64,000 bases of DNA, taken from a virus. The DNA is taken from positions 62,001 to 126,000 of the IMG/VR virus record IMGVR_UViG_3300002143_000172; one strand, written 5' to 3'. Below are positions 1 to 64,000 of the stretch, in pieces; the first letter of the stretch is position 1; every line of letters begins with the position of its first letter. The notes under the pieces were generated by a model, which did not search any database, had not been told where the DNA came from, and was given only the letters and a program-made list of their open reading frames with translations. The position numbers and the translations under genes were made by a program.

Positions 1-888
1 TGTAATTAACCCATCAAGGTTAATACCTGATTTGGTTATCAGTCCTTTGGGAATCTTAGGTACTGCCGATGCTTTTGATTTAGCTTCAACTGTTGGAACT
101 GGTTGTTCTGGTACCTCTGGCTGCGGAGCTATTACCGGCTGTGGAGCCACCGGTGTAGTTGGTTGTGTAGGAGCACTAGTAGGTTCTGCAGGCTGATCGT
201 CTGCATAAGGTTTGAATGTTTTTATAAAATCGTTAACAGCATTTTGATAACCAGTACCTGGTTTAACTTGTCGATCAGTGAACCGTCCAGCACCGCCATC
301 TGTTGTCTTAACTTCAACTGTGCCAAAATTTACAATCTCAATGTCACCTTTGTTTCCAGATGGGTTTTTAATGCGAGGACTTAACACTTTAAGCATAAAT
401 TCGCCCTTGCCTTTACCTATGCTAGCAACTTGTAGCAAGTCGTCTGTTAATTCTTTAATAGCAGGATTATTGGAATAACCTCTTACAATTTGGTCAATTG
501 TATGTGTGCCTTTTAGTAATAGGTCCACATTGATAAGACCCCCATCTTTCCACTGCGTTAACATGGATTTTTTATATTCCACCGGAGCATCAAGGCTAAC
601 GATATATTTGGCCAGTAGTTCTTTGGCCGCCACAACATCTGCATCGGACCAAGAACCTAAATCAGTTAGTGCAGATTTTCTACGGCCGCCTAATTTAACA
701 GTTGATAGAACATCATTAATTTCGTCTAATGCATGTTGTGTTTGTTCATCTGGTTCGAGTTCTTTAATCTTATGGACAATTGCCAGTTTAAGACTATACA
801 ATGGATCCGATGTAGGGTCTCCAGGAGTAACCTGTGCAGGCGCCTGGTTTTTTGCTTCAATTAGTTTAAAGAATTCTTTTGCTCTCAT
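1..888 (-). CDS. Capsid-targeting-like N-terminus, Pro-rich protein (partial)
   Basis: An open frame starts at the ATG at 888 and runs off the left edge (296 codons visible, no stop). The N-terminus is MRAKEFFKLIEA, a form shared with several other genes here and resembling the T4 capsid-targeting sequence (MKTYQEFIAE). A mixed alpha-type domain follows, then a Pro/Gln/Ala-rich linker over roughly the last 65 visible residues. No enzyme motif was recognised. A late box lies just upstream. It may be an internal virion protein, which is inference. Confidence 0.75.
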   Translation of the reverse strand, partial: MRAKEFFKLIEAKNQAPAQVTPGDPTSDPLYSLKLAIVHKIKELEPDEQTQHALDEINDVLSTVKLGGRRKSALTDLGSWSDADVVAAKELLAKYIVSLDAPVEYKKSMLTQWKDGGLINVDLLLKGTHTIDQIVRGYSNNPAIKELTDDLLQVASIGKGKGEFMLKVLSPRIKNPSGNKGDIEIVNFGTVEVKTTDGGAGRFTDRQVKPGTGYQNAVNDFIKTFKPYADDQPAEPTSAPTQPTTPVAPQPVIAPQPEVPEQPVPTVEAKSKASAVPKIPKGLITKSGINLDGLIT

Positions 889-891
889 AAT

Positions 892-902
892 GAATATTTA
901 GC
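892..902 (-). promoter_or_regulatory. T4-type late box (GCTAAATATTC)
   Basis: TAAATA on the minus strand lies a few bases upstream of the ATG at 888. It matches the T4 late promoter core, as do similar boxes before other genes in the window. Confidence 0.5.
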
Positions 903-1566
903 CAATTTCCGGGAACAACATTTCTTGTACATAGGCCTTAGCTTCTTCTTCGGTAAACCCTAGATGCTGTAAACTAGCAGGGGTTCGGGGATTTTGCTTT
1001 TGATAGTAGCAATAGCGATTATGTGACATATGATAGTCATTTGGCCATTCTTGCGTGTCACCCACGGTATCTAGGTAGTATTTTAGGGTAGTTAGCCCTA
1101 CATCAATAAACTCGTCTAATTCTTCAGAGTTTACAGCGCCAATGGCTACCATGTGATTACTAAAGATATATCTGGCCCATTCCGGTAGATCTCTGGGCTT
1201 ATTCCAGTCAATTCCAGCTACTTTATTGGCAAACCAACGGCACATTGGGTGGTTTTGATCCCCGGATGCACTGTAGTCGTGGAAAGCACCGCTTACCTTA
1301 GTGGGCCCGCATACAATGTCGAATCCGTAAATTGGACTAGAATCGTTAGTATGGGGGAATATGGTAACATGGAGAAGATAGAGCTTTTTAGATTCTCTCG
1401 CATCGATAGTACTTATATGCGCCCTACGATACCGTGAACTAGTGAATACGATATCATTAGAATTAATTTTACTATTTGGACGAACTTCTACAACTTCGCC
1501 ACTTTCTCTTAACTGCTTTTCTATTTTACCTGCACAGGCAATTACTTTGTCAAACAACGAGCTCAT
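898..1566 (-). CDS. Ferredoxin-dependent bilin reductase (PcyA/PebS/PcyX family)
   Basis: The 222-residue product carries family marks: SSPIYGFDIVCG in the central sheet, a following FHDYS with the Asp expected as proton donor, and the C-terminal pattern YYQKQNPRTPASLQHLGF...AYVQEMLFP. The family reduces biliverdin IXalpha with electrons from ferredoxin. It follows heme oxygenase with a 17-nt overlap, giving a heme to biliverdin to bilin pathway. The ATG at 1566 is preferred over 1572 because AAGGA lies 8 nt before it. Phage members include PebS and PcyX; which bilin is made here cannot be read from the sequence. Confidence 0.85.
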   Translation of the reverse strand: MSSLFDKVIACAGKIEKQLRESGEVVEVRPNSKINSNDIVFTSSRYRRAHISTIDARESKKLYLLHVTIFPHTNDSSPIYGFDIVCGPTKVSGAFHDYSASGDQNHPMCRWFANKVAGIDWNKPRDLPEWARYIFSNHMVAIGAVNSEELDEFIDVGLTTLKYYLDTVGDTQEWPNDYHMSHNRYCYYQKQNPRTPASLQHLGFTEEEAKAYVQEMLFPEIG

Positions 1567-2089
1567 TATCATATTCCTTCATCATGCGTATTGCCCAATC
1601 GAAGGCTATGTTAGCTTCATCTCCCATGCTGTCGTTTAACTTAGCACGGATGTTGGTCATCAAAGTTTTTGTATCTTCAAATTCTAAAGCACGGTGACTG
1701 CCTGGAACAATTTTCTTAATCATCTGTCCACCAAACATATCACCCATGTGCCATGTGTATAGATGCGCCATTACCTTATTGGGGTCTTTACTAATACTCA
1801 ATAGATAATTATGATAATCTTGTACCACGGGTCTATAATCTGGACGAGTTTGATCTTTGGACATTTCGCAGTAGTCTTGATAGATGTAGTATGTTCTACG
1901 AAGATCTGGAAGATCATTTAGAAGTCCACAGGCACCGGCAGCGCCTTCTATCGTTCCATAGAACAATGTTTTTTGATATGTCCAATCTACCCACAAACTA
2001 AAAGGCAATGTCTTTGCGAACACTGCCTTCATAAATTCAGTTGACTCTGCTTGTTTGTGTTTTTCTTGTGTTAATTCTTTTAAGCTCAT
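1550..2089 (-). CDS. ho1: Heme oxygenase (HO-1 family)
   Basis: This 179-residue protein begins SLKELTQEKHKQAES, where the His near residue 11 matches the proximal heme ligand. It carries GDMFGGQMI, the distal-helix GD..GGQ signature. The length is a little short for bacterial HO-1 (about 180-240). It would open heme to biliverdin, CO and iron, using ferredoxin or another reductant. It overlaps clpS by 4 nt upstream and the bilin reductase downstream, so the three are translated from one message. Confidence 0.92.
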   Translation of the reverse strand: MSLKELTQEKHKQAESTEFMKAVFAKTLPFSLWVDWTYQKTLFYGTIEGAAGACGLLNDLPDLRRTYYIYQDYCEMSKDQTRPDYRPVVQDYHNYLLSISKDPNKVMAHLYTWHMGDMFGGQMIKKIVPGSHRALEFEDTKTLMTNIRAKLNDSMGDEANIAFDWAIRMMKEYDNELVV

Positions 2090-2394
2090 TCAGCCTCCAT
2101 TTTTACTACTAAGGGGAATCCATTTGCCCGTGCCATCTGTGTGGCATCCATAGTTTTTTGTTCTGCGATCTCGTGTGAATAAGTTCCGGCGATAGCACTG
2201 CCTTCGTGATGGACTTTGATCGTTAATTCAACAGCGGCAGGTTCTGGATGTTTAAAAACCCTAACCAACATGGCTACTACAAATTCTACAGGAGTTACAT
2301 CATCGTTACAAACGATGACATTAAATTTACTAGGTTCCTTAGGTTTACGGATACTAGTTTTTTTCTTCTCAATAACTTCGGTGTCTGTAGTCAT
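2086..2394 (-). CDS. clpS: ClpS adaptor protein
   Basis: The 102-residue protein has the ClpS core: FNVIVCNDDVTPVEFVV, VHHEGSAIAGTYSHEIAE and a closing ARANGFPLVVKME. ClpS delivers N-degron substrates to ClpAP. The NDD..P.EFVV segment and the HHEG region, which form the N-degron pocket and the Clp contact in known ClpS, are present. It is the first gene of the clpS-ho1-bilin reductase run. A ClpX, not ClpA, is encoded elsewhere in the window, so this adaptor would act on the host ClpA. Confidence 0.95.
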   Translation of the reverse strand: MTTDTEVIEKKKTSIRKPKEPSKFNVIVCNDDVTPVEFVVAMLVRVFKHPEPAAVELTIKVHHEGSAIAGTYSHEIAEQKTMDATQMARANGFPLVVKMEAE

Positions 2395-2410
2395 AATCTC
2401 TATTTTTAAA

Positions 2411-2442
2411 AAGTTTTAAAATGGGGGCAGGAATGCCCCCAT
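2411..2442 (-). terminator. Rho-independent terminator after hsp20
   Basis: A 9-bp stem (ATGGGGGCA/TGCCCCCAT, positions 2421-2442) with a 4-nt loop is followed on the minus strand by TTTAAAACTTTTT. It lies just after the hsp20 stop. Confidence 0.85.
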
Positions 2443-2448
2443 TGCTAA

Positions 2449-2883
2449 TTACTTAGCAGTGATTTTTAGCACCCGTGGCTTTAATGCTTCGGGGATAACA
2501 CGCTTGAGTTCGATAGTTAGCACACCATTCTTAATAGTTAGCTCACCGACCTCCATGTGTTCTGCTAGGGTCCAGGAACGAGTAAAATCTCGTGTCGCTA
2601 GTCCGCGGTGCAAATAAGCTGGTTCTTGTAGCTCAACTTCTTTGTGCTGACCCTTAACGATCATTTGAGTTTGATCAAGTTCAACTGTAATTTCTTCCTT
2701 TTCAAATCCAGTAACAGCAATTTCGATCTCATAGGTATCGTCATCGTGTTTTAGGATATTGTAAGGGGGATAGTTTTGATTAATTTGATTTGCAAAACGA
2801 TGTTCAAAATCGTTAAAAAGTGTATCAAAACCTAGAAGTGCTCTGTTGAGCGAGTTAGTATCGAAGCGTACAATTTGATTCAT
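2449..2883 (-). CDS. ibpA: Small heat-shock protein, IbpA type
   Basis: The 144-residue alpha-crystallin protein aligns by eye with IbpA: LGFDTLF near residue 17, YPPYN at about 39, AVTGFEKEEI, an ENLxVxG-like strand (QMIVKGQH), YLHRGLATRDFTRSW, and the C-terminal RVIPEALKPR tail. It would hold unfolding proteins in solution for DnaK/ClpB. Hsp20 genes are common in T4-like marine phages. It stands alone between a strong promoter and a terminator, with AAAGGAGAAAAT before its ATG. Confidence 0.95.
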   Translation of the reverse strand: MNQIVRFDTNSLNRALLGFDTLFNDFEHRFANQINQNYPPYNILKHDDDTYEIEIAVTGFEKEEITVELDQTQMIVKGQHKEVELQEPAYLHRGLATRDFTRSWTLAEHMEVGELTIKNGVLTIELKRVIPEALKPRVLKITAK

Positions 2884-2960
2884 AATTTTCTCCTTTAATA
2901 AGTAAGAATCATTTGGGCTCTATGCCCAGCGTAGCAGCCATTAGGTCTACTACACAGTTA

Positions 2961-2992
2961 TTTATTATAGATGAAATCAAAGTATTTGTCAA
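2961..2992 (-). promoter_or_regulatory. Consensus sigma-70 promoter overlapping a late box (hsp20)
   Basis: On the minus strand TTGACA (2987-2992), a 17-bp spacer and TATAAT (2964-2969) form a perfect consensus promoter. Its -10 runs into TAATAAATA, a late-box core. It lies about 80 bp upstream of hsp20. Confidence 0.85.
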
Positions 2993-4233
2993 ATTGATTT
3001 TTGAAACAACCAAAGATCTTCAAAATTTCCATCTCTAGTTTTTTTGGCTTGTCTAGAGCCCGAAATAGCACTCCACTGAACTTTATAATGTGTTGCTTTA
3101 CCAAAGTGCGCTTCTGCGATATCACGCATGTCTTGACTAATTGTAACTTCTTCTTTGGCCTTATTCCTATAGTTACTAATAACAAATGCAAGGCGGCCAT
3201 CGGGCTTTAACACTTGTTTAGCAATCATAATTGTAGATTCCCAATAGTTAAGTAACCAATCTTCGTAGTTTGGATAGTTGGTAAAACTCTGTTCTTCACC
3301 TGGATAAATTTCTAAATCGTAGTAGGGCGGACTGAACAAGACTGCGTCTACTTGTTCTTTATACTTCTCACCAAACTGATGTCGTTTGTTTAATTCTTCA
3401 CTTGGACACAAGTACAAGTCTATTTCTTTGTCGGCAATTTCAAATAAACTAGCATCTCTGTATTTTTGCCATTCAGCATGTAACTTGTTTCCGTTATCTA
3501 CTACTTCTGGAATAACATCTGTACTAATAAACTTCTTCCAATTACTATTATAAAATCCAAGCTGATAAGCGTTCCAGCCCATACACGGCGCAAAGATTGT
3601 ATCACCTTCAAATAGTTCTTCCATAATACCCCGGTAAGTTACAGGGTTAAAAATACTAGCACGATTACAGCCCATCATAAAGTCTGTCCAGAACTGTCCA
3701 TAATCGCTATCGATCTTACAGATGTGATCAAAGAATGCCGGCCCAACTAAACTATTGCGTAGTTTGAAATCTTCAAACATAGCCTTCATTAGGCCAACGA
3801 CATATTCAAAGTCGTTACTGTATAACTTCTTAGTGTTATAGAAATTTTCAAAGTTTATATTTTTACAAAGTCTGCCATACTTAGAATGAGTGCGCCCAGC
3901 AAATGTATTACCTTCTAATATACTAGCCGGTGGAATCTGAAAATAGAAATTCATATCGGTAATTGCTACCGTACGACGGTACCATGATTCTAGTACCACT
4001 TCGGGTTCTTGTACTATCATCTTGTACAATTTTAGTTTATAATCGTTTAATCTAGCCGCACGATTATCCTTCTTTGCTACACGAGTAACAAAAGTATCTA
4101 GATCACTGCGTACAACAAAATTACCAGAAGTATCGCTACCGTTAAGTACAGATAGTTTTGCAGAAAAGTCGTTAAACGAGACATTTTTTTGTAAGTTGAA
4201 TAAGTTTAAGAATTGTTGTAAGGTATATTTCAT
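2989..4233 (-). CDS. DNA N4-cytosine/N6-adenine methyltransferase
   Basis: The 414-residue protein has a catalytic motif IV of SPPYYDLEIY in its C-terminal half, preceded by a motif-I-like TIFAPCMGWNAYQLGF and followed by LKPDGRLAFVISNYR. This order (I before IV) and the SPPY form fit amino-methyltransferases of the N4/N6 type. The N-terminal 180 residues are unassigned and may hold target recognition. The ATG at 4233 is chosen over a GTG at 4239. No partner restriction enzyme adjoins it, so self-protection of phage DNA is the likeliest role. Confidence 0.8.
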   Translation of the reverse strand: MKYTLQQFLNLFNLQKNVSFNDFSAKLSVLNGSDTSGNFVVRSDLDTFVTRVAKKDNRAARLNDYKLKLYKMIVQEPEVVLESWYRRTVAITDMNFYFQIPPASILEGNTFAGRTHSKYGRLCKNINFENFYNTKKLYSNDFEYVVGLMKAMFEDFKLRNSLVGPAFFDHICKIDSDYGQFWTDFMMGCNRASIFNPVTYRGIMEELFEGDTIFAPCMGWNAYQLGFYNSNWKKFISTDVIPEVVDNGNKLHAEWQKYRDASLFEIADKEIDLYLCPSEELNKRHQFGEKYKEQVDAVLFSPPYYDLEIYPGEEQSFTNYPNYEDWLLNYWESTIMIAKQVLKPDGRLAFVISNYRNKAKEEVTISQDMRDIAEAHFGKATHYKVQWSAISGSRQAKKTRDGNFEDLWLFQKSI

Positions 4234-4240
4234 AGTCACG

Positions 4241-4276
4241 TATTTATAATATAGATGAAATCAAAGTATTTGTCAA
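4241..4276 (-). promoter_or_regulatory. Overlapping late (TATAAATA) and sigma-70 promoters
   Basis: TTGACA (4271-4276), a 17-bp spacer and TATATT (4248-4253) are followed at once by TATAAATA (4241-4248), the exact T4 late consensus, 7 nt before the methyltransferase ATG. The upstream 25 bp are nearly identical to the hsp20 promoter. Confidence 0.85.
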
Positions 4277-4289
4277 ATGAATTGTATTT

Positions 4290-4577
4290 TTATAAGTCAT
4301 CATCGATAACATGATCTGCTACTCCGTTTGGGATTTTATCCAAATAGTGTTGTTTATAGGCCGCCTTTTCTTTTTCTAAATCGTATGTACTAATGACAGA
4401 TTCGTTAAGAGCCTTGTAAATTGGATGTAGTAATTTTTCCATTATCCTGCGGCTCATTTCTTCTAATACTTGTTCTGTATCTTTACCTTGTGCAATCTGC
4501 ATCATAGCGTGGCCGTGTTCAAACATAGCCACTCGTTTAGACCACTCTTCATAACTTTCGTTTGTATATGGCTTCAT
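4290..4577 (-). CDS. Small protein resembling the GluTR dimerisation domain
   Basis: The 95-residue helical protein contains QVLEEMSRRIMEKLLHPIYKALNE (residues about 46-70), which resembles the C-terminal dimerisation helix of glutamyl-tRNA reductase (pattern L..L...L..KLLH.P). No catalytic or NADPH domain is present. The ATG at 4577 overlaps the stop of the preceding RWS-tail gene by ATGA and has AAGGTGG before it. Whether the likeness is true homology is unsure; if so, the link to heme supply for ho1 is notable. Confidence 0.6.
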   Translation of the reverse strand: MKPYTNESYEEWSKRVAMFEHGHAMMQIAQGKDTEQVLEEMSRRIMEKLLHPIYKALNESVISTYDLEKEKAAYKQHYLDKIPNGVADHVIDDDL

Positions 4578-4801
4578 CCGCTCCACCTTAGCAAGAACAA
4601 GGTCAAATACTTCGGCTCTTTAAAAATAAAGGTGGTATTTCCAAACATACTGCTCATGGCCCATTTGCGACCGTTGTCCCAGTCCACGCTATCAGTGCCC
4701 CACCCACCTGCTCCTACATTGTCGTGGCACCATTGTTCCATCTTACTGTTAAGGTGATACCGGTTTCTGCCAACGGTAATACAGTGTGTGCGCGGAATCA
4801 T
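4574..4801 (-). CDS. RWS-tail small protein
   Basis: The 75-residue protein ends TFIFKEPKYLTLFLLRWSG, the C-terminal motif shared by its neighbours (F.F.d..d..mFLLRWS). The N-terminal part is Trp/Gly-rich and unlike the others. The start at 4801 overlaps the upstream stop by ATGA. Function unknown; the tail motif suggests a common partner or fold. Confidence 0.7.
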   Translation of the reverse strand: MIPRTHCITVGRNRYHLNSKMEQWCHDNVGAGGWGTDSVDWDNGRKWAMSSMFGNTTFIFKEPKYLTLFLLRWSG

Positions 4802-5082
4802 GACCATCTTAATATAAACATTGTAGCGTCTTTCGGATCTTCAAAAATAAAGTGCCTACCGTTTCGATAGTAAGTACCTTTTGTATTTTCTTCAACCCAA
4901 TAGGTAATATCAACTGCGTGATGATTGTCTATGAATTTAGCTAAGTTAACCAATTGCCAACCTTGTTCCTCGAGCATGGTTACTCGTATACCCCAAAGTA
5001 TTTCTGCATCGATCTCTCGGGCCATTTGGTTAGCCATCTTGTTGGCTAGTTCTTCCTCTAATGGCATATTAGAAATATTCAT
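4798..5082 (-). CDS. RWS-tail small protein
   Basis: About 94 residues, with an amphipathic N-terminal helix (LEEELANKMANQMAREID) and the tail HFIFEDPKDATMFILRWS. Two starts are possible: ATG 5082, overlapping the previous gene, or ATG 5067 directly after its stop. It lies in a run of overlapping genes with the same tail. No enzyme motif was seen. Confidence 0.7.
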   Translation of the reverse strand: MNISNMPLEEELANKMANQMAREIDAEILWGIRVTMLEEQGWQLVNLAKFIDNHHAVDITYWVEENTKGTYYRNGRHFIFEDPKDATMFILRWS

Positions 5083-5290
5083 CTGGTTCCGCAAAGTAAT
5101 CCCAACCTTTCCCACCTAGCATTTTCAGTAGGTCCCATTTGTCTTCTTCACGCTTACACGCTTCGGGCATAGCATCACTACCCACTACACACTCGCATTG
5201 GGCACAAAAATAATTCACTCCGTATGTAGGTTCGTCATAGTAGGCAACTCCGCCACAGGGTAATACCATATAGTCCGAATAATCAATCAT
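5069..5290 (-). CDS. Small Cys-containing protein in the RWS array
   Basis: The 73-residue protein has a CAQCECVVG cluster (C-x2-C-x-C) that could bind metal, and an acidic end (FAEPDEYF). It lacks the RWS tail of its neighbours but is locked into the array by a 4-nt ATGA overlap upstream and overlap downstream. Function unknown. Confidence 0.6.
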   Translation of the reverse strand: MIDYSDYMVLPCGGVAYYDEPTYGVNYFCAQCECVVGSDAMPEACKREEDKWDLLKMLGGKGWDYFAEPDEYF

Positions 5291-5523
5291 GAGAACCTCA
5301 ACAAAAACATTAGATACTTTTTTTCATCTACAATTTTAGTAGGTCCAGCTAGACCGGGACCGTATATACCAGTATGAATCAGCATCGGAACCCAATCTAT
5401 TCCATGTTCGGAAATCATATGAGATTTCAATGCCCTGGTGTCAAGTAGAAGTTCAATAGGAGCTGTTGCCTCCCATCGGTCTATAGCTTTGAAAAATGCG
5501 TCATCATTTATTGTATGTGTCAT
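5287..5523 (-). CDS. RWS-tail small protein
   Basis: This 78-residue protein ends KKYLMFLLRFS, a variant (RFS) of the shared tail. The start at 5523 overlaps the upstream stop as ATGA. The middle (LKSHMISEHGIDWVPMLI) is unlike the other members. Function unknown. Confidence 0.65.
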   Translation of the reverse strand: MTHTINDDAFFKAIDRWEATAPIELLLDTRALKSHMISEHGIDWVPMLIHTGIYGPGLAGPTKIVDEKKYLMFLLRFS

Positions 5524-5789
5524 GACCACCTCAGGATAAACATGGTCATATCTCTCTCATCTTTAAAGTAGAACTTCTTTTTCTTTTCAAACCAACGGGC
5601 ACCACTTTTTCCAAATTGTTCTTTGGACCATTCTATAGCAGGAGTGACGGTATCATCATACTTATTTTTTTCAGTAACGGGCAATGATACCCAATGGTAT
5701 TCCATCCCCCAGCCGCTAGCTTTTCCTGTTCGCATGGGCTCGAGCTCGGACTCCAGCTGGATACCGTTAAAAATATTAGCTATACTCAT
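5520..5789 (-). CDS. RWS-tail small protein
   Basis: The 89-residue protein ends KFYFKDERDMTMFILRWS. It also has the GMEYHWVSLPV segment, similar in style to the EYHV strand in the two following members. It overlaps the upstream gene by 14 nt and the downstream one by 4 nt. Function unknown. Confidence 0.7.
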   Translation of the reverse strand: MSIANIFNGIQLESELEPMRTGKASGWGMEYHWVSLPVTEKNKYDDTVTPAIEWSKEQFGKSGARWFEKKKKFYFKDERDMTMFILRWS

Positions 5790-6075
5790 TTGCCCACCGT
5801 AATATAAACCATGTTAAATCTTTCTTATCACGGAACCAAATCTTGGCATTGTTAGTGTACCATCTCTGATTTGGAAAAATAATCCCCGGTCGACTAACAT
5901 CAATCTTTACAGGACCGAAAGTGTTAACACACCATTCAACCATATGGTTCCATCTGCGTTCTTCTTCATCGAGCACCTCGATAAGATTAATTATCCCTTC
6001 ATGTTCGGGATGTCCGATACCTACTACATGGTATTCAAACCCGTAGACATTACCGCGATATGTAGTAAGGTTCAT
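5776..6075 (-). CDS. RWS-tail small protein
   Basis: The 99-residue protein has an N-terminal GFEYHVVGIG strand and the tail KIWFRDKKDLTWFILRWANEYS. The start MNLTTY at 6075 shares its A with the upstream stop (TAATG). It is the longest array member and shares both the EYHV and RW blocks. Function unknown. Confidence 0.7.
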   Translation of the reverse strand: MNLTTYRGNVYGFEYHVVGIGHPEHEGIINLIEVLDEEERRWNHMVEWCVNTFGPVKIDVSRPGIIFPNQRWYTNNAKIWFRDKKDLTWFILRWANEYS

Positions 6076-6263
6076 TAAGGCCCCCACTTTAACAGAAACA
6101 TAAGATGGTCCTGTTTATTTAAAAAGTATATTTTAGGAAACCTACAGAAATATCTATTGCTATTGCCGTAGGTCTCTTCAAGCCACTCTAGTATTTCTCT
6201 AGAAAGAAAACTACCATTGAGTTCAATTACATGATACTCGTGATCTAAAGTGATCGTTGGCAT
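6075..6263 (-). CDS. RWS-tail small protein, first of the array
   Basis: The 62-residue protein keeps only the two shared blocks: DHEYHVIELNG at the N-terminus and KIYFLNKQDHLMFLLKWGP at the C-terminus. It may show the minimal fold. It directly follows the metallophosphoesterase. Function unknown. Confidence 0.65.
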   Translation of the reverse strand: MPTITLDHEYHVIELNGSFLSREILEWLEETYGNSNRYFCRFPKIYFLNKQDHLMFLLKWGP

Positions 6264-6266
6264 CGA

Positions 6267-7082
6267 TCATACTTCAAAAGTAAAGTTAGGATCAAAGCCA
6301 TTTCCCTCTTCCCAAGGACAGTAGCCCCGCGGGTTACAGATTACACGGGCGCCCCCGATCATGTAGTCAACTGGATCATGCATATGACCATGCACCCAGA
6401 ACTTAATCTGCGGATGATCTAAAATCAAATCACTCAGGTCAGATGCATAGGCACCGTTAACCACAGTATCATGCAGATACTTTGCGTTAACACTGGCAAA
6501 GCTAGGGGCCATGTGTGTAATGACCACAATGGGTTTATCCTTATTCAATTCCAAAATAGTTCCAAAATACTGCTTAGTCTTGAAATGTGCCGTTGCGGTA
6601 TCTTCCGGAGTTAACTTGTGATAGAGATTCTTTGCAGGATAAAAATTTTGAATAACCCGGTAGTCATTCATAACTCCCTTAATCGTGTATCTAGTCACAT
6701 GATCCCCCTTGTTAAGGTCTGTCCAAAGGGTAGCACCCAAAAATAGCACACCTTTGTACTCCTCAACTTCGTTCTCCAACAGGCTAACATTCTTTGGAAG
6801 GACTGATTTGAGTAGGTTGTAGGTCTTGTCAAAGCGGCCGCCGTAATGGTCGTGATTTCCCATAATCATAAACACCTTTTCGTATTTGGCAGTCACAAAT
6901 TCAAAAAAGTCCGAGCAAGGGAATCCACCGGGCTGCCGGTCCAGAAGCTTGGTGCTGTGAAATTCTTTGTGAAGATTTCGGGCCTCACAAGCATCTCCGG
7001 CAATGATCAGCACTTCTCCCCCTGGAAGATCTAGGTACTTAGATATATCAAGATGGAGGTCGCTAACTAGTGAGATTTTCAT
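6267..7082 (-). CDS. Calcineurin-like metallophosphoesterase
   Basis: The 271-residue protein carries the full metal-site series: SDLHLD near the N-terminus, IAGDACE, MGNHDHYGG, VVITHMAPS and VHGHMHDP. The closing NPRGYCPWEEGNGFDPNFTFEV is typical of small phosphoesterases. Substrate is unknown (nucleotide or nucleic acid phosphoester). Start 7082 gives MKISLVSDLHLD; an ATG at 7089-7091 is also possible. It heads the RWS array transcript. Confidence 0.88.
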   Translation of the reverse strand: MKISLVSDLHLDISKYLDLPGGEVLIIAGDACEARNLHKEFHSTKLLDRQPGGFPCSDFFEFVTAKYEKVFMIMGNHDHYGGRFDKTYNLLKSVLPKNVSLLENEVEEYKGVLFLGATLWTDLNKGDHVTRYTIKGVMNDYRVIQNFYPAKNLYHKLTPEDTATAHFKTKQYFGTILELNKDKPIVVITHMAPSFASVNAKYLHDTVVNGAYASDLSDLILDHPQIKFWVHGHMHDPVDYMIGGARVICNPRGYCPWEEGNGFDPNFTFEV

Positions 7083-7109
7083 TGTATACATCCGGTAAAA
7101 TTAATTATT

Positions 7110-7139
7110 ATTATACAATGAAAATTGGTTTTTTGTCAA
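7110..7139 (-). promoter_or_regulatory. Sigma-70 promoter, metallophosphoesterase-RWS operon
   Basis: TTGACA (7134-7139), an 18-bp spacer and TATAAT (7110-7115) on the minus strand, about 30 bp before the first ATG. Confidence 0.8.
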
Positions 7140-7146
7140 GAGAAAA

Positions 7147-7347
7147 TTATCGAGCAACAGCCTTAAAGATTCCAGTCCAGCGTTCAATATCATCCGCAGT
7201 GGGGGTAGCTTCGGGCAAAGATACATCCTGCTTTAGTATTTCTTCGTTATTTAGAGATTTGGTTATCAACAGCTCTGCACCTCGTTTGGATATTCTCCTA
7301 ACTGTTAATGTATAGATTCCATCTTTTAATTTATAAAGTTCTTCCAT
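7147..7347 (-). CDS. Small hypothetical protein, paralogue of 8908-9069
   Basis: The 66-residue protein contains VRRISKRGAELLITKS and EEILKQDVSLPE, nearly repeated in the 53-residue product at 8908-9069. Its C-terminus is longer (DIERWTGIFKAVAR). The start shares its A with the stop of the preceding gene (TAATG). Function unknown. Confidence 0.65.
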   Translation of the reverse strand: MEELYKLKDGIYTLTVRRISKRGAELLITKSLNNEEILKQDVSLPEATPTADDIERWTGIFKAVAR

Positions 7348-8360
7348 TACCGATTTTCCCAGTGTTTGTAAATATTATCCAACGCTTGTTCTGCCGCTAT
7401 TTCAATCTGTTTTAGGTATCCAACAGGGTCATTTAATAAAAATTGATCTTGTGCATCTAGATATGTTTTTAGATTTCGTTGTATAAAATCTTTCCAATGC
7501 CGGTTCAACTCGTTACCTAATAATGATGAAATCTGATCAGCCAATTCGTCGGGCTTGTTTTCTAAAATAGCACGATAAGGCAATACACTACACTCGTTGT
7601 CTACATAATGTCTGTAGGAATTTACTATCTTATACGGAGCATGTTTATGTTCTGGAATTGTTTCTATTACACAATTAACTATATCTTTCTTTTTAACAAA
7701 ACTCTCATCTATATGATGAATCAGTTTATAGTATTTCAGCATGGTCCTAAAAATAGCATAGGCAACTATTGGAAAATACTCCTGTCTTTTTCTATTTTTA
7801 AGAACATGCGCCGCAATGTCTTTGTATTGTTCTCCAAACTTCGATGTTAAATTTTTAACACATTTTGAAATCCAAGTTCGATTATTAAAAAAATCCTCAT
7901 CGACAAAAGCAGGAGGAGTAGAATCTAATCTATTTTTTAATTGTTGTAACAATGTTATCACGAGTTTTTCTTTTACAGATTCTTGTGTGATTACTAATAT
8001 GCGACAATTTGGAAATAGATTCCTATACAGGGGTATATTGCTAAAGTCGTGAGTCCAAACAACTTCGGGCTGACAGTCTACAGTTTGATACTGATCAGTT
8101 ATAAGATCTTTGTAGTATGTTAATTTTTCTTCTGGAGTATTGAATTGAGATTGGAAACGCATCCCACAATCTAAATAATCTCTCCTCTCTATTTTTTTAA
8201 TCGACTCTGCATGAGCATGTCCCGAAGAAGACAGAACTACATCACTTTCTATATTATAATGTATTTTAGACACTAGATTAAAAATAAAATTTCCGCCGGC
8301 ACCCGGATGGAATATTATAAATTTATGGGGGAGGGCAAATATAGAAGTATTATTCAACAT
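7347..8360 (-). CDS. P-loop protein, possibly sulfotransferase-like
   Basis: The 337-residue protein begins with FIIFHPGAGGNFIFNLVSKI, which looks like a sulfotransferase 5'-phosphosulfate loop, then NCRILVITQESVKEKLVI, which may be the second (3'-phosphate) motif. The rest is helical with many Asn/Lys. The start at 8360 overlaps the previous stop by 11 nt. Assignment to sulfotransferases is tentative; another P-loop transferase is possible. Confidence 0.5.
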   Translation of the reverse strand: MLNNTSIFALPHKFIIFHPGAGGNFIFNLVSKIHYNIESDVVLSSSGHAHAESIKKIERRDYLDCGMRFQSQFNTPEEKLTYYKDLITDQYQTVDCQPEVVWTHDFSNIPLYRNLFPNCRILVITQESVKEKLVITLLQQLKNRLDSTPPAFVDEDFFNNRTWISKCVKNLTSKFGEQYKDIAAHVLKNRKRQEYFPIVAYAIFRTMLKYYKLIHHIDESFVKKKDIVNCVIETIPEHKHAPYKIVNSYRHYVDNECSVLPYRAILENKPDELADQISSLLGNELNRHWKDFIQRNLKTYLDAQDQFLLNDPVGYLKQIEIAAEQALDNIYKHWENR

Positions 8361-8856
8361 CGTAATCAATATTGGTAACAAATTCCTGCATCTTTAGATG
8401 CTCTCGATTTTTTACATATATGCCAGGACTGCGTGAACCGATTCCAGAAACATCAAAATAGTTGTTAAATTTAACACCAAATTTACTAAAGTCAACATTG
8501 GTATCTTTATGGGCACCGATGGTTATTATAAAGTTAGGTTTGCGTACATTGTTCTTTACCAATCGATTCATCAAACTATAAGTAGTCTCGGCGCCCTTGC
8601 TAAATCCGTAGAGTTCATAGTAGCCTGCTGAGTTATTGATAATATTGTAGGCCACGGTTTCTTGTCGCCAAGAAACAACTATTGGGAGTAGTTTCCTAGA
8701 TTTGGCAAATTTAAAAAATGCCTGATGATCAAATGTTTCGTTTAGACCTGTAAAGCCGATTATGAAACCGTAATAAGTTGGCCGCGATGCTTCAACTGCG
8801 GTTGTGATACTACCAAATATTAAAATAATAAAAACATTTATGATAAACTTTTTCAT
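8350..8856 (-). CDS. Exported alpha/beta-hydrolase-like protein
   Basis: The 168-residue protein has a signal peptide (KKFIINVFIILIFGSITTAVEA) and then YYGFIIGFTG and YELYGFSKGAETTYSL. GFSKG fits the G-x-S-x-G nucleophile elbow, and ITIGAHKDTNVDF could supply the acid. It would act in the periplasm or outside. The sequence is short for the fold and a catalytic His is not obvious. Confidence 0.55.
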   Translation of the reverse strand: MKKFIINVFIILIFGSITTAVEASRPTYYGFIIGFTGLNETFDHQAFFKFAKSRKLLPIVVSWRQETVAYNIINNSAGYYELYGFSKGAETTYSLMNRLVKNNVRKPNFIITIGAHKDTNVDFSKFGVKFNNYFDVSGIGSRSPGIYVKNREHLKMQEFVTNIDYDVE

Positions 8857-8907
8857 TAGGCATATGGATTGATTAAGTTAAAATTAATATTTCGTTTATT
8901 CTTTTCA

Positions 8908-9069
8908 TTAATTCCAGCTCACATTATAAGTTTCAGGAAGTGACACATCCTGTTTTAATACTTCTTCGTTACTGGGAGATTTGGTTATTAATAGTTCTGC
9001 GCCTCTTTTGGAAATTTTTTTAACTATTAAGGTATGTGCAGAACTATCTATTCTATAAAGCTCTGACAT
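8908..9069 (-). CDS. Small hypothetical protein, paralogue of 7147-7347
   Basis: The 53-residue frame starts MSELYRIDSSAHTLIV and contains KKISKRGAELLITKSPSNEE and VLKQDVSLPE, matching the 7147-7347 product over about 40 residues and then ending early (TYNVSWN). It directly follows the GNAT gene. The pair flanks two unrelated genes, so a local duplication with loss of the C-terminus is likely. Confidence 0.65.
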   Translation of the reverse strand: MSELYRIDSSAHTLIVKKISKRGAELLITKSPSNEEVLKQDVSLPETYNVSWN

Positions 9070-9071
9070 CT

Positions 9072-9542
9072 TTAAATATCTTTTAGCATCTTATAAAATT
9101 GAGGCATAAAATCAACGGATTTTGCACTTGCCAATCTAGCGGCATTATCCACATGAACAAAACTGGTTATTTGGTTAGCACCTAATTTCTTAGACATTTT
9201 TTCAAATTCATAATGCATTATCTTGTATAAGCCTCTTTTTCTGTATGCTTGATCGATAGCACTAAGCACAATAAATGTTTGTCGTTGATCGCTTTTATAA
9301 TTAAACATAATATGGCCAACGATTTTTTTATCGATTTCTATATATATAGCTTGAGTTTTTGAATTATATCCCGGCCAGGAAACTCCGTGACCATTTTCTA
9401 TCAGCTCAGCTAACTGTTTATAAAAAAACGACATTAGTTCTGTAGGTCCTAACCCTGTTTGATTACAAAATTTAATATCTACAGTCGCACCCTTTTTATC
9501 AGTTGCGGTTCCTAATGAAGTTACAGTAAAATTTGTGGTCAT
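9072..9542 (-). CDS. GNAT-family N-acetyltransferase
   Basis: The 156-residue protein has the GNAT core: IYIEIDKKIVGHIMF (strand 4), a beta-bulge region, AYRKRGLYKIMHYEFEKM as motif A (R..G.y..mh..f), and VHVDNAARLASAKSVDF as motif B. Substrate unknown. A late box lies upstream. Confidence 0.8.
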   Translation of the reverse strand: MTTNFTVTSLGTATDKKGATVDIKFCNQTGLGPTELMSFFYKQLAELIENGHGVSWPGYNSKTQAIYIEIDKKIVGHIMFNYKSDQRQTFIVLSAIDQAYRKRGLYKIMHYEFEKMSKKLGANQITSFVHVDNAARLASAKSVDFMPQFYKMLKDI

Positions 9543-9562
9543 TTAACACCTTGAATTATCAT

Positions 9563-9571
9563 GGTATTTAT
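9563..9571 (-). promoter_or_regulatory. T4-type late box (ATAAATACC)
   Basis: ATAAATACC on the minus strand, about 20 nt upstream of the GNAT start at 9542. Confidence 0.55.
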
Positions 9572-9579
9572 TTACAGGT

Positions 9580-10110
9580 CTATCGAGGCCTAATTTTTAG
9601 TTTGGTATAGATATTTTGTACACCCACTGACTGACGAATAGCATCTTGTAGTGCATCATGGAGGCCCCCTTTAGGCATATCTGGATCAAATCCTAAATCA
9701 AAGATTGTGCGTGTATCGCGGATTTGCCAGTAATTCCAGGGCAGAGGTTTTCCAAGCTGGCGATAGATATTTTCTAGGATAGTGATATCGAAGGTAGAAC
9801 CGTGTGCCCAAAATGCATCACAGCCCCAGGCAAACTTATGAAATCGGTCCATTGCTTCTACAAGGGGAACTCGATTGTCCGGACTAAATGCTTCTTCCAT
9901 TACTTTGGCATCTTGCTTAGCCCACCAATCTAGTGTGTTTGGATCTACTTCCCGGCCGAGAGCATCCTGATCGTCGATATTGATACGCATATAGAGTTTG
10001 TCGCTATATCCGTTTCCGTAGGGATTAAAGTGTACAGCGCCCAATGAAAGGACAACTGCATTTGGGGAAACTGCCATAGTTTCCATATCTACCATAAGAT
10101 GTTTGGCCAT
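9580..10110 (-). CDS. 3'-5' exonuclease, DexA/Rv2179c-like DEDD family
   Basis: The 176-residue protein has the DEDD residues in order: MVDMETM (D, E), WAHGSTFDITILENI (D) and GGLHDALQDAIRQ (HD...D). NTLDWWAKQD matches the DexA/Rv2179c subgroup (STIEWW in T4 DexA). It would digest single-stranded DNA or RNA from the 3' end. It is transcribed from its own sigma-70 promoter, back to back with the 2OG oxygenase. Confidence 0.85.
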   Translation of the reverse strand: MAKHLMVDMETMAVSPNAVVLSLGAVHFNPYGNGYSDKLYMRINIDDQDALGREVDPNTLDWWAKQDAKVMEEAFSPDNRVPLVEAMDRFHKFAWGCDAFWAHGSTFDITILENIYRQLGKPLPWNYWQIRDTRTIFDLGFDPDMPKGGLHDALQDAIRQSVGVQNIYTKLKIRPR

Positions 10111-10133
10111 TGTAGTCTTTCTATTAAAATACT

Positions 10134-10162
10134 ATTATACTGTTTTCTTTTATCTAAGTCAA
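10134..10162 (-). promoter_or_regulatory. Sigma-70 promoter, exonuclease
   Basis: TTGACT (10157-10162), a 17-bp spacer and TATAAT (10134-10139) on the minus strand. Confidence 0.8.
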
Positions 10163-10216
10163 CTGAAATTAAACATTAAATACAGTTATTATTTGATAAG
10201 TAACCTAAAGGACCAA

Positions 10217-10813
10217 ATGACACAAGATCTAGCGCAACCTCTAAAGGTAATCCAAGATTCCATCCCCACGGATATCGCTTATCAAGTAAGGGCCGAATTT
10301 GAAACAGCAGATTACGACAAAATTATCCAAGAACGAACAAGACAGTTTGCTAGAGAATTTCCGGAACCTTTACCAAATATGCCTGGTGCCGATGAAATTT
10401 ATTATTCTGAATGCTATCGTTCAAAATACTTAGAAAATAGTCCACTTGTATTAGAAACATTCAATCAACATCTAAAGCCTATTATCGAAGCAGAAACGAA
10501 TAAAGTTATTATTGATGCAGACCTACGATGCTACAAGATGACCGAAGGGGGGCATTTTAGAATACACAGAGATTCAAATAGATCCGACATTGGATTTATA
10601 CTTTATCTAAGCGAGAACTGGAAGTGGGATTGGGGTGGACTGTTGCTAGTGGTGCAGGACGACGATACTGCAACTGTTACTATTCCAAAGTTTAATCAAC
10701 TAGTCATTATGGATCACAAATATAGTCAGATGCCGCATTGCGTGACTCCAATAACTAGGTTTGCCAAAGAACCTAGATTTATACTAGTTGGATTTTTAAG
10801 ATCTAAAGATTAG
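10217..10813 (+). CDS. 2-oxoglutarate/Fe(II) oxygenase, prolyl-hydroxylase-like
   Basis: The 198-residue protein has the iron triad HFRIHRDS (H-x-D) and MPHCVTPI, with GFLR closing the fold and the Arg that binds 2-oxoglutarate expected after the distal His. The ATG at 10217 is chosen for its AAAGGA 6 nt upstream; a longer frame from 10103 lacks one. Such oxygenases are frequent in T4-like marine phages, with target usually unknown. One of few plus-strand genes, convergent with rpsU. Confidence 0.85.
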   Translation: MTQDLAQPLKVIQDSIPTDIAYQVRAEFETADYDKIIQERTRQFAREFPEPLPNMPGADEIYYSECYRSKYLENSPLVLETFNQHLKPIIEAETNKVIIDADLRCYKMTEGGHFRIHRDSNRSDIGFILYLSENWKWDWGGLLLVVQDDDTATVTIPKFNQLVIMDHKYSQMPHCVTPITRFAKEPRFILVGFLRSKD

Positions 10814-11049
10814 TATAATTTTTTTGGAAGTTGCTGATCGGAAAGCTTCTTTAGCCAGCGGGCTCTAGCCGCGCCCTTCTTTCTCTTGCGGGCAGTAGTT
10901 GGCTTTTCATAAAACATTCTACTCTTAAGCTCTTCTAATTTTCCAGAGTCGTCAACTTTCTGTTTAAACTTGCGTAGTGCAACATTTATAGGCATAGTGT
11001 CTGTTAAGACAACTTTAATACCTTGAATTATTTCTTTACTTTTGCTCAT
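10810..11049 (-). CDS. rpsU: Ribosomal protein bS21
   Basis: The 79-residue protein matches bS21: PINVALRKFKQKVDDSG, then LKSRMFYEKPTTARKRKKGAARARWLKKL. bS21 sits by the 16S 3' end and helps initiation; phage copies may bias ribosomes to phage mRNA. An N-terminal extension of about 10 residues is present. It overlaps clpX by 14 nt. Confidence 0.95.
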   Translation of the reverse strand: MSKSKEIIQGIKVVLTDTMPINVALRKFKQKVDDSGKLEELKSRMFYEKPTTARKRKKGAARARWLKKLSDQQLPKKLY

Positions 11050-12265
11050 TTTTCTCTTTTTTATCGAATATCATCACCGCAGGGGTTCCGGAAATTGTTT
11101 CTTTACTTATCACTATCTTGTTTAAACCACGCTCAACTAAGTTCATAGCGTCAAATTGATAGGGTAATAGTGTTTTTTCTAGAATATTCTTAAGGCCGCG
11201 AGCATTAGTTTTTAGCTCTTTGGCTCTTCTCGCAATCTCTTTTAAAGCCGATGTTTCAAATTGTAGATCGATCCCATCAATTTCAAAAATATACTGATAC
11301 TGCTTGCTAGGACTATTTTTTGTTTCTGTAAGTATTTGTACCAGTTGATTTTCAGTTAGTTCATCTACATTGGTAATGATTCCAAATCTTCCAACAAATT
11401 CTGGAATAAATCCGTATTGTATTAAATCTTTAGGAATCACTTCTCGATAGTGGTCTGACTGTTGTGATGCTGTAGGAATTGCTGAATGGAATCCGACTCC
11501 TCTATTTTCTAATCTTGATTTAACGATCTTTTCTAATCCAACAAATGACCCGCCGCAGATAAACAAGATTCCCGATGTATCAATTTCTTGCATATCACCG
11601 CCCGGGTGCTTTCTCTTTCCGGTGTGCGGTACTCGCATAATACTACCTTCGATCATCTTTAGCAGAGCTTGTTGTACACCCTCTCCACTTACATCTCGAC
11701 TAATATTGACACTTTCACCTTTCCGAGCAATCTTATCAATTTCGTCAATGTAAACGATTCCTCTGCTGGCTTTTTCTATATCTCCGTCTGCTTCATTAAT
11801 AAGTCGTAGTAGAATACTTTCAACATCGTCGCCCACATATCCTGCTTCTGTAACACTAGTGGCATCGCAAATTGCAAAAGGTAGATCTAGAAATTCAGCA
11901 ATTTTTCGGGCTAGCATTGTTTTGCCGCATCCTGTTGGTCCCAGGAGTAGCACATTAGTTTTTTCTAATTTGATGTCTTTGCTAGGATTAAAAATTCGTT
12001 TGAAATGTTGACTAATTGCCACACTTAAACTTATCTTTGCATCTTCCTGTCCTGTAATGTATTCGTCGAGATAGTCTTTAATTAAGCAAGGATTTAACAC
12101 TTTCTTGTCTGACGGGAACGCTTTAATCTTTTCATCCTCTAAGATGTTAACACAAAGATCTATGCAATCATTACATATGGCGGCGTGATCACCAACGATC
12201 AACTTCGTAACATCTTCTTTGCTTTTGCCGCAAAAATCACAACTGTGGTTCACTTGTTTTGGCAC
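11036..12265 (-). CDS. clpX: ClpX ATPase
   Basis: The 409-residue protein is a full ClpX: an N-terminal C4 zinc domain (CDFCGK...CNDC), Walker A GPTGCGKT, pore loop GYVGDD, Walker B IVYIDEIDKIA, and sensor-2 NARGLKNI. The ClpP-docking IGF loop reads VGF (NRGVGFHSA), so docking on host ClpP looks possible. The start is GTG at 12265 or GTG at 12253. It may steer degradation of tmRNA-tagged and host proteins; no phage ClpP is seen in the window. Confidence 0.95.
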   Translation of the reverse strand: MPKQVNHSCDFCGKSKEDVTKLIVGDHAAICNDCIDLCVNILEDEKIKAFPSDKKVLNPCLIKDYLDEYITGQEDAKISLSVAISQHFKRIFNPSKDIKLEKTNVLLLGPTGCGKTMLARKIAEFLDLPFAICDATSVTEAGYVGDDVESILLRLINEADGDIEKASRGIVYIDEIDKIARKGESVNISRDVSGEGVQQALLKMIEGSIMRVPHTGKRKHPGGDMQEIDTSGILFICGGSFVGLEKIVKSRLENRGVGFHSAIPTASQQSDHYREVIPKDLIQYGFIPEFVGRFGIITNVDELTENQLVQILTETKNSPSKQYQYIFEIDGIDLQFETSALKEIARRAKELKTNARGLKNILEKTLLPYQFDAMNLVERGLNKIVISKETISGTPAVMIFDKKEKNEQK

Positions 12266-12650
12266 TGTTTAATACGCTCTCTAAAAAATGTTCTATATGA
12301 GTTACCCTATTTGAATTAATGTGATCATAAATTCCCGAAAGATTTACATCTTCAGTTTTATAATAAACACCATTTCTACTTAGGATATATCCGCTCAAAG
12401 CCTGCGTAATAATATTTACACAATCAATGTTTATATACTTATACTCAGATCGGTTAAGGGCGTACAAAAACCAAACAATATTAGCTTCACTGCTATACAC
12501 ATACAAATTTAAATCTTCTGGGACATCGTGAGTTGCTAACCACTTACTAACAAAATCTTGTTCTTCCTCTGACATGTGAATTAGGAATATACTTTTATTG
12601 CTATTCTCAAAAATGTCAGGTGGGGTAATTAGAGTAATATTTCCCTGCAC
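12237..12650 (-). CDS. Hypothetical protein upstream of clpX
   Basis: The 137-residue acidic protein contains LNLYVYSSEANIVWFLYALNRSEYKYINID, an alternating strand-helix pattern. It overlaps clpX by 29 nt and follows the membrane protein by 2 nt, so it belongs to this operon. The pairing with clpX may hint at an adaptor role, but this is only context. Confidence 0.6.
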   Translation of the reverse strand: MQGNITLITPPDIFENSNKSIFLIHMSEEEQDFVSKWLATHDVPEDLNLYVYSSEANIVWFLYALNRSEYKYINIDCVNIITQALSGYILSRNGVYYKTEDVNLSGIYDHINSNRVTHIEHFLESVLNSAKTSEPQL

Positions 12651-12652
12651 AG

Positions 12653-13951
12653 TTATTCCTTATTGGGTAGTTTGGTCTTGGACCAAAGTCCACTTTGACC
12701 TTGTTCTTCATTCTGAACATAGAGAGTAGAATCAACCGCAGTTTCTACTTTAGGAGGGACAGCGCCTCTACGGTAAGTCTGCCCGTTTACAGTAACATAC
12801 TCCCCGCTTGCAAATTGTTTCTCTTCAAGTTTGGGTAATGTTGGTTCTTCCAGCTTCTGTTGCACAACTTCCTCAGTAATCGAAGTCATGGTTTCTGGAG
12901 ACTTGAACACTTTCACTTCTGGAAGATTTTTACGAGACCTAGAAATAATGGTCCTAATAGATTTACTAGGTTTGGCAAGTTCGGCCGTTTGTTGGACTGG
13001 CTTAACAACGGGTTCTGTGACAGTGGGGTCCTGGACAGCTATGACTGACTCAGTTCCTAGTGGGCTGTCACCCTCCGCCAATTCTTCAGTTGGAATAGGA
13101 GCAGTGGGCACGGGAACAACACCTACGATAGTACCTTCACTGTCTTGTATTAGATCGCCTTCTTTTTGTTGATCGCTTTTTCTAAATTGAGCAAAACTAT
13201 ATTGGCTTGCTAGTAGTAGTATAACCGCTAGAGGATCGAATACTACGATAAGGATAATAATGACCCATGTAACAGCCTTTTCTAATACTGCTTGCTCTGT
13301 GTCGCCATAGATAAACGATGCGATGTATTTTATTGGACCAACTTCGGCTTCGACTTTTCTAACCTCTGCCGCAATTGGAGCTCGTTCTTCATTAAGTGCG
13401 GTAACCTTTTTCTGTTCAGTTTCGATCTCAGCAAGTAACCTAGTGCGTTCTTTCCGTTGAGTACGCCGTATCGCCACAGCCTTATCCGCACCTTTCTCGT
13501 CTGAACTTCGACCCATAACTTGATCAACAGCCTCGTCCATTTGCTTAAGAGCCTTGCGGTTAACATCTATATTTTCCTTTGATACTTTAATTTTTTCATC
13601 ATAAACTGATATCTTGGCTAAAACATCACCGCTGACTAAACTTTGCTCACTGTGTGCTTTAGACAAGAAACCAAAAATACCCATGCTGGTAATCAGCATC
13701 AGCACCATGATAGCAACGCCCAGATAGATTCTAATGGGCCAGGGAGATAATTCCCAATTTTGTTTGAGCCATAGTGTTGCGGAGATCTTTCCAATGCCCA
13801 ATGCAATTCCCATAATAACTACAGGAATAACTGCGGCGGCAAAAATTGCAGTGAGACCTAGGATACTGTAGTATTCTGCAACTACTGAAATTGCTAGCCC
13901 GCTAATCAAGGCGAGGAATGCTATAAACTTCTCATTTGTTGTTGGTTTCAT
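12653..13951 (-). CDS. Membrane protein with periplasmic or cytosolic coiled coil
   Basis: The 432-residue protein has hydrophobic segments at about 10-30, 35-58, 75-97 and 222-247. A Lys/Glu-rich coiled coil lies between the third and fourth (about 105-205). The last 180 residues are Pro/Glu/Val-rich and ionic. No catalytic motif. A late box (AATAAATATAG) overlaps the end of the preceding gene. Function unknown; possible roles are lysis timing or membrane remodelling. Confidence 0.6.
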   Translation of the reverse strand: MKPTTNEKFIAFLALISGLAISVVAEYYSILGLTAIFAAAVIPVVIMGIALGIGKISATLWLKQNWELSPWPIRIYLGVAIMVLMLITSMGIFGFLSKAHSEQSLVSGDVLAKISVYDEKIKVSKENIDVNRKALKQMDEAVDQVMGRSSDEKGADKAVAIRRTQRKERTRLLAEIETEQKKVTALNEERAPIAAEVRKVEAEVGPIKYIASFIYGDTEQAVLEKAVTWVIIILIVVFDPLAVILLLASQYSFAQFRKSDQQKEGDLIQDSEGTIVGVVPVPTAPIPTEELAEGDSPLGTESVIAVQDPTVTEPVVKPVQQTAELAKPSKSIRTIISRSRKNLPEVKVFKSPETMTSITEEVVQQKLEEPTLPKLEEKQFASGEYVTVNGQTYRRGAVPPKVETAVDSTLYVQNEEQGQSGLWSKTKLPNKE

Positions 13952-13962
13952 ATTATCTATAT

Positions 13963-14487
13963 TTATTCAAATAATCCTTTCCAAGTTTTTATTAAAATCT
14001 TTGGTTTTCTTTGGATATTCTTTTCGTCGTTTATGTTTCCAATTGGTTTATCACCCACAAGTTCAACATATTTTTTAATTAGGTAAGTTTCCATTGCAAG
14101 TACTTCGTCCCACCAATTGATAGTTATAAACGGATATTGTGTGCAGTCGTACACAGTAATGGTGAGTTTTGTATGATCGATTCCAAATCCATACAAAATT
14201 TCAAAGGCTTCTTCAGTAATTCGAAAGGCAGATCCACTGTTCCCGGTGAGTCTCTTATTACCCCAACTTTTACAATTTCCAATTTGTCGATAAAGGCGCT
14301 CACCGTAATTTTTAGAATTATCTCCGCTCATTCCATATTTGATAACAATACCGTTATACACAATACGATACAAGTATTTTCTTATTTTGAATTGTTTCAA
14401 AATCCTCGAAATATCAAACGGAACATCGAGCGTATGCCCTAATATAGTATGTTGGGGAATTAAATTCCAATTTATTGATGTATCCAT
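13963..14487 (-). CDS. Possible GIY-YIG-like protein
   Basis: The 174-residue protein contains YLYRIVYNGIVIKYGMSGDN followed by GERLYRQIG, reminiscent of GIY-YIG nucleases (Y..I..n..iKyG.s...R). A Glu in LAMETYLIKKYVE might be the metal ligand. The match is weak and the first GIY is not clear. Start ATG 14487. Confidence 0.4.
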   Translation of the reverse strand: MDTSINWNLIPQHTILGHTLDVPFDISRILKQFKIRKYLYRIVYNGIVIKYGMSGDNSKNYGERLYRQIGNCKSWGNKRLTGNSGSAFRITEEAFEILYGFGIDHTKLTITVYDCTQYPFITINWWDEVLAMETYLIKKYVELVGDKPIGNINDEKNIQRKPKILIKTWKGLFE

Positions 14488-14489
14488 AT

Positions 14490-14879
14490 TTATCGCCTCA
14501 TTCTGCTAATATCTCTAGCCTGTTCATCACTAAAAACAGGTATAGCATTGCTCTTATGCATGGTACCTATACCAATAATTTTATTTCCAGTATAGACCTT
14601 GTCGGGCGCCTTAGTGCATGGCTCCCAAGTCGTTATTAGGCTGGGGATTTTTGGATCGTTAGCACCACGATAACTAGGCCTAGGTGCAGTATAGGGTTCT
14701 GCAGATAGCCCACGATTTTTCTTCCTAGCCGCAGTTTCTACTTCGTGCTTCTTTAGCAGTTCTTTCCAAGAAGCATCAAGGTCTCGAGCTTTTTTAGCCG
14801 CTTCAGCAGTTCGAAACTTACGCTTGCCCTTTTTCTTTCCGGTCGTAGATAACCACGGACCTTCGAGGTGCATGGTCAT
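14490..14879 (-). CDS. Conserved phage-type hypothetical protein
   Basis: The 129-residue basic protein contains RPSYRGANDPKIPSL and GIGTMHKSNAIPVFSDEQARDISRMRR. This style is familiar from short proteins of large T4-like phages, from memory only. No domain recognised. It sits 2 nt from the next gene, so they are probably cotranslated. Confidence 0.65.
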   Translation of the reverse strand: MTMHLEGPWLSTTGKKKGKRKFRTAEAAKKARDLDASWKELLKKHEVETAARKKNRGLSAEPYTAPRPSYRGANDPKIPSLITTWEPCTKAPDKVYTGNKIIGIGTMHKSNAIPVFSDEQARDISRMRR

Positions 14880-14884
14880 AGCTA

Positions 14885-15211
14885 TTAAGCAACAACAGGT
14901 TCTGCAATGATGATAGGCTGAGCCAGTGTGGCTTCAATTTCTTTCTGGTGCTTTTTAGGCAATCCAGTGAAACGAAGAATTGTGCCGTCTGCAGAAATCT
15001 TAAATGATCCTGCAACAACCCAAATCTGCTCACCGCCGGCTTGTACACCTGCGAGCTTTCGTACTACACCGTTAAGTGTGCCGTTAGCAGTATACTTTCC
15101 AATATTCCAATGATAAGTGGCTTTATTACCATTCCAGGTTTGACCAAAGATATCTCCAGAATTTTTAGTACAAAAACTCTTCAATGCTTCAACAGTTTTT
15201 TCAGCGGACAT
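14885..15211 (-). CDS. Hypothetical protein
   Basis: The 108-residue product starts at MSAEKTVEAL (ATG 15211) with AAGGAG 7 nt before it; the upstream part of the frame is not used. It has a beta-rich middle (ATYHWNIGKYTANGTLNGVV, IWVVAGSFKI) and a helical end. Function unknown. It is first in a transcript from the promoter at 15243-15271. Confidence 0.7.
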   Translation of the reverse strand: MSAEKTVEALKSFCTKNSGDIFGQTWNGNKATYHWNIGKYTANGTLNGVVRKLAGVQAGGEQIWVVAGSFKISADGTILRFTGLPKKHQKEIEATLAQPIIIAEPVVA

Positions 15212-15242
15212 GTTAATCTCCTTATGTGTATGTCTAGTTACT

Positions 15243-15271
15243 ATTATATGGTAAACCCAATAAAAGAGCAA
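15243..15271 (-). promoter_or_regulatory. Sigma-70 promoter
   Basis: TTGCTC (15266-15271), a 17-bp spacer and TATAAT (15243-15248) on the minus strand. Confidence 0.7.
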
Positions 15272-15283
15272 CCACTTTTTTAA

Positions 15284-15294
15284 CCAAATAAATA
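15284..15294 (+). promoter_or_regulatory. Late-box-like sequence before the HAD fusion
   Basis: AATAAATATTT on the plus strand, within about 10 nt of the ATG at 15300. The spacing is very short, so it may not be used. Confidence 0.35.
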
Positions 15295-15299
15295 TTTCC

Positions 15300-16673
15300 A
15301 TGACGAAACTAGTAATATTTGATCTCGACGGTGTGCTAATTGAAAGTCGAGAATTGCATTACCAAAGTCTCAACGATGCCCTGCGTAGCATTGATCCAAA
15401 ATATGTAATAACCAGAGATGAACATCTATCAGTTTACGACGGGCTCAATACAACCAAAAAGCTAAAGATGCTGTCCGAAACTAAAGGACTGCCTGCCGAA
15501 TACCACGATATGGTTTGGCAAAGAAAACAAATGGCAACCTTTGAGCTTATTAAAAAGTTTGGACTAGATGATAATCTAATTAACATATTTTCCAAATTAA
15601 AATCTCTAGGTTATCTAATTGCTGTAGCCAGCAATAGCATTAGAGAAACGGTTAAGTTAAGTTTGTTAAAAATTGGTGTTATGGAATATGTTGATTACTA
15701 TGTCAGCAATCAAGATGTGACACACCCAAAACCATTTCCGGAAATGTATTGGAAGTGCATGAGCACATTAAAGGCCTTGCCAAAAGATACACTGATCGTC
15801 GAAGACAGTCATATTGGCAGGCAAGGTGCGTTGGACAGCGGTGCCATATTACTAGCCGTAGAAGACTCTCATGATGTTACATGGGATAAGATTGATAAGA
15901 GATTACAACAAATGAGTTCTCAAATGACAACAAACAACATCCCTTGGAAAGACAGCAGATTGAATGTATTAGTTCCCATGGCAGGTGCGGGCAGTAGATT
16001 TGCACAACAAGGATACACATTTCCAAAACCGTTAATTGAAGTTAATGGAAAGCCGATGATCCAAGCTGTTGTAGAGAATCTGAACATTGACGCACACTAT
16101 ATTTTCATTGTTCAGCAAGAGCATTATGAAAAGTATAATCTCAAGTACTTGCTAAACCTAATTGCTCCAGGTTGCGACATTGTTCAGATTAATGGAATCA
16201 CGGAAGGCGCGGCCTGTTCAACATTGCTGGCCAAAGAATACATTGATAGTGATGCTCCGTTAGTCATGGCTAACAGCGATCAATATGTTGAATGGAACAG
16301 CAACGAATGTATGTATGCCTTTACCGCAGATGCTATCGATGGCGGAATTATTACTTTCGAAGCGAGTCATCCAAAATGGAGTTATGCTAAACTAGGCACC
16401 GATGGGTTTGTTAGCGAAGTAGCCGAAAAGAAAGTTATCAGTAACGAAGCCACCGTAGGAATCTACTATTGGAAGAAAGGCAGTGACTATGTTAAGTATG
16501 CAGAACAAATGATTGAAAAGAATATCCGTGTTAATAACGAATTTTATGTTTGCCCTGTGTTCAATGAAGCAATTGAAGATGGCAAAAAGATTAAGGTCAA
16601 GCGTGTTGAAAAAATGTGGGGTATTGGTACGCCCGAAGATTTAGAACATTTCTTAAAATATCACGAACAGTGA
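15300..16673 (+). CDS. Fused HAD phosphatase and sugar nucleotidyltransferase
   Basis: The 457-residue protein has two domains. Residues 1-205 are a HAD phosphatase of the beta-phosphoglucomutase type (VIFDLDGVLIES; VASNS; HPKPFPEMY; IVEDSHIG). Residues 218-457 are a GT-A nucleotidyltransferase (VPMAGAGSRFAQQGYTFPKPLI; NSDQYVEW; KMWGIGTPEDL). The pair could dephosphorylate and activate a sugar, as in capsule or glycan pathways. Gene fusion puts both steps in one chain; substrate unknown. It is one of few plus-strand genes. Confidence 0.88.
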   Translation: MTKLVIFDLDGVLIESRELHYQSLNDALRSIDPKYVITRDEHLSVYDGLNTTKKLKMLSETKGLPAEYHDMVWQRKQMATFELIKKFGLDDNLINIFSKLKSLGYLIAVASNSIRETVKLSLLKIGVMEYVDYYVSNQDVTHPKPFPEMYWKCMSTLKALPKDTLIVEDSHIGRQGALDSGAILLAVEDSHDVTWDKIDKRLQQMSSQMTTNNIPWKDSRLNVLVPMAGAGSRFAQQGYTFPKPLIEVNGKPMIQAVVENLNIDAHYIFIVQQEHYEKYNLKYLLNLIAPGCDIVQINGITEGAACSTLLAKEYIDSDAPLVMANSDQYVEWNSNECMYAFTADAIDGGIITFEASHPKWSYAKLGTDGFVSEVAEKKVISNEATVGIYYWKKGSDYVKYAEQMIEKNIRVNNEFYVCPVFNEAIEDGKKIKVKRVEKMWGIGTPEDLEHFLKYHEQ

Positions 16674-17378
16674 TCAATTGCGGATTTTTAGTAAACGCAA
16701 CAATTCAAAAATTTTAATCCACATCCACCCTATATCAAATTCAAACCAGCGGCGACTAAGACGAGGATTGCCGGGTTCAAGATGATGATTATTGTGCAGA
16801 CATTCACCGCCAATAAGAATGCCCCAAGGACTAATGTTCCTACTTTGATCTTTAGTTTCACCATTACGATACCCCCACCAGTGACCTAGCCCGTTGATAA
16901 CGCCAGCGGCCCAGAATGGAATCCATATCATTTGAATACTCCACACTAGCAGTCCCCATGGGCCAAAAAGAACAAGGTCTATGACCAGCATTAAAGCTAT
17001 GCCCAGGCGACTGTGTGGAGTATATATTTTTTGTTCAATCCAATCATCGGGTGTACCTACACCATACTGTTGAATCATTTTAGAATCTTTACTTGCAGAG
17101 TGGTACAGGACTGCACCCTTAGATAACACACGCCAAATTCCATATACATGGGGGCTATGTGGATCACCTTCAACATCACTAAACCTATGATGCTTGCGAT
17201 GTATAGCAACCCATTGTTTAGTAACCATGCCCGTTGTCATCCAGAGCCAAAACCGCATCAAGTGGCTTAACACGGGATGGAATTCTAATCCCTTGTGTGC
17301 CTGGCCTCTGTGAAGGAATACCGTGACACAAATTATTGTAATGTGAGTAACTATTAAAGTATATAGGAATAGATTCAT
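16674..17378 (-). CDS. Fatty-acid desaturase (membrane di-iron)
   Basis: The 234-residue protein has the three His boxes: HRGQAH, HRKHH and HNNHH, plus at least three hydrophobic segments. It matches the acyl-CoA/acyl-lipid delta-9-type family but is short (usual 270-320). It would place double bonds in membrane acyl chains. A second desaturase is at 28095-28850. It is convergent with, and adjacent to, the HAD fusion. Confidence 0.88.
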   Translation of the reverse strand: MNLFLYTLIVTHITIICVTVFLHRGQAHKGLEFHPVLSHLMRFWLWMTTGMVTKQWVAIHRKHHRFSDVEGDPHSPHVYGIWRVLSKGAVLYHSASKDSKMIQQYGVGTPDDWIEQKIYTPHSRLGIALMLVIDLVLFGPWGLLVWSIQMIWIPFWAAGVINGLGHWWGYRNGETKDQSRNISPWGILIGGECLHNNHHLEPGNPRLSRRWFEFDIGWMWIKIFELLRLLKIRN

Positions 17379-17409
17379 ACTATTACTTATAACTCTAGAT
17401 AAGGCGATA

Positions 17410-17982
17410 TTATGCCCATATTACTTCGCAACCATTAACTACTTCTGTTTTAGTAATTGCTAGTTTTTCTTTTAAGAGATCTTCCGGAATGCTGATAATA
17501 TCTCGATTCATTTTTTTCTCATCTAGCCTACCTGCCTCAAGCCACTTATGTCGTTCATTGAGCAAATGCTCCAAAATGACTTTAACATTATCGGGTTGAC
17601 TAACATCATACATCCGGATCAATTCTAGATTAGCTTTATTTCGAGTAGATAAAATATACCTCGGATACTCGAGATTGCCCATGGCATGGAATTGGAAAAC
17701 GGCATCTGGGTAAAGTCCTGACCGCTTTTTCTTTTCAACCCGACTACACTTTTGCTCGATAATAACTTCGTTGGATTTAGCGTCCTCACCATTCCTGGAA
17801 AAGTTAATATTGTAATCTGCATCGTATTTCGACACAACTTCGTGAATACAAAGCGAACTTAAAGTATCGTTGTCTAGCACATCAATTTTATGCTTTTTAT
17901 ATGCTTCTTCTCGTAGTTCAAAGATCTTTTTTCGAACTTCGTTAAGATCTGCAATAACGGATTTATCCAAGTAATTTGCCAT
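17410..17982 (-). CDS. Possible PD-(D/E)XK endonuclease
   Basis: The 190-residue protein contains YDADYNINFSRNGEDAKSNEVIIEQKCSR; the D...E-x-K spacing resembles a PD-(D/E)XK core (EVIIEQK as the second half). The C-terminal part is helical (ILEHLLNERHKWLEAG). It starts ATG 17982 just after a strong promoter. Restriction-like or repair nuclease are both possible. Confidence 0.45.
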   Translation of the reverse strand: MANYLDKSVIADLNEVRKKIFELREEAYKKHKIDVLDNDTLSSLCIHEVVSKYDADYNINFSRNGEDAKSNEVIIEQKCSRVEKKKRSGLYPDAVFQFHAMGNLEYPRYILSTRNKANLELIRMYDVSQPDNVKVILEHLLNERHKWLEAGRLDEKKMNRDIISIPEDLLKEKLAITKTEVVNGCEVIWA

Positions 17983-18004
17983 AGTTTTTTACCTTTCTGC
18001 TAAT

Positions 18005-18033
18005 ATTGTAACAGACCAATGACTTATTGTCAA
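18005..18033 (-). promoter_or_regulatory. Sigma-70 promoter
   Basis: TTGACA (18028-18033), a 17-bp spacer and TACAAT (18005-18010) on the minus strand, just before the gene at 17982. Confidence 0.8.
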
Positions 18034-18034
18034 G

Positions 18035-18448
18035 TTATTTGGTTTGTTCACCTAAAATCTTATATCCCTTGCCCGTAGGATGTATTCTGTCTGGACTCAT
18101 ATGTGCTTCTGGTCTATTAAGTATCGTATCGCCATATTCTTTGGCAATGCGTTCGATTGCATCTTGGGGGATTGGCTTTCGGTCCTTACCGGGACTGATC
18201 CAAAATACTCGTTGACCTTTTATTGCGGCCCGCATCTTACGCAACTCTTGCTCAGTTTTTACACCCTTGTGATCGTTAGCGCCTAAACTAATAATTACAG
18301 TTTTAGAAGGTTCTGCAGATGCCTTGTCCAAATAATCTTTATTCCATTGCCAACTGTTCCAGCCGCCGTGAGCATAGGCTACGCATTCTGGTCTAGCCAT
18401 ATGTGTACCGACTGCAATACTATCACCGATAATGAGACATTCTACCAT
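18035..18448 (-). CDS. SGNH/GDSL hydrolase
   Basis: The 137-residue protein shows all SGNH blocks: IIGDSIAVG (Ser), HGGWNS (Gly), ISLGANDHKG (Asn) and SPDRIHPTGKGY (Asp/His). It lacks a signal peptide. At 137 residues it is a minimal form. It may remove acyl or acetyl groups from a glycan or small molecule. Confidence 0.88.
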   Translation of the reverse strand: MVECLIIGDSIAVGTHMARPECVAYAHGGWNSWQWNKDYLDKASAEPSKTVIISLGANDHKGVKTEQELRKMRAAIKGQRVFWISPGKDRKPIPQDAIERIAKEYGDTILNRPEAHMSPDRIHPTGKGYKILGEQTK

Positions 18449-18471
18449 ACTAGTTCCCTGTTATTAAAAAC

Positions 18472-18496
18472 AAAAAGGACCATTACGGTCCTTTTT
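18472..18496 (-). terminator. Rho-independent terminator after the TorF-like gene
   Basis: A 10-bp stem AAAAAGGACC/GGTCCTTTTT with a 5-nt loop; it can work in both directions. Confidence 0.85.
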
Positions 18497-18525
18497 GATT
18501 TACTCTGTCTAATCTTTAAAATTGA

Positions 18526-19239
18526 TTAGAATGCTTTTGATACTGATACAACAACTGCGTCTTTGTACAACTTCTGACCAGCAATAGTATTAGCTGTTTT
18601 AGCAGATGCACTTAGTCCATTGTTGGTGTAGTAATGAGCACCAACACCGTAACCTGCTAGGTTATATGTTGCACCAACTTTGATATCATCGTAGCCAAGT
18701 GCTGAATGATTCTCAACAATGGTACGACCGTAGTGTGCGTTAGCAGTCAAGTTCTTAGTGATTGGATAAGCTAAGTCAGCTTGAAGGTATTGTGAACCTT
18801 TACTGTTAACTGCGCCAAAGTAGTCGCTCAATGAACGGCTATACTTAACACTAACTGGACCTGTGGCAACACCTACGAATACTTCGTTTGTATTGGCGTT
18901 GGATGAGAACTTATTGCCAGCTTGTGAATAAAAATAGTTATAGGTACCAACATCAACTGTTACACCTTTCATTACTTCTTTCTTGTAGCCAGCATATAGA
19001 TCACTTTCTAGGCCAGTGCTGTCTGTGTACATATTGCTACTGACATTGCTGTTCCAGTTACCGACATAAAAACCACTCTTGTCAGCATAATCGATGCCGC
19101 CTTGTAGAGCTACCGATTTCTGTGTTTGACTGATACCACGGAAACGGTAATCACTTGTTGCACCTAGATTACCTGATACTTGTGCTTGGGCGGCAGTTAC
19201 ACCTGCTACCAACAATACTGCTAATAATAACTTCTTCAT
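18526..19239 (-). CDS. TorF-family outer-membrane protein (Gcw_chp)
   Basis: The 237-residue protein has a cleavable signal peptide (KKLLLAVLLVAGVTAAQA) and begins the mature part with VSGNLGATSDYRFRGISQT, the hallmark of this family in proteobacteria. Alternating beta strands fill the rest and it ends in Phe (VSVSKAF), the outer-membrane barrel signal. It would change the surface of the infected cell. It has its own promoter and terminator, which suggests a transferred bacterial gene expressed early. Confidence 0.88.
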   Translation of the reverse strand: MKKLLLAVLLVAGVTAAQAQVSGNLGATSDYRFRGISQTQKSVALQGGIDYADKSGFYVGNWNSNVSSNMYTDSTGLESDLYAGYKKEVMKGVTVDVGTYNYFYSQAGNKFSSNANTNEVFVGVATGPVSVKYSRSLSDYFGAVNSKGSQYLQADLAYPITKNLTANAHYGRTIVENHSALGYDDIKVGATYNLAGYGVGAHYYTNNGLSASAKTANTIAGQKLYKDAVVVSVSKAF

Positions 19240-19286
19240 AATTTTACATTCCTTTTTATAGATGACTGCTACGAGTCATTAGTTAC

Positions 19287-19315
19287 ATTTTATTTATTTT
19301 AGGTCTATTTGTCAA
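19287..19315 (-). promoter_or_regulatory. Sigma-70 promoter, TorF-like gene
   Basis: TTGACA (19310-19315), a 17-bp spacer and TAAAAT (19287-19292). The -10 region also holds AATAAATAAAA. Confidence 0.75.
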
Positions 19316-19350
19316 GTAAATTATTGGTATATCTTCGCCAATAATCTATC

Positions 19351-19887
19351 TTATCTAGTAGCTTCGAGGTACTTCATTACATTTTCTGGACTACTTTCGC
19401 CGTAAGGATCATCTGGATGATTATCTTCACGACCAGGTTCTGTAAATAGCTTGTCACGAACCATGTCAGTTAATACAGCGGCATAGCGATGACTACGCAG
19501 TCCAAATCCAATATTGGATTTACTTACCAACATTCCCATCAATCGAGTGAAGTCGCCATTACCATCGGCTAACATCTTCACTTTTTTAATTCCTAACTGT
19601 CGAGCCCATTCGTTCATTACAAACGCATCGTTAACGCTGATACAATAGATCTCATCGATACCAAATGCTTTGAATTCGTCGTACTTTTCTTCAAAGCCCG
19701 GTAGTTGGTGAGTCGAGCATGTAGGGGTAAAGGCGCCCGGCAGGCTAAAAATGATTACTCGTTTGCCACCAAATAAATCTTTAGTGGTCTTGTGAACAAA
19801 CTCACCACCAATTGGACAACCACCACCTTCGGGCGGTTCATCTCCTTGCCTAAGTGCGAATGTTACTTCTGGTGCAAAATATGGCAT
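19351..19887 (-). CDS. Peroxiredoxin (Prx5/AhpE type)
   Basis: The 178-residue protein has the PGAFTPTCSTHQLPGF active site (peroxidatic Cys, with Thr and the PxxxTxxC form), ISVNDAFVMNEWA and MLADGNGDFT, all of the Prx5 type. It would reduce peroxides with glutaredoxin or thioredoxin; a glutaredoxin is at 33665-33889. Starts after AGGAGA. Confidence 0.93.
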   Translation of the reverse strand: MPYFAPEVTFALRQGDEPPEGGGCPIGGEFVHKTTKDLFGGKRVIIFSLPGAFTPTCSTHQLPGFEEKYDEFKAFGIDEIYCISVNDAFVMNEWARQLGIKKVKMLADGNGDFTRLMGMLVSKSNIGFGLRSHRYAAVLTDMVRDKLFTEPGREDNHPDDPYGESSPENVMKYLEATR

Positions 19888-19933
19888 AATCTGTGTCTCC
19901 TAAAGTATTAGTTATCACTAGATCGTAGGGGTG

Positions 19934-19963
19934 ATAAAAAAATAGGTCCTCACAGGACCTATT
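19934..19963 (-). terminator. Rho-independent terminator after the radical SAM gene
   Basis: A 10-bp stem AATAGGTCCT/AGGACCTATT (19941-19963) with a 3-nt loop, followed by a T-rich tract on the minus strand. Confidence 0.85.
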
Positions 19964-19988
19964 TTAATAGTAAAGTTTGTATTAGAAC

Positions 19989-21497
19989 TTATAAGTTCAT
20001 GAGTTTATTATAATATTCTTGGTATAGGAGTTCACTTTTTAATTTATACAAGTCCCAGTTTAAATCTTTATGTGGAACATTAAAAATTTCATCATCAGTT
20101 ACACCATACCATAATAAACTTTGCGTAGACCATATATTAACTTTTTTATGCTTTTCGATCATTGCAGTTGCTTCTTTGACAACTTCAGCAGCAGAATATG
20201 TAGTCCAATTATCGTTTTCCCAGATTAGTTGACCAAATTGTCCTACTTCTCCGGTAAACCTAAATCCATACTTTTCTGCATTTTTATCAAATTCAGATTG
20301 TATAGTATATCGACTTTTATCGTTTCCGGGTCCGAACAACCCTAATGGGTTAAATTGTATAGAGTGCATTTTATTATCGAGATACCATTGAGCAGTATCT
20401 ATAATATTTTCTCTAGTATCACCGGTAATTCCTACAATAAAATTAGTATGCATGGGAATTTTTCCTCCCCATATATTGTGATACAATTCTGGTATCCACC
20501 CTTTAGCGGTTGTGCCGCTCCAACCTTTTCCTACTAATTTACTAGCACTAGGATGAAATGTTTCAATTCCGTGATATGCACCAAACAGTCCCGATTCCTG
20601 TAATAAAGGAGCCATATTAGGGAAGCGATGAATTAAGTCGGCTCTCAGATATGCGCTATACTTTATTTTAAACGGTAGACGCTGTACCATATTATAGAAT
20701 TCCTGCATTTTGAACTCGGTGTCATTAAATGTATCATCTAGCATGTAATAATTAGTAGTTCCAAAATTCTCGTAATTATATCGAATTTCATCTTCGATAT
20801 AATTCATTCCCCGGATATAATCAAGTTTCTTTTTACCTAGGTGAGGATATTGACAAAATCTGCAGGCAAATATACATCCTCTACTTACATCAAGCGGTAA
20901 TGGTTCGTTTCGAAGGATAACATCTTGTGCGGTCCACTTAAAATCATCTTCTTCAATATTATACTTAGGATTTCTTGCTCGATCATATAACATTCTATGC
21001 TTACGCTTCTCTGTCCCCCAGTTCGGATATATGAGCTGGCCAAGTGGGGGAGGAGTACTAATTTTCAGATGCTCAAGGTATTCTAAGAATACATCTTCTG
21101 TTGCAGTTGTATAACTCATAATAGTAGCGTCTACTACTCCCCAACCCGCAACACGGTCGCTGGCATATCCGCCTAGCACTATTTTTATAGTAGGATATTC
21201 TTTCTTAATTCGTTTGATAATATTCAAGCAATGTTCCGGTATCTTACCCCATACACCGTTAGACCATTTATAGTTAGACATTGACATGAAAGTCATTGAC
21301 ACTGCTAGTATTTTTGTACATGGAGTAATAAACTTTGTCGTAGCGGCATACAGTTGCTCTTCAGTGAACTTTTCAACAAAGTCAATAACCTGTGCGGCAT
21401 GACCGTTTTTGCGTATCCAGTGGGCTACTTTATATGGTCCGATATATCGAGATACCATATGCCACTTTATCCCACCATTCCAAAAAATTACATCCAT
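19989..21497 (-). CDS. Radical SAM enzyme with B12-binding-like N-terminus
   Basis: The 502-residue protein has a Rossmann-like N-terminal domain of the B12-binding type (KIVLGGYASDRVAG) and then the Fe-S motif SRGCIFACRFCQYPH (C-x3-C-x2-C) near residue 215. GIETFHPSASKLVGKG and THTNFIVGITGD-type strands follow the TIM barrel. Reaction unknown. It needs a 4Fe-4S cluster, which ties with the phage isc genes. It lies between the tmRNA terminator and its own terminator. Confidence 0.9.
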   Translation of the reverse strand: MDVIFWNGGIKWHMVSRYIGPYKVAHWIRKNGHAAQVIDFVEKFTEEQLYAATTKFITPCTKILAVSMTFMSMSNYKWSNGVWGKIPEHCLNIIKRIKKEYPTIKIVLGGYASDRVAGWGVVDATIMSYTTATEDVFLEYLEHLKISTPPPLGQLIYPNWGTEKRKHRMLYDRARNPKYNIEEDDFKWTAQDVILRNEPLPLDVSRGCIFACRFCQYPHLGKKKLDYIRGMNYIEDEIRYNYENFGTTNYYMLDDTFNDTEFKMQEFYNMVQRLPFKIKYSAYLRADLIHRFPNMAPLLQESGLFGAYHGIETFHPSASKLVGKGWSGTTAKGWIPELYHNIWGGKIPMHTNFIVGITGDTRENIIDTAQWYLDNKMHSIQFNPLGLFGPGNDKSRYTIQSEFDKNAEKYGFRFTGEVGQFGQLIWENDNWTTYSAAEVVKEATAMIEKHKKVNIWSTQSLLWYGVTDDEIFNVPHKDLNWDLYKLKSELLYQEYYNKLMNL

Positions 21498-21543
21498 TTA
21501 AAATTTCCTCATTGCAGACTATTTACCGTGTATGTATTACACA

Positions 21544-21570
21544 GAAAAAGAAAGCACCCGAAGGTGCTTT
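21544..21570 (-). terminator. Rho-independent terminator of the tmRNA
   Basis: Stem AAAGCACC/GGTGCTTT (21551-21570) with a 4-nt loop (TTCG on the minus strand), followed on the minus strand by CTTTTTC. Confidence 0.9.
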
Positions 21571-21611
21571 CTTGCTATTTTCGGTTACAAGGTATAACTA
21601 CCTCGTGGAGG

Positions 21612-21653
21612 TTACGCCGCTAGGCGAACTTCTCCAAAAAATGCGTCGTTTGC
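21612..21653 (-). other. tmRNA tag reading frame
   Basis: From a GCA resume codon the frame reads ANDAFFGEVRLAA then TAA. The AND start and LAA end match known tags; LAA is the ClpX degron. A hairpin (ACCTC/GAGGT) follows the stop. Confidence 0.85.
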
Positions 21654-21737
21654 ATTTATGGTTTTTGCTTGATTTACAGTCATCGCCTACTGTGTTGCCT
21701 CTTTCGCTATCTCACCATGTCGAAACCGGTCGGGCCC

Positions 21738-21849
21738 ATTAGGGAATATATTATCTTGGCTCCTGCTGTTAGGCTATCAACACTCAAGTTCCGCCCTCAT
21801 CATAATCTATGATTAGTTTGGGCTTCAGATTGGATCATAATATACTCTC
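21738..21849 (-). other. Intervening segment of the permuted tmRNA
   Basis: The 112 nt between the CCA end and the coding-piece start are flanked by GAGTATATTAT and ATAATATATTC, which pair with one wobble. This would bring the two ends together for processing, as in known two-piece tmRNA precursors. Confidence 0.75.
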
Positions 21850-21917
21850 TGGTGGACCCGAGGGGAATTGAACCCCCGTCCACGATGCCTTCACTACGAA
21901 GGAATTACAACAATTCT

Positions 21918-22121
21918 TTACTGCGGCTGAATATTAGCCGCTTGCAAACCTTTTTGTCCTTGTACTACATCGAACGATACTGTTTGATTCTCTGTTAGAA
22001 CTTTGAAGCCCGAAGTTTGAATTTCACTGTAGTGGGCAAATAAATCTGCACCACCTTTGTCTGGAGTAATAAACCCAAAACCTTTGGTTTCATTAAACCA
22101 TTTTACTTTACCTGTTGCCAT
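21918..22121 (-). CDS. cspA: Cold-shock protein, CspA family
   Basis: The 67-residue protein has both RNA-binding motifs: KGFGFI (RNP1) and DLFAHYS (RNP2), plus the GKVKWFN start. The LFAHYSEIQ form and the ending ANIQPQ look like proteobacterial CspA. It would act as an RNA chaperone or antiterminator. It is driven by a perfect sigma-70 promoter and lies directly upstream of the tmRNA. Confidence 0.95.
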
Positions 22122-22147
22122 TTTACTAATTACCTTATTAAAAAACT

Positions 22148-22176
22148 ATTATACTATATTTATTGGATTGTGTCAA
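22148..22176 (-). promoter_or_regulatory. Consensus sigma-70 promoter, cspA-tmRNA
   Basis: TTGACA (22171-22176), a 17-bp spacer and TATAAT (22148-22153) on the minus strand. An AATAAATATAG late-like core lies in the spacer. Confidence 0.88.
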
Positions 22177-23325
22177 TCAGGGAGTGAACACCGGAAAACC
22201 CCTAGTCTGTATTAATCTATACATTACAGTATCTTCTCTGAATTTTAATAGGTTATTTCGTACTTGTTTAATTCTCTGATTCATTAATTCGTGGTACCTG
22301 TTTCGGTACAGTTCCGTCTCAGGTCTCCGATAAATCCAGGCGTGTTTATCGGACCTATCCAATCTTTCTGGTTTCAATACTTGAAATCGATCAGTCCAGT
22401 TATCATATAACTTATATCGTAGTTTTTTCTGTTGTTGCTGATAAAAATTTTGCCAAGCAACGGCATTCTTTTTAATCGCATGACTGAATTTTATTTCGGC
22501 GTATTCTGGATCTTGTTGGAACACTAGAATCGTTTGGTAAGCCATTTCAAGTGCTAATATTGGAAATTCAGGAGACCAATAAAAAAATTCAACCCCAGTA
22601 GGATTGTCGGGATGCGGGCAACCCATAGCAGTACAAGCGTCACTAAATGACACCATGGTGCCTTGTGACTCTGTAAACACAACATTGGGTTTATCTACTC
22701 CGTAAATTCCGCCTACTGTCTTTCCTTCGCTTATTAGTTTCTCTTCCGAAGGAGACCAAGTCCATAACGAAGGTAATTCGATATCGTGCCAATGGTTAAC
22801 TTTTTTAAATAAATCTGGCAAACGATCGACTGCATCTTCTGTTAACCAATTTACTACCTTGATGTTAATTTCCGGATGTGATCGTGCAACTTCATCTAAC
22901 ACAGGTTTAATAGCATAATCCCACTCACTTAGATAATTGTATGCTGTGATATCATCGGTATTAGGTGTATAAATTCCCTTGGCAGGGTCTAACACATCGG
23001 TACACCATTTGACACACAATTCGTCTAGTTTAATCCCGTTGTCTAAAAATGCTCTCAATACATTATAGCTATCTGAACCACCTGAGAAGTATAAAATAAG
23101 ATAGTCATATTTGTCTCTAAGTTGTTGTGCTCGAGTTTTATATAATTGATTAAGGCTATACTTTCCTAGCAATGATCTATCAAAGCTGTCCCAGACATCA
23201 TTAAAGAAATTAAAACTAACCGGAGCATTTATTTCTGTCGCATATACGAGTGCTTCGTATTTGTTATCAAATACACTATCTTGTACTTCCCAAACTCCCT
23301 GAACTGATTTTCTTATATCTTTCAT
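22177..23325 (-). CDS. PP-loop ATP pyrophosphatase, asparagine-synthase-like
   Basis: The 382-residue protein has LILYFSGGSDSYNVLRAFLDNG, the SGGxDS PP-loop, near residue 95. The C-terminal part is rich in aromatic and Arg residues. Family members adenylate a substrate before amide or thio transfer. No glutaminase domain is present. It overlaps the sulfotransferase by 4 nt in the tailoring cassette. A second PP-loop gene is at 26967-27932. Confidence 0.75.
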   Translation of the reverse strand: MKDIRKSVQGVWEVQDSVFDNKYEALVYATEINAPVSFNFFNDVWDSFDRSLLGKYSLNQLYKTRAQQLRDKYDYLILYFSGGSDSYNVLRAFLDNGIKLDELCVKWCTDVLDPAKGIYTPNTDDITAYNYLSEWDYAIKPVLDEVARSHPEINIKVVNWLTEDAVDRLPDLFKKVNHWHDIELPSLWTWSPSEEKLISEGKTVGGIYGVDKPNVVFTESQGTMVSFSDACTAMGCPHPDNPTGVEFFYWSPEFPILALEMAYQTILVFQQDPEYAEIKFSHAIKKNAVAWQNFYQQQQKKLRYKLYDNWTDRFQVLKPERLDRSDKHAWIYRRPETELYRNRYHELMNQRIKQVRNNLLKFREDTVMYRLIQTRGFPVFTP

Positions 23326-24050
23326 ACTACATTCCGATCTAAGTTATAAGAGTTAACCAATGAATCATATAATTTCATAGTTTCTGCTAAATTTAACACC
23401 AGACTTCTTAAATCTCTATGTTGGTCATATGTTGTGACCTGATAATCAAATCCAAGGTCAGCACGGCCTGTTACTAATTCATCAAAGTCTATGTAGATAC
23501 CATTTCCGGCCTTCACGCACCTGTCCTGCATTTTTTCTAATCGAGCTAAAGTATAAAAACAAAATTCAAAATATGTTTTATCAATCTTTAATGGACGAGA
23601 TTTTGTTTCATCGTCATGATTCAGGTATGTCATAGTAATACATCTGCTTAACAGCTGATCAAATCTATTGATCCTACGCAGACATAGTACTTGTCTATCA
23701 GATAATACGCTAACAGCTTCTGGGAAAAAATCAAATGTACTATTTGAAGTAGTGATGATACTAGGAGTAATATCAGCATACTCGAGAAACTTTTTATATC
23801 TGTGTTGTATAATTAAAGTTTGGGTATAGTTATCGAGATTGGGGCCTCGAGTTTTCCTAGTCTTTAATACCTGATGTTGTTGAGCAACGGGCATCCTTGA
23901 GGCATATGGTATATTGGCGTTGTTTATACCATGACTGAAGGTATTAAAAAATTCTCCAAAATTATGATACCCTCTTTTTTCAAAAATTCCAGCTAATAAT
24001 TTTGAACCCGATCTAGGAAATGCTAATATTGTTTTTTTGTTTGTGTCCAT
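23322..24050 (-). CDS. Sulfotransferase-like protein
   Basis: The 242-residue protein begins KKTILAFPRSGSKLLAGIFE, the PRSG form of the 5'-phosphosulfate loop, and has RQVLCLRRINRFDQLLS, which fits the 3'-phosphate-binding motif. It would move sulfate from PAPS to a hydroxyl or amine. It overlaps genes on both sides. An APS-kinase-like fusion at 32405-33265 might supply PAPS. Confidence 0.75.
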   Translation of the reverse strand: MDTNKKTILAFPRSGSKLLAGIFEKRGYHNFGEFFNTFSHGINNANIPYASRMPVAQQHQVLKTRKTRGPNLDNYTQTLIIQHRYKKFLEYADITPSIITTSNSTFDFFPEAVSVLSDRQVLCLRRINRFDQLLSRCITMTYLNHDDETKSRPLKIDKTYFEFCFYTLARLEKMQDRCVKAGNGIYIDFDELVTGRADLGFDYQVTTYDQHRDLRSLVLNLAETMKLYDSLVNSYNLDRNVV

Positions 24051-24538
24051 GTTCTTCTATATCCGTAGGCTAATAACGGTTTCTTAATATCTAAATTTAA
24101 TGTGCTAACAATATATGAAGAAAATGTATTACAATTTTGTGTGAGCAATTTAAATTCAGCAATTGGATACTCTTCACAGGCCTGCACAATATCTTCATAT
24201 TTAAATGTAGATTTACTCTTGCCTACAATTCTTGGAATTGCACCAAACCATTTTGCATCAGGAATACGATCACTAATGATAGGGCCTTTATCGCAATATC
24301 CCATACCATCACGAATCCAGAGAACATTTGCATTCTGAACTTCTACGGTTTCTATGTCAGTTTTTTCAGCTACTAGCCACTTGTTGTGTTTGCCAGACCA
24401 GAAGGTGATCCACGAGTGTGTTCCTCCTAGATATCCCTTCATCGCCCATGCTTGAGCGTGGATGTAATAAACATATTCTTTGTCTAGCGGAAGACTAACT
24501 GATGTTTGATCTAATAATCGCCAATCTTTAAACAGCAT
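24023..24538 (-). CDS. DUF3750-like protein
   Basis: The 171-residue protein has an early HSWITFW segment and a late LLTQNCNTFSSYIVSTL. These echo DUF3750 proteins (H-W-I and NSNTF-type motif), which may be thiol hydrolases; the Cys and His could be catalytic. Assignment is from memory of the motifs and is moderate. It overlaps genes on both sides. Confidence 0.5.
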   Translation of the reverse strand: MLFKDWRLLDQTSVSLPLDKEYVYYIHAQAWAMKGYLGGTHSWITFWSGKHNKWLVAEKTDIETVEVQNANVLWIRDGMGYCDKGPIISDRIPDAKWFGAIPRIVGKSKSTFKYEDIVQACEEYPIAEFKLLTQNCNTFSSYIVSTLNLDIKKPLLAYGYRRTWTQTKKQY

Positions 24539-25334
24539 CCTGCTCCACTTTATAATAATTTAAATGTTGGCGATCATATGCCGCCTGCCAATTAACTACA
24601 TCAGTTTCCCATGTGCCAGTCGGCCTCGGATCATGCATCATATAATTAAATTCGTCTTGCCCTGAAATCATTACTGTACTTTCTGGACTAATTTCTAGTT
24701 TAGGCTTACACTCAGTGCTAACAAATATTAAGCCCATTGCTAATCTAGTTTTATCTGTGGTGTTCTTTGCACTACCATGGATGGTATACGGACTGTGCAT
24801 TAAAATATGCCCTGCGGGTACCGCTGTTTTTATTCTTTCTTTTGGAAGCTCTACATCAACTGTCTGACCACGCATCAAAAGATTTGATTCAGTCTTAACA
24901 TCTTTGTGTCGTGCTTGGAATACTCGATGACTTCCCTGAACATATTCAATACTACCGTGTTCCGGTGTTACATCATCTAGGGCAATCCATACTGTCACAG
25001 CTTTATTTTTATTGTTAAAATTCCAATATGTAGCGTCTTGGTGGAAACTAACATCACGACCATCCCCGGGTTTCTTAATCCACAATAATGCATCCCAACA
25101 ATGAAAATTTGGACCAATTAGTTCAGTTAGGTATTCTACTAATTGCGGGTGACGAGAAATCTCATCAATCCAGGGAAACAGAACATTGCTCTTACATCGA
25201 TAGTCGCTATGCATTAGATCTAACTTATTGTCAGCTTCGAGCATTGCGTCACGATACTTTATAACTTCTTCTGAAGTTAGTACAGGTAATGGGCCTACCC
25301 AGCCTTGGGTTTCTAGTGTGTTTTGTATTGTCAT
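24528..25334 (-). CDS. Phytanoyl-CoA dioxygenase (PhyH) family protein
   Basis: The 268-residue protein has VSFHQDATYW (H-x-D), then WIALDDVTPEHGSIEYVQGSH and MHSPYTIHGSAKNTTDKTRLAM (distal His and Arg), typical of PhyH 2OG/Fe(II) enzymes. It hydroxylates small molecules; its target here is unknown. A late box (AAAATAAATACTC) lies just before the ATG. Confidence 0.9.
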   Translation of the reverse strand: MTIQNTLETQGWVGPLPVLTSEEVIKYRDAMLEADNKLDLMHSDYRCKSNVLFPWIDEISRHPQLVEYLTELIGPNFHCWDALLWIKKPGDGRDVSFHQDATYWNFNNKNKAVTVWIALDDVTPEHGSIEYVQGSHRVFQARHKDVKTESNLLMRGQTVDVELPKERIKTAVPAGHILMHSPYTIHGSAKNTTDKTRLAMGLIFVSTECKPKLEISPESTVMISGQDEFNYMMHDPRPTGTWETDVVNWQAAYDRQHLNYYKVEQDAV

Positions 25335-25338
25335 AATG

Positions 25339-25350
25339 AGTATTTATTTT
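25339..25350 (-). promoter_or_regulatory. T4-type late box (AAAATAAATA)
   Basis: AAAATAAATACT on the minus strand, some 5 nt upstream of the PhyH ATG at 25334. Confidence 0.5.
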
Positions 25351-25369
25351 CCAGTAATAGTGCGTATAT

Positions 25370-25924
25370 TTAATCTGATTTCCACAAGGTATTATTTTCT
25401 ACCATTTCTGCAACAACTCGAATTGGTTCATCAAAACACAATTGAAAATTTAATCGATGGGTTGAACTAGTATTAACTAAGTCATGCCAGCGTCTAGTAT
25501 TAAGCAAACATGGGCGCATATCTTCAAAGGTAGCGGTAGCAACTACGGGTCCTGCCTTTTCATCTCTAAAATATGTTGGGGGGTAATTATCAACTGGCCA
25601 TAGAGGAATACTCAGTACTGTTAGTCGTTTATTAACAACATCGTCAACATGAGTAACCACTGCAGAGCCAGGGGCGTGGCGTATAAATGCTGGCCAAGCC
25701 TGCAATTTTATATTTGTAAATAATCTCTTTACTCCGGGAGAAACAGTCTTGTGCCAGCCCTCCATCTTTCTTGGACCTAATATACCATTCCCGTCTCTTA
25801 TGTTACCCTTTTCACTAAAATAGTCCCAAAATTTCTCAACATTGAGTTCTGCCAGAATTCTTAAACTTTTACAATCTTCTTCATTAAGAATGTGTTCTTT
25901 AAATTGATAAAAATATGGTACCAT
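25370..25924 (-). CDS. Aspartyl/asparaginyl hydroxylase-like dioxygenase
   Basis: The 184-residue product (start MVPYFYQF at 25924) has VVTHVDDVVNKRLTVLSIPL (H-x-D, with a following Arg) and TRRWHDLVNTSSTHRLNFQ (distal His). This layout fits the beta-hydroxylase-like double-stranded beta-helix fold. Substrate unknown. It lies next to a likely paralogue in fold at 25926-26501. Confidence 0.65.
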   Translation of the reverse strand: MVPYFYQFKEHILNEEDCKSLRILAELNVEKFWDYFSEKGNIRDGNGILGPRKMEGWHKTVSPGVKRLFTNIKLQAWPAFIRHAPGSAVVTHVDDVVNKRLTVLSIPLWPVDNYPPTYFRDEKAGPVVATATFEDMRPCLLNTRRWHDLVNTSSTHRLNFQLCFDEPIRVVAEMVENNTLWKSD

Positions 25925-25925
25925 C

Positions 25926-26501
25926 TTAATTACTCCTTTCAATAAGTAATTTCTTTTTTCTTAACAAGTCTATAACCTCTTCCCACGGTTTATTTTCTGT
26001 TATCGGAGTCCTTGCTGAAAAACACCATCTGGGTTCAGCTCTCATTTCAATCGCATGTGGGATACCCGTTTGTACTACCGTAACTTTGTTACCTAAATGA
26101 TATCTTTCTATTTCAATTAATTTATCTTTATCCCATGACATATAAGGAGTCTTTGCAGAAGTATATGATATCTTGGTAACAGTAGTGGGAGTGTTATACC
26201 AAATCATTTCGCTACCGGTTCCTCCAAAACACCAATTTATGGCAAAATTTGTTAATGTCCACGGCTCTAGTTTTAAAATATCTATATGCGCCTGTTTAGT
26301 ACTCGCATGGGATCCTCGATAAAACATCATAAAGGAGGTTACTGGTAATCCTAATGATTTCATGTATTGACGCCATGCCGGACTGCTTACCTGGTCGGCT
26401 GGTTTTGTCCACACTCCAAATTCTCCCTGCGGCACAGGGAACTTAAAGTCGTCCTTAAAACATCCTTTTAGATCTATATCTAGAGTATACCAACATTTCA
26501 T
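25926..26501 (-). CDS. Aspartyl/asparaginyl hydroxylase-like dioxygenase
   Basis: The 191-residue protein contains STKQAHIDILKLEPWTLTNFA (H-x-D) and VVQTGIPHAIEMRAEPRWCFSAR (distal His and the 2-oxoglutarate Arg). The fold looks like its downstream neighbour but with little direct identity. It overlaps the GNAT gene by 4 nt. Confidence 0.65.
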   Translation of the reverse strand: MKCWYTLDIDLKGCFKDDFKFPVPQGEFGVWTKPADQVSSPAWRQYMKSLGLPVTSFMMFYRGSHASTKQAHIDILKLEPWTLTNFAINWCFGGTGSEMIWYNTPTTVTKISYTSAKTPYMSWDKDKLIEIERYHLGNKVTVVQTGIPHAIEMRAEPRWCFSARTPITENKPWEEVIDLLRKKKLLIERSN

Positions 26502-26956
26502 ATCAACATTTTTCCAACAATGACATCTTCATCTTCATATCCTAATCTATGTAAAATAGGGCGAAAATCTGGGTCTCCCTTAACATGCCAGGTAATCTTA
26601 TGAGCATACTTACGCATCTCTTGCTCAGAGTATTTAATTAATCTAACTCCAGTCATGCCCTGTCGATGATCTTTATCTAAAAATAGCACATCGTTTGCGG
26701 CAACAATAGTTTCTTTATAATGAATATGAGGTTTAACAAACCAAGCACTGTAACCAATTAACTTATTAGTTTCGTCGTCTCGTGCTGTTAACAGATAAAA
26801 ATTACCTGTTTTTTCCATCTTGTCATATAACTCCCAGTCGGGTGCTAGTTTAATTTTATCCCTGTGCAATGTTAGCTCTTTATAGTGGTCTTCTAGTAGT
26901 GGCTCCATTTCTGGTCTAACTAATAAAACCGGCTCGCATTGTAATTTTAACGCCAT
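26498..26956 (-). CDS. GNAT-like acetyltransferase
   Basis: The 152-residue product starts at MALKLQCEPV (26956), preceded by TGAGGA. It has NFYLLTARDDETNKLIGYSAWF, then VLFLDKDHRQGMTGVRLIKYSEQEM (motif A: R.G..g..L) and ITWHVKGDPDFRPILHRLGYE (motif B). Substrate unknown. It lies between the PP-loop gene and the dioxygenases. Confidence 0.75.
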   Translation of the reverse strand: MALKLQCEPVLLVRPEMEPLLEDHYKELTLHRDKIKLAPDWELYDKMEKTGNFYLLTARDDETNKLIGYSAWFVKPHIHYKETIVAANDVLFLDKDHRQGMTGVRLIKYSEQEMRKYAHKITWHVKGDPDFRPILHRLGYEDEDVIVGKMLI

Positions 26957-26966
26957 TCCAAAATCC

Positions 26967-27932
26967 TCAAAAATTAAAAGTTGGTGGAAGATATCCTCTC
27001 TTCCAATCAGTGTCAATCCAGACTGCCTTATCGGTCTGTCGTTGCTCGGATGTTCGATAATGCCTCCATGAAGGCATTTTAATTTTTTCCGTTGTATAGA
27101 ATTCATCTTTGGTAAAATCAAAGATTTGATCTTTAATCACCTGCTTATACTTTCTGAAATCATATCCGGGCCATTTTATTTCAGCTGGGGTCGACACAGC
27201 ATAGTTATTCCAATCTGCTCCTGCTCCAAAGTGAAAAAGGTTTACATCTAATATCATGTTGGGGACTTCTAATAACCACATTAGTTGTTCGCTTTGATAA
27301 TTTAAAGTGTAGTCCATCCACCAAAAGAAATCCTTGACATTTTCTATAGATCGAGGGCAGGCCCTAATTAGTTTGGTAAACATTAATCTGCTATTAGAAT
27401 CTAACGAATTTAAAAATTCTGTAGTAGATTGCTTTAACTTTTCTTCGGGGATGGCCTGATAGATATTTGCTCCAAAGACAGGATCCATTAAGTGTCCGGT
27501 GACTACTATTCCGTTTTTAATTGCATCTTTTAACGGATTGTCTGTATAAAAATCCATATTGGTAGTCGTTAACTTGCCCTTAATATGTTTTTCGTAAAAG
27601 TCCGGGTATTCTTTAATACTGTTATCGTCCATCATTACAACTAATTGATCTCGAGGGGCATACTTTAATAGCTCTGATAGAACTAGTGTAGAATCAATGC
27701 CTCCGCTCCAGGTTACATAAATTTGTTTGTAACGGGCATTTTTTAAAATATTTTGAGTACTGTTATAACACAGCTCTGCAACAGTTTTAGGTTGTACTAA
27801 TTTTCCAATAGGAGTAATACATTCAATTTCAGGAATAGAAATCATTTCTCCTGTTCTATCGTAGACATTGTACATGTAGTCAGGAGTGACCATTGTTGGG
27901 GTATATCCTGCATGATGGAAATATTTTTTCAT
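26967..27932 (-). CDS. PP-loop ATP pyrophosphatase, asparagine-synthase-like
   Basis: The 321-residue protein has QIYVTWSGGIDSTLVLSELL (SGGxDS) near residue 73. LFHFGAGADWNN and the WRHYRT stretch may line the active site. It has no glutaminase domain, like the gene at 22177. It overlaps the next small gene by 4 nt. Confidence 0.75.
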   Translation of the reverse strand: MKKYFHHAGYTPTMVTPDYMYNVYDRTGEMISIPEIECITPIGKLVQPKTVAELCYNSTQNILKNARYKQIYVTWSGGIDSTLVLSELLKYAPRDQLVVMMDDNSIKEYPDFYEKHIKGKLTTTNMDFYTDNPLKDAIKNGIVVTGHLMDPVFGANIYQAIPEEKLKQSTTEFLNSLDSNSRLMFTKLIRACPRSIENVKDFFWWMDYTLNYQSEQLMWLLEVPNMILDVNLFHFGAGADWNNYAVSTPAEIKWPGYDFRKYKQVIKDQIFDFTKDEFYTTEKIKMPSWRHYRTSEQRQTDKAVWIDTDWKRGYLPPTFNF

Positions 27933-28120
27933 CTAACAATACCCAACTTTGCCAATTTCAATCTAATCTCTTCGGGGCTCTTTAAAGTGACCCTTTCTTC
28001 AACAGGGGGTTTCCAAGCAGGATATATCAGAGTTAGATTATATGTTTCAGGGGCTTCTGCCCCAACATGGAGATTATATTTAAAATCTTCTTTTTCAAGA
28101 TCTTCTAGGCGATTCAGCAT
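27929..28120 (-). CDS. Small hypothetical protein
   Basis: The 63-residue acidic protein contains YNLTLIYPAWKPPVEERVTLKSPEEI. It links the desaturase (26-nt overlap) and PP-loop gene (4-nt overlap). It could be a carrier or adaptor for the cassette but has no DSL motif. Function unknown. Confidence 0.6.
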   Translation of the reverse strand: MLNRLEDLEKEDFKYNLHVGAEAPETYNLTLIYPAWKPPVEERVTLKSPEEIRLKLAKLGIVR

Positions 28121-28850
28121 TGTTCTTAATTAACCTTATAAATGCTCCGCCTAAATCAAAATATCTCGGTTTGGTATTCCAACTGACTAGCTTTGGGTTG
28201 TCGTGATGTTCACGATGTATCCATTCACCTGCCATGGGAATGACGAATTCTAATAACCAAAGATTTCTTGCGGCAGAGGATTTTCCTTCTTCTAATTGAC
28301 CACGATGTGCAAATATAGTATGCACCCCACTAGTAACTAGATATAGTGTACTCGGTAATGCATACAAATATAAGAAGGGGTCGGCGCCAAATAGTGCCAT
28401 TAGGCAACCGTATGCGATGCTTAAAGTTAGTGAGTGGTTGATAAAGAAAATATGCATTTGATCACGCATCATGCGTAATTGAATTTTAGTGGCTTTAATA
28501 TTCCCCCTATCTGTAAATCTAAAGAAATGCCGCCAGTTAGCATCATATGGATCGTTAGTAGTATCACTAAACATATGATGATTAATATGTACTGTACTCC
28601 AGTGTACGGGAGCCGAATTAAGACTTATGCATCCTACTAGCCCAAAAAACCAATGCCAAAATCTACTACATTCAAATGCAGAATGTGTAAACAGTCTATG
28701 GTATCCTACTGTAACTGTAATCGCTATTGTGATATATAAAACAAAGGATATTAATAACCACATAGGATTATACGGTATATTAATCGCCCACAGAAATGTC
28801 GGAATAAACAACCATGCTCCCAAAGATCTATGCCAGGCTTTTGTTTTCAC
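28095..28850 (-). CDS. Fatty-acid desaturase (membrane di-iron)
   Basis: The 251-residue protein has HRLFTH, HINHHMFSD and HREHH boxes and four or so hydrophobic stretches. It matches the delta-9 acyl-CoA desaturase family (TVGYHRLFTH) more closely than the copy at 16674. It is in the middle of the tailoring cassette, so its acyl product may be used there. Confidence 0.9.
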   Translation of the reverse strand: MKTKAWHRSLGAWLFIPTFLWAINIPYNPMWLLISFVLYITIAITVTVGYHRLFTHSAFECSRFWHWFFGLVGCISLNSAPVHWSTVHINHHMFSDTTNDPYDANWRHFFRFTDRGNIKATKIQLRMMRDQMHIFFINHSLTLSIAYGCLMALFGADPFLYLYALPSTLYLVTSGVHTIFAHRGQLEEGKSSAARNLWLLEFVIPMAGEWIHREHHDNPKLVSWNTKPRYFDLGGAFIRLIKNNAESPRRS

Positions 28851-29350
28851 AGAAATACGACTCCATAAGCTGTAGAATTGTTCGAAGGGATCGCTTCAAC
28901 ATCTCCCGATCGTATACGAATCTGAGTCGGTCCTACAAATATTTTTCCTTTTATAATTAGAGATCCTCTAACTAAAAAAATATTTGTATTATTATCAATA
29001 ATAGTCGATTTACCGGGCTTAAATATTAAACTTCGTAATGTAGGTAATCCGTTTTTATTATATTGATGAGGGATACATAACCATTCGGTTGCAACTGGAA
29101 ATTTTAATTGTAAATGCCCACTTGAACTTGCATTTGCTCCTGCATGTTCTGCATTTAACCAGCCCGGAGTTCGATCGTCTAATTGTTCTCCTGTTTCGAG
29201 TACATGAACTTTAGCACACCCGGCAGTGTAATAATACCATCCAGTTTTTACTAATCCATCTTCACCTATAGGTACTACCCTTGCATCACCGGCGGCGGCC
29301 TGAGCAAGTATAACGACTTTACTAAATGCAGCATGTGGGGTAAATTTCAT
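28847..29350 (-). CDS. Cupin-like protein
   Basis: The 167-residue protein has a C-terminal cupin-type sheet (LVRGSLIIKGKIF, IRSGDVEAIPSNNSTAYGVVF). The metal-binding His residues of the classic motif are not evident. It overlaps genes on both sides by 4 nt. It may be a binding or regulatory member of the cassette. Confidence 0.55.
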   Translation of the reverse strand: MKFTPHAAFSKVVILAQAAAGDARVVPIGEDGLVKTGWYYYTAGCAKVHVLETGEQLDDRTPGWLNAEHAGANASSSGHLQLKFPVATEWLCIPHQYNKNGLPTLRSLIFKPGKSTIIDNNTNIFLVRGSLIIKGKIFVGPTQIRIRSGDVEAIPSNNSTAYGVVFL

Positions 29351-29811
29351 ACAGTTCCTTCAACCATCTCTTCAATAACTTCTTGAATTAATAATTTTAA
29401 TCTGACCCGTTCCTGCGCGGTGTCGGTTGCGGATACCTCAGGAGAAGATCGACCAATCAACGAATTTCGTGTGCTATCTGGTAAATTAATATCCCCAAAC
29501 TGTGATCTAGTAGAGTGTCCTGTAAAATTACTTGACGAATCAATTGTAGAAACCTCATGCACTGTATTAACTAAACTGCTATGATCAAATGAAGAGGGCG
29601 AGGTTGTTAATAATTCTCTTTCCCAATAGTCTTGCGGCGCCGAACATTTTAGTCTGTTTAAAATTGCCTCTTTATCTCCGCTAGCTAAGAATCTAGCATC
29701 AAGTTGTATGTTTAGTTTAATTGGAGTGCATTCAGATCTGTCTGGAATGTATTCTACTGAATATGAACCGTTTGAATTAAAGTTCAAAATATTCATTTTA
29801 AATGCAATCAT
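29347..29811 (-). CDS. Hypothetical protein, acidic helical C-terminus
   Basis: The 154-residue protein has a Ser/Thr-rich middle and an acidic helix at the end (RVRLKLLIQEVIEEMVEGTV). An AAAGGAAA lies before the ATG at 29811. It follows the fibre gene by 9 nt. Function unknown. Confidence 0.65.
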   Translation of the reverse strand: MIAFKMNILNFNSNGSYSVEYIPDRSECTPIKLNIQLDARFLASGDKEAILNRLKCSAPQDYWERELLTTSPSSFDHSSLVNTVHEVSTIDSSSNFTGHSTRSQFGDINLPDSTRNSLIGRSSPEVSATDTAQERVRLKLLIQEVIEEMVEGTV

Positions 29812-29820
29812 ATGTTTCCT

Positions 29821-30381
29821 TTAGCCGTAATATTGTATAGAACATGTTATTGTTCCAGAAGTAGGATGGAATGTTGATGCAGACCACTTCCAGTATCGAG
29901 AAGTTCCTACAGTTGTAGAAGTCCCAGCCGATCTAATTCCCCCAACGCTGTATCCAGTTACTGACACTTGTTTAAAAGATAGATCGCTATTCGCAGGGGT
30001 AGTAGTTGACCCAAGTTCGAGATGCCAGTGACTAGTACCAGTATCATAATACAGAGCCTGTACTGACATAGTTCCACTAGGAGTTAAAAAAGACCCGCCG
30101 CTGATTGAACCGTATCCACTACCGTACCCGTATACAGACCCTTTTTTCTTGCCGCCTGTCGAAGACCCCACAGTTACCGTAAACGACAATGTCTTATTTC
30201 CCCAAGCCGAATAGTAGTCATGCAGGCTAGTTTGACCAGATGTAGCAATAGTAGTGTTTGGACTAATATTAGGAACATTTGACCCGCCTCGATATAAAGT
30301 ATTAATCGAAACCGGGTTTGAAGTTCCGAAGGCGTTTTTTAAATTAAGAAATGATATTGGTCCCGACGACGGTGTTGGCAT
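29821..30381 (-). CDS. Fibre-like virion protein
   Basis: The 186-residue protein begins MPTPSSGPISFLNLKNAFG and has SGQTSLHDYYSAWGNK. The SSGPIS...L...FG start is common in phage fibre or tail proteins. The rest is Gly/Ser/Thr-rich beta. Probably a small adhesin or fibre. Preceded by a late box and a leader that can fold. Confidence 0.65.
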   Translation of the reverse strand: MPTPSSGPISFLNLKNAFGTSNPVSINTLYRGGSNVPNISPNTTIATSGQTSLHDYYSAWGNKTLSFTVTVGSSTGGKKKGSVYGYGSGYGSISGGSFLTPSGTMSVQALYYDTGTSHWHLELGSTTTPANSDLSFKQVSVTGYSVGGIRSAGTSTTVGTSRYWKWSASTFHPTSGTITCSIQYYG

Positions 30382-30411
30382 AATAGTAGATCCTCACAAA
30401 AGTGTGTTTCT

Positions 30412-30420
30412 ACTATTTAG
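30412..30420 (-). promoter_or_regulatory. T4-type late box (CTAAATAGT)
   Basis: CTAAATAGT on the minus strand, about 30 nt upstream of the fibre ATG. A hairpin AGTAGA/TCTACT lies between box and start. Confidence 0.5.
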
Positions 30421-30441
30421 TACCTTTTAAAACTAGGGAAA

Positions 30442-30765
30442 TTATTGAGAGCAGGTTCGGGTTCTTGTGATTGAACCGTCGGGATTTTGTGTTTCCATCC
30501 ATGGACTACAATTCTGTCCTTGTTGAACGACAATAGGAGGTTGTGGTTGCTGTACTACAATTGGTGGTTGCTGTACAACTACAGGGCGATTGTATATGTC
30601 GTAGATCACAGCGCCTGCTACCGCTCCCCCAATAAAAGGTGCCCAGCCCCAGCTGCCGCTGTGGCGTACCCAATGACCACCACGATATCCACCGTGTCCG
30701 TGATGTTGTGCCATTGCTGGAATTGCTATCGCTGATAGTAACAAAATTGCTAATATTTTTTTCAT
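30442..30765 (-). CDS. Exported Gly/His-rich and VVVQQ-repeat protein
   Basis: The 107-residue protein has a signal peptide (KKILAILLLSAIAIPAMAQ), a HHGHGGYRGGHW metal-binding-like stretch, a Gly-rich hydrophobic helix, VQQPPIVVQQP repeats and a final Cys pair (CSPWMETQ...RTCSQ). Similar small periplasmic proteins occur in proteobacteria; function unknown. Upstream is a 21-nt perfect palindrome. Confidence 0.7.
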   Translation of the reverse strand: MKKILAILLLSAIAIPAMAQHHGHGGYRGGHWVRHSGSWGWAPFIGGAVAGAVIYDIYNRPVVVQQPPIVVQQPQPPIVVQQGQNCSPWMETQNPDGSITRTRTCSQ

Positions 30766-30777
30766 TTTATTTCCCCT

Positions 30778-30798
30778 TGCGTTATATTATATAACGCA
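30778..30798 (-). promoter_or_regulatory. 21-nt perfect palindrome over a -10 element
   Basis: The palindrome has arms TGCGTTATAT/ATATAACGCA about a single central base and includes TATAAT on the minus strand, 13 nt before the ATG at 30765. It looks like an operator placed on a promoter. Confidence 0.55.
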
Positions 30799-30913
30799 TT
30801 AACCCTAAAAAAGTTGACAGAATCTCTAGGGCGTGTATATCCTCTGCCAAGACCATCAGCCTCTCACTGACTGCAACCTGCTATGCAAGTTTACCCCTAC
30901 AAGACTAACTTAT

Positions 30914-31201
30914 TTACTCGTCTTTGTCTAAATAAATTCCGTTACTATGGCGTAATCTTGCAATTTCCATATTTTGATGTTGTCGCTTTTCTTGCAAAGT
31001 TAGTTCTTTCCAAACTTTTCTAGGATTGCTACACATATAGCATTTTGGATTACCACAATTCATTGCATGATGCTTGGCAAATTTATGTGGCTCCAAAAAT
31101 GGTACTCCAGAAACTTTAGCAATCTTTACCTGTTTAGCAATAGCATTATCGTCGTTAAGTCTACGCTTGGAATTCTTAAATTTAGTGGTATCGTCACCCA
31201 T
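30914..31201 (-). CDS. Small Cys/His protein, zinc-ribbon-like
   Basis: The 95-residue basic protein contains KHHAMNCGNPKCYMCSNPRKVW, a H-x3-C-x4-C-x2-C pattern followed by ELTLQEKRQ. Similar short proteins occur widely in bacteria and large phages. Likely zinc-binding; function unknown. Confidence 0.7.
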   Translation of the reverse strand: MGDDTTKFKNSKRRLNDDNAIAKQVKIAKVSGVPFLEPHKFAKHHAMNCGNPKCYMCSNPRKVWKELTLQEKRQHQNMEIARLRHSNGIYLDKDE

Positions 31202-31244
31202 TCTCGTATCCTTTTTTTAAATATAACATCAAACTAGATTTATG

Positions 31245-32084
31245 TCAAGTCCTGCTTGGACGGAAAGTTCCAACCCATGTAGGGTTGCTTGGAGGACACC
31301 CGCCTGGCCAACTTACGGTAACATCCCCGTCATTTGGATTGTTTCCTGCATTTTTTGGACTTTGATTCCCGCCACACATAGAGAACCCTGCACCCTTCTT
31401 TTGATAAACAAAATTCACATGCCCGTAACTCCAGAGGGCAATATCTCCACATTGTGCTTGTTCATTTGGAATCTTGGTAGCGTTCCATTTACTAGTTTTA
31501 TCTCGTATGTCGTATGCCCATGCTGTTTGGACATATTTGTAGCCCGAAGACTTTAAGGCAAAATTAACAAAGCCCATGCACCATGCTGTTTGGTCAGTGG
31601 TCCATGCACCGGATGCTGGATAGCCTAAACTTTTCCAAATTCCAGTAATGTTAGGATTGCTAGGTTTGCCACCTTGGCCGCTTTCTCTCCACATACCCCT
31701 GCTTGCTTCGTCCAGGGTTTTAGTTAAGAACGAACAAACATCGGAAGAAGATGTAGTTTCAGAAATAATTCCAGTACCGGTTGACTCATCATTAGGTGTG
31801 CCCGGGTAATTAGGTTTAACTCCACCCTCGGCTGCGACCGCATTGTAAGATGCATCGGGATTCTCTATATAGCTACTAGTCTGTGTATTAATCGAACCTT
31901 GCACAGCTTCTGGAAGCTCAACCGACACACTCACACTAACACCTGCAAATGACGCACTTTCTCCGGGTGTCTGCCACAATGCCACTAGTACATTATTTGC
32001 ATAGACATTCGTTGCATGGTAAACATCACCAACTGCATTTAATCCACTATCTTTTTGGGCTCCGCCACCTGGTACATACGGCAT
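31245..32084 (-). CDS. PAAR-like tip fused to CHAP-type wall hydrolase
   Basis: The 279-residue protein starts with a PAAR-like strand set (SGLNAVGDVYHATNVYANNVLVALW). A linker leads to a CHAP/NlpC-like domain: TAWCMGFVNFALKSSGYKYVQTAWAYD (Cys), GDIALWSYGHVNFVYQK (His) and CGGNQ. It could be a baseplate spike that cuts peptidoglycan at entry. AGGAGA precedes the ATG. Confidence 0.7.
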   Translation of the reverse strand: MPYVPGGGAQKDSGLNAVGDVYHATNVYANNVLVALWQTPGESASFAGVSVSVSVELPEAVQGSINTQTSSYIENPDASYNAVAAEGGVKPNYPGTPNDESTGTGIISETTSSSDVCSFLTKTLDEASRGMWRESGQGGKPSNPNITGIWKSLGYPASGAWTTDQTAWCMGFVNFALKSSGYKYVQTAWAYDIRDKTSKWNATKIPNEQAQCGDIALWSYGHVNFVYQKKGAGFSMCGGNQSPKNAGNNPNDGDVTVSWPGGCPPSNPTWVGTFRPSRT

Positions 32085-32107
32085 ACTCTATCTCCTATAT
32101 ACTGTAT

Positions 32108-32395
32108 TTAACGCAATGCGATACCGGTAGTACCTTCTAAATATTGCTTCGATGCCTCGCCCTTGCTTTCTACAATAAAAAATGTATTAGATTTTCTAAG
32201 GGTAATATCCCCATCCTTTCCAAGGAACACCCACGGAATCATTCCTAGGCCCTGGCCGTTCATAGTTAGCGCCAGGGGGCGATTGACCGTAATTGTATCA
32301 GTATCTTCTCTTTCAAACTTAGCAATAATTTCATCACCATTGATTAGCTTGATACTTACTACATCTCCATTGGAGAAACCTTTATTAATTAACAT
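32108..32395 (-). CDS. Sm-like small phage protein
   Basis: The 95-residue beta-rich protein has VVSIKLINGDEIIAKFEREDTD, as in the Sm1 motif (V.L.nG.e..G.), then ITVNRPLALTM. An Lsm-like barrel is possible. AAAGGA lies before the ATG. Function unknown. Confidence 0.6.
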   Translation of the reverse strand: MLINKGFSNGDVVSIKLINGDEIIAKFEREDTDTITVNRPLALTMNGQGLGMIPWVFLGKDGDITLRKSNTFFIVESKGEASKQYLEGTTGIALR

Positions 32396-32404
32396 TTTAT
32401 TCCT

Positions 32405-33265
32405 TTATTTTAAAGCTAGTTCTTTGCGGATTTTCGTAGCGGAGATCTGCGTGATGCTTTCATCAAAGGTTTCTTCGCCTGAAGTATATCCAACCCCTCG
32501 TCCCCAACCAATATGAACAATATTAGGTACTACTTGAATTTCATATTGCCCTTGATAAATCGGATCTAAGTCGCGCTTGATAAATGCTTTAACTTGCTCT
32601 ATGGCAAACGGATTAGATCCTTGCCAACCCTGAACATCTCGAATTTGAATAACGACTTGCCCAGTGCGAGCAATAAGTCGTTCAAACAGAGCACGATGTC
32701 CTTCATGCCACGGTTGCCACCGACCTAACATCTGCACTGTTTCTTTTTGCCAATCAAATGTAGGACGGCGGCGATTGTGTAAGATATGATCGCCGACTAG
32801 TTCTACCCACTTTCCTGCATCTTGTTCAGTAATACGGAAATCATAAACTTCGGGAGGAACAAATGCTTTGTTAGTGTCATCGAATCGACCCTCTTTGATA
32901 GTATCAATCCAGATTGTCCAATCGGCCTTAAAGTTGTTACGCATCTCAACTAACGGAGCAACAAAATCACAGATAACAAAATCCCCATTACATGCGATGG
33001 CAAAATCGAACATTCGAATACTTTGACGGATACGGCCTTCTTTGCTGAAGTCCCAATCGTTAAAACGCTTTCTTATTTCATCTGCGTTAAACCAGTCAAC
33101 TTTTGATTTATAGTACAACGGAACCATTTCCATTGTCGAGGCACGCCATAGCGGCATTGTTTCTACCGAGGAGTTTTCCTCGAGATATTTCTTAAGTCGT
33201 TCGGAAAAATATGTTTTCCCAGAACCGGGTAATCCCATTACTAATATTCTTTTTGTATGATTCAT
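32405..33265 (-). CDS. Fused APS-kinase-like kinase and nucleotidylyltransferase
   Basis: The 286-residue protein starts at ATG 33265 (ATGA overlap). Residues 1-165 are a P-loop kinase of the APS-kinase type (MGLPGSGKTYFSERL; WFNADEIRKRF; DFSKEGRIRQS). Residues 180-286 are a nucleotidylyltransferase with MLGRWQPWHEGHRALF (H-x-G-H) and ITQISATKIRK (ISxTxxR), the NMNAT/PPAT-type motifs. The pairing resembles NadR-type fusions in reverse order. It may make PAPS or a nucleotide cofactor; which is unsure. Confidence 0.78.
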   Translation of the reverse strand: MNHTKRILVMGLPGSGKTYFSERLKKYLEENSSVETMPLWRASTMEMVPLYYKSKVDWFNADEIRKRFNDWDFSKEGRIRQSIRMFDFAIACNGDFVICDFVAPLVEMRNNFKADWTIWIDTIKEGRFDDTNKAFVPPEVYDFRITEQDAGKWVELVGDHILHNRRRPTFDWQKETVQMLGRWQPWHEGHRALFERLIARTGQVVIQIRDVQGWQGSNPFAIEQVKAFIKRDLDPIYQGQYEIQVVPNIVHIGWGRGVGYTSGEETFDESITQISATKIRKELALK

Positions 33266-33672
33266 TTTTCTTCTTTCGTAGGTAGTTGGCAAAGTGCTTC
33301 TAACACTTTATAATGCTCGTAGGCTTTCTTTAATGCTTCAAAGTGTTCTAACTTTTCAGGATCGGGTACAAGTATAGCAAGACGCTTTTGTATATCTTCT
33401 AATGCCTTGGCAATGCTAACACCTTTAATCTTAACATCGCCGTCAAATTCTGCATCGCCACTAACTGTTAAACTTGATTGTATACCGGTAGTGGGATAAA
33501 TGTAGGGACTCGTGGTTCCCCAAGTATTACTAGAAATAGTAATATTTCCGTATTGTGGCGTCGTAAGGCAGTTACCAGTAGTAGTATACATTGACGAGAT
33601 GTCTAAAGTAACTGTGTCGTCTGGTGGAAACAGTGGAAATTCTAAATCAAGAGTATTTTTGCTATCATCCAT
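33262..33672 (-). CDS. Conserved virion-type hypothetical protein
   Basis: The 136-residue protein contains SLTVSGDAEFDGDVKIKGVSIAKALEDIQKR (beta repeats then a coiled-coil helix) and EKLEHFEALKKAYEHYKVLEALC. I recognise the style from many T4-like phage genomes; virion location is inference. Confidence 0.65.
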   Translation of the reverse strand: MDDSKNTLDLEFPLFPPDDTVTLDISSMYTTTGNCLTTPQYGNITISSNTWGTTSPYIYPTTGIQSSLTVSGDAEFDGDVKIKGVSIAKALEDIQKRLAILVPDPEKLEHFEALKKAYEHYKVLEALCQLPTKEEK

Positions 33673-33889
33673 TTAAGTGTGCCCGTAGTTCAGTAAACCC
33701 ACCAATTAATGTTCCATCTAAGAAAATCTGTGGGACTGTTCTTGCTGTAGGGATAGCCTCTAACAATTCTTCTTTTGTATAGCCATCGCCTATTTTCTTT
33801 TCTTCAAATTCAATCCCCTTCTGTGTTAACAGGGCCTTTGCCTGATCACAATAGGGACAATGATACTTGGACCATATTATTGCTTTCAT
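33665..33889 (-). CDS. Glutaredoxin
   Basis: The 74-residue protein has SKYHCPYCDQAKALL (CPYC) and TVPQIFLDGTLIGGFTEL (cis-Pro and glutathione pocket). It matches phage NrdC-like glutaredoxins and would feed electrons to the NrdAB reductase encoded 1.5-5 kb away, and perhaps to the peroxiredoxin. Confidence 0.95.
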   Translation of the reverse strand: MKAIIWSKYHCPYCDQAKALLTQKGIEFEEKKIGDGYTKEELLEAIPTARTVPQIFLDGTLIGGFTELRAHLNG

Positions 33890-33890
33890 T

Positions 33891-34064
33891 TTAGCCTTCC
33901 TTTGCTTCTACTAGATAAACATCGCTCATTAAAACTTGTACAGAATGTTCGATGCTTTTAATTATTTGTTCGCTAACAACTTTGGTTGTAGTCTTACCGG
34001 CATCTTCATCTCGTACTAGTGTACTGATTGTAATGACTACTTGTTCTTCTATAATTTGTGCCAT
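33891..34064 (-). CDS. Small phage-type hypothetical protein
   Basis: The 57-residue frame (MAQIIEEQVVITISTLVRDED) sits between glutaredoxin and the amidohydrolase with no gap. It has an alternating beta strand and the helix SEQIIKSIEHSVQVLMSDVY. Codon use and fit make it a likely gene. Function unknown. Confidence 0.7.
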   Translation of the reverse strand: MAQIIEEQVVITISTLVRDEDAGKTTTKVVSEQIIKSIEHSVQVLMSDVYLVEAKEG

Positions 34065-35078
34065 TTAAGCCTCCGATATTTTATATAATTTCTTTGCATT
34101 TTTAAATGCAATCTTTTCAGCTACTTCGATTGGTAATTGACCTAGAATATCTCTCCAATGATCGATGATTTTAGGATATACACTCCATGCATGTTCTTTG
34201 TGACAATCAGTAGCAAACATAAAATTATTAGAATATTTTAATAATACATCGTGCCACAACCGTTGAATTTTACCACTTGGATCTAACATACTACTACTAA
34301 GTTTATTTAATTTTTCATAACTAGCAAAGGTGTATCTTCCGAGATCGTATCCCTTAAAAGAACGCCATTTATACTTGAAATAAAACATTTCTCGCTTGCT
34401 TAATGTAAAATAAACATGTGATTGATGCAATCTTAATATTTCGTGTGCATGAACAGCACTATTATACCCTGCATGTGGAATTATAAAATCAATATCTGGA
34501 TAGCGGGTAAAAAGTTCGTTAAAGTTGGGCCAATCTCTCTCCCAATTATACATTTCCCAATGAAGCATTACTGGAATATTTTTCCCTTTAAGTTTATCCA
34601 TTAATTTTAAAAAATTAGGAGATAAGGGATTAATGTATCGTTCACCTGCTAAGTTCACTTCATTGGTGACACTATAATCACTTTGCGGATTATACTTGTC
34701 ACCATGAGTGCATTGTATCTCTCCGACAAATCTTGCACCACGCTTTATATCTTTTGAAATTGCTTTGATAAAACTTGGAGTAATATCATTTTGATGATCA
34801 AACCCTTTAACTGCTCCAAATATGATAGTATCTTTTAATGTTTGACTAATATTAAAAACATGTTCGTCACTATTATTATCAATGCCGTTAGCTCTACCAA
34901 ATAATGCAAGATGGCTAACACCCGAAGATCCTAAAACTTTACTAAGATGTTCGCTGTCTATTTTTAAATTAATCTGCCCCATTGCATCGATTAATGGGCC
35001 AGTGTACTTGTTATAACTTTTAAAACGATTAAGTTTTAATCGTAACAACAATAGACTTTCTTTTATAATTCTAATCAT
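34065..35078 (-). CDS. Amidohydrolase-2-like TIM-barrel protein
   Basis: The 337-residue product (start MIRIIKESL, directly after the nrdB stop) has VMLHWEMYNWE, DIDFIIPHAGYNS, FMFATDCHKEHAWSVYP and EKIAFKNAKKLYKI. The strand ends with His/Asp residues and the final KNA.KLY helix fit the amidohydrolase_2 family. Substrate unknown. Context in the nrd operon may mean nucleotide metabolism. Confidence 0.7.
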   Translation of the reverse strand: MIRIIKESLLLLRLKLNRFKSYNKYTGPLIDAMGQINLKIDSEHLSKVLGSSGVSHLALFGRANGIDNNSDEHVFNISQTLKDTIIFGAVKGFDHQNDITPSFIKAISKDIKRGARFVGEIQCTHGDKYNPQSDYSVTNEVNLAGERYINPLSPNFLKLMDKLKGKNIPVMLHWEMYNWERDWPNFNELFTRYPDIDFIIPHAGYNSAVHAHEILRLHQSHVYFTLSKREMFYFKYKWRSFKGYDLGRYTFASYEKLNKLSSSMLDPSGKIQRLWHDVLLKYSNNFMFATDCHKEHAWSVYPKIIDHWRDILGQLPIEVAEKIAFKNAKKLYKISEA

Positions 35079-35079
35079 T

Positions 35080-36180
35080 TTATAGGTCTGGAAGTTCATC
35101 ATATTCAACTGCATCGCTCATTACACCAATAACATAATTGGTGCTTTCATTTTCTTGTAGTGCAGTTTGCTTCTTATTGATATTCACATGTTTGTTAAAC
35201 CAGGGAATTGGACTTGCTCTTGGATGCTCTTCTTCGTACTTGATCCCAACATCTTTTAATTTAATAAAAGCTGTATGATCAACAAAGTCTTTTAAAATCG
35301 CCGCATTCAATCCAATGACGGGACCAAGTTTAAACAGATAATCTGCCCAGGCTTTCTCTTCTGCAATAACTTCCATATACATAGCATATACCTCGTCACG
35401 ACATTCTTCTGCAATGGGCACAAAATCTGGATCATCCTTGACAACATTGTTGATTAACCAAGCAGTCCATTCGCTGTGTAAAATTTCATCTTGTAGGATC
35501 AAGCTGATAATGTTACCATTACCGATATAGATCTTATTTTCTACCATGGCTAATGAGGTGGCAAATGATACCATGAAGCGGAGTGCTTCCAATGCATAGC
35601 TCGCGTGTAATGCCAACCAAATCGCTTTCTTGTGATCGTGTAAAGGAATTTCTTCGCCCAATTCTTTACGACAGTTAAGTTGATGTAGATCTTCATAATA
35701 TTTTCCAACGCTGGCGGCCATGTTAGAAATCTCAGCTGTGTCATGAATTTTGTTAAACTCATCTTTAGGTACGCCATAGACATTACGAATAATATGGCTA
35801 TATGATTTACTATGGATTGAAGTTTCAAAGAAACTCCAAGTAAGTGCTAGTGCTTCTAGTTCCGGAATACTACTAACAGGACCGAATACCTGGAATGGAG
35901 CGCGGCCTTGTATACTATCAAGGGCGGTTTGGCGCAACAGGTTGCTAGTGAATATGTGTTTAACCGCATCACTTGCTTCCTTGTGATCCATTTTATCTTT
36001 AGTAAGACTAATTTCTTCCGGTACCCAAAAGAACCCACGAGCCAATTCTTCGTACTTCTGTAGTTTAGGATATTTTACTTCCTCGAATCTCTGTACTGTT
36101 ACTGGTCCTGCTGGATCCAAAAACATTTTACGCTTGAGGTAATTTGTGGGTTTGCTAAAATCGTATTGTTCTTTGCTCAT
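35080..36180 (-). CDS. nrdB: Ribonucleotide reductase small subunit, class Ia
   Basis: The 366-residue protein has metal ligands ALDSIQGR (Asp), FFETSIHSKSY (Glu, His and the radical Tyr), ALEALRFMVSFA (Glu) and DEILHSEW (Glu, His). The tail YDELPDL should dock NrdA. The spacing from Glu to His in the second helix is one longer than the ETIHSRSY I recall for E. coli. It is joined to nrdA by a 23-residue frame. Confidence 0.96.
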   Translation of the reverse strand: MSKEQYDFSKPTNYLKRKMFLDPAGPVTVQRFEEVKYPKLQKYEELARGFFWVPEEISLTKDKMDHKEASDAVKHIFTSNLLRQTALDSIQGRAPFQVFGPVSSIPELEALALTWSFFETSIHSKSYSHIIRNVYGVPKDEFNKIHDTAEISNMAASVGKYYEDLHQLNCRKELGEEIPLHDHKKAIWLALHASYALEALRFMVSFATSLAMVENKIYIGNGNIISLILQDEILHSEWTAWLINNVVKDDPDFVPIAEECRDEVYAMYMEVIAEEKAWADYLFKLGPVIGLNAAILKDFVDHTAFIKLKDVGIKYEEEHPRASPIPWFNKHVNINKKQTALQENESTNYVIGVMSDAVEYDELPDL

Positions 36181-36248
36181 TTATATTGTGTCCATTCAAT
36201 GTCTGCGGTTGGGATCCGGCCCTTCCTAAAATACTTTACCATGTTCAT
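36177..36248 (-). CDS. Tiny frame linking nrdA and nrdB
   Basis: The 23-codon frame (MNMVKYFRKGRIPTADIEW...) fills the gap between the two genes: it starts 4 nt after the nrdA stop and its TGA overlaps the nrdB ATG as ATGA. It may serve translational coupling or be a small real protein. Confidence 0.45.
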   Translation of the reverse strand: MNMVKYFRKGRIPTADIEWTQYK

Positions 36249-36251
36249 AGT

Positions 36252-38600
36252 TTACAACTTGCAGGCTTCGCAGGAATCATCATCCTCGTAAATAATCGAG
36301 GTGTCAGTTGTAATTATGCTTGTAGCTGGTATGGCCAGTAAAATTTCGTTTGTTCCAGTAACCGAGGTCTTAGCGCCAACTTTATTAATAAGGCTGTAGT
36401 AGATGGATTTGATTCCCCATTTATAGGCTAACATTAAATTCTTAGCAACTAGTGTTCCCGGAACTTTACCACCTTCAAAATGTGCTGGATTGTAAAATGT
36501 GTTAGTGCTCAAACTTTGATCAACATAGGCTGCTAATACTGCCGCAGTCTTTAGATAGGTGACACAATCTTTTTGGTCCCACATGAGTTGATAGCGATTT
36601 TTTAATCTACGATATTCAGGAACTACTTGCACAAAACTACCTGCTTTTGATTCCTTAACACTAATCATCTCCATGGGCATCTCAATACCATTTGTACTGT
36701 TTAATACTACACTACTTGACTCAACCGGAGCCACAGCCATTAATGTAGCATTACGGATACCATACTTCTTCATGTTCTCACGCAAGGGCTCCCAATTAAT
36801 GCTGGGAGTGAAATCAGTTAACTCATTTACACCTGAGTTTCTACGCTCCCAAGGAAATACGCCCTTACCATACCAAGTGTGTTCACTGCGAGTACAGGGG
36901 CCGCGCTCCTTGGCTAATTCAACACTGATCTCGGTAAGATAATATGCTTGATGTTCCATCCAACGCTTAACTTCTGCAAGTGCTTCTGGATCTCCATACT
37001 TCATTGACTTGCGAGCATGCCAGTAAGCTAAGTTAGTAATGCCCACGCCTAACGGCTCAAATTCCGTATTAGCCATTTTACTTTGAATACTAAGGAAGTC
37101 TTGGTATTGTAGTAGATTGCTTAGACTTCTTACCAATGTACGGCAGGCCTTACGCATCTCTTGAGGATTACGGAATGCACCCCAGTTAATCGAACCTAGC
37201 GTACAAAGGGCGATTCGCCCATTTGGATCTTCAATGCGTTGGAACGGTCGTGTGGGCAAGAGAATCTCTTGACATAGATTGCTTTGATATATAGGGTCAA
37301 CTTTAGTATCAAACGGGCCTTGGTTGATAACATTATCTATGTTTACTAGATAGATGCGACCGGTGTCCGACCTTTCTTTAAGAATGCCATTCTTAAAGAT
37401 TGCCTCTGCCGATAAGACTTTCTTTTTCTTAGTTTTATCTTGCTCGTACTTTAGGTACAATGTTTCAAATTCTTTACTATCTCTGTAATAGGCTTCGTAT
37501 AGGTCAGGAACTTCATTTGGATCAAATAATGTAATGCTTTCACTATTCTTATAACGGCGCCAAAACATTGCACTAACAACTACACTATAATCCATTTGAC
37601 GCACACGAGTCTCGTCAGTACCTTGATTATTTTTCAATACAATAAGGTCTTCAAATTGATAATGCCAAATAGGGAAAGTTACAGTACATGACGCATTACG
37701 AATACCGCCTTGGCTACATGAGCGCAGGTCGGAGAACCATTTCTTTAGGAATGGGAGCATGCCAGTATGCTTAATCTCTCCACCGCGGATCGGTGCTCCT
37801 AATGGACGCAACCTTCCAATCTCAAGTCCAATGCCTGCCCGCTTGCTGGCATACTTGGCCATCATTTCACCTGCGGCAAAAATACTATCTAATGTATCAT
37901 CACTGCTAATCAACACGCAACTACTAAACTGCTTGGTAGGTGTGCCAAGACCGGCGAGAACAGGAGTTGCTAGGGTAAAGTGTCCGTCGCTTGCACACTC
38001 ATAATAATCCTTCACATATTTTAATCTATTTTCTTTAGGTTCAGCATGAAAAGCTGTGCTGGCGGCTATGGCATATCGTATTTGTGGGGTTTCGTAAATT
38101 TGACCAGTGGTGCGATTCTGTACAAGATATTTTTCGCATAGTTGTGCAATAGCGGCAAAGTTATAATTTTCATCTTTATCATGATCGACGAAAAGATCGA
38201 TGATATTCCATTCGTCTTCAGTATACCATTCTAGGAGGTCTGTAGTATAGACACCTTCCTTAACATTTTTCTTAACTATCTCATAAAGTTTTGGAGGAAC
38301 ATATTCTCCATAGACTTCTTTACGCAACATACTCACTCGTTGCCTACCAGCTACATACTGATAGTTGACATTATTGATTTCTGGATTTTCGGTTTCGTCA
38401 ATTAGGTTGACCATAGCCTTGAGCAATAGCTCGTCTATAGTTTCTGTTGTAATTCCATCGTGCAATTCTATCTGTGCTTTTAATTCTATCATTGACTGAC
38501 TAACTCCGTCAATGCCTCTACATGCGTGTGCTACCTGTCTTTGTATCTTCGAAATATCGAGAGGAACACGCTCCCCATTGCGTTTAACAACTGTTATCAT
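36252..38600 (-). CDS. nrdA: Ribonucleotide reductase large subunit, class Ia
   Basis: The 782-residue protein has an N-terminal ATP-cone (VVKRNGERVPLDISKIQRQV), the radical-site set SNLCQEI (N-x-C-x-E) and IALCTLGSINWG (Cys), an early redox Cys (KQFSSCVLISSD), and the C-terminal CEACKL pair reduced by glutaredoxin. ATP-cone presence means overall dATP control. It forms the start of the nrdA-nrdB-amidohydrolase-glutaredoxin run. Confidence 0.97.
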   Translation of the reverse strand: MITVVKRNGERVPLDISKIQRQVAHACRGIDGVSQSMIELKAQIELHDGITTETIDELLLKAMVNLIDETENPEINNVNYQYVAGRQRVSMLRKEVYGEYVPPKLYEIVKKNVKEGVYTTDLLEWYTEDEWNIIDLFVDHDKDENYNFAAIAQLCEKYLVQNRTTGQIYETPQIRYAIAASTAFHAEPKENRLKYVKDYYECASDGHFTLATPVLAGLGTPTKQFSSCVLISSDDTLDSIFAAGEMMAKYASKRAGIGLEIGRLRPLGAPIRGGEIKHTGMLPFLKKWFSDLRSCSQGGIRNASCTVTFPIWHYQFEDLIVLKNNQGTDETRVRQMDYSVVVSAMFWRRYKNSESITLFDPNEVPDLYEAYYRDSKEFETLYLKYEQDKTKKKKVLSAEAIFKNGILKERSDTGRIYLVNIDNVINQGPFDTKVDPIYQSNLCQEILLPTRPFQRIEDPNGRIALCTLGSINWGAFRNPQEMRKACRTLVRSLSNLLQYQDFLSIQSKMANTEFEPLGVGITNLAYWHARKSMKYGDPEALAEVKRWMEHQAYYLTEISVELAKERGPCTRSEHTWYGKGVFPWERRNSGVNELTDFTPSINWEPLRENMKKYGIRNATLMAVAPVESSSVVLNSTNGIEMPMEMISVKESKAGSFVQVVPEYRRLKNRYQLMWDQKDCVTYLKTAAVLAAYVDQSLSTNTFYNPAHFEGGKVPGTLVAKNLMLAYKWGIKSIYYSLINKVGAKTSVTGTNEILLAIPATSIITTDTSIIYEDDDSCEACKL

Positions 38601-38633
38601 TTTTATTGCCTTCTGGTATTGTGGTGAAGATAT

Positions 38634-39068
38634 TTACCAGCGGGAGCTCAGTTCTACTTGATTTTCGAGGTAAAATGAATCCGGGACATCATCTGCCGGA
38701 ACTGGACCGTTATCGTTGTAGTTAATTACCCAAGTGTCATCGACACACACGATATTATAATAACACTTTTTTGTTGAGTTTACAAGTGTTTTGATTTCTA
38801 TTTTTGAATTTTTAAACCGATCAGTTAACTTTAATGTCCAACCGATCATTACAGCTTTAGTGAAGTCATCGAACCTATTTGAAACAATAATTTCCCAAGG
38901 TGTGGGCCAACTTTTTTTATTGTATTGATCTATTTTATTATTGAATGGAACAAATGGTGCGTCTCGCCAAAAGTTGTGCACCTCTTGTAACGGATCACTG
39001 CATTGGGTAAGATACCTGCGATGGTCAGCCCATGCCGACAGTCGATCGTCAATTGATTTTTCAAACAT
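38634..39068 (-). CDS. Phage-type hypothetical protein
   Basis: The 144-residue protein contains DPLQEVHNFWRDAPFVPFNN and KSWPTPWEIIVSNRFDDFTKAVMIGWTLKLTDRF. The style is phage-like; no domain recognised. It overlaps a late-like box with its own 3' end and follows the beta-helix fibre. Confidence 0.65.
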   Translation of the reverse strand: MFEKSIDDRLSAWADHRRYLTQCSDPLQEVHNFWRDAPFVPFNNKIDQYNKKSWPTPWEIIVSNRFDDFTKAVMIGWTLKLTDRFKNSKIEIKTLVNSTKKCYYNIVCVDDTWVINYNDNGPVPADDVPDSFYLENQVELSSRW

Positions 39069-39071
39069 TAA

Positions 39072-40724
39072 TTAAACCATTATGGTTATAGTATATTCCA
39101 TTGTAGTCTCAACTTCATCAAAGTTATAAGCAACCACTGATATGTAATTAAGTGCGTCATTATCCATGTTAGTTGAGAACGCTAGTAAATTCGAAGTATC
39201 GGTTATTACTTCGGAATAGTTGTAATAGTCACTTACTGATGCAAAGTTATCGCTTGAAATATTTACGGTCAATGTACCTTTCCTGCTCATGTTGTCATTA
39301 CCTATTTGATATTCAATCAATGCAATCTGGTCATGTCCTGTAAGAGGAATTTTACAAACTTCTTGGTTATTAGTTGATGCGGCTAATGTAACATTTTCTG
39401 GGATAGTGTTTTCTATCTTTGCATGTTGGCTTGCTATAGGATTATAGTAAAAGCCCGGATCGGAATTAACCGAAACTTCTTTTCTATTAAATCGATCGTT
39501 TATTGATGTATTACCCATTGAATCAAATTTAAAAATTGGATTCTTTTGTTGCGTGATATTTTTATCAGCAATGGTTCCTAAATTACCCACAGTTCTATAG
39601 ATATTCTCTCTGCTTATCAAATTAGTTGCAGAATCATTTTGGGTAGTTTCAATTGCATACTCTCGGATGTCTTGAAATCTATTTTTAGTGACTAAAGTAT
39701 GTTGTGCAATTCTGCCTGTTGGATCTGCATTTGCAGATGATACGCGAATTCCAGTTTTTAGATAGCCAAAGGTGCTGTTGGAAATTTTTGTGCCGCTAAT
39801 ACGACCAATTAAATTAACTCCTCGCTCTATATTTTTAAAAACACAATTTTGTACCAGAGTGCTGTAAGCAACTGCTCCGGTTAAGTCCGATCCGAGATTT
39901 CCTCTAACAGTAATAGCAGTACCGGTGCTTACATAAGTAGAGGTCGATATATTAGCGTCTTTAGTTGTAAATTCTATATTATTGATTGTAGGTTTCTCAC
40001 AGTTATCTATTGTGATTAGGCTTGCTGTATTAACATTATCTTTTTTATAAGCAAGAGTCATATCTTCCAATGTTACATATTTTGAAGAAAACTCACCGGT
40101 CTGCATTGTAACTGAGAAATTATTTCCTAACCCATCCACGGTCCTAAATAAATTTGTAGCATTGTTAGTCAATGTAATTGATGTAATACCCGGACCTTCT
40201 CCACGCAAGTGGGCATATGGAGGTAAATCAACTACAGAAGAAACTCTAAAGTCTCCCGCAGGGATTTCTAAAACTCGAACGGTTCCAGTTCCATAAAATT
40301 CGTTGGAATAGATATCCTGTATAGCCCTAGTTAACGCATCCGTGATGTCAGTCCCGTCAATAAGAGCCTCTTGAGTAAAATCATGTAGGTTTACTGTAGC
40401 GTCTAGTTTTTTAGCAATCGTAGTTGTAGTACTTCTAAACTGACTAAATGGTAGATCATCGCGATATCTATATGTACTTGTACTAGCGGCAGAGCCTGTT
40501 AGACTGTGGCTTCCTTCTATCAGGTTAAAGAAATTTTGAAGGTCCTTATCGGTTAGGACCCTAGCATTATCATCGCTATTCGCTCCTTCAGATACCCGCT
40601 TACCAATATATAGATTTTGTGTATCTTCTGCCCAACCAAATTCGCCGGGCTCTAGTTGAGGAACGCCGGTTTCGTGCTCTTGTCCTCTACGGACCTGTAT
40701 TCTCGCGATTTCTATTACAGCCAT
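39072..40724 (-). CDS. Tail fibre/spike with beta-helix
   Basis: The 550-residue protein begins IEIARIQVRRGQEHETGVPQ and PGEFGWAEDTQNLYIGKR, a start common to phage fibres. Residues about 110-400 show repeated short strands (IPAGDFRVSSVVDLPPYAHLRGEG; TLEDMTLAY; PTINNIEF; NCVFKNIERGVNL; ISNSTFGYL) typical of right-handed beta-helix folds. The end is a beta domain. Likely binds or cuts host surface glycan. Confidence 0.8.
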   Translation of the reverse strand: MAVIEIARIQVRRGQEHETGVPQLEPGEFGWAEDTQNLYIGKRVSEGANSDDNARVLTDKDLQNFFNLIEGSHSLTGSAASTSTYRYRDDLPFSQFRSTTTTIAKKLDATVNLHDFTQEALIDGTDITDALTRAIQDIYSNEFYGTGTVRVLEIPAGDFRVSSVVDLPPYAHLRGEGPGITSITLTNNATNLFRTVDGLGNNFSVTMQTGEFSSKYVTLEDMTLAYKKDNVNTASLITIDNCEKPTINNIEFTTKDANISTSTYVSTGTAITVRGNLGSDLTGAVAYSTLVQNCVFKNIERGVNLIGRISGTKISNSTFGYLKTGIRVSSANADPTGRIAQHTLVTKNRFQDIREYAIETTQNDSATNLISRENIYRTVGNLGTIADKNITQQKNPIFKFDSMGNTSINDRFNRKEVSVNSDPGFYYNPIASQHAKIENTIPENVTLAASTNNQEVCKIPLTGHDQIALIEYQIGNDNMSRKGTLTVNISSDNFASVSDYYNYSEVITDTSNLLAFSTNMDNDALNYISVVAYNFDEVETTMEYTITIMV

Positions 40725-40728
40725 AAAA

Positions 40729-40753
40729 ATATCCCTGTTATAGGGATATTTAT
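40729..40753 (-). promoter_or_regulatory. Late box plus leader hairpin before the fibre gene
   Basis: ATAAATATC (40745-40753) is followed by the hairpin ATATCCC/GGGATAT (40729-40749), which ends 5 nt before the ATG. The box and hairpin share bases. It may also end transcripts of the upstream nuclease. Confidence 0.55.
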
Positions 40754-40757
40754 CTTA

Positions 40758-41483
40758 TTAGTTCGTGAGTTTTTGTTTGAGTCCGCGCATACCAGTGGTG
40801 TAGTATTCGTTTACTTTGTCTAACCACTGACTTTGCCAGTGTTCAAACTCGTCGGGCCAAAGATCAAATTGCTGGTACTGTAAATCTCTGCTACACATGA
40901 ACACATGACCTTCTTTTATGTTGGTACCGTAGACTTCATTGTGTGCTAAGATATATGCTATAAGTTGTATTTTGTAATCACCAACCCATTCTTCTTTTTT
41001 AGGTTTGTTGGTTTGTTTATAATCGCATACGCTAGGATTGCCTTTATAAACACCCACTAAGTCAGTTGTGCCGCTGTATAGACCTGGAAAGTACAAACTT
41101 TGTTCCATTGCCCAAATTTCGGACATGTCAACAAGGCCTTTTTCAATAATAACATCGGCCATTTTGTTGGCTTGTATATGTACAGGATTGTTTCCAGGTT
41201 GACGCTGAACCCCGGCAATAAATCTTTCTAAATTGCCATGCATAGCAGTTCCTACACCAGCAGCCTCATTGGTGATTTGTTGAGCCTTGTCATGTCCTAT
41301 CTTATCACGCCATGCGTTTAAGGAAGTCATGTCTTTGGTAGAACTTAGGATAGTGGTCACACTTGGTAGTGTTTCACCGTCGGGAGTTTGGTAAACTCTT
41401 TTACGAGTTACCGGATCATTTATTTGCTTACAGTTTTTATATTGGAATCGTTCAACGAACGGTGGAGGAGTATAAGTTTGCAT
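40758..41483 (-). CDS. PD-(D/E)XK nuclease (RecB/Cas4-like)
   Basis: The 241-residue protein has LPSVTTILS, GTAMHGNLERFI, GTTDLVGVYKGNPSVCDYKQTNKPK (D...D-Y-K) and DYKIQLIAYILAHN (Q..aY). This is the RecB-type nuclease motif set found in many T4-like marine phages. Probably exonuclease for DNA recycling or recombination. Has its own sigma-70 promoter. Confidence 0.85.
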   Translation of the reverse strand: MQTYTPPPFVERFQYKNCKQINDPVTRKRVYQTPDGETLPSVTTILSSTKDMTSLNAWRDKIGHDKAQQITNEAAGVGTAMHGNLERFIAGVQRQPGNNPVHIQANKMADVIIEKGLVDMSEIWAMEQSLYFPGLYSGTTDLVGVYKGNPSVCDYKQTNKPKKEEWVGDYKIQLIAYILAHNEVYGTNIKEGHVFMCSRDLQYQQFDLWPDEFEHWQSQWLDKVNEYYTTGMRGLKQKLTN

Positions 41484-41490
41484 AGTGTTA

Positions 41491-41519
41491 ATTATAACAC
41501 CTGCAACCTACCGTGTCAA
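41491..41519 (-). promoter_or_regulatory. Consensus sigma-70 promoter, nuclease
   Basis: TTGACA (41514-41519), a 17-bp spacer and TATAAT (41491-41496); the -10 lies in an inverted repeat GTGTTA/TAACAC. Confidence 0.8.
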
Positions 41520-41866
41520 ATATCTGGACTTAACTTCTTAGAGTTAGCCGAAGCCATTTTGTCAACGCTGGGTCCTGTTGCTTTTTTAGGAGCAGTTCCC
41601 TGTTCTTGATTAGCACCTTGTACTTTGGTGTTTAAGGTAACGGTACCATCATCGGAAATATCTTGGATAACATCACCACTTGGATCAACAGCATTTTTGA
41701 GTGCGATCAACCCATCTGGAGTGCTAATACCCAATCCAAACGGTTTTAAAATATTCATTACAACGGGAAAGGGCAGTTCACTTGTCTGCCCTTCTTTGTC
41801 TGCCAGGCCCTGCATTACTGCTAATACATCCCTGACAGACCCTTGGTCTACTTCAAATAATCTCAT
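41516..41866 (-). CDS. Phage-type protein with MRLFEVDQG start
   Basis: The 116-residue protein contains VRDVLAVMQGLADKEG, MNILKPFGLGISTPDGLIALKNAVDP and IQDISDDGTVTLNT. The N-terminus shows a short MR..E form as in other genes here. It overlaps the large acidic/basic protein upstream by 1 nt. Function unknown; the setting is virion-like. Confidence 0.65.
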   Translation of the reverse strand: MRLFEVDQGSVRDVLAVMQGLADKEGQTSELPFPVVMNILKPFGLGISTPDGLIALKNAVDPSGDVIQDISDDGTVTLNTKVQGANQEQGTAPKKATGPSVDKMASANSKKLSPDI

Positions 41867-43188
41867 TACCTTGCTAACTTAGACATAATGTTGTGAGCTT
41901 CGGATAACTTACGAGCACGGCGTTGTTCTTTGCTTTCACGCATTGCACGACCTGTTACTTCAGCGCCGCCTGCGGCAGCATCTGCACCTGCAAACTCGTC
42001 CCCTGCCAGTGAATTCATCATGTCTGGGCCAGCGGCATCCATACCTGGCTCTGCTCCCATTGGCATCTCTGGTGCTGCCTCGCCTGCTAGTACTGCAACC
42101 GCATTGCTGATAGCTTCGCGCTGTTGTGTCAGTACTTCTAGTGTAGCACTTAAAGCTGGTCCGACTGACTGTTTGAATGTTTCAGATTCTTGAGCACCGA
42201 AATCTGCTTTGATAGCATCGGCTAGTTCAATCATGGTCTTTGTTTGATACTGACCAACTCGTTGCATCCAACTTGTGAAGTCATTGACCATATCGCCTGC
42301 GGCTGTAATTGCCTTGGCCTTGCCCTCTTCATCTTCCTGCAATAAGAACTGTAAACTTTCATTTACGAATCTTACATTGTGTTTGAATTGGCTTTCTTTA
42401 ACTTTCTTCTTATCCTTAACGGCTTTCTTCATTGGTTCTTTCTTATTGCCATCTTTGTCCATGTTAAGGAAGTCTGGTTTAGCTTTCTTGCTTTCCCACA
42501 TGCCTGCACACTCTTTACAACCTTTGGTCATTTTTGTATGACCTTCGGAGCAAGACTTGCCTTCATCTAGATCTTTTTCTTTATCAGCATTTTTATCTGC
42601 TTTCTGACTCTGCCACCCTTGTACTTTGCGTACATTAACATCAACATCGCCGCCGCCTTGTTTCTTCATCTTAACTGTGCGTGAAGTTTCTTTTGATGGT
42701 TTACGATCGGTGTCGTCTTCTTTAACTTTAGCAAATGGGTTAACACCCTTCTTAGGACCTGCTTTCTTGTCAGCGACAGCTTTTTTCATTGGCTCTTTTT
42801 TGTCGCCGTCTTTGTCCATGTTAAGGAAGTCTGGTTTTGCACCCTTGGCACTAATCTTTGTTTTTGGGGGGCGTGTGCCCTTTTTAGCTTCGTTTAGCGC
42901 ATCCATTTTGTCGCGCAATTTTTGCATTTGTTCGCCTAGCATCTCTTTAATCCTTATGTTGAGCAATTCTAACATTGCTTTATCTTTTTGGTATGACTCA
43001 TTCTTTAACAAATCATTGTAACCCGATTTACCTTCGTGGTGGAAAACACGGGTGCGTAATTTGTTACGCATATCTTCCAATTGCTCACGGTTATATTTTT
43101 CAAAGTTAATTGTAGTACCAAACTGTTTGGTAATATTTTCTTTCAACTTTGAACTTGAAATTTTACTTGCGAAATCTGTGGGCTTCAT
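41866..43188 (-). CDS. Lys-rich phage protein with KPDFLNMDKDG repeats
   Basis: The 440-residue protein has two copies of KPDFLNMDKDG-x-KKEPMKKAV (near residues 119 and 239), whose D-x-D-x-D/N layout resembles a Ca-binding loop. A Cys cluster (CSEGHTKMTKGCKECAG) lies between them. The N-terminal half is basic and helical and the end is Ala/Gly-rich. Proteins with such repeats occur in many marine phages; virion or scaffold role is inference. Confidence 0.65.
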   Translation of the reverse strand: MKPTDFASKISSSKLKENITKQFGTTINFEKYNREQLEDMRNKLRTRVFHHEGKSGYNDLLKNESYQKDKAMLELLNIRIKEMLGEQMQKLRDKMDALNEAKKGTRPPKTKISAKGAKPDFLNMDKDGDKKEPMKKAVADKKAGPKKGVNPFAKVKEDDTDRKPSKETSRTVKMKKQGGGDVDVNVRKVQGWQSQKADKNADKEKDLDEGKSCSEGHTKMTKGCKECAGMWESKKAKPDFLNMDKDGNKKEPMKKAVKDKKKVKESQFKHNVRFVNESLQFLLQEDEEGKAKAITAAGDMVNDFTSWMQRVGQYQTKTMIELADAIKADFGAQESETFKQSVGPALSATLEVLTQQREAISNAVAVLAGEAAPEMPMGAEPGMDAAGPDMMNSLAGDEFAGADAAAGGAEVTGRAMRESKEQRRARKLSEAHNIMSKLAR

Positions 43189-43217
43189 ATGGTGAGTTCC
43201 AAAAAGTTATATTAAAC

Positions 43218-43226
43218 TTATTTATA
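43218..43226 (-). promoter_or_regulatory. T4-type late promoter (TATAAATAA)
   Basis: TATAAATAA on the minus strand, about 30 nt upstream of the ATG at 43188, a full match to the T4 late consensus. Confidence 0.75.
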
Positions 43227-43686
43227 CGAGTTTAATAAGTTTCTGATAGCTTGAGACCAAAGATCTTCTGTGGAGCGCCTTCTTTGCTCGAGCTATATTT
43301 GCTTTAGTAGTTACTATTTCGTAAGTCTCTAACGATTTGGGGCCTTTTTTAGAAGCAATTCTAGTTTGTAATTGTTCTTCAAATTCAGCATACCCGTAGT
43401 ATCGATCATGATTTAAGATAATGTCGTTTCTAAAACGACCCAATGCTAGATCATTGGCTAAAATTACGGCAGTTTGCGGTAAATTTATTCTTTCTATTAT
43501 CGGTTCACCTGCTCTATCTAATATACTGTATCCGTAATCAGTTTTAACGATCTTATAAAATCCAACATTAACAGAACCGTCATTATTCCTTAAGGGAATA
43601 ACGATTCCTTTTTTTCTAAGAGTCCGTTTAACTTCGTTAGACAAGACTTCTATTTTTTTATAAAGTTCAGCTGGAATATTTTTCAT
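43222..43686 (-). CDS. Phage-type hypothetical protein
   Basis: The 154-residue basic protein contains KIVKTDYGYSILDRAGEPIIERINLPQTAVILANDLALG and TKANIARAKKALHRRS. Overlaps the next gene by 20 nt. Function unknown; gene order suggests virion assembly. Confidence 0.65.
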   Translation of the reverse strand: MKNIPAELYKKIEVLSNEVKRTLRKKGIVIPLRNNDGSVNVGFYKIVKTDYGYSILDRAGEPIIERINLPQTAVILANDLALGRFRNDIILNHDRYYGYAEFEEQLQTRIASKKGPKSLETYEIVTTKANIARAKKALHRRSLVSSYQKLIKLV

Positions 43687-43879
43687 TTAGGTTATTGATC
43701 AATGTGATGTTATCTTTACTTATTTTATAAACTCCCTTACGGACTAAACCTTGGGCAATCCATTGATCGTGCTCATCTAAACTCGGTATCTTTACAGCCC
43801 CAGTATGATGCTCAATGAATTGTTGCTCTTCATTAGTAATGTGGATAGATGGGCCATCGATGAGCTGATGTATTTTCAT
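43667..43879 (-). CDS. Small phage-type hypothetical protein
   Basis: The 70-residue protein (MKIHQLIDGPSIHITNEEQQF) has a winged-helix-like pattern: EEQQFIEHHTG, WIAQGLVRKGVYKIS. It is joined by a 1-nt overlap to the MRISEL gene upstream and a 20-nt overlap downstream. Function unknown. Confidence 0.65.
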   Translation of the reverse strand: MKIHQLIDGPSIHITNEEQQFIEHHTGAVKIPSLDEHDQWIAQGLVRKGVYKISKDNITLINNLNEKYSS

Positions 43880-44229
43880 TATACTGTTTTTTGCAACTGT
43901 TGTTGCATTTGTTGTTGTTTTTGTTTTAGCCCCACAATCTGTGCGGCAATTTTATCTAAGTCGGTCATTGCCTGCTTAGATTGATCTGCAAATTGTTGTA
44001 CTTGCTGTGCTTGCTGTGCTTGTTGCGGATCTTGTCCTACCTGTTGATTTGGAGGAGGAGTTACAGGAGTTACAGGAGTTTGCCCTGCTACTGTAGATGG
44101 CGGAGTGCCATTCGATGCAGTAGGTGGAGTAGTAGTTCCTGTTTGTGCCGGAGTAGTAACTGGAGGTTTCTGTGCTTGCCCCGGGGGTACAGGTGCAACT
44201 GTCTCTTCAAATAATTCGCTTATTCTCAT
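43879..44229 (-). CDS. Pro/Thr- and Gln-rich protein with capsid-targeting-like start
   Basis: The 116-residue protein starts MRISELFEETVAPVPPG, has a Pro/Thr-rich middle (about residues 14-70) and ends in a Gln-rich coiled helix (KQAMTDLDKIAAQIVGLKQKQQQMQQQ). Low complexity in the DNA follows. Probably structural; the MR..EL start resembles the T4 capsid-targeting form. Confidence 0.65.
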   Translation of the reverse strand: MRISELFEETVAPVPPGQAQKPPVTTPAQTGTTTPPTASNGTPPSTVAGQTPVTPVTPPPNQQVGQDPQQAQQAQQVQQFADQSKQAMTDLDKIAAQIVGLKQKQQQMQQQLQKTV

Positions 44230-44230
44230 G

Positions 44231-44467
44231 TTATTTCTGTAGTACTACAACGACTAGTCCTAAAATTCCAGTAATAACTGTACCGGCAGTACCAATGAGT
44301 ATCCTAGTAATGCTGTTTTGACTAGTTTGAATCAATACTTGTAATGTGGTTAGTTTTTCTTCAACGCTGGTCAATCTCTTGTCCAGGCTTTCGTATCGAG
44401 ATGCACATAAATCAACATGGGCTTCTAGATTTTCTCTTTCTATATCAATTGGACCTTGTACGGTCAT
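44231..44467 (-). CDS. XhlA-like coiled-coil membrane protein
   Basis: The 78-residue protein has a coiled coil (ESLDKRLTSVEEKLTTLQVLIQ) and one C-terminal membrane segment (ITRILIGTAGTVITGILGLVVVVL). The layout is like haemolysin XhlA and may help lysis. Start after AGGAGATAAAC. Confidence 0.65.
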   Translation of the reverse strand: MTVQGPIDIERENLEAHVDLCASRYESLDKRLTSVEEKLTTLQVLIQTSQNSITRILIGTAGTVITGILGLVVVVLQK

Positions 44468-44512
44468 AGTTTATCTCCTAAAGGTATTACTCTCATGCTA
44501 TCCTACGATGCC

Positions 44513-44941
44513 TTACAGTGTGCCTTTATGAGCCTTGATGATAATGTTTTTAGAGGTACGGTCTTTACAATCAAAGATCGCCTTGTCTATATTTACCGTT
44601 TCTGTGAGATTTTTTATGATTGGTACAGAGTCGAGATCTTCAACTAAACTACCTTTAGCGTCACCATGCTCGTCGGCATATACGCCAACTCTATCAGGAA
44701 TAAACTTAAAGGTCCATACACGATGCTTGCCTTTGAACTCGCTACCGAACCCTAACTCTTTTACATCAATCATTTCTGAGGCAGGCGGATTATCATAGGA
44801 AATAATACTTCTAATTTCTACACACTGTCTTAGTGTGATAAAGTTTCTATTTTGGTCATACTCAAGTTGACTTCCTTGGTTAGGTCGTATTACCCGTGTA
44901 TTGGTGATGTCAACTAAAGTTTGAATTTCTATTATTTCCAT
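44513..44941 (-). CDS. Phage-type hypothetical protein
   Basis: The 142-residue product starts at MEIIEIQTLVDITNTRV (44941), since a late box lies between this ATG and the upstream frame start. It is beta-rich (EYDQNRNFITLRQCVEIRS; HRVWTFKFIPDRVGVY). Function unknown; the promoter suggests late, virion-linked use. Confidence 0.7.
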   Translation of the reverse strand: MEIIEIQTLVDITNTRVIRPNQGSQLEYDQNRNFITLRQCVEIRSIISYDNPPASEMIDVKELGFGSEFKGKHRVWTFKFIPDRVGVYADEHGDAKGSLVEDLDSVPIIKNLTETVNIDKAIFDCKDRTSKNIIIKAHKGTL

Positions 44942-44957
44942 AAAGTACCTATATAAT

Positions 44958-44966
44958 GTATTTATG
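44958..44966 (-). promoter_or_regulatory. T4-type late box (CATAAATAC)
   Basis: CATAAATAC on the minus strand, about 17 nt before the ATG at 44941. Confidence 0.65.
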
Positions 44967-44970
44967 GCCA

Positions 44971-44997
44971 AAAGAAAAGGGACTTAAAAAAGTCCCT
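44971..44997 (-). terminator. Rho-independent terminator
   Basis: Stem AGGGACTT/AAGTCCCT (44978-44997) followed by TTTCTTTT on the minus strand, just after the gene at 45019. It is nearly identical to the one at 45521-45546. Confidence 0.88.
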
Positions 44998-45018
44998 AGT
45001 CTTAAATCTAATTAAAGA

Positions 45019-45414
45019 TTATAGTGTGAACGCTGTAACAGATACGCTACCTAATGCGATACCGTTAACTGTACCAACTGCCTTAATTGCTGTTTCTAAA
45101 GCATCTGCTGTGCTAGATTCTTCGTCTGGAAGACCCATGCCTAACCCACTTGGGCTTAGAGAGTCTGCGCCAGTATCTTCAATAGCAATGCGTAGATCGC
45201 GATTTGCACCTGTACCAGTGTTTTGAACTGTACCGATCATTGCTACTGTGGCAAATAATGAGCAAGCCTGAATAGTCTTGTCAATTGCACCGTTTACAAC
45301 ACCAACTTGACCATTTACTGCGGCTGGGAAGGCAATGTTAAAAAAACTTAGTGTACTTGGACGCTGACTTGGGGCTGCGACTGAACCGTTAACTCGTGTA
45401 ATTCCTGCTGACAT
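45019..45414 (-). CDS. Tandem paralogue, virion-type protein A
   Basis: The 131-residue protein begins MSAGITRVNGSVAAPSQRPSTLSFF and holds SLSPSGLGMGLPDEESSTADALETAI. It shares about half its residues with the next upstream gene. Alternating strands and small residues fit a capsid or sheath decoration protein, which is inference. It has its own late box, leader hairpin, AAAGGAGAAAT and terminator, so it should be made in quantity late. Confidence 0.75.
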   Translation of the reverse strand: MSAGITRVNGSVAAPSQRPSTLSFFNIAFPAAVNGQVGVVNGAIDKTIQACSLFATVAMIGTVQNTGTGANRDLRIAIEDTGADSLSPSGLGMGLPDEESSTADALETAIKAVGTVNGIALGSVSVTAFTL

Positions 45415-45440
45415 AATATTTCTCCTTTATCTAAAATGTC

Positions 45441-45478
45441 CACTCCGCTCAGGAGTGTTTTTGGTAATAATATTTATG
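45441..45478 (-). promoter_or_regulatory. Late box and 5' leader hairpin
   Basis: CATAAATATT (45469-45478) followed by the hairpin CACTCC/GGAGTG (45441-45457), then the ribosome site. The same order precedes the paralogue. Confidence 0.7.
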
Positions 45479-45502
45479 CTGTTTGGAAAAAATATGCGGA
45501 AA

Positions 45503-45520
45503 TGGCCTAAATTTAGGCCA
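45503..45520. repeat. 18-nt perfect palindrome
   Basis: TGGCCTAAATTTAGGCCA is its own reverse complement. It lies between the terminator at 45521-45546 and the late box of the next gene. Confidence 0.6.
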
Positions 45521-45546
45521 AAAGAAAAGGGACTTAAAAAGTCCCT
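45521..45546 (-). terminator. Rho-independent terminator
   Basis: Stem AGGGACTT/AAGTCCCT (45528-45546, short loop) then TTTCTTTT on the minus strand, after the gene at 45568. Confidence 0.88.
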
Positions 45547-45567
45547 AATCTCAAATCTAATTAAAGA

Positions 45568-45969
45568 TTATAATGTGAAAGCGGCAACAGTAGCACCTGT
45601 TAAATCAATGCTATTTTCACCAACATCGTCACCTAGAGCAGTGATTGCGGCTTCTAGAGCGGCTGCTGTGGTAGCTGCCTCATCTGGAAGGCCCATACCT
45701 AAACCACTTGGGCTAAGACTATCAACACCTGTGTCTTCAATACCGATAACTAATCCCTGTCCTGTACCACCTGTAGCACTTAATGTTCCGACCATTGCTA
45801 CTGTAGCAAATTCTGAACATGCGCGGACTGCTTGATCAATAGCGCCATTGACAAGACCGACTTCGGCCGTACAATCAACACCAAAATCAATTTGGAAAAA
45901 AGTTAGCGTACTTGGACGCTGACTTGGGGCTGCAACTGAGCCATGAACTCGTGTAATTCCTGCTGACAT
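45568..45969 (-). CDS. Tandem paralogue, virion-type protein B
   Basis: The 133-residue protein begins MSAGITRVHGSVAAPSQRPSTLTFF and holds SLSPSGLGMGLPDEAATTAAALEAAI, closely matching the 45019-45414 product. It has one or two extra Cys residues (VDCTAEVG). The flanks (late box, hairpin, ribosome site, terminator) are duplicated with it. Confidence 0.75.
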   Translation of the reverse strand: MSAGITRVHGSVAAPSQRPSTLTFFQIDFGVDCTAEVGLVNGAIDQAVRACSEFATVAMVGTLSATGGTGQGLVIGIEDTGVDSLSPSGLGMGLPDEAATTAAALEAAITALGDDVGENSIDLTGATVAAFTL

Positions 45970-45996
45970 AATATTTCTCCTTTATCTGAATATGTC

Positions 45997-46034
45997 CACT
46001 CCGCTCCGGAGTGTTTTATGTAATAGTATTTATG
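45997..46034 (-). promoter_or_regulatory. Late box and 5' leader hairpin
   Basis: CATAAATACT (46025-46034) followed by CACTCC/GGAGTG (45997-46013), the counterpart of 45441-45478. Confidence 0.7.
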
Positions 46035-46062
46035 ACAACTGGGAAAAATGTGCCCAAATGGG

Positions 46063-46365
46063 TTAAAGATCGTCGTCTTTTACATCACCCTCTAGTATTT
46101 TGAGGTGTCTAGCTGTATCCTTGCTGTCGCGCAACTTGCGTATGCTACGGACGAACTTAGCTGGATCACTACCTTTTATGCTATTAATAAGCCTGCGCTC
46201 TAGCTCATACGCATCTTCTGGGTTATAATTCTCTTTGATTAGAGCTAGAAGATTGATAGCACTATCGATGACATGGGCGGCTCTACTTTCAATAATAGCA
46301 TCGCTATTCTTCTTGATAGTTATCGAATTGAGTTCTTCTAAAAGACTACGGGTGGCTCGTTTCAA
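46063..46365 (-). CDS. Phage-type helical protein, TTG start
   Basis: The 100-residue protein (KRATRSLLEELNSITIKK...) is helical and charged, with YELERRLINSIKGSDPAKFVRSIRKL. It appears to start at a TTG with AAAGGAAA upstream. A late-like AATAAATAAA lies ahead. Function unknown. Confidence 0.6.
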   Translation of the reverse strand: MKRATRSLLEELNSITIKKNSDAIIESRAAHVIDSAINLLALIKENYNPEDAYELERRLINSIKGSDPAKFVRSIRKLRDSKDTARHLKILEGDVKDDDL

Positions 46366-46434
46366 GATAGTTTCCTTTCTTTTATTTATTTGTTGTTAGT
46401 GTTAGTTTAACATAACGAATGGGCAAATAACAAC

Positions 46435-46463
46435 TTGTAAATTGTGCGGTCGCAACATATAAT
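46435..46463 (+). promoter_or_regulatory. Sigma-70 promoter of the plus-strand operon
   Basis: TTGTAA (46435-46440), a 17-bp spacer and TATAAT (46458-46463), followed by a late-like ACTAAATAC. Confidence 0.75.
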
Positions 46464-46522
46464 ACTAAATACTCAGTAGAAACGCTAATATCTTTCTACA
46501 CACACTTACAGAGGAAATTGAA

Positions 46523-46702
46523 ATGGAAACTATATCAACCCGTATGTTGAACATGATTGCTCGATTGAGCGAAATGTTCCCAGACAGCTCTTATCAGAGC
46601 CGCTTAGATGCATACCTAAGCACCAAAGGCATTACCGATGCCGCACAACTAGATAATTATATACAACAATACTACTACTCTCAAAAGGAAAAATATCTAT
46701 GA
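46523..46702 (+). CDS. Small helical protein
   Basis: The 59-residue frame (METISTRMLNMIARLSEMFP...) starts after AGAGGAAATTG and overlaps the next frame by ATGA. It contains SYQSRLDAYLSTKGITDAAQ. Function unknown, but ribosome site, promoter and overlap support it. Confidence 0.7.
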   Translation: METISTRMLNMIARLSEMFPDSSYQSRLDAYLSTKGITDAAQLDNYIQQYYYSQKEKYL

Positions 46703-46821
46703 AAAAAATAATTAATGCTATCTATGAACTAATTACCGCAGTTGGACAAGCAAGCCAGGCAGCTTACCTAGCCCGTCACGGCAACTATAAAGAAGCCAAA
46801 TTACTCATGATGAAACGATAA
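46699..46821 (+). CDS. Tiny protein in the plus-strand operon
   Basis: The 40-residue frame (MKKIINAIYELITAVGQASQ...) overlaps the previous one by 4 nt and is followed after 9 nt by the lipase-like gene. It is preceded by AAAGGAAAA. It ends AKLLMMKR. Function unknown. Confidence 0.65.
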   Translation: MKKIINAIYELITAVGQASQAAYLARHGNYKEAKLLMMKR

Positions 46822-46830
46822 GAGGTAAAC

Positions 46831-47406
46831 ATGAAGCTGGTTTATATCCACGGCGCTAATGCCACTAGCGAAAGCTTCAATTATATCAAAAGCAAACTAG
46901 GTAATGGTATAGACATTGACTATGATAGCCGTAATGGGTTTGAAAATAACCTAAAAGACATGCAGTCAACACTACAGGACCATACGGACCTAGTGTTTGT
47001 TGCTCACAGTCTAGGCGGCATCTATAGTTTGCATTTGGCCAACTCAATGCCCGCCGCTGTTAAGGGTGCTGTTACACTAAGCACCCCTTATGGTGGTGCT
47101 GAAGTTGCAGACTATGTACAATACTTCCTACCGTTTAGTAGATTAATGCGCGACATTGGTCCTAGCAGTTGGGTAATGAGACAAGCAGATAAAATTAAAA
47201 TACAGCATCCGTGGTGTAATGTGGTTACTGTAAAAGGACACAGTCCATTCATTACCGAGCCCAATGATGGCGTTGTAACTATCAGCAGTCAGAGGCATCA
47301 TGCTGATATGGAATTAGTGGAAGTAGATTACAACCACTATGAGGTTGTGCTTAGTGATGAAGTTATTAAAATTATTAAAGAACGAACAAATAAGTTCAAG
47401 AAATAA
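46831..47406 (+). CDS. Alpha/beta hydrolase, lipase-like
   Basis: The 191-residue protein starts MKLVYIHGANATSESF (oxyanion-hole HG) and has FVAHSLGGIYSLHLA (nucleophile elbow), TLSTPYGGAEVADY, EPNDGVVTISSQR (acid) and YNHYEVVLS (His). It lacks a signal peptide. It may cut acyl esters in lipids. AAGAGG lies before the ATG. Confidence 0.85.
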   Translation: MKLVYIHGANATSESFNYIKSKLGNGIDIDYDSRNGFENNLKDMQSTLQDHTDLVFVAHSLGGIYSLHLANSMPAAVKGAVTLSTPYGGAEVADYVQYFLPFSRLMRDIGPSSWVMRQADKIKIQHPWCNVVTVKGHSPFITEPNDGVVTISSQRHHADMELVEVDYNHYEVVLSDEVIKIIKERTNKFKK

Positions 47407-47435
47407 TTGCTTTTTTTCATATAGGCATATATAAT
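47407..47435 (+). promoter_or_regulatory. Sigma-70 promoter
   Basis: TTGCTT (47407-47412), a 17-bp spacer and TATAAT (47430-47435), ahead of the gene at 47492. Confidence 0.75.
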
Positions 47436-47491
47436 AGTACATAGGGAAAAAGAAGTACCTATACAGACATACACACACAAGGAGAATTACA

Positions 47492-47773
47492 ATGTCAAAC
47501 ACATTCAATACACCAAAATTGCCCGAGTTCAAAGTTAATCAATCTAGGAATGGATATGAACTGAGAACAGACATCTTGGGCATGGCCAAGGATCTAGTTC
47601 AATCGGAACATAGCATAAAGTTCCATGGTTGGGAAATGACTGCCAAGCGTGACGAGAAGACTAATCAGATCGTTGGCACAGTAGAAATGCCATCGTTTCC
47701 AGGACTTGACAAAGTTCTAGAAACAGCTGAAAAGATGTATGCCTTTGTAAACTCAGGCGTTGCAAAGAAGTAA
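47492..47773 (+). CDS. Phage-type conserved hypothetical protein
   Basis: The 93-residue protein has NGYELRTDILGMAKDLV and FHGWEMTAKRDEKTNQIVGTVEMPSFPGLDKVLETAEKMY. I know this form from T4-like marine phages; function unknown. It has its own promoter, an AAGGAGAA site and a terminator. Confidence 0.75.
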   Translation: MSNTFNTPKLPEFKVNQSRNGYELRTDILGMAKDLVQSEHSIKFHGWEMTAKRDEKTNQIVGTVEMPSFPGLDKVLETAEKMYAFVNSGVAKK

Positions 47774-47835
47774 TATTAAAATATATATAGTGGCGTAGCC
47801 TACAATAATAATATAAAATATATGTGGTACAAAGG

Positions 47836-47866
47836 ATTGGGCAGTTTTGTCCAATTCTTTTTTTTG
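47836..47866 (+). terminator. Rho-independent terminator
   Basis: Stem ATTGGGCA/TGTCCAAT (one G-U, 47836-47855) then TCTTTTTTTT. Confidence 0.85.
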
Positions 47867-47969
47867 GACAAATATATTTTAAAATCTTGTCAACGGGTTT
47901 ACTGGCTCAAGCGTTATATATATGTAGGGGAAATAATTCTTCCTACAAATTAACCAAAAAGGAAATACC

Positions 47970-48185
47970 ATGAAATTGATCGCAACCACAATCGCAACTT
48001 TGTTCGCAGTCTCCGCTTTTGCCGCAGAACCAGCTAAGGCTCCTGCAACTCCTGCTCCAGCCGCTACAGCAAGTGCCCCGGCTAAAGCTGAAGTTAAGAA
48101 AGACGAAAAGAAGCCTGCAAAAAGTCAACCTGCTAAGAAAGACGCACCTAAAGCAGACGCCAAAGCCGTACCAGCCGCAAAGTAA
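47970..48185 (+). CDS. Exported Ala/Pro/Lys-rich protein
   Basis: The 71-residue protein has a signal peptide (KLIATTIATLFAVSAFAA) and an EPAKAP...KKDEKKPAKSQPAKK low-complexity tail. It starts after AAAAAGGAAATACC. It is periplasmic and basic; similar short proteins occur in proteobacteria. Function unknown. Confidence 0.7.
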   Translation: MKLIATTIATLFAVSAFAAEPAKAPATPAPAATASAPAKAEVKKDEKKPAKSQPAKKDAPKADAKAVPAAK

Positions 48186-48186
48186 T

Positions 48187-48378
48187 CGTAGTTTAGATGA
48201 TAATAATGATAATAATGATATCATTGTAGATGATGAAGTCACATTTGGCCGTAATCGAAAAGCTAGCGAGTATGGTAAATTAGTCGATGAAGATCCAGAA
48301 ATATCAGACTATGTTAAATTTAGATTATGGCTAGCTAGACAGTTAGCACTTAGGAAGTACGAAAAAGTCCACGGTTAG
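48187..48378 (+). pseudogene. Start-less coding-like segment (frameshifted or unusual start)
   Basis: After the stop at 48185 another frame reads VDDEVTFGRNRKASEYGKL and ISDYVKFRLWLARQLALRKY to a TAG, with convincing codon use, but has no ATG, GTG or TTG start. Three in-frame ATGs nearby (48194, 48203, 48212) lie in a different frame that stops at once. It could be broken, start at ATT/ATC, or be joined by frameshift. Confidence 0.5.
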
Positions 48379-48397
48379 CCCCCTGGGCTTTTTCTTT
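48362..48397 (+). terminator. Rho-independent terminator
   Basis: Stem AAAAAGTCC/GGGCTTTTT (48362-48393, one G-U) followed by CTTTT. Confidence 0.75.
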
Positions 48398-48399
48398 TA

Positions 48400-48942
48400 T
48401 TATAATTTTAGACTTATTACTTCCCAGTTGATAATCCGCCACTGTCCGTCAAGATATTTTTTCTTATCACTTCCAAAATCTATCATAAATGAGTGTTCCC
48501 ACCAATCGATTAATAAGACAATATCTTTCTTAATTTCGTGATTGACTATTGTTTTAATCTCACCATTCTTGGCAAGATAAACCCAACCACTACCTTGTAT
48601 AGCCATTGCTGTTTTTAAAAACTTTTCTTTAAAATTATCAACTGATTTAAAATGTCGGTTGATAAATTCTAAGATATCGCCAGTGGGCTCATTAGACTTT
48701 GTTGGATGTTGGAATTGGGCAAAATATATGCTATGTAAAAATGCGCCGGCTTCATTAAAACCGGCATCACCTTCGCCGTTGTTAAATCGATCAACATAGG
48801 CTTTGTACAGTTTACCATAATGGTATTCCATGGTCTCTTTACCAACGCTATCTTCTAATGCACCCAACGCATAGCCTAAGGTAATTCTTTCAAGTGTCTT
48901 TGGTGTTCGACCTTCGGAGATAGTCTTGATGAAGTTGTACAT
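48400..48942 (-). CDS. Fe/Mn superoxide dismutase
   Basis: The 180-residue protein keeps SOD metal ligands: TMEYHYGKLYKAYVDRFN (His), AFLHSIYF (His), LIDWWEHSFMIDFG (Asp, His). GSGWVYLA matches the conserved SGW strand. It is shorter at the N-terminus than the usual ~195-residue enzyme and has FAQF where many SODs read W.N. Function as SOD is likely but the metal cannot be named. Confidence 0.85.
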   Translation of the reverse strand: MYNFIKTISEGRTPKTLERITLGYALGALEDSVGKETMEYHYGKLYKAYVDRFNNGEGDAGFNEAGAFLHSIYFAQFQHPTKSNEPTGDILEFINRHFKSVDNFKEKFLKTAMAIQGSGWVYLAKNGEIKTIVNHEIKKDIVLLIDWWEHSFMIDFGSDKKKYLDGQWRIINWEVISLKL

Positions 48943-48945
48943 CTA

Positions 48946-49536
48946 CTATTCCTGTGTTCTCATGTATTCGCTAGCGTCCCCAGCTAGGCTGACATGCCAA
49001 GCATAAAATTTAGTATTTGGGAATTCTGTTTTAAGACTAACAAATGAATCTAGATTGGGTACTGCATCGTCATACATGATCGCTTTTGAATAGTTTCCAG
49101 AATTAAGCAAAGAGCTTATAATTCTCTTTTTACGATCTTCTGTAGATCCGCCCTTTAAATTTCCTGCACGGTAAACATGCACCTTGTTCATATCCACTCC
49201 GTACTTACGGAATGTGTCTAAAAACAATTCCTTGTCATTGAAGTCTGCACGGGCAGTTACCATCACTACTTTATTACCAGTGGCAATATCTTGTTTAAGC
49301 TGATCCATCATTGGTATGATTGGTTTAGCGTTGGCAAAAAATTCGCGGGCATCTCGAAAGTCGCCAAAATCAAATTCTTCATCGGGCTTTAATTTATAGT
49401 GTGTAAAGTCGTGACTGTTAAGACTTTTGATCACCTGCCCATTCCTAACTACATGTACTTTGGTCTGGGTGTGTACAAGTGTGTCGTCTATATCAAAAAT
49501 GACCAACTTGTTTGATGTTAAATCACTGGCTCTCAT
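48946..49536 (-). CDS. HAD-family phosphatase with MRASDL start
   Basis: The 196-residue protein has LVIFDIDDTLVHT (HAD motif I), KVVMVTARADFND (motif II) and AIMYDDAVPNLDSF (motif IV). The layout is like the 3'-phosphatase of T4 Pnkp. The N-terminal MRASDLTSNK is the variable capsid-targeting-like start seen in neighbours. Confidence 0.82.
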   Translation of the reverse strand: MRASDLTSNKLVIFDIDDTLVHTQTKVHVVRNGQVIKSLNSHDFTHYKLKPDEEFDFGDFRDAREFFANAKPIIPMMDQLKQDIATGNKVVMVTARADFNDKELFLDTFRKYGVDMNKVHVYRAGNLKGGSTEDRKKRIISSLLNSGNYSKAIMYDDAVPNLDSFVSLKTEFPNTKFYAWHVSLAGDASEYMRTQE

Positions 49537-49545
49537 AATATCACA

Positions 49546-50100
49546 TTATCCCCAACTTATTCCAGCGCCCTGTTGTTGAGCAAACTTAACCATAGCCATT
49601 AATGTATCAACATATCGATCCACTTGGCCTTGACTTCTGCCCATGTCATGTATTGTTGGTCCCCTGCCTATACTGGTCAATCCTGTCTCAGTATCAGTTG
49701 TTTGGCGCATATTTCCTCGATTTACCGTTGGATCTTGTGTGTAATGTTTAGTGTCTTGATTCTTTAACAGTATCAATTTTTTCATTATTGCAGGCAATTG
49801 TTCGTGTGTTATAATCCCAGAGTAGTCGCTATTATCTAAACCCAACATATCAGCTATTGCACCTGCATTGGCGTTGGATACTTGTAATGTAGGTGCATTA
49901 GATACCCATTCTTTACTCTTCCCGTCACCGCGACAATATCTACAATCGGTTCCGTCATAGCTGTCTTTTCCAGTGCCGTCACATACCATGCATGGGACCA
50001 TTTCGTATTTGCCAAACTCATTTGATGACCATTGGCCTTGGTCATTTAATTTAGCCACACCAAATTCTACACCTTCTTTAAGAAATTCTTTTGCTCTCAT
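49546..50100 (-). CDS. Zinc-finger protein (DnaJ-like CxxCxG) with MRAKEFLKEG start
   Basis: The 184-residue protein has CMVCDGTGKDSYDGTDCRYCRGDGK, two C-x2-C-x-G-x-G units as in the DnaJ zinc domain. The remainder is helical. The start MRAKEFLKEG matches the shared N-terminal form. It overlaps the metallopeptidase-like gene by 23 nt. Perhaps a virion protein with a zinc fold. Confidence 0.7.
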   Translation of the reverse strand: MRAKEFLKEGVEFGVAKLNDQGQWSSNEFGKYEMVPCMVCDGTGKDSYDGTDCRYCRGDGKSKEWVSNAPTLQVSNANAGAIADMLGLDNSDYSGIITHEQLPAIMKKLILLKNQDTKHYTQDPTVNRGNMRQTTDTETGLTSIGRGPTIHDMGRSQGQVDRYVDTLMAMVKFAQQQGAGISWG

Positions 50101-50521
50101 AGTCTTCCGTTATTGGTTTTGAGTTTAAGTATTCTGGATATTGTTTATTAAAATGCCGCATGATAACACCTGCAACTGCGTGGGCTTCGTTTTCAATAGG
50201 ACTACCGGTGTCTCCACTATCGGGTCTTAGTCGGTGTTCTGTTCCTTGTTTGAAATGACATAACTCATGCGCGATAGTTCTTAAAATATCATTAGGATGC
50301 CGGTTCATTAGGGCAACATTCAGGGTGTTGGCCTCGTTATCAAATTTACCAAATGTGGGTTGATGGTCATCTCCAACCTGTGGTTCAAATATCATCTGCG
50401 GGAGTGATTTTAACTTTAAAATCTTCATGGCAAGAGGTAAGAATTTCTTAAAAATTTCAATAAAATTCTTCTTATGATCTGATATGCTACCGGTGCTTTC
50501 TGTAAATTCTTGTGCTCTCAT
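50078..50521 (-). CDS. Metallopeptidase-like protein with MRAQEF start
   Basis: The 147-residue protein has ILRTIAHELCHFKQGTEHRL (H-E-x2-H, with a downstream E) and EAHAVAGVIMRHFN, as in small zincin-type domains. It begins MRAQEFTESTG. Likely a packaged peptidase or wall hydrolase; target unknown. Confidence 0.7.
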   Translation of the reverse strand: MRAQEFTESTGSISDHKKNFIEIFKKFLPLAMKILKLKSLPQMIFEPQVGDDHQPTFGKFDNEANTLNVALMNRHPNDILRTIAHELCHFKQGTEHRLRPDSGDTGSPIENEAHAVAGVIMRHFNKQYPEYLNSKPITEDYESKRIS

Positions 50522-50523
50522 GA

Positions 50524-50533
50524 CTGTATTTAG
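50524..50533 (-). promoter_or_regulatory. T4-type late box (CTAAATACAG)
   Basis: CTAAATACAG on the minus strand, 3-4 nt before the ATG at 50521. Spacing is very short, so transcripts may start within or beyond the codon. Confidence 0.35.
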
Positions 50534-50540
50534 TGCTCAC

Positions 50541-50620
50541 TTTGGTAACGAATGGCGTTAAGTTACCTGGCAGCAGCCGCCACACCCGTAAAGATTAACG
50601 GTCCTAAGGGTGTTTTTTAA
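50541..50620. other. Structured gene-poor segment
   Basis: Contains the hairpin GGTAAC/GTTACC (50544-50567) and, on the plus strand, ACACCC/GGGTGT (50582-50613) followed by six T. Parts read like rRNA (see findings). No gene is needed to explain it. Confidence 0.4.
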
Positions 50621-50744
50621 AAGATTCTACTATTTCTTCTGTATTTAAGGCAATTCCTGCCTGCCCGCAGCCAAAGCAGGCTAGACCCACCATGATATCA
50701 AGCAGAAATTCATTTTTAAGGTAGTTGATTAAATTTTCTATCAT
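50604..50744 (-). CDS. Small hydrophobic frame
   Basis: The 46-codon frame (MIENLINYLKNEFLLDIMVG...) has a hydrophobic segment with two Cys (LACFGCGQAGIAL) and ends SFKKHP. It lies in an otherwise gene-poor 470 bp. There is no clear ribosome site, so it is only a candidate. Confidence 0.4.
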   Translation of the reverse strand: MIENLINYLKNEFLLDIMVGLACFGCGQAGIALNTEEIVESFKKHP

Positions 50745-50907
50745 AATAAATTATACCCAATAACTATAGCTGGTCAATAGTGTTGAAGTAGTCTTCACCG
50801 TAAGTCTTGACACTTTTGTTGGAGAAAGTTTTTCTTGTTTCGAGGCAGGTATCTTACTCGTAATAACTTTTAGAGAATATAATTGAGTAATCGCAAGGAT
50901 CTGTGTA

Positions 50908-50979
50908 TTAGTAAACGCGAAATTTACTCTTAATTTTAATGTTAATGGGGATATTAATAGTAAATTCTCGTGCTCTCAT
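50908..50979 (-). CDS. Tiny frame with the MRAREF start
   Basis: The 23-codon frame (MRAREFTINIPINIKIK...) starts with the shared MRAxEF form and a late box CTAAATATAG at 50984-50993. It may be a decayed member of the MRAxEF set or an isolated targeting leader. Confidence 0.4.
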   Translation of the reverse strand: MRAREFTINIPINIKIKSKFRVY

Positions 50980-50989
50980 AGTTCTATAT

Positions 50990-51805
50990 TTAGTCGGCTT
51001 TACCGCATTTTTGGCGTTTCATTTGAGTTAATTTTCCAAAGTTAACAGGCCATTCTGCGCCGGGCTGAATCTCAACTGCACCTGCTGGGAAAGCATATTG
51101 TACCCCGGCTTCTTTCATAATATCAGCAATAGGTTTACGGAATACACGGAGATCGTTGCCTAAATTAGGGTATGGTGCAATGTGTGGAAATGCCCAACCT
51201 GCAATCTGCTTAGTGTTATTATTAACTACAATCTTGTAGTAACCGTGTGGAACGATAACTCCGTTGCCAATTGTTTTATCTCCAGCACCATAAAATGCAC
51301 CGACGAAGATTGTATAACTCTGATTAGTCTGTACTGCCCATCCACGAACCATCGTTTCAAGTAATTTCCAAATGCCACGATTTAATGATCCAGCTTGTGG
51401 ATACATGTTAGTCATTAAGAATGATTCATACTCCACTTGCTGTGTCCAGCTTAGGTCACCGTCTGGAGCGGCATGTCCTTTGTCGTAGCCTGTGCCTGCA
51501 TAGTCATCTGGACGAGCACCTGTGCCGCCCAGACTTTGATCAGCAACAAACGCATTTGTTCTAGGAAAGCATCCTAATGCATTTTGCGGTAATAGCGTAT
51601 ATGCCACATAAGCAGGAATCTTTACAGGAGCATCGTATGCCACCAAATATGCTTCACGACAGATAGGCTGTGCTGTGCGTTGTGTTTGTGCGAAGCCATA
51701 TGGGCTGTGTACTTGACAAGCCTGGACTGGTAGTGGGGGGCGTTGATCCCACGCTTGTGCTAGACTTGAAGCCGCTAGCAATAGGGCAAATAGAATTTTT
51801 TTCAT
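50990..51805 (-). CDS. Exported DNA/RNA non-specific endonuclease
   Basis: The 271-residue product starts MKKILFALLLAASSLAQA, a clear signal peptide (start 51805). The mature part has GYDKGHAAPDGD (DRGH-type active site) and TNMYPQAGSLNRGIWKLLE (metal-binding Asn) of the NUC1/EndA family. Export means it acts in the periplasm. It follows the MRATEI gene by 7 nt. Confidence 0.85.
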   Translation of the reverse strand: MKKILFALLLAASSLAQAWDQRPPLPVQACQVHSPYGFAQTQRTAQPICREAYLVAYDAPVKIPAYVAYTLLPQNALGCFPRTNAFVADQSLGGTGARPDDYAGTGYDKGHAAPDGDLSWTQQVEYESFLMTNMYPQAGSLNRGIWKLLETMVRGWAVQTNQSYTIFVGAFYGAGDKTIGNGVIVPHGYYKIVVNNNTKQIAGWAFPHIAPYPNLGNDLRVFRKPIADIMKEAGVQYAFPAGAVEIQPGAEWPVNFGKLTQMKRQKCGKAD

Positions 51806-51812
51806 GAATATC

Positions 51813-51980
51813 TTAAGCAACCGGAGTTATTGATGATGGGGCATCTTGAGCAGGCTCAGTCATCTGCGCAAATAGTTGTGCAAATGCACCACCTATAGGA
51901 TCGGCGGGCTGTTCTTGTTGGGCGCATTCAACTCGATCGATTAGATCTAGCACGCCACGGATAATTTCAGTTGCTCTCAT
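51813..51980 (-). CDS. Short protein with MRATEI start
   Basis: The 55-residue protein (MRATEIIRGVLDLIDRVEC...) has the shared N-terminus, a helical part and a Pro/Ala tail. A late-like GGTAAATATC (51984-51993) lies just upstream. An alternative ATG at 51995 is less likely. Function unknown. Confidence 0.6.
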   Translation of the reverse strand: MRATEIIRGVLDLIDRVECAQQEQPADPIGGAFAQLFAQMTEPAQDAPSSITPVA

Positions 51981-51983
51981 AGT

Positions 51984-51993
51984 GATATTTACC
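51984..51993 (-). promoter_or_regulatory. Late-like box (GGTAAATATC)
   Basis: GGTAAATATC on the minus strand, about 3 nt before the MRATEI ATG at 51980. It overlaps the end of the large fibre gene. Confidence 0.4.
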
Positions 51994-51994
51994 A

Positions 51995-54900
51995 TTAGTC
52001 AAACCACGAAGTATCTGTATTCCACGCACCGTCTGTGAATACGGCTACTGCTAGACTTCTCCAATCTTCAGCCCGAAGATTATCATCAATTTGAAAAGGA
52101 ATCCATGACTTGGGTCCTACAGTGTATCCGCCTTCACTGAAATACCTAACATTAGCAATATTGATATAGTGGTTATTAAGGCCTGCACCTTTGGGAACAA
52201 AATACATGATCTGTCCTTCCACACCGTCTGCCAAACTCCAACTGTCATCATTGCCATCAGCACTGACCAACACTTGAACACTCTTGGTTAGGTCCAGTGC
52301 GGTTGATGTTTCACTACCTGCTCCACCTGTTTTTTCTATAGTAGAATGTTTAACTACCCCATCTAATGTTATATCACCAGGTGCTGTTAAATCACCATCA
52401 TTGCCAAAGTACCAAGTTTTCTCTGTGCTGTCCTCGCCTGACACAGTGATCGAGATCTGTTGATCACTGTAGATGTCGTTGGTGTGAGTGATTTCGCCTG
52501 TGCTGGCATCGTATTGCAGTATGCTGGTTCCTGCCGCTGCTCTAACTGGCTTGACTACAAAGGTATCTTCTACTGTATTTTCTAAAGCTGCGCCAGATGC
52601 ATTAATTACAATTGAATTTGCGGCTTGATTTCCAAAACCTGCTAGATCACCTATGGCTATTGCTCTAGCGCCTTGATTACCGTTACCTGCCTGACGACCT
52701 ATAGCAACTGCACTGAAGCCTTGAGTTGTTTGACCTGCTAGATAACCTACGGCTACTGCACTGTTGCCTTGTGAGGTTTCACCTGCCTGTGCACCTACAG
52801 CCACTGCTACCACGCTTTGTGAAGTTTCACCAGCTTGATCACCAATTGCTATTGCTTTTGAACTTTGAGTTGTTTCACCTGCTTGATCACCAATTGCTAT
52901 TGCATTGGCACCTTGATTTGTTAAACCTGCACTAACACCAATGGCTACTGCCTTTATTCCTTGATTTGTTCTACCTGCACCCGAACCAAGTGCTACTGCT
53001 TCTGCGCCTTGAGTTGTTTGACCTGTAGTATATCCAATTGCTACTGCATAGCCGCTTTGAGTTGTTTCACCTGCACTCTCGCCGATTGCTACTGCCGCAA
53101 TGCCTTGAGTTGTTTTACCTGCATAAACACCAACTGCTACTGCTTCTGAGCCTTGTTGAGCTTGCCCAGCCGCGGCACCAACTGCTACTGCGTTTGCGCC
53201 TTGAGAAGTAGTACCAGCCGCAGAACCAATTGCTACTCCGCTTTCGCCTTGAGTTGTGTTACCAGCCGCAGAACCAATTGCTATCCCAAATTGGCCTTGA
53301 GTTGTGTTACCAGCCGCAACACCAATTGCTACTGCTTCTGAGCCTTGTGTTGTTTGACCTGCAAGATATCCAACTGCTACTCCGCTTTCGCCTTGAGTTG
53401 TATAACCAGCCGCAACACCAATTGCCACTGCACCTGCGCCTTGACTTGTTTCACCTGCCGTATTACCAACTGCTACTGCACTTTCGCCTTGAGTATCATT
53501 GCCAGCCCGTTTGCCAACTGCTACTGCACTTGTGCCTTGACTTGTTGCACCTGCCCTATTACCAACTGCCGTCGCGTCTGCACCTTGATCTGATTGACCA
53601 GCAGAGACGCCAACTGCCGTTGCGTTTTCGCCTTGATCTTCATTACCTGCATACCAACCAATTGCTACTGCTTCTTCACCTTGAGTATCATAACCTGCAC
53701 CCGAACCAATTGCTACTGCATCAACGCCTTGAGTTAAATAACCGGCTTCTTCTCCAATTGCTACTGCTGTTCGGCCTTGACTTGTTCGGCCTGCATCTTC
53801 TCCAATTGCTACTGCGCTTGTGCCTTGGGTTGTTTGGCCTGCACGTTGACCAATTGCTACTGCACGAGAGCCTTGAGTGTCACTACCTGCTGTGTAGCCT
53901 AATGCTATTGCAGTTTCCGATGTACGCAATCTCGCAGTCTCTACATCGCCAACGATTTTACCTGCCACACCATCTACCAATAATGTGCTGCCATCACTGA
54001 ACACTGAACCAGTGACATCACCATCCAGTGAAGTCTGCGGACCTGTGTAGGCAGTGGTCTGGACTGTATCATCTGGGAAAGTTAAACTGGCATCTGTGCC
54101 AAATAGCCAACTATTAAGATTGTTCACATCAGCACTAGCAGCCAGTCGTACACCGTAACTGTCTATTGCTAGCTGTGAAGCACTAGTGGGTGTTGGATAT
54201 GTATCTACCCAAGAAATACTGGCAAGTCCTGATCCCGAAACAAGCATGCCTGTTTGAGTATCTGCTGCTGCCACAATAAACTCTGGGCCAACACCATCTG
54301 GATTTCCAATTGACACAGTTCCACTTGGCAATGTCAACCCTCCAGTGTTTCCAAAATTCCAAGTGTAGTTACTGCTGTCTTGATTATTGACTACGATATT
54401 AATATCATCATTGCCTGACACAGTACCACCAATGGGTAAGGTTAAACTACCAGATGTAGATAACGCAACAGTGTAAGTTCCGCTAATTAAGGTCGAAGTT
54501 GTAGCAGATCCGCTGCCTGCAACAGGACTTCCGTCAACAGTTAAATTGCCACCGCTAACGCTTAATGCTGTACCGCCTAAATAAATTGTACTAGTTCCCA
54601 CATACAAACTACGCCATTGACTCGATGTTGATCCTAGATCGTAAGTTAAATCTGCGGCTGGTATAATATGCTCTGCTACAGCACTAAAATCTGGTGTAGC
54701 ACCTGTTGGTCCTGTTGGACCAACTATACCACCATTTGATTGAAATTGGAAATATAAATCTTCTGCACTAGTTAATGCTACTTGATAATAAATCTTATGA
54801 ATTAACGGATCGAAAGAAGTAATAAAATTAGGTGCGCCCGGGTCTAATATTCCGGATAATCCAGTATTCCCTGTCTTAGATACTAGGTCAATACTTGCCC

Positions 54901-55432
54901 AATTTGCATCAGGACTGTTTTGTAGTCCGCCATCTGCCATTAATCTATTATTTAAAACATACATAGCGGCAGGAATTTCTGTGAATCCTGTTAGTGTAAA
55001 AACAAGATATCCGTTGTTACTTAATCCTATTCCAGAACCGGCATCAAATGAACCAGTTAATGATCCGCTAATTGTTGTAAATGTCCAACGATTTTCTGTA
55101 TTACTGCCTCCAGCAGTTCGTTGTGCTCTTACTACAGAAACAATACCAGTACCTGTGTTCAAAGGACCAGTTGCACCGGTAGTTCCTACTGATCCCGGGT
55201 CTCCTTGTGGTCCAGTTGGTCCTGCAACACCCGGATCTCCTTGTGGACCAGTTGGACCTGCAACACCCGGGTCTCCCTGAACTCCTTGTGGTCCTGTTGG
55301 TCCTACTTCAATTGTAGAGAGCTGATCAATTATTTCACCAAAGTTATAATTGATCTTAGTAAAAGCAACTCGTAAACTGTCGCCGTTGCCTGCGTTTGGT
55401 CCTGAACCTGTATTGATATAGTAAATGGTCAT
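51995..55432 (-). CDS. Large tail fibre with collagen-like and 16-residue repeat regions
   Basis: The 1145-residue protein has a collagen-like stretch at about residues 45-95 (GPTGPQGDPGVAGPTG...). After several beta blocks there are 27 tandem 16-residue repeats of the form AVAIG-x2-AG-x-T-x-QG-x2, which resemble the head repeats of YadA/Hia trimeric adhesins. Then comes a C-terminal beta domain (QMYFVPKGAGLNNHYINI). It is probably a trimeric fibre. A late box is at 55459-55467. Confidence 0.85.
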   Translation of the reverse strand: MTIYYINTGSGPNAGNGDSLRVAFTKINYNFGEIIDQLSTIEVGPTGPQGVQGDPGVAGPTGPQGDPGVAGPTGPQGDPGSVGTTGATGPLNTGTGIVSVVRAQRTAGGSNTENRWTFTTISGSLTGSFDAGSGIGLSNNGYLVFTLTGFTEIPAAMYVLNNRLMADGGLQNSPDANWASIDLVSKTGNTGLSGILDPGAPNFITSFDPLIHKIYYQVALTSAEDLYFQFQSNGGIVGPTGPTGATPDFSAVAEHIIPAADLTYDLGSTSSQWRSLYVGTSTIYLGGTALSVSGGNLTVDGSPVAGSGSATTSTLISGTYTVALSTSGSLTLPIGGTVSGNDDINIVVNNQDSSNYTWNFGNTGGLTLPSGTVSIGNPDGVGPEFIVAAADTQTGMLVSGSGLASISWVDTYPTPTSASQLAIDSYGVRLAASADVNNLNSWLFGTDASLTFPDDTVQTTAYTGPQTSLDGDVTGSVFSDGSTLLVDGVAGKIVGDVETARLRTSETAIALGYTAGSDTQGSRAVAIGQRAGQTTQGTSAVAIGEDAGRTSQGRTAVAIGEEAGYLTQGVDAVAIGSGAGYDTQGEEAVAIGWYAGNEDQGENATAVGVSAGQSDQGADATAVGNRAGATSQGTSAVAVGKRAGNDTQGESAVAVGNTAGETSQGAGAVAIGVAAGYTTQGESGVAVGYLAGQTTQGSEAVAIGVAAGNTTQGQFGIAIGSAAGNTTQGESGVAIGSAAGTTSQGANAVAVGAAAGQAQQGSEAVAVGVYAGKTTQGIAAVAIGESAGETTQSGYAVAIGYTTGQTTQGAEAVALGSGAGRTNQGIKAVAIGVSAGLTNQGANAIAIGDQAGETTQSSKAIAIGDQAGETSQSVVAVAVGAQAGETSQGNSAVAVGYLAGQTTQGFSAVAIGRQAGNGNQGARAIAIGDLAGFGNQAANSIVINASGAALENTVEDTFVVKPVRAAAGTSILQYDASTGEITHTNDIYSDQQISITVSGEDSTEKTWYFGNDGDLTAPGDITLDGVVKHSTIEKTGGAGSETSTALDLTKSVQVLVSADGNDDSWSLADGVEGQIMYFVPKGAGLNNHYINIANVRYFSEGGYTVGPKSWIPFQIDDNLRAEDWRSLAVAVFTDGAWNTDTSWFD
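52616..53911 (-). repeat. 27 x 48-nt coding repeats in the fibre gene
   Basis: Exactly 27 units of 48 nt encode the AVAIG...AG...QG motif. Units vary at synonymous and at fixed variable positions, so this is an old, selected array. Confidence 0.88.
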
Positions 55433-55458
55433 AAGTTTTCTCGCTAACCCTGTAATAT

Positions 55459-55467
55459 GATATTTAG
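55459..55467 (-). promoter_or_regulatory. T4-type late box (CTAAATATC)
   Basis: CTAAATATC on the minus strand, about 27 nt before the fibre ATG at 55432. Confidence 0.6.
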
Positions 55468-55500
55468 TTTTACCTTTTATAATCCGAATGTAAATAACTG

Positions 55501-55788
55501 GTGATTGTGGAAATAAAAAAAATCAAAACGGAATATACAAGGCTCAGCAAGAGCGGAAAGTCACACGCTTATACTAGATATAAGAAAGTGGCTGTGCTAC
55601 GATGTGATCGCTGTTCTGTTCTGTTCGAACGAGCAGTGGGCAACATGGATAAGAAGCGGGCCAGTAATGACTATAAGCATGTCTGTGCCAACTGCAATCC
55701 AAAACAATTTGCACAAACAGTCGGAGTTAAGAATAGAAATTTCTGGAATATGCCCGTAGATACTGATATAGATATTACGAAATTCTAA
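55501..55788 (+). CDS. Zinc-finger phage protein (GTG start)
   Basis: The 95-residue basic protein has LRCDRCSVLFERAVGNM and HVCANCNPKQF, a C-x2-C...C-x2-C site. It starts at GTG 55501 or GTG 55507. It may be a DNA-binding or HNH-related protein; the HNH gene follows. Confidence 0.6.
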   Translation: MIVEIKKIKTEYTRLSKSGKSHAYTRYKKVAVLRCDRCSVLFERAVGNMDKKRASNDYKHVCANCNPKQFAQTVGVKNRNFWNMPVDTDIDITKF

Positions 55789-55823
55789 TTGACAATACTG
55801 GTAATATCAAGTATAATAAATAC
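55789..55823 (+). promoter_or_regulatory. Consensus sigma-70 promoter overlapping a late box
   Basis: TTGACA (55789-55794), a 17-bp spacer and TATAAT (55812-55817), then TAATAAATAC (55814-55823). It drives the HNH gene. Confidence 0.85.
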
Positions 55824-55855
55824 ATTGGGTCACGCCTTTATAAAGAAATAAAAAA

Positions 55856-56362
55856 ATGTCTTGTTTAATTTTAAATGCGGATGCCGCACCAGTAAGTATG
55901 CTTCCACTTAGCACAATCTCGTGGGAAGAATCGATTCGTTATCTAGTAACGGATAAAGCCACAGTTCTAGAATGGTACGAAGATTGGATCGTTCACAGTG
56001 AATACTGGGAAACTCGCGTTCCTGCGGTTATGATTCTTAGGGAATACCAAAAGAAGAAAACCACGGTCCGATTCTCAAAACAAAATGTATTCCTGCGTGA
56101 TGGATACTCTTGCCAATATTGTGGAGATGATGTTAGCCGTAAAACTGCTACATTGGACCATGTATTGCCAACTAGTCACGGAGGAAAAACTGTTTGGGAA
56201 AACTGTGTTACTGCCTGTGCACCTTGTAATGCCCGAAAAGGTAACAACAAAAAGGTCGTACCTAAGATCAAACCATTTAAGCCAAGTTACTTCTATTTGG
56301 CCGATAAGCGTAAAAAGATGGCTTGGGAATTACAACACCCGAGCTGGGCCAACTATATATAA
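55856..56362 (+). CDS. HNH endonuclease
   Basis: The 168-residue protein has the HNH core CQYCGDDVSRKTATLDHVLP, then HGGKTVWENCVTACAPCNARKGN. Zinc Cys pairs frame the site. The N-terminal 80 residues are of the type seen in phage HNH proteins (ILNADAAPVSMLPLSTISW). Possibly packaging-linked or a free-standing homing nuclease. Confidence 0.9.
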   Translation: MSCLILNADAAPVSMLPLSTISWEESIRYLVTDKATVLEWYEDWIVHSEYWETRVPAVMILREYQKKKTTVRFSKQNVFLRDGYSCQYCGDDVSRKTATLDHVLPTSHGGKTVWENCVTACAPCNARKGNNKKVVPKIKPFKPSYFYLADKRKKMAWELQHPSWANYI

Positions 56363-56370
56363 TAGACGGA

Positions 56371-56396
56371 ATAGCCCCGAGAGGGGCTATTTTTTT
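56371..56396 (+). terminator. Rho-independent terminator after the HNH gene
   Basis: Stem ATAGCCCC/GGGGCTAT with a GAGA loop, then six T. Confidence 0.92.
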
Positions 56397-56409
56397 GGCT
56401 AGAAGTATT

Positions 56410-56628
56410 TTATTTTTCTCGGTACACTATACGACCTTTGGTTAGATCGTATGGACTCATTTCGAGTTTAACTCGATCGCCCATTAATATTTGAATTTTA
56501 TTTTGGCGCATTCTGCCACTTATGTGACCAAGGATCGTAGATCCTTGTTCTAGCTTTACCCGAAACATTGCGTTGGGTAACACTTCTTCAACCCTGCCTT
56601 CTAGGTTGATCATATCTTCTTTTGCCAC
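56410..56628 (-). CDS. infA: Translation initiation factor IF-1
   Basis: The 72-residue OB-fold protein matches IF-1 throughout: [62 protein letters not shown]-1 in phage genomes is rare. With bS21 it suggests control of initiation on phage mRNA. Confidence 0.97.
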
Positions 56629-56630
56629 GA

Positions 56631-56873
56631 TTAAATTTTCTCTCCTTTTAAACCCTTAACTACTAGATCTTTCGCCCGTTGGTTGAGCTCTACTTCTCCC
56701 ACTTGCATCATTTTATGTGCTATTAAATTCATGTATTCTGACAAAACGGTTTTTCCAATATCTGTCCAATGCGAATAGTCCGGACCGGCACTGCTGTAAT
56801 AATAGTAGTCTCGATTCTTCATTAGCTGATATATACCTCCATACATCAGCTCTTTAACTGCATTACTATTCAT
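56631..56873 (-). CDS. Small hypothetical protein
   Basis: The 80-residue product starts at [20 protein letters not shown] (56873), after the ligase stop. It contains [32 protein letters not shown]. It lies between ligase and infA with 2-nt gaps. Function unknown. Confidence 0.65.
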
Positions 56874-56874
56874 A

Positions 56875-58173
56875 TTAGATTTTTTCACCTTTAGCAAACC
56901 CGCGGAATCGAAGGAACCTTGGGAATCTAAGTGAGTATAACTCTTGACTATCTTGACTGAGAGTCGCCGCATCTGCTCGGACTTCCACGATCTGACCAAC
57001 AACTGCATCTTTGTCGGCCCAAAATTCGTTTCGGTCATCATCTGTAAAACCCGACCCAACATTAACACGAATCTGCTTCCCATCATCTTCGCCCTCACAT
57101 ATGATCGCACCCAATCGACCTTCATTTTTTCCGGTGCCTTCTTCTACCGCAACAACGGTTAAACTTACTTCGATAAAGGGCTTCATTTTGAGCCAGCTGG
57201 TACTCCGCTTACATTCGTAAGGGGCATCTATATCCTTGATCATAATGCCTTCGTAACCGGCTTCAATAGCATCTTTGTTATATTGCTTAAATTCTAGTTC
57301 GCCAACATAGCTCCCCAGATCAACTTCAATTTGGGGAATAATGTCAATACTACCGATTTTATCAAATTGTGCTTTTAGGCCGCGCAACAGATTGCTACGG
57401 CGGCGTTGGCCCAACACGCTTTTTCCCTTTTGGAATTCGCTAAGTGGCAGGATATCAAACAGCATTAGACGAGCGTCTTCTGTTTGGGCATTTTCCTTAC
57501 GATGCACCTGTTTCATCAGGGCTTGGAAACTGCTACTAACCATCTCACCGTCAATAACCCAACTGCGTTCAAACAGTCCTATATCGTCCTCTATGGATTT
57601 AGTAATGTGTCCGAAGTTCTCCAAGACCTTACCATTGCGGCTGTACATCACAGCGGTCTTTGCTTCTGCGTTAATGATAGTGACCACACGGACACCGTCT
57701 AGTTTTGGTTCTAGCAGTTTCTTGCCTACGATCTTCTTTTCGTGATTAGCACCGTCATGTGCCAACATACATTCAAACACAGGGACTGCATTTTTCTTAA
57801 CTTTGTTAATGGTCTTTTCACTAACACCACAGCGAAGATCTTTGATAAGGATACGGCGATACCAATTATTCCACTGATCCTTTTTACTGGCACCCAATGC
57901 CAGTTCAATAGCACTACGGGCGTCGTCGCCAGTAAGTTGTCGTGTGCTTAAAAGATGACAGAGTTCTTTGAAAGCTACCCAAGGCAAACCTTGTCCATCC
58001 GGACCACCGTGGCTGGGAACTTTCTTAACTCCGAAAGTAATATAGGGACTGAGTGCTAATTGGAAACCTTCAAACAGTTCTTCGTTATCGATTTCTGCCT
58101 CGATGATCGCTTCTTTGTTAAGACGGCTAGGATGGGTTTCCAGAGACCAAATGATGTTCTCACAGTGTGACAT
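56875..58173 (-). CDS. ATP-dependent DNA ligase
   Basis: The 432-residue protein has the adenylation Lys in LLEPKLDGVRV (K-x-D-G), a motif III-like VMYSRNGKV, EGIMIKD (motif IV) and RSTSWLKMKP (motif V), followed by an OB-type end (EVRADAATLSQDSQELYSLRFPRF). It seals nicks in phage replication. Own consensus promoter. Confidence 0.95.
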   Translation of the reverse strand: MSHCENIIWSLETHPSRLNKEAIIEAEIDNEELFEGFQLALSPYITFGVKKVPSHGGPDGQGLPWVAFKELCHLLSTRQLTGDDARSAIELALGASKKDQWNNWYRRILIKDLRCGVSEKTINKVKKNAVPVFECMLAHDGANHEKKIVGKKLLEPKLDGVRVVTIINAEAKTAVMYSRNGKVLENFGHITKSIEDDIGLFERSWVIDGEMVSSSFQALMKQVHRKENAQTEDARLMLFDILPLSEFQKGKSVLGQRRRSNLLRGLKAQFDKIGSIDIIPQIEVDLGSYVGELEFKQYNKDAIEAGYEGIMIKDIDAPYECKRSTSWLKMKPFIEVSLTVVAVEEGTGKNEGRLGAIICEGEDDGKQIRVNVGSGFTDDDRNEFWADKDAVVGQIVEVRADAATLSQDSQELYSLRFPRFLRFRGFAKGEKI

Positions 58174-58205
58174 TAAATTTCCTTTAAGTTTGACTTGATG
58201 TATAT

Positions 58206-58234
58206 ATTATACAAGATATTTGGAAAATTGTCAA
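58206..58234 (-). promoter_or_regulatory. Consensus sigma-70 promoter, ligase-infA
   Basis: TTGACA (58229-58234), a 17-bp spacer and TATAAT (58206-58211) on the minus strand. Confidence 0.85.
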
Positions 58235-58251
58235 CTGGAGTTTTTACCAAT

Positions 58252-58575
58252 TTATACCGAAAAACTAGACCCGCATCCACAGGTACTTTGGGCATTTGGA
58301 TTTTTAATAGTAAACTGACTGCCCATAAGATCGTCAGTAAAATCCACTGTTGCACCCTGCAGATATTGCATACTCATAGCATCAACGAGCAAGGTCATTC
58401 CGGGCCGTTCGACTGCAAAGTCATCTTCGCCCTGTTCTTCATCAAAAGTAAATCCATAACTAAATCCGCTACATCCGCCACCTTGGACGAATGTTCGAAG
58501 TTTTAATTTTGGATTATTTTCTTCTGCTAATAGGTCTGCAATTTTTGCAATTGCACTTTCTGTAAGTTCAATCAT
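58252..58575 (-). CDS. erpA: ErpA-type Fe-S carrier protein
   Basis: The 107-residue A-type carrier is close to Erp[31 protein letters not shown] and [16 protein letters not shown]. The three Cys (one in GCSG, two in CGCG) bind the cluster. It would hand Fe-S to targets. It overlaps iscA by 4 nt. Confidence 0.95.
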
Positions 58576-58898
58576 ATTCTAAAACTTTCTCCACAACCGC
58601 ATCGGTCTCGTTCGTTTGGGTTAACAAAATCAAAACCTTCGTTAAGACCTTTTTTAACCCAATCCACTGTTAGTCCTTCTAGGTAAACATGAGACCTTCC
58701 ATCTACCCAAACTGTTACTCCGTAGCTTTCATATTTGAATTGATCCCTAGTAACTGGTGTATGATCAACATATTCTAATGTATAGGCCAATCCACTGCAT
58801 CCAGTAGTTTTAACACCAAGGCGTATGCCCAGGCCTTTGCCTCTATGTGCTAACTGTTGTTGGACCTTAGTGGCCGCTTGTTCAGTTAGTGAGATCAT
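58572..58898 (-). CDS. iscA: IscA-type Fe-S carrier protein
   Basis: The 108-residue protein follows Isc[41 protein letters not shown] and [14 protein letters not shown], with all three Cys present. It overlaps iscU by 17 nt. With ErpA it gives two carriers of different types in one operon. Confidence 0.95.
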
Positions 58899-60288
58899 GT
58901 CTTTCTCTGTAGTCTTTTATTGCCGCTTTGATAGCATCTTCTGCTAGTATTGAACAATGTATTTTAACTGGCGGTAGGGCGAGCTCTTCAGCAATCTCTG
59001 AATTCTTAATGCTTCCTGCTTGGTCAAGAGTTTTACCTTTGACCCATTCAGTAACAAGACTGGAACTGGCAATAGCTGAACCACAATTGTGTGAACCGAC
59101 TCTATTAGAGAAAAACACATGAGCACCATCCTCCAATTTTAAATCATAAACTACGACTAATTTGCCATCTCTTTCACATCCACGCAATTGATTTTGATGA
59201 GTTATCGCTGAAATGCCTACGATTTCCATTCCATTGTGAATAAAATTCTGCACTTCTGGTAATGATTGTGCAATATCTTCTACTGCTAAAAATAACGAGT
59301 CGTATCCGGCTGTGGCCAATTGCTTACGCCGGTTGGCCACATAATTTGATTCCTCAGACCGATCCTGCATAAATTTCGGCATCTGCTTTGTATATACTTC
59401 TATACATTTTTTCTTGCCAGGCACAATAAAGTCCGGACTTGCTGGACCAGATTCCGTCTGAATCCATATCTTGCCAGCACTCCATCTTACAGCTACATTG
59501 TTTTCTTCAAATAAACTGATGTATTTTTGTTCAATACTAGTAGGTTTAGTCCAATCTCGTTGTGCCATTCCCTGTTGCCATTTTTCAATGTATGCTAGAT
59601 TTGACCAATTTTTAACTGAGGCTGCACTTGAACGCTTCTTTTTAGTTGCTAAATCTTTACACACATACCCAGGTTGATTTTGTGGTAATACCGAGTGGTC
59701 AAACTCCTTATTCCATGCTGTCATTCTGACACTATTTTTTTGTTTAAGTGTAGTACAATGTCTGTTGTTAGTAAGAATCCTTAGTTCGTGTTCAGTTATC
59801 TCATATAACTCTTGTCCTACTTGTAGCTGTTGCGCTTCGATTGGCTTGTTATTGGCATTCCAAAATATATGTTCCTTAGTACAAATTAATGAAAAAGTTC
59901 CAGGATTAATATTTTGTCTACTAGTTTCTCTTTGAAATGTAATTACTAACAAATCATCCACTTCGACCGAATGTTTAATAATATCTCGCACTTTTTGCGG
60001 ATGAATAGTATTTCCATCCCACGCTAACACTTCATCACCAACGACTAACGATGATATCTTTTTTCTATTAGTTGGTGTATTCACTGGCATATTGCTTGTT
60101 AGACACCCATATGTTTTAAATTTTGCGTCTTTGATAATTCCATCTTCTACTCTAATCTGTAATTTCATTACATCGCCACAAGCAGGTGCGCCCACCATTC
60201 CTGTGCCAACATCGGGATCATCTTTTTGGAAAGATCCTGCATTTCTAGGATTTTCATAATGATCAAGTACCTTGTCTGAATATGCCAT
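58882..60288 (-). CDS. iscU: IscU scaffold interrupted by an intein
   Basis: The 468-residue precursor has IscU residues 1-61 (DHYENPRNAGSF; GAPACGDVMKLQI; KFKTYG), then a 340-residue intein, then 67 residues beginning CGSAIASSSLVTEWVKGKTLD and holding VKIHCSILAEDA. Without the intein the exteins total 128 residues, the usual IscU length. The +1 residue is the second cluster Cys (Cys63 in E. coli numbering). Cys37, the LPPVK Hsc-binding loop and Cys106 (E. coli numbering) are kept. Confidence 0.96.
   Translation of the reverse strand: MAYSDKVLDHYENPRNAGSFQKDDPDVGTGMVGAPACGDVMKLQIRVEDGIIKDAKFKTYGCLTSNMPVNTPTNRKKISSLVVGDEVLAWDGNTIHPQKVRDIIKHSVEVDDLLVITFQRETSRQNINPGTFSLICTKEHIFWNANNKPIEAQQLQVGQELYEITEHELRILTNNRHCTTLKQKNSVRMTAWNKEFDHSVLPQNQPGYVCKDLATKKKRSSAASVKNWSNLAYIEKWQQGMAQRDWTKPTSIEQKYISLFEENNVAVRWSAGKIWIQTESGPASPDFIVPGKKKCIEVYTKQMPKFMQDRSEESNYVANRRKQLATAGYDSLFLAVEDIAQSLPEVQNFIHNGMEIVGISAITHQNQLRGCERDGKLVVVYDLKLEDGAHVFFSNRVGSHNCGSAIASSSLVTEWVKGKTLDQAGSIKNSEIAEELALPPVKIHCSILAEDAIKAAIKDYRERHDLTN
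59086..60105 (-). other. Intein with endonuclease-like insert in IscU
   Basis: Precursor residues 62-401. It starts with Cys (CLTSNMPVNT), has a block-B T-x2-H (ICTKEHIFW), block F (VVVYDLKLEDGAHVFFSN) and ends in His-Asn before Cys. The insert at about 225-340 has SPDFIVPGKKKCIEVYTK and R..L...GYDSLFLAVED, like a Vsr or PD-(D/E)XK homing nuclease, so it may be mobile. Confidence 0.9.
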
Positions 60289-60298
60289 AATATGTGTG

Positions 60299-60541
60299 CT
60301 AAGAGGTGCCTATTTTAATTTTTTTTACAAACTCGATAACTTCTTTAACTGTTTGTAATTGTTCTGAATCGTCATCTGGAATTTCTATCTCTAATACTTC
60401 TTCCAAATTCATTATTAATTCAACTTTGTCCAGAGAATCTGCACCAAGGTCATTTGTTAAGTTACTATCATCTGTTACTTGCTCTATCTTAACACCTAAC
60501 TGTTCGGCTATGATTTTCTTTACTTGTTCTTCAATAAGCAT
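60299..60541 (-). CDS. acpP: Acyl carrier protein
   Basis: The 80-residue acidic helical protein has the phosphopantetheine site [18 protein letters not shown] (DSL) and [19 protein letters not shown]. It would carry acyl chains for lipid synthesis or tailoring. In bacteria ACP also co-purifies with the IscS desulfurase, which makes the position before iscU striking. Confidence 0.95.
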
Positions 60542-60550
60542 TTGAATCCT

Positions 60551-60802
60551 TTATTTTCCGCTGTAATCTTTAACAATACCACCGTGTGTTACGCTTTTGG
60601 CTTTACGACCTTTCAACGGGTGACCACTACCCTTAACACCCTGTTTACCCGTACCATCTGTGTGACCTGTATCGTGCTTCAACATTCCGTTGCTCACGCA
60701 TTGTGCATAACGCACATTGCTTAAACGAGAATGCCCCACAGAGCACTGGCTCTGCGTGGGCGTAGATAGATTCTTTTCAGATAAAAGTTCTGTTATTCTC
60801 AT
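60551..60802 (-). CDS. Basic Gly/Lys-rich protein with MRITELLSEKN start
   Basis: The 83-residue protein has the MR(I)TEL start and a basic tail (GTGKQGVKGSGHPLKGRKAKSVTHGGIV). It may bind DNA or be packaged. A late-like box GGTAAATATA lies at 60825-60834. It is 9 nt upstream of acpP. Confidence 0.65.
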   Translation of the reverse strand: MRITELLSEKNLSTPTQSQCSVGHSRLSNVRYAQCVSNGMLKHDTGHTDGTGKQGVKGSGHPLKGRKAKSVTHGGIVKDYSGK

Positions 60803-60824
60803 TGATATTCCATGTATAGTTCCG

Positions 60825-60834
60825 TATATTTACC
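60825..60834 (-). promoter_or_regulatory. Late-like box (GGTAAATATA)
   Basis: GGTAAATATA on the minus strand, about 22 nt before the ATG at 60802. Confidence 0.45.
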
Positions 60835-61168
60835 TAAAAAATATCAAACCCATTAATACTGTTTGAGCCAAAAATCCCATACAAATCGTTGCTATGTATA
60901 ATGAATTCTTCTCAATAAGGGCTTTAAAGAATAAAGTAGTTAATCCTGCCCAAACAAAGATCATAATATCAATAGGGGGTAGTTTATCGCTTTGCGCCAT
61001 CAGTAGTGCAATCAAGGTAGGAATGCTAGCAAGGTGCAATAGAAGAATAGTCACCCATCCTAGTGTATGCGAGCTAACATGGCCCAAATGATCTTTTAAG
61101 AACTCGTAGGTACTAACCAGCACTGATGTTAAAAACTTAACGGGTGAAAAATTTGATAAAAAGCTCAT
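60830..61168 (-). CDS. Three-segment membrane protein
   Basis: The 112-residue protein has hydrophobic segments at about 38-58, 68-86 and 90-110 (WVTILLLHLASIPTLIALL; IMIFVWAGLTTLFF; YIATICMGFLAQTVLMGLIF). It lies next to the SleB-type lysin, so a holin role is possible. Phage proteins of this shape are often unassigned. Confidence 0.65.
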   Translation of the reverse strand: MSFLSNFSPVKFLTSVLVSTYEFLKDHLGHVSSHTLGWVTILLLHLASIPTLIALLMAQSDKLPPIDIMIFVWAGLTTLFFKALIEKNSLYIATICMGFLAQTVLMGLIFFR

Positions 61169-61180
61169 GATAGTTTCCTT

Positions 61181-61762
61181 TTATTTGTAAAAGATGTGAC
61201 GGCCGATTTTTGCAACCTTTTCTTTGCGCCAGCCGGGGTTTATGTAATCAGCATGATAAAACATTGCTTCTTCTAAACTTGGAAGCCTAAATCCTTCCAA
61301 TAAAACCTTCTTGGCTACGGTCATGCTTTCTTCGTAGCTTTCTTTGTTAGGACTACGGGCGGCGACGACTTTATCGCATACCCAACTAAATTGGCAAACG
61401 ACCTTCTTATAAAAGACATTTTTCTGATAGATAGTTTGGCAAATATCTTCCGGAAACTTTCCGCTTACTGTTCTGTTTAAAGTAACCTGTGCGACTGCAA
61501 CCTTTCCTTCAAATGGTTCAGACCCAGCTTCGTGATAGATATTTTGAGCAAGACATTGTAATTGCCTTTCTCGCACCTTTGCGGTAATTTGTGTATGTTC
61601 TACTGAACTGAGCTTTGCTAGTTTAGAATCCATAACAAATGATAATAGCGACATAGTGGACACAACTGCAAGTACCATCAGAATGATAGTTGCAATCTTT
61701 TTGCATGTAGCAGTTACTACTGCGTCCATGCTATACCCTGTATCAAGTGTAATTTCAGTCAT
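61181..61762 (-). CDS. SleB-type cell-wall hydrolase (Hydrolase_2)
   Basis: The 193-residue protein has an N-terminal membrane segment (TIILMVLAVVSTMSLLSFVM) and the Hydrolase_2 core: LAQNIYHEAGSEPFEGKVAVAQVTLNR (catalytic Glu), CQFSWVCD and AMFYHADYINPGWR...IGRHIFYK. It cuts peptidoglycan glycan strands and is probably a signal-anchored endolysin. AGGAGG precedes the ATG. Confidence 0.92.
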   Translation of the reverse strand: MTEITLDTGYSMDAVVTATCKKIATIILMVLAVVSTMSLLSFVMDSKLAKLSSVEHTQITAKVRERQLQCLAQNIYHEAGSEPFEGKVAVAQVTLNRTVSGKFPEDICQTIYQKNVFYKKVVCQFSWVCDKVVAARSPNKESYEESMTVAKKVLLEGFRLPSLEEAMFYHADYINPGWRKEKVAKIGRHIFYK

Positions 61763-61863
61763 AAAAACCTCCTTTTTTCTCTTGTGGTAAGAATAGTTAT
61801 CAACAAGCGTATAGTATATGCTAAAAAGAGACTAAAAATCAACCTTTTTGGTAAAAATATCGG

Positions 61864-62412
61864 TTACTTGACGCCAATAATCATAAATCTACTAAATTTC
61901 CAGGTCGGATATTCAAAGTCCTTTTGGCCTGCATAATTTAGTGTAGTGATTGGATAACTGTTTACGAATGCCTTAAGATCTGTAGAATGGACATGGTGAT
62001 CCTCGTGCGGCATGTTGTTGCCTTGGAGTATGATTCTAGTTCCATAGGGAATCTGATCAAACCATTCGGTGCTGTCAAAATGTTCTGTGCTGGTGTTAAT
62101 AACTAGGTCCGGACTGCCTCTTACATAACTGTTGCAGTCAAGGGTAAAGGCTTTGAACTTCCAATCTTGCCAAACCCAATTTTCATTAATCATATCTGCA
62201 ATAGGTTCGCAGGCAGGATCAAGGTCAAAACTTTGTATATGGTCAACTTTAAACTTACCGCGTGACAATAATAGGAACGCAGTGACTCCATACCAGCCGC
62301 CATATATGTAGGTTAGATTAGAAGTCCATTTGGTTCTTTCTAATTCTTCACAGAGCCAAATTTTACTACCAACTTGACCGCTACTAAAGGCGTCGGAATT
62401 TATTTCATACAT
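61864..62412 (-). CDS. SAM methyltransferase-like protein
   Basis: The 182-residue product starts MYEINSDAFSSGQVGS (62412). It has LTYIYGGWYGVTAFLLLSRG (motif I variant), IQSFDLDPACEPIADMINE (motif II Asp) and LVINTSTEHFDSTEWF (motif IV-like). Target unknown. It overlaps the ThDP-fold gene by 8 nt. Confidence 0.7.
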   Translation of the reverse strand: MYEINSDAFSSGQVGSKIWLCEELERTKWTSNLTYIYGGWYGVTAFLLLSRGKFKVDHIQSFDLDPACEPIADMINENWVWQDWKFKAFTLDCNSYVRGSPDLVINTSTEHFDSTEWFDQIPYGTRIILQGNNMPHEDHHVHSTDLKAFVNSYPITTLNYAGQKDFEYPTWKFSRFMIIGVK

Positions 62413-62944
62413 AGTACAATTCTGGATATTCAACTAACACATGAGCACCGCCCTGTTCGTATGCAGATTGGTAAGCACTGAAGATATCTTTTGTCTTTTG
62501 TAAGTCGTGGAATTGAATATTTGGACAAAGAGATTTAAATTCAGAAAGGTAGTTGCCCTTGTGTTGATGTCCGGGATCTAATGGTTTGTCTGATCCTTTG
62601 CCCAGCCTAATGAGAATGTTTGCTTTCTTACTGGTCATCAATTCATACTTGTCAATATGGTTAACTAATTGGTTAACGGCCAATATGATAAAGTCCCAAC
62701 GGGGATAGAATGTAACCACTGTCTTGCCCGTCATAGCAATACCTAAGCTCATGCCCATTTGTGATTCTTCCATTACCGGAAGCTCTACCATCTTGTCTTT
62801 GGACACATCACCTAAAGTTGTGCTCATAGGATTACCTGCATAGACAATCTGCTGTCCTATAAACATCACATTGTCCTGCTGTCCTAGGAATGTCATTGCC
62901 CTAGTAAGCTCGTCCTTGTAAGGAGATAGTTGTGGTCCACTCAT
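62405..62944 (-). CDS. ThDP-fold protein, transketolase/PDH-beta-like
   Basis: The 179-residue protein contains ELPVMEESQMGMSLGIAMTGKTVVTFYPRWDFIILAVNQLVNH, the pyrimidine-binding (PYR) domain form with the expected Glu. It lacks the C-terminal domain of full enzymes. It may form half of a ThDP enzyme with a partner beyond the right edge. ATGA overlap with the next gene. Confidence 0.75.
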   Translation of the reverse strand: MSGPQLSPYKDELTRAMTFLGQQDNVMFIGQQIVYAGNPMSTTLGDVSKDKMVELPVMEESQMGMSLGIAMTGKTVVTFYPRWDFIILAVNQLVNHIDKYELMTSKKANILIRLGKGSDKPLDPGHQHKGNYLSEFKSLCPNIQFHDLQKTKDIFSAYQSAYEQGGAHVLVEYPELYYV

Positions 62945-63810
62945 GCTAGTTTCTCAATTCGTTTAATAATGTTCTCTGCCATTACTTGATGACAAGTTAC
63001 TGACGGGTGATGATCTTTGGGTGTTACTTCAAACTGTTCTTCATCCCACTTTACCGTTAATTCTGGGTTGTAGCCTTTTGACTGCATTGCGCCCGGACTC
63101 ATCAAATTCTGTATACTATCATAGTTTACACCCTTGTAGTCAAAAGTCAAGAACCGTTCTTTTAACCACGGATCTTCGTTTATAAAAGCCGAGTAGTCAT
63201 TGGGCCAGGAAAACAACATCGTCTTTATTCCGTGTTCCTCACACTGGACTAGTAGACTCTTTACATTGGCTAAGCCATCGCGTATATATTGATCAATCCA
63301 TTGATCCAGAGTAAGTCCTGTTTGATCTAACCATTTTAAGAACTTTTCCTTAAATCGATCATCTCCCCTTGCCATGTGAAAGGGTATTTCGTGTTTCTCT
63401 CCGTTAACTTCCATAAAGAAGTTATCTCGTTGCCATTGTGTTAATTGAAATACTAAATGCGACACTTCTTCGTATTCAATAGGAGGAATGTTATGTCCAC
63501 CATACCAGGCTTTAGGATCTCTATTTGTGAGACAATTTTTCCACCAATGCACCGCGCCTTGGTTTGATCCGCCGTTGTTGGGGTGTACATGTTCAAAAGT
63601 TTTAAAATGATTGGCTACAAGCCTAGGATACCTAACACTCTCCATGTATCTTTTGTGAGAAGGTGTTAATAGCTTCTCGTCGTAATGATCGGGCAATGGC
63701 TCACGCAAAGTTGACAGATTACTATAATAGTAAAGTCCCTGACCCCAAGTGAAACTGCAACCTGCAAAAATGATACCTTTAGTTACTCTAGCTGTGTCTT
63801 TACTTTTCAT
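62941..63810 (-). CDS. SGNH-hydrolase-like protein
   Basis: The 289-residue protein has KGIIFAGCSFTWGQGL (Ser), NNGGSNQGAVHWW (Asn) and DHHPSVTCHQVMAEN (Asp/His-like), an SGNH-like order. It is longer than the copy at 18035 and has a helical insert. Substrate unknown. It is the last full gene on the right. Confidence 0.7.
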   Translation of the reverse strand: MKSKDTARVTKGIIFAGCSFTWGQGLYYYSNLSTLREPLPDHYDEKLLTPSHKRYMESVRYPRLVANHFKTFEHVHPNNGGSNQGAVHWWKNCLTNRDPKAWYGGHNIPPIEYEEVSHLVFQLTQWQRDNFFMEVNGEKHEIPFHMARGDDRFKEKFLKWLDQTGLTLDQWIDQYIRDGLANVKSLLVQCEEHGIKTMLFSWPNDYSAFINEDPWLKERFLTFDYKGVNYDSIQNLMSPGAMQSKGYNPELTVKWDEEQFEVTPKDHHPSVTCHQVMAENIIKRIEKLA

Positions 63811-63815
63811 ATGTA

Positions 63816-64000
63816 TTAAATTCCAAAATGTTCCATAATTTCATGTGCAAGAGCTTTTAATGGCGCTAGTGCAGGATGTTTCTGATTATAAAATTTTGCC
63901 GTGTCTTTGGTTGCTTCTTTGATGATTTCTGCAACTGCTTGCTCTCTTTCAATAATCTCATCAGTTATTCCTTTGAAGTCCCAAAGGCACCCTTTTCCTC
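63816..64000 (-). CDS. Partial gene, C-terminal part
   Basis: A minus-strand frame with a stop at 63816-63818 runs off the right edge. About 60 residues are visible (GKGCLWDFKGITDEIIERE; ALAPLKALAHEIMEHFG). Function cannot be set; it could be the other half of the ThDP enzyme. Confidence 0.6.
   Translation of the reverse strand, partial: GKGCLWDFKGITDEIIEREQAVAEIIKEATKDTAKFYNQKHPALAPLKALAHEIMEHFGI

Follow-up and report, generated by a model that had tools for sequence, protein, structure and literature searches.

The window, a stretch of 64,000 nucleotides (positions 62,001 to 126,000) of an IMG/VR virus record of 159,170 bases (IMGVR_UViG_3300002143_000172, hereafter G000), carries a complete circularly permuted tmRNA gene (ssrA) on the minus strand at 21912..21612, and its terminator extends to 21548. 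When the whole window was searched with Rfam cmscan at the gathering threshold, two matches were obtained in total, and both correspond to this gene. RF01850 (beta_tmRNA) matches 21949..21547 with 139.4 bits (E 1.6e-42, cut-off 84) over all 331 model positions, while RF04321 (tmRNA_permuted) matches 21912..21612 with 132.5 bits (E 1e-25, cut-off 47) over all 213 positions. The full-length beta model is the best of its clan, ahead of the alpha and cyano models, and places the gene in the beta subtype. ARAGORN independently called a permuted tmRNA (tmRNA*) with the tag peptide ANDAFFGEVRLAA. The original prediction of a two-piece tmRNA on a phage, made from the letters alone, is thus borne out by a significant covariance match in a virus record. 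The features of the locus are collected in Table 1.

Table 1. Genes and RNA elements around ssrA and clpX in the window
Feature	Position	Strand	Basis or remark
Acceptor (3′) piece with T-arm GGACGGGGGTTCAATTCCCC	21850..21914 (5′ end approximate)	minus	RF04321 1-213 alignment from 21912
Intervening segment, 112 nt, expected to be excised	21738..21849	minus	Spacer ends pair in an 11-bp helix
Coding (mRNA-like) piece, 5′ part through end of tag frame	21612..21737	minus	Acceptor strand GGGCCCG, D-loop GGTTTCGAC
Tag frame from resume codon GCA to stop TAA, encoding ANDAFFGEVRLAA	21612..21653	minus	ARAGORN and sequence
Predicted intrinsic terminator, 11-bp stem and T-run	21548..21573	minus	Directly after tmRNA; last hairpin in the RF01850 model
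csp, cold-shock protein	21918..22121	minus	PF00313, 100 bits; ends a few bases before tmRNA
Predicted sigma70-type promoter, TTGACA-17-TATAAT, 12/12	22148..22176	minus	Upstream of csp
clpX, 409 aa	11036..12265	minus	NCBIfam NF003745 equivalog, 513 bits, cut-off 359
Ribosomal protein bS21	10810..11049	minus	PF01165, 51 bits; overlaps clpX end
137-aa gene	12237-12650	minus	Overlaps clpX start
Rv2179c-like 3′-5′ exoribonuclease	9580-10110	minus	Shortly after clpX-bS21; homologue in 70/80 loci
ClpS-like adaptor	2086..2394	minus	NCBIfam ClpS models, up to 80 bits, under curated cut-offs
Hsp20/IbpA-like small heat-shock protein	2449..2883	minus	IbpA model, 120 bits, under its cut-off
infA, translation initiation factor IF-1	56410..56628	minus	TIGR00008, 113 bits, cut-off 61

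How do the two pieces of this RNA fit together? The gene order is permuted: the acceptor 3′ piece is encoded upstream of the coding piece, and the intervening segment lies between them. The 3′ end of the acceptor piece reads CGGGUCC-ACCA, with an encoded CCA whose last A is at 21850. The acceptor stem forms across the two pieces with 7/7 pairs (GGGCCCG/CGGGUCC) and contains the G3-U70 wobble, the alanine identity element. The helix between the spacer ends has an equally long counterpart in 0/100 shuffles, and in the minimum-energy fold it continues the acceptor stem (z = -4.5 relative to shuffles). The tag frame closes with a hydrophobic-Ala-Ala end (LAA) followed by the stop. The coordinates first proposed for the CCA end (21850), the coding start (21737), the 112-nt spacer and the 7-bp acceptor stem are exact when read from the sequence, and the complementary spacer ends and the LAA end of the tag (21653..21612) were likewise recovered.

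With the promoter upstream of csp and the terminator directly after the tmRNA, we read csp and ssrA as one predicted transcription unit, which would be made by the host RNA polymerase and is separate from clpX. Since ssrA has its own terminator (21573..21548), co-transcription with clpX is not expected. Among 51 parsed related phage tmRNAs, a terminator follows ssrA in 42, and a promoter of at least 10/12 stands just before the acceptor piece in 20 (shuffled expectation 1.75).

The tmRNA had been described as lying next to a phage clpX. The gene is a true clpX, downstream and on the same strand, but its distance of 9.3 kb, with 12 ORFs between, makes “next to” too strong a wording. In the alignment with bacterial ClpX, the phage protein has the zinc-binding C4 motif, Walker A and B, the GYVG pore loop and the RKH loop, and its ClpP-docking IGF loop is present as a VGF version. 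As relatives we took the best 80 of 178 viral ClpX matches in IMG/VR, which share 63-82% identity with the phage ClpX. Homologues of the genes that overlap the two ends of clpX are nearly constant among these loci: bS21 is found in 71 of the 80, and the 137-aa gene in 78. The latter has no match in deposited phage records, and the model of its protein (pLDDT 90) has a nucleoside-deoxyribosyltransferase-like fold. Given this predicted fold, a role of the 137-aa protein as an SspB-like adaptor was considered and dropped. The locus begins with nrdA-nrdB-glutaredoxin, followed by variable genes, ssrA among them; next come the 138-aa, 129-aa, 432-aa and 137-aa genes, and then clpX, bS21 and the exoribonuclease; further on lies hsp20-clpS-heme oxygenase-bilin reductase. 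This last block (898-2883, minus strand), in which the bilin reductase is PcyA/X-like, occurs together in 15-19 related loci.

The order of ssrA and clpX is conserved across the relatives. A permuted tmRNA scores above the cut-off in 60 of the 80 records with this ClpX clade (the best 80 of 178), and in all 60 records with both genes it lies upstream of clpX on the same strand, 2.6-17.5 kb away. Among the 20 records with no tmRNA, six have less than 9 kb of searchable sequence upstream of clpX. Clustering at 90% identity gives 57 ClpX clusters, 43 of which include a tmRNA. The related tmRNAs are mostly of the beta type, and the alpha model fits some of them better. The clade itself is distinct: the best cellular ClpX match is 52% identical, the best among deposited phage records about 50%, and in a tree of 86 proteins the 41 phage sequences (the window ClpX and every second relative) fall into a single group supported at 100/100, apart from the bacteria and five deposited phage records. 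The association with ClpX is real for this one lineage, and a functional link is plausible but unproven; the pairing could also come from common ancestry of a conserved stretch of the genome. The new element is the conserved position of ssrA upstream of clpX within one phage lineage, of which we found no description in the open-access literature searched.

What kind of phage carries this locus? No terminase match was found in G000, which is probably a fragment, and genes missing from it are accordingly weak evidence. A larger relative, G018 (322,512 bases), is syntenic with positions 898-51820 of the window and has genes for terminase, tail sheath, tail tube, UvsX and ssDNA-binding protein, from which we conclude that these are T4-like phages of jumbo size. 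A search of 15 records for a tyrosine integrase gave no match. Besides infA and the bS21 gene, G000 has 31 tRNA genes for 19 amino acids, with none called for Tyr (record 19-58 kb; L003 and L004, with the part shared by the two stretches counted once). SmpB was not found in 26 records including the 322-kb G018, under a search in which control genomes gave matches, and host SmpB would thus be needed. ClpP is absent from the 159-kb fragment G000 and present in all four larger relatives tested (G012, G018, G066 and G067). The phage ClpP genes (L225:10515-11108, L221, L222 and L223) conserve the catalytic triad (Ser, His and Asp), and the G018 protein is about 63% identical to enterobacterial ClpP. 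A host search with the phage PstS gave a best match of 57% among 300 genomes of the order holding Azohydromonas.

The tmRNA gene looks intact and under selection, judging from the pattern of change among the relatives. In the 51 tmRNAs, parsed by pairing (one further sequence, L138, gave no parse, and L120 was mis-parsed), the acceptor stem is fully paired in 50 and G3-U70 is present in 49, with an NCC tail. Compensatory changes occur at pairs 4, 5 and 6 of the stem. The stem covariation amounts to 0.60, as compared with 0.157 after shuffling, and none of 500 shuffles reaches it (8 distinct stems); sliding the stem pairing out of register destroys the signal. The resume codon, tag and stop are intact in 49 of the 51, which together encode 27 different peptides ending in Ala-Ala, most of the form AND....LAA. 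Finally, the spacer-end helix averages 11.0 bp in 40 tmRNAs, as compared with 5.5 bp in shuffled sequences. The stem covariation, the intact tags and the spacer helix together argue that the phage ssrA genes are not decaying host fragments.

With respect to origin, the nearest neighbour of each of 50 phage tmRNAs is another phage tmRNA (median identity 82%) and not one of the 16 sampled permuted tmRNAs from bacteria (median 59%). The tmRNA tree, which places bacteria among the phages, has too little support for a donor to be named. A permuted beta tmRNA scores above the cut-off in 13 of the 300 genomes of the order holding Azohydromonas. Several relatives, among them L115, L110 and L097, have the T-loop GGCAGTG and the D-loop AGGATCGATT in place of TTCGA and GGTTTCGAC. 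The GGCAGTG T-loops were considered as a new feature and dropped, as sampled alphaproteobacterial tmRNAs have similar loops.

Two-piece tmRNAs are already known from phages, and novelty as a phage feature is not upheld. The statement that known phage tmRNAs are one-piece is contradicted by the report that 53 of 133 unique phage tmRNAs were classed as two-piece, almost all of them belonging to aquatic phages and the type case being Melnitz (2022; PMC9004378), and by well over a hundred IMG/VR contigs that match permuted-gene patterns. Our scans of IMG/VR with three canonical permuted patterns returned at least 120 matching stretches each. In the same material (320 loci, among the matches listed), 58 loci found through their tmRNA extend at least 7 kb downstream, and clpX is present in 0/58. 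Permuted tmRNAs are therefore widespread in phage contigs, usually with no clpX nearby.

The closest precedents share parts of this arrangement. Melnitz and related marine phages have a complete, free-standing circularly permuted ssrA in a large myophage without an integrase, as here, and ribosome upkeep or protein recycling was proposed for it, a role similar to the one we favour (PMC9004378). The Melnitz gene is of the alphaproteobacterial type and is reported to be accompanied by a glutamine riboswitch, whereas the present one is beta-type and the window gave no riboswitch match; ClpX is not mentioned in that paper (PMC9004378), whereas here ssrA stands upstream of clpX. The bacterial beta_tmRNAs of Burkholderiales (RF01850) share the gene order, the acceptor stem logic, the T- and D-loops and the tag style, with a match to the full-length model. 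They differ in the spacer, which is 5-42 nt in 13 sampled Burkholderiales genes as compared to 112 nt here, and in the tag, which is ANDERFALAA-like there and has 13 residues ending in RLAA here. Among cultivated phages, the Sinorhizobium jumbo phage Phosso has a ClpX and a permuted tmRNA (113 bits), but the two genes are 31 kb apart and its ClpX, about 49% identical, falls outside this clade. The Phosso tmRNA (L278, 349596-350198), which ARAGORN missed, is unusually long, spanning about 600 nt. Another Sinorhizobium jumbo phage, AP-J-162, has one tmRNA and ClpX (PMC11242549). In Pseudomonas phage Callisto (Arenbergviridae), clpX is followed directly by a bS21 homologue, and then by ibpB and clpS; a permuted tmRNA was not found there, and the Callisto ClpX is about 42% identical. 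Huge phages with tmRNA, SmpB, IF1 and bS21 are known, and for them, too, a phage-borne set of genes for taking over translation has been proposed (PMC7162821); the present lineage differs in that SmpB was not found (26 records) and that ClpX stands in a fixed order with ssrA.

Taking these observations together, we consider it likely that this T4-like jumbo phage has a working circularly permuted ssrA, which serves host-SmpB-dependent ribosome rescue within a translation kit. We propose the following course of events. The host RNA polymerase would transcribe csp-ssrA from the consensus promoter to the terminator just after ssrA. The precursor would fold by pairing of the spacer ends and the acceptor strands, and tRNA-processing enzymes, by analogy with the bacterial two-piece tmRNAs, would cut at 21850/21849 and 21738/21737 to leave two RNAs joined by the acceptor stem. 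The host AlaRS would then charge the tmRNA via G3-U70, and host SmpB and EF-Tu would bring it to ribosomes that have stalled on broken mRNA. The addition of A-ANDAFFGEVRLAA would follow, and the LAA end would send the product to ClpXP or ClpAP. The main use would be the recycling of ribosomes and the clearance of broken proteins during the destruction of host RNA, with the tmRNA as one member of a translation kit that also comprises the 31 tRNA genes, IF-1 and bS21. Judging from the conserved gene order, the phage ClpX, joined by ClpP in the larger relatives, is probably involved in the disposal. The hybrid phage lambda-immP22 is known to require SsrA. During T4 infection, host tRNAs are degraded but the host SsrA remains stable (PMC9697503), in keeping with a requirement for ribosome rescue in infected cells. 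That the phage brings its own ribosome rescue RNA, as the original prediction had it, is supported by a gene that looks intact and under selection.

The prediction went further and suggested that host proteins are tagged for the phage ClpX. On a stronger version of this idea, the tmRNA would tag host or phage proteins specifically for the phage ClpX(P), and the ssrA-clpX pair would be kept by selection. The presence of the permuted tmRNA in 60 of the best 80 of 178 records of the ClpX clade, always upstream and on the same strand, and in 43 of the 57 clusters fits such a coupling, as do the retained catalytic and ClpP-docking motifs of the phage ClpX, the ClpP with its catalytic triad in the larger relatives, and the ClpS and Hsp20 genes nearby. 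The phage tag also retains both ends, AAND.. and LAA, and these are the ends read by E. coli SspB and ClpX. The conserved order is, however, also expected from shared descent of one phage lineage; the ssrA terminator speaks against co-transcription with clpX; host ClpXP would read LAA tags anyway; and clpX is more closely bound to bS21 and the gene with the nucleoside-deoxyribosyltransferase fold than to ssrA. Moreover, as clpX is absent from 58/58 loci found through their tmRNA and reaching 7 kb or more downstream (among the matches listed), permuted phage tmRNAs do not need clpX. We hold specific coupling to be a doubtful explanation. It is only tentatively suggested that the lineage runs its own ssrA-ClpX(P) route, in which the phage tag is matched to the co-evolved ClpX clade and the phage handles the trans-translation products. 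What stands of the tagging claim is that clpX is conserved downstream of ssrA in this lineage; the tagging itself is read into a gene that is not adjacent and belongs to a separate unit, and phages with permuted tmRNAs are generally without clpX nearby.

Could the RNA instead act against host trans-translation? Mycobacteriophage DS6A encodes a tag-less, tRNA-like tmRNA, and a similar molecule is a strong inhibitor of tmRNA, perhaps through titration of SmpB (PMC4131195). A decoy of this kind, which titrates SmpB or blocks the host system, would agree with the lack of a phage SmpB in the 26 records, but it would need none of the resume codon, tag and stop that are intact in 49 of 51 relatives with 27 tags ending in Ala-Ala, nor the 3′ coding piece that is kept; we regard it as very unlikely. 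Least probable, and already disfavoured, is a host ssrA carried along without phage function after imprecise prophage excision or through an attachment site. It is true that ssrA is a common integration site and that gene exchange with a prophage was considered by the Melnitz authors (PMC9004378). A passive passenger would nevertheless not account for the absence of tyrosine integrase from the 15 records, a promoter and terminator belonging to ssrA itself, the compensatory stem pattern, the closer kinship of 50/50 phage tmRNAs to one another than to the 16 sampled bacterial genes, or the fixed position of ssrA relative to the nrd and clpX blocks. Functional ribosome rescue with host SmpB thus remains our preferred reading.

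Two-piece tmRNAs are widespread in phage contigs. An intact tmRNA in a fixed order with the phage's own ClpX (43 of 57 clusters) makes two purposes of phage tmRNAs, recycling alone or tagging for a phage protease, testable, and two phages in culture, Phosso and Callisto, have some of these genes. If the ssrA-ClpX(P) route were true, trans-translation products in infected cells would be handled by the phage and not by the host.

Two further features were observed in the window. An IscU/NifU-type Fe-S scaffold gene (58882-60288, minus strand) is interrupted by about 320 aa of Hint-like (intein-like) sequence, with IscU matches at residues 1-65 and 384-464. Two similar genes are neighbours at 45019-45414 and 45568-45969 (minus strand); they encode proteins of 131 and 133 aa and share the start MSAGITRV.GSVAAPSQRPSTL
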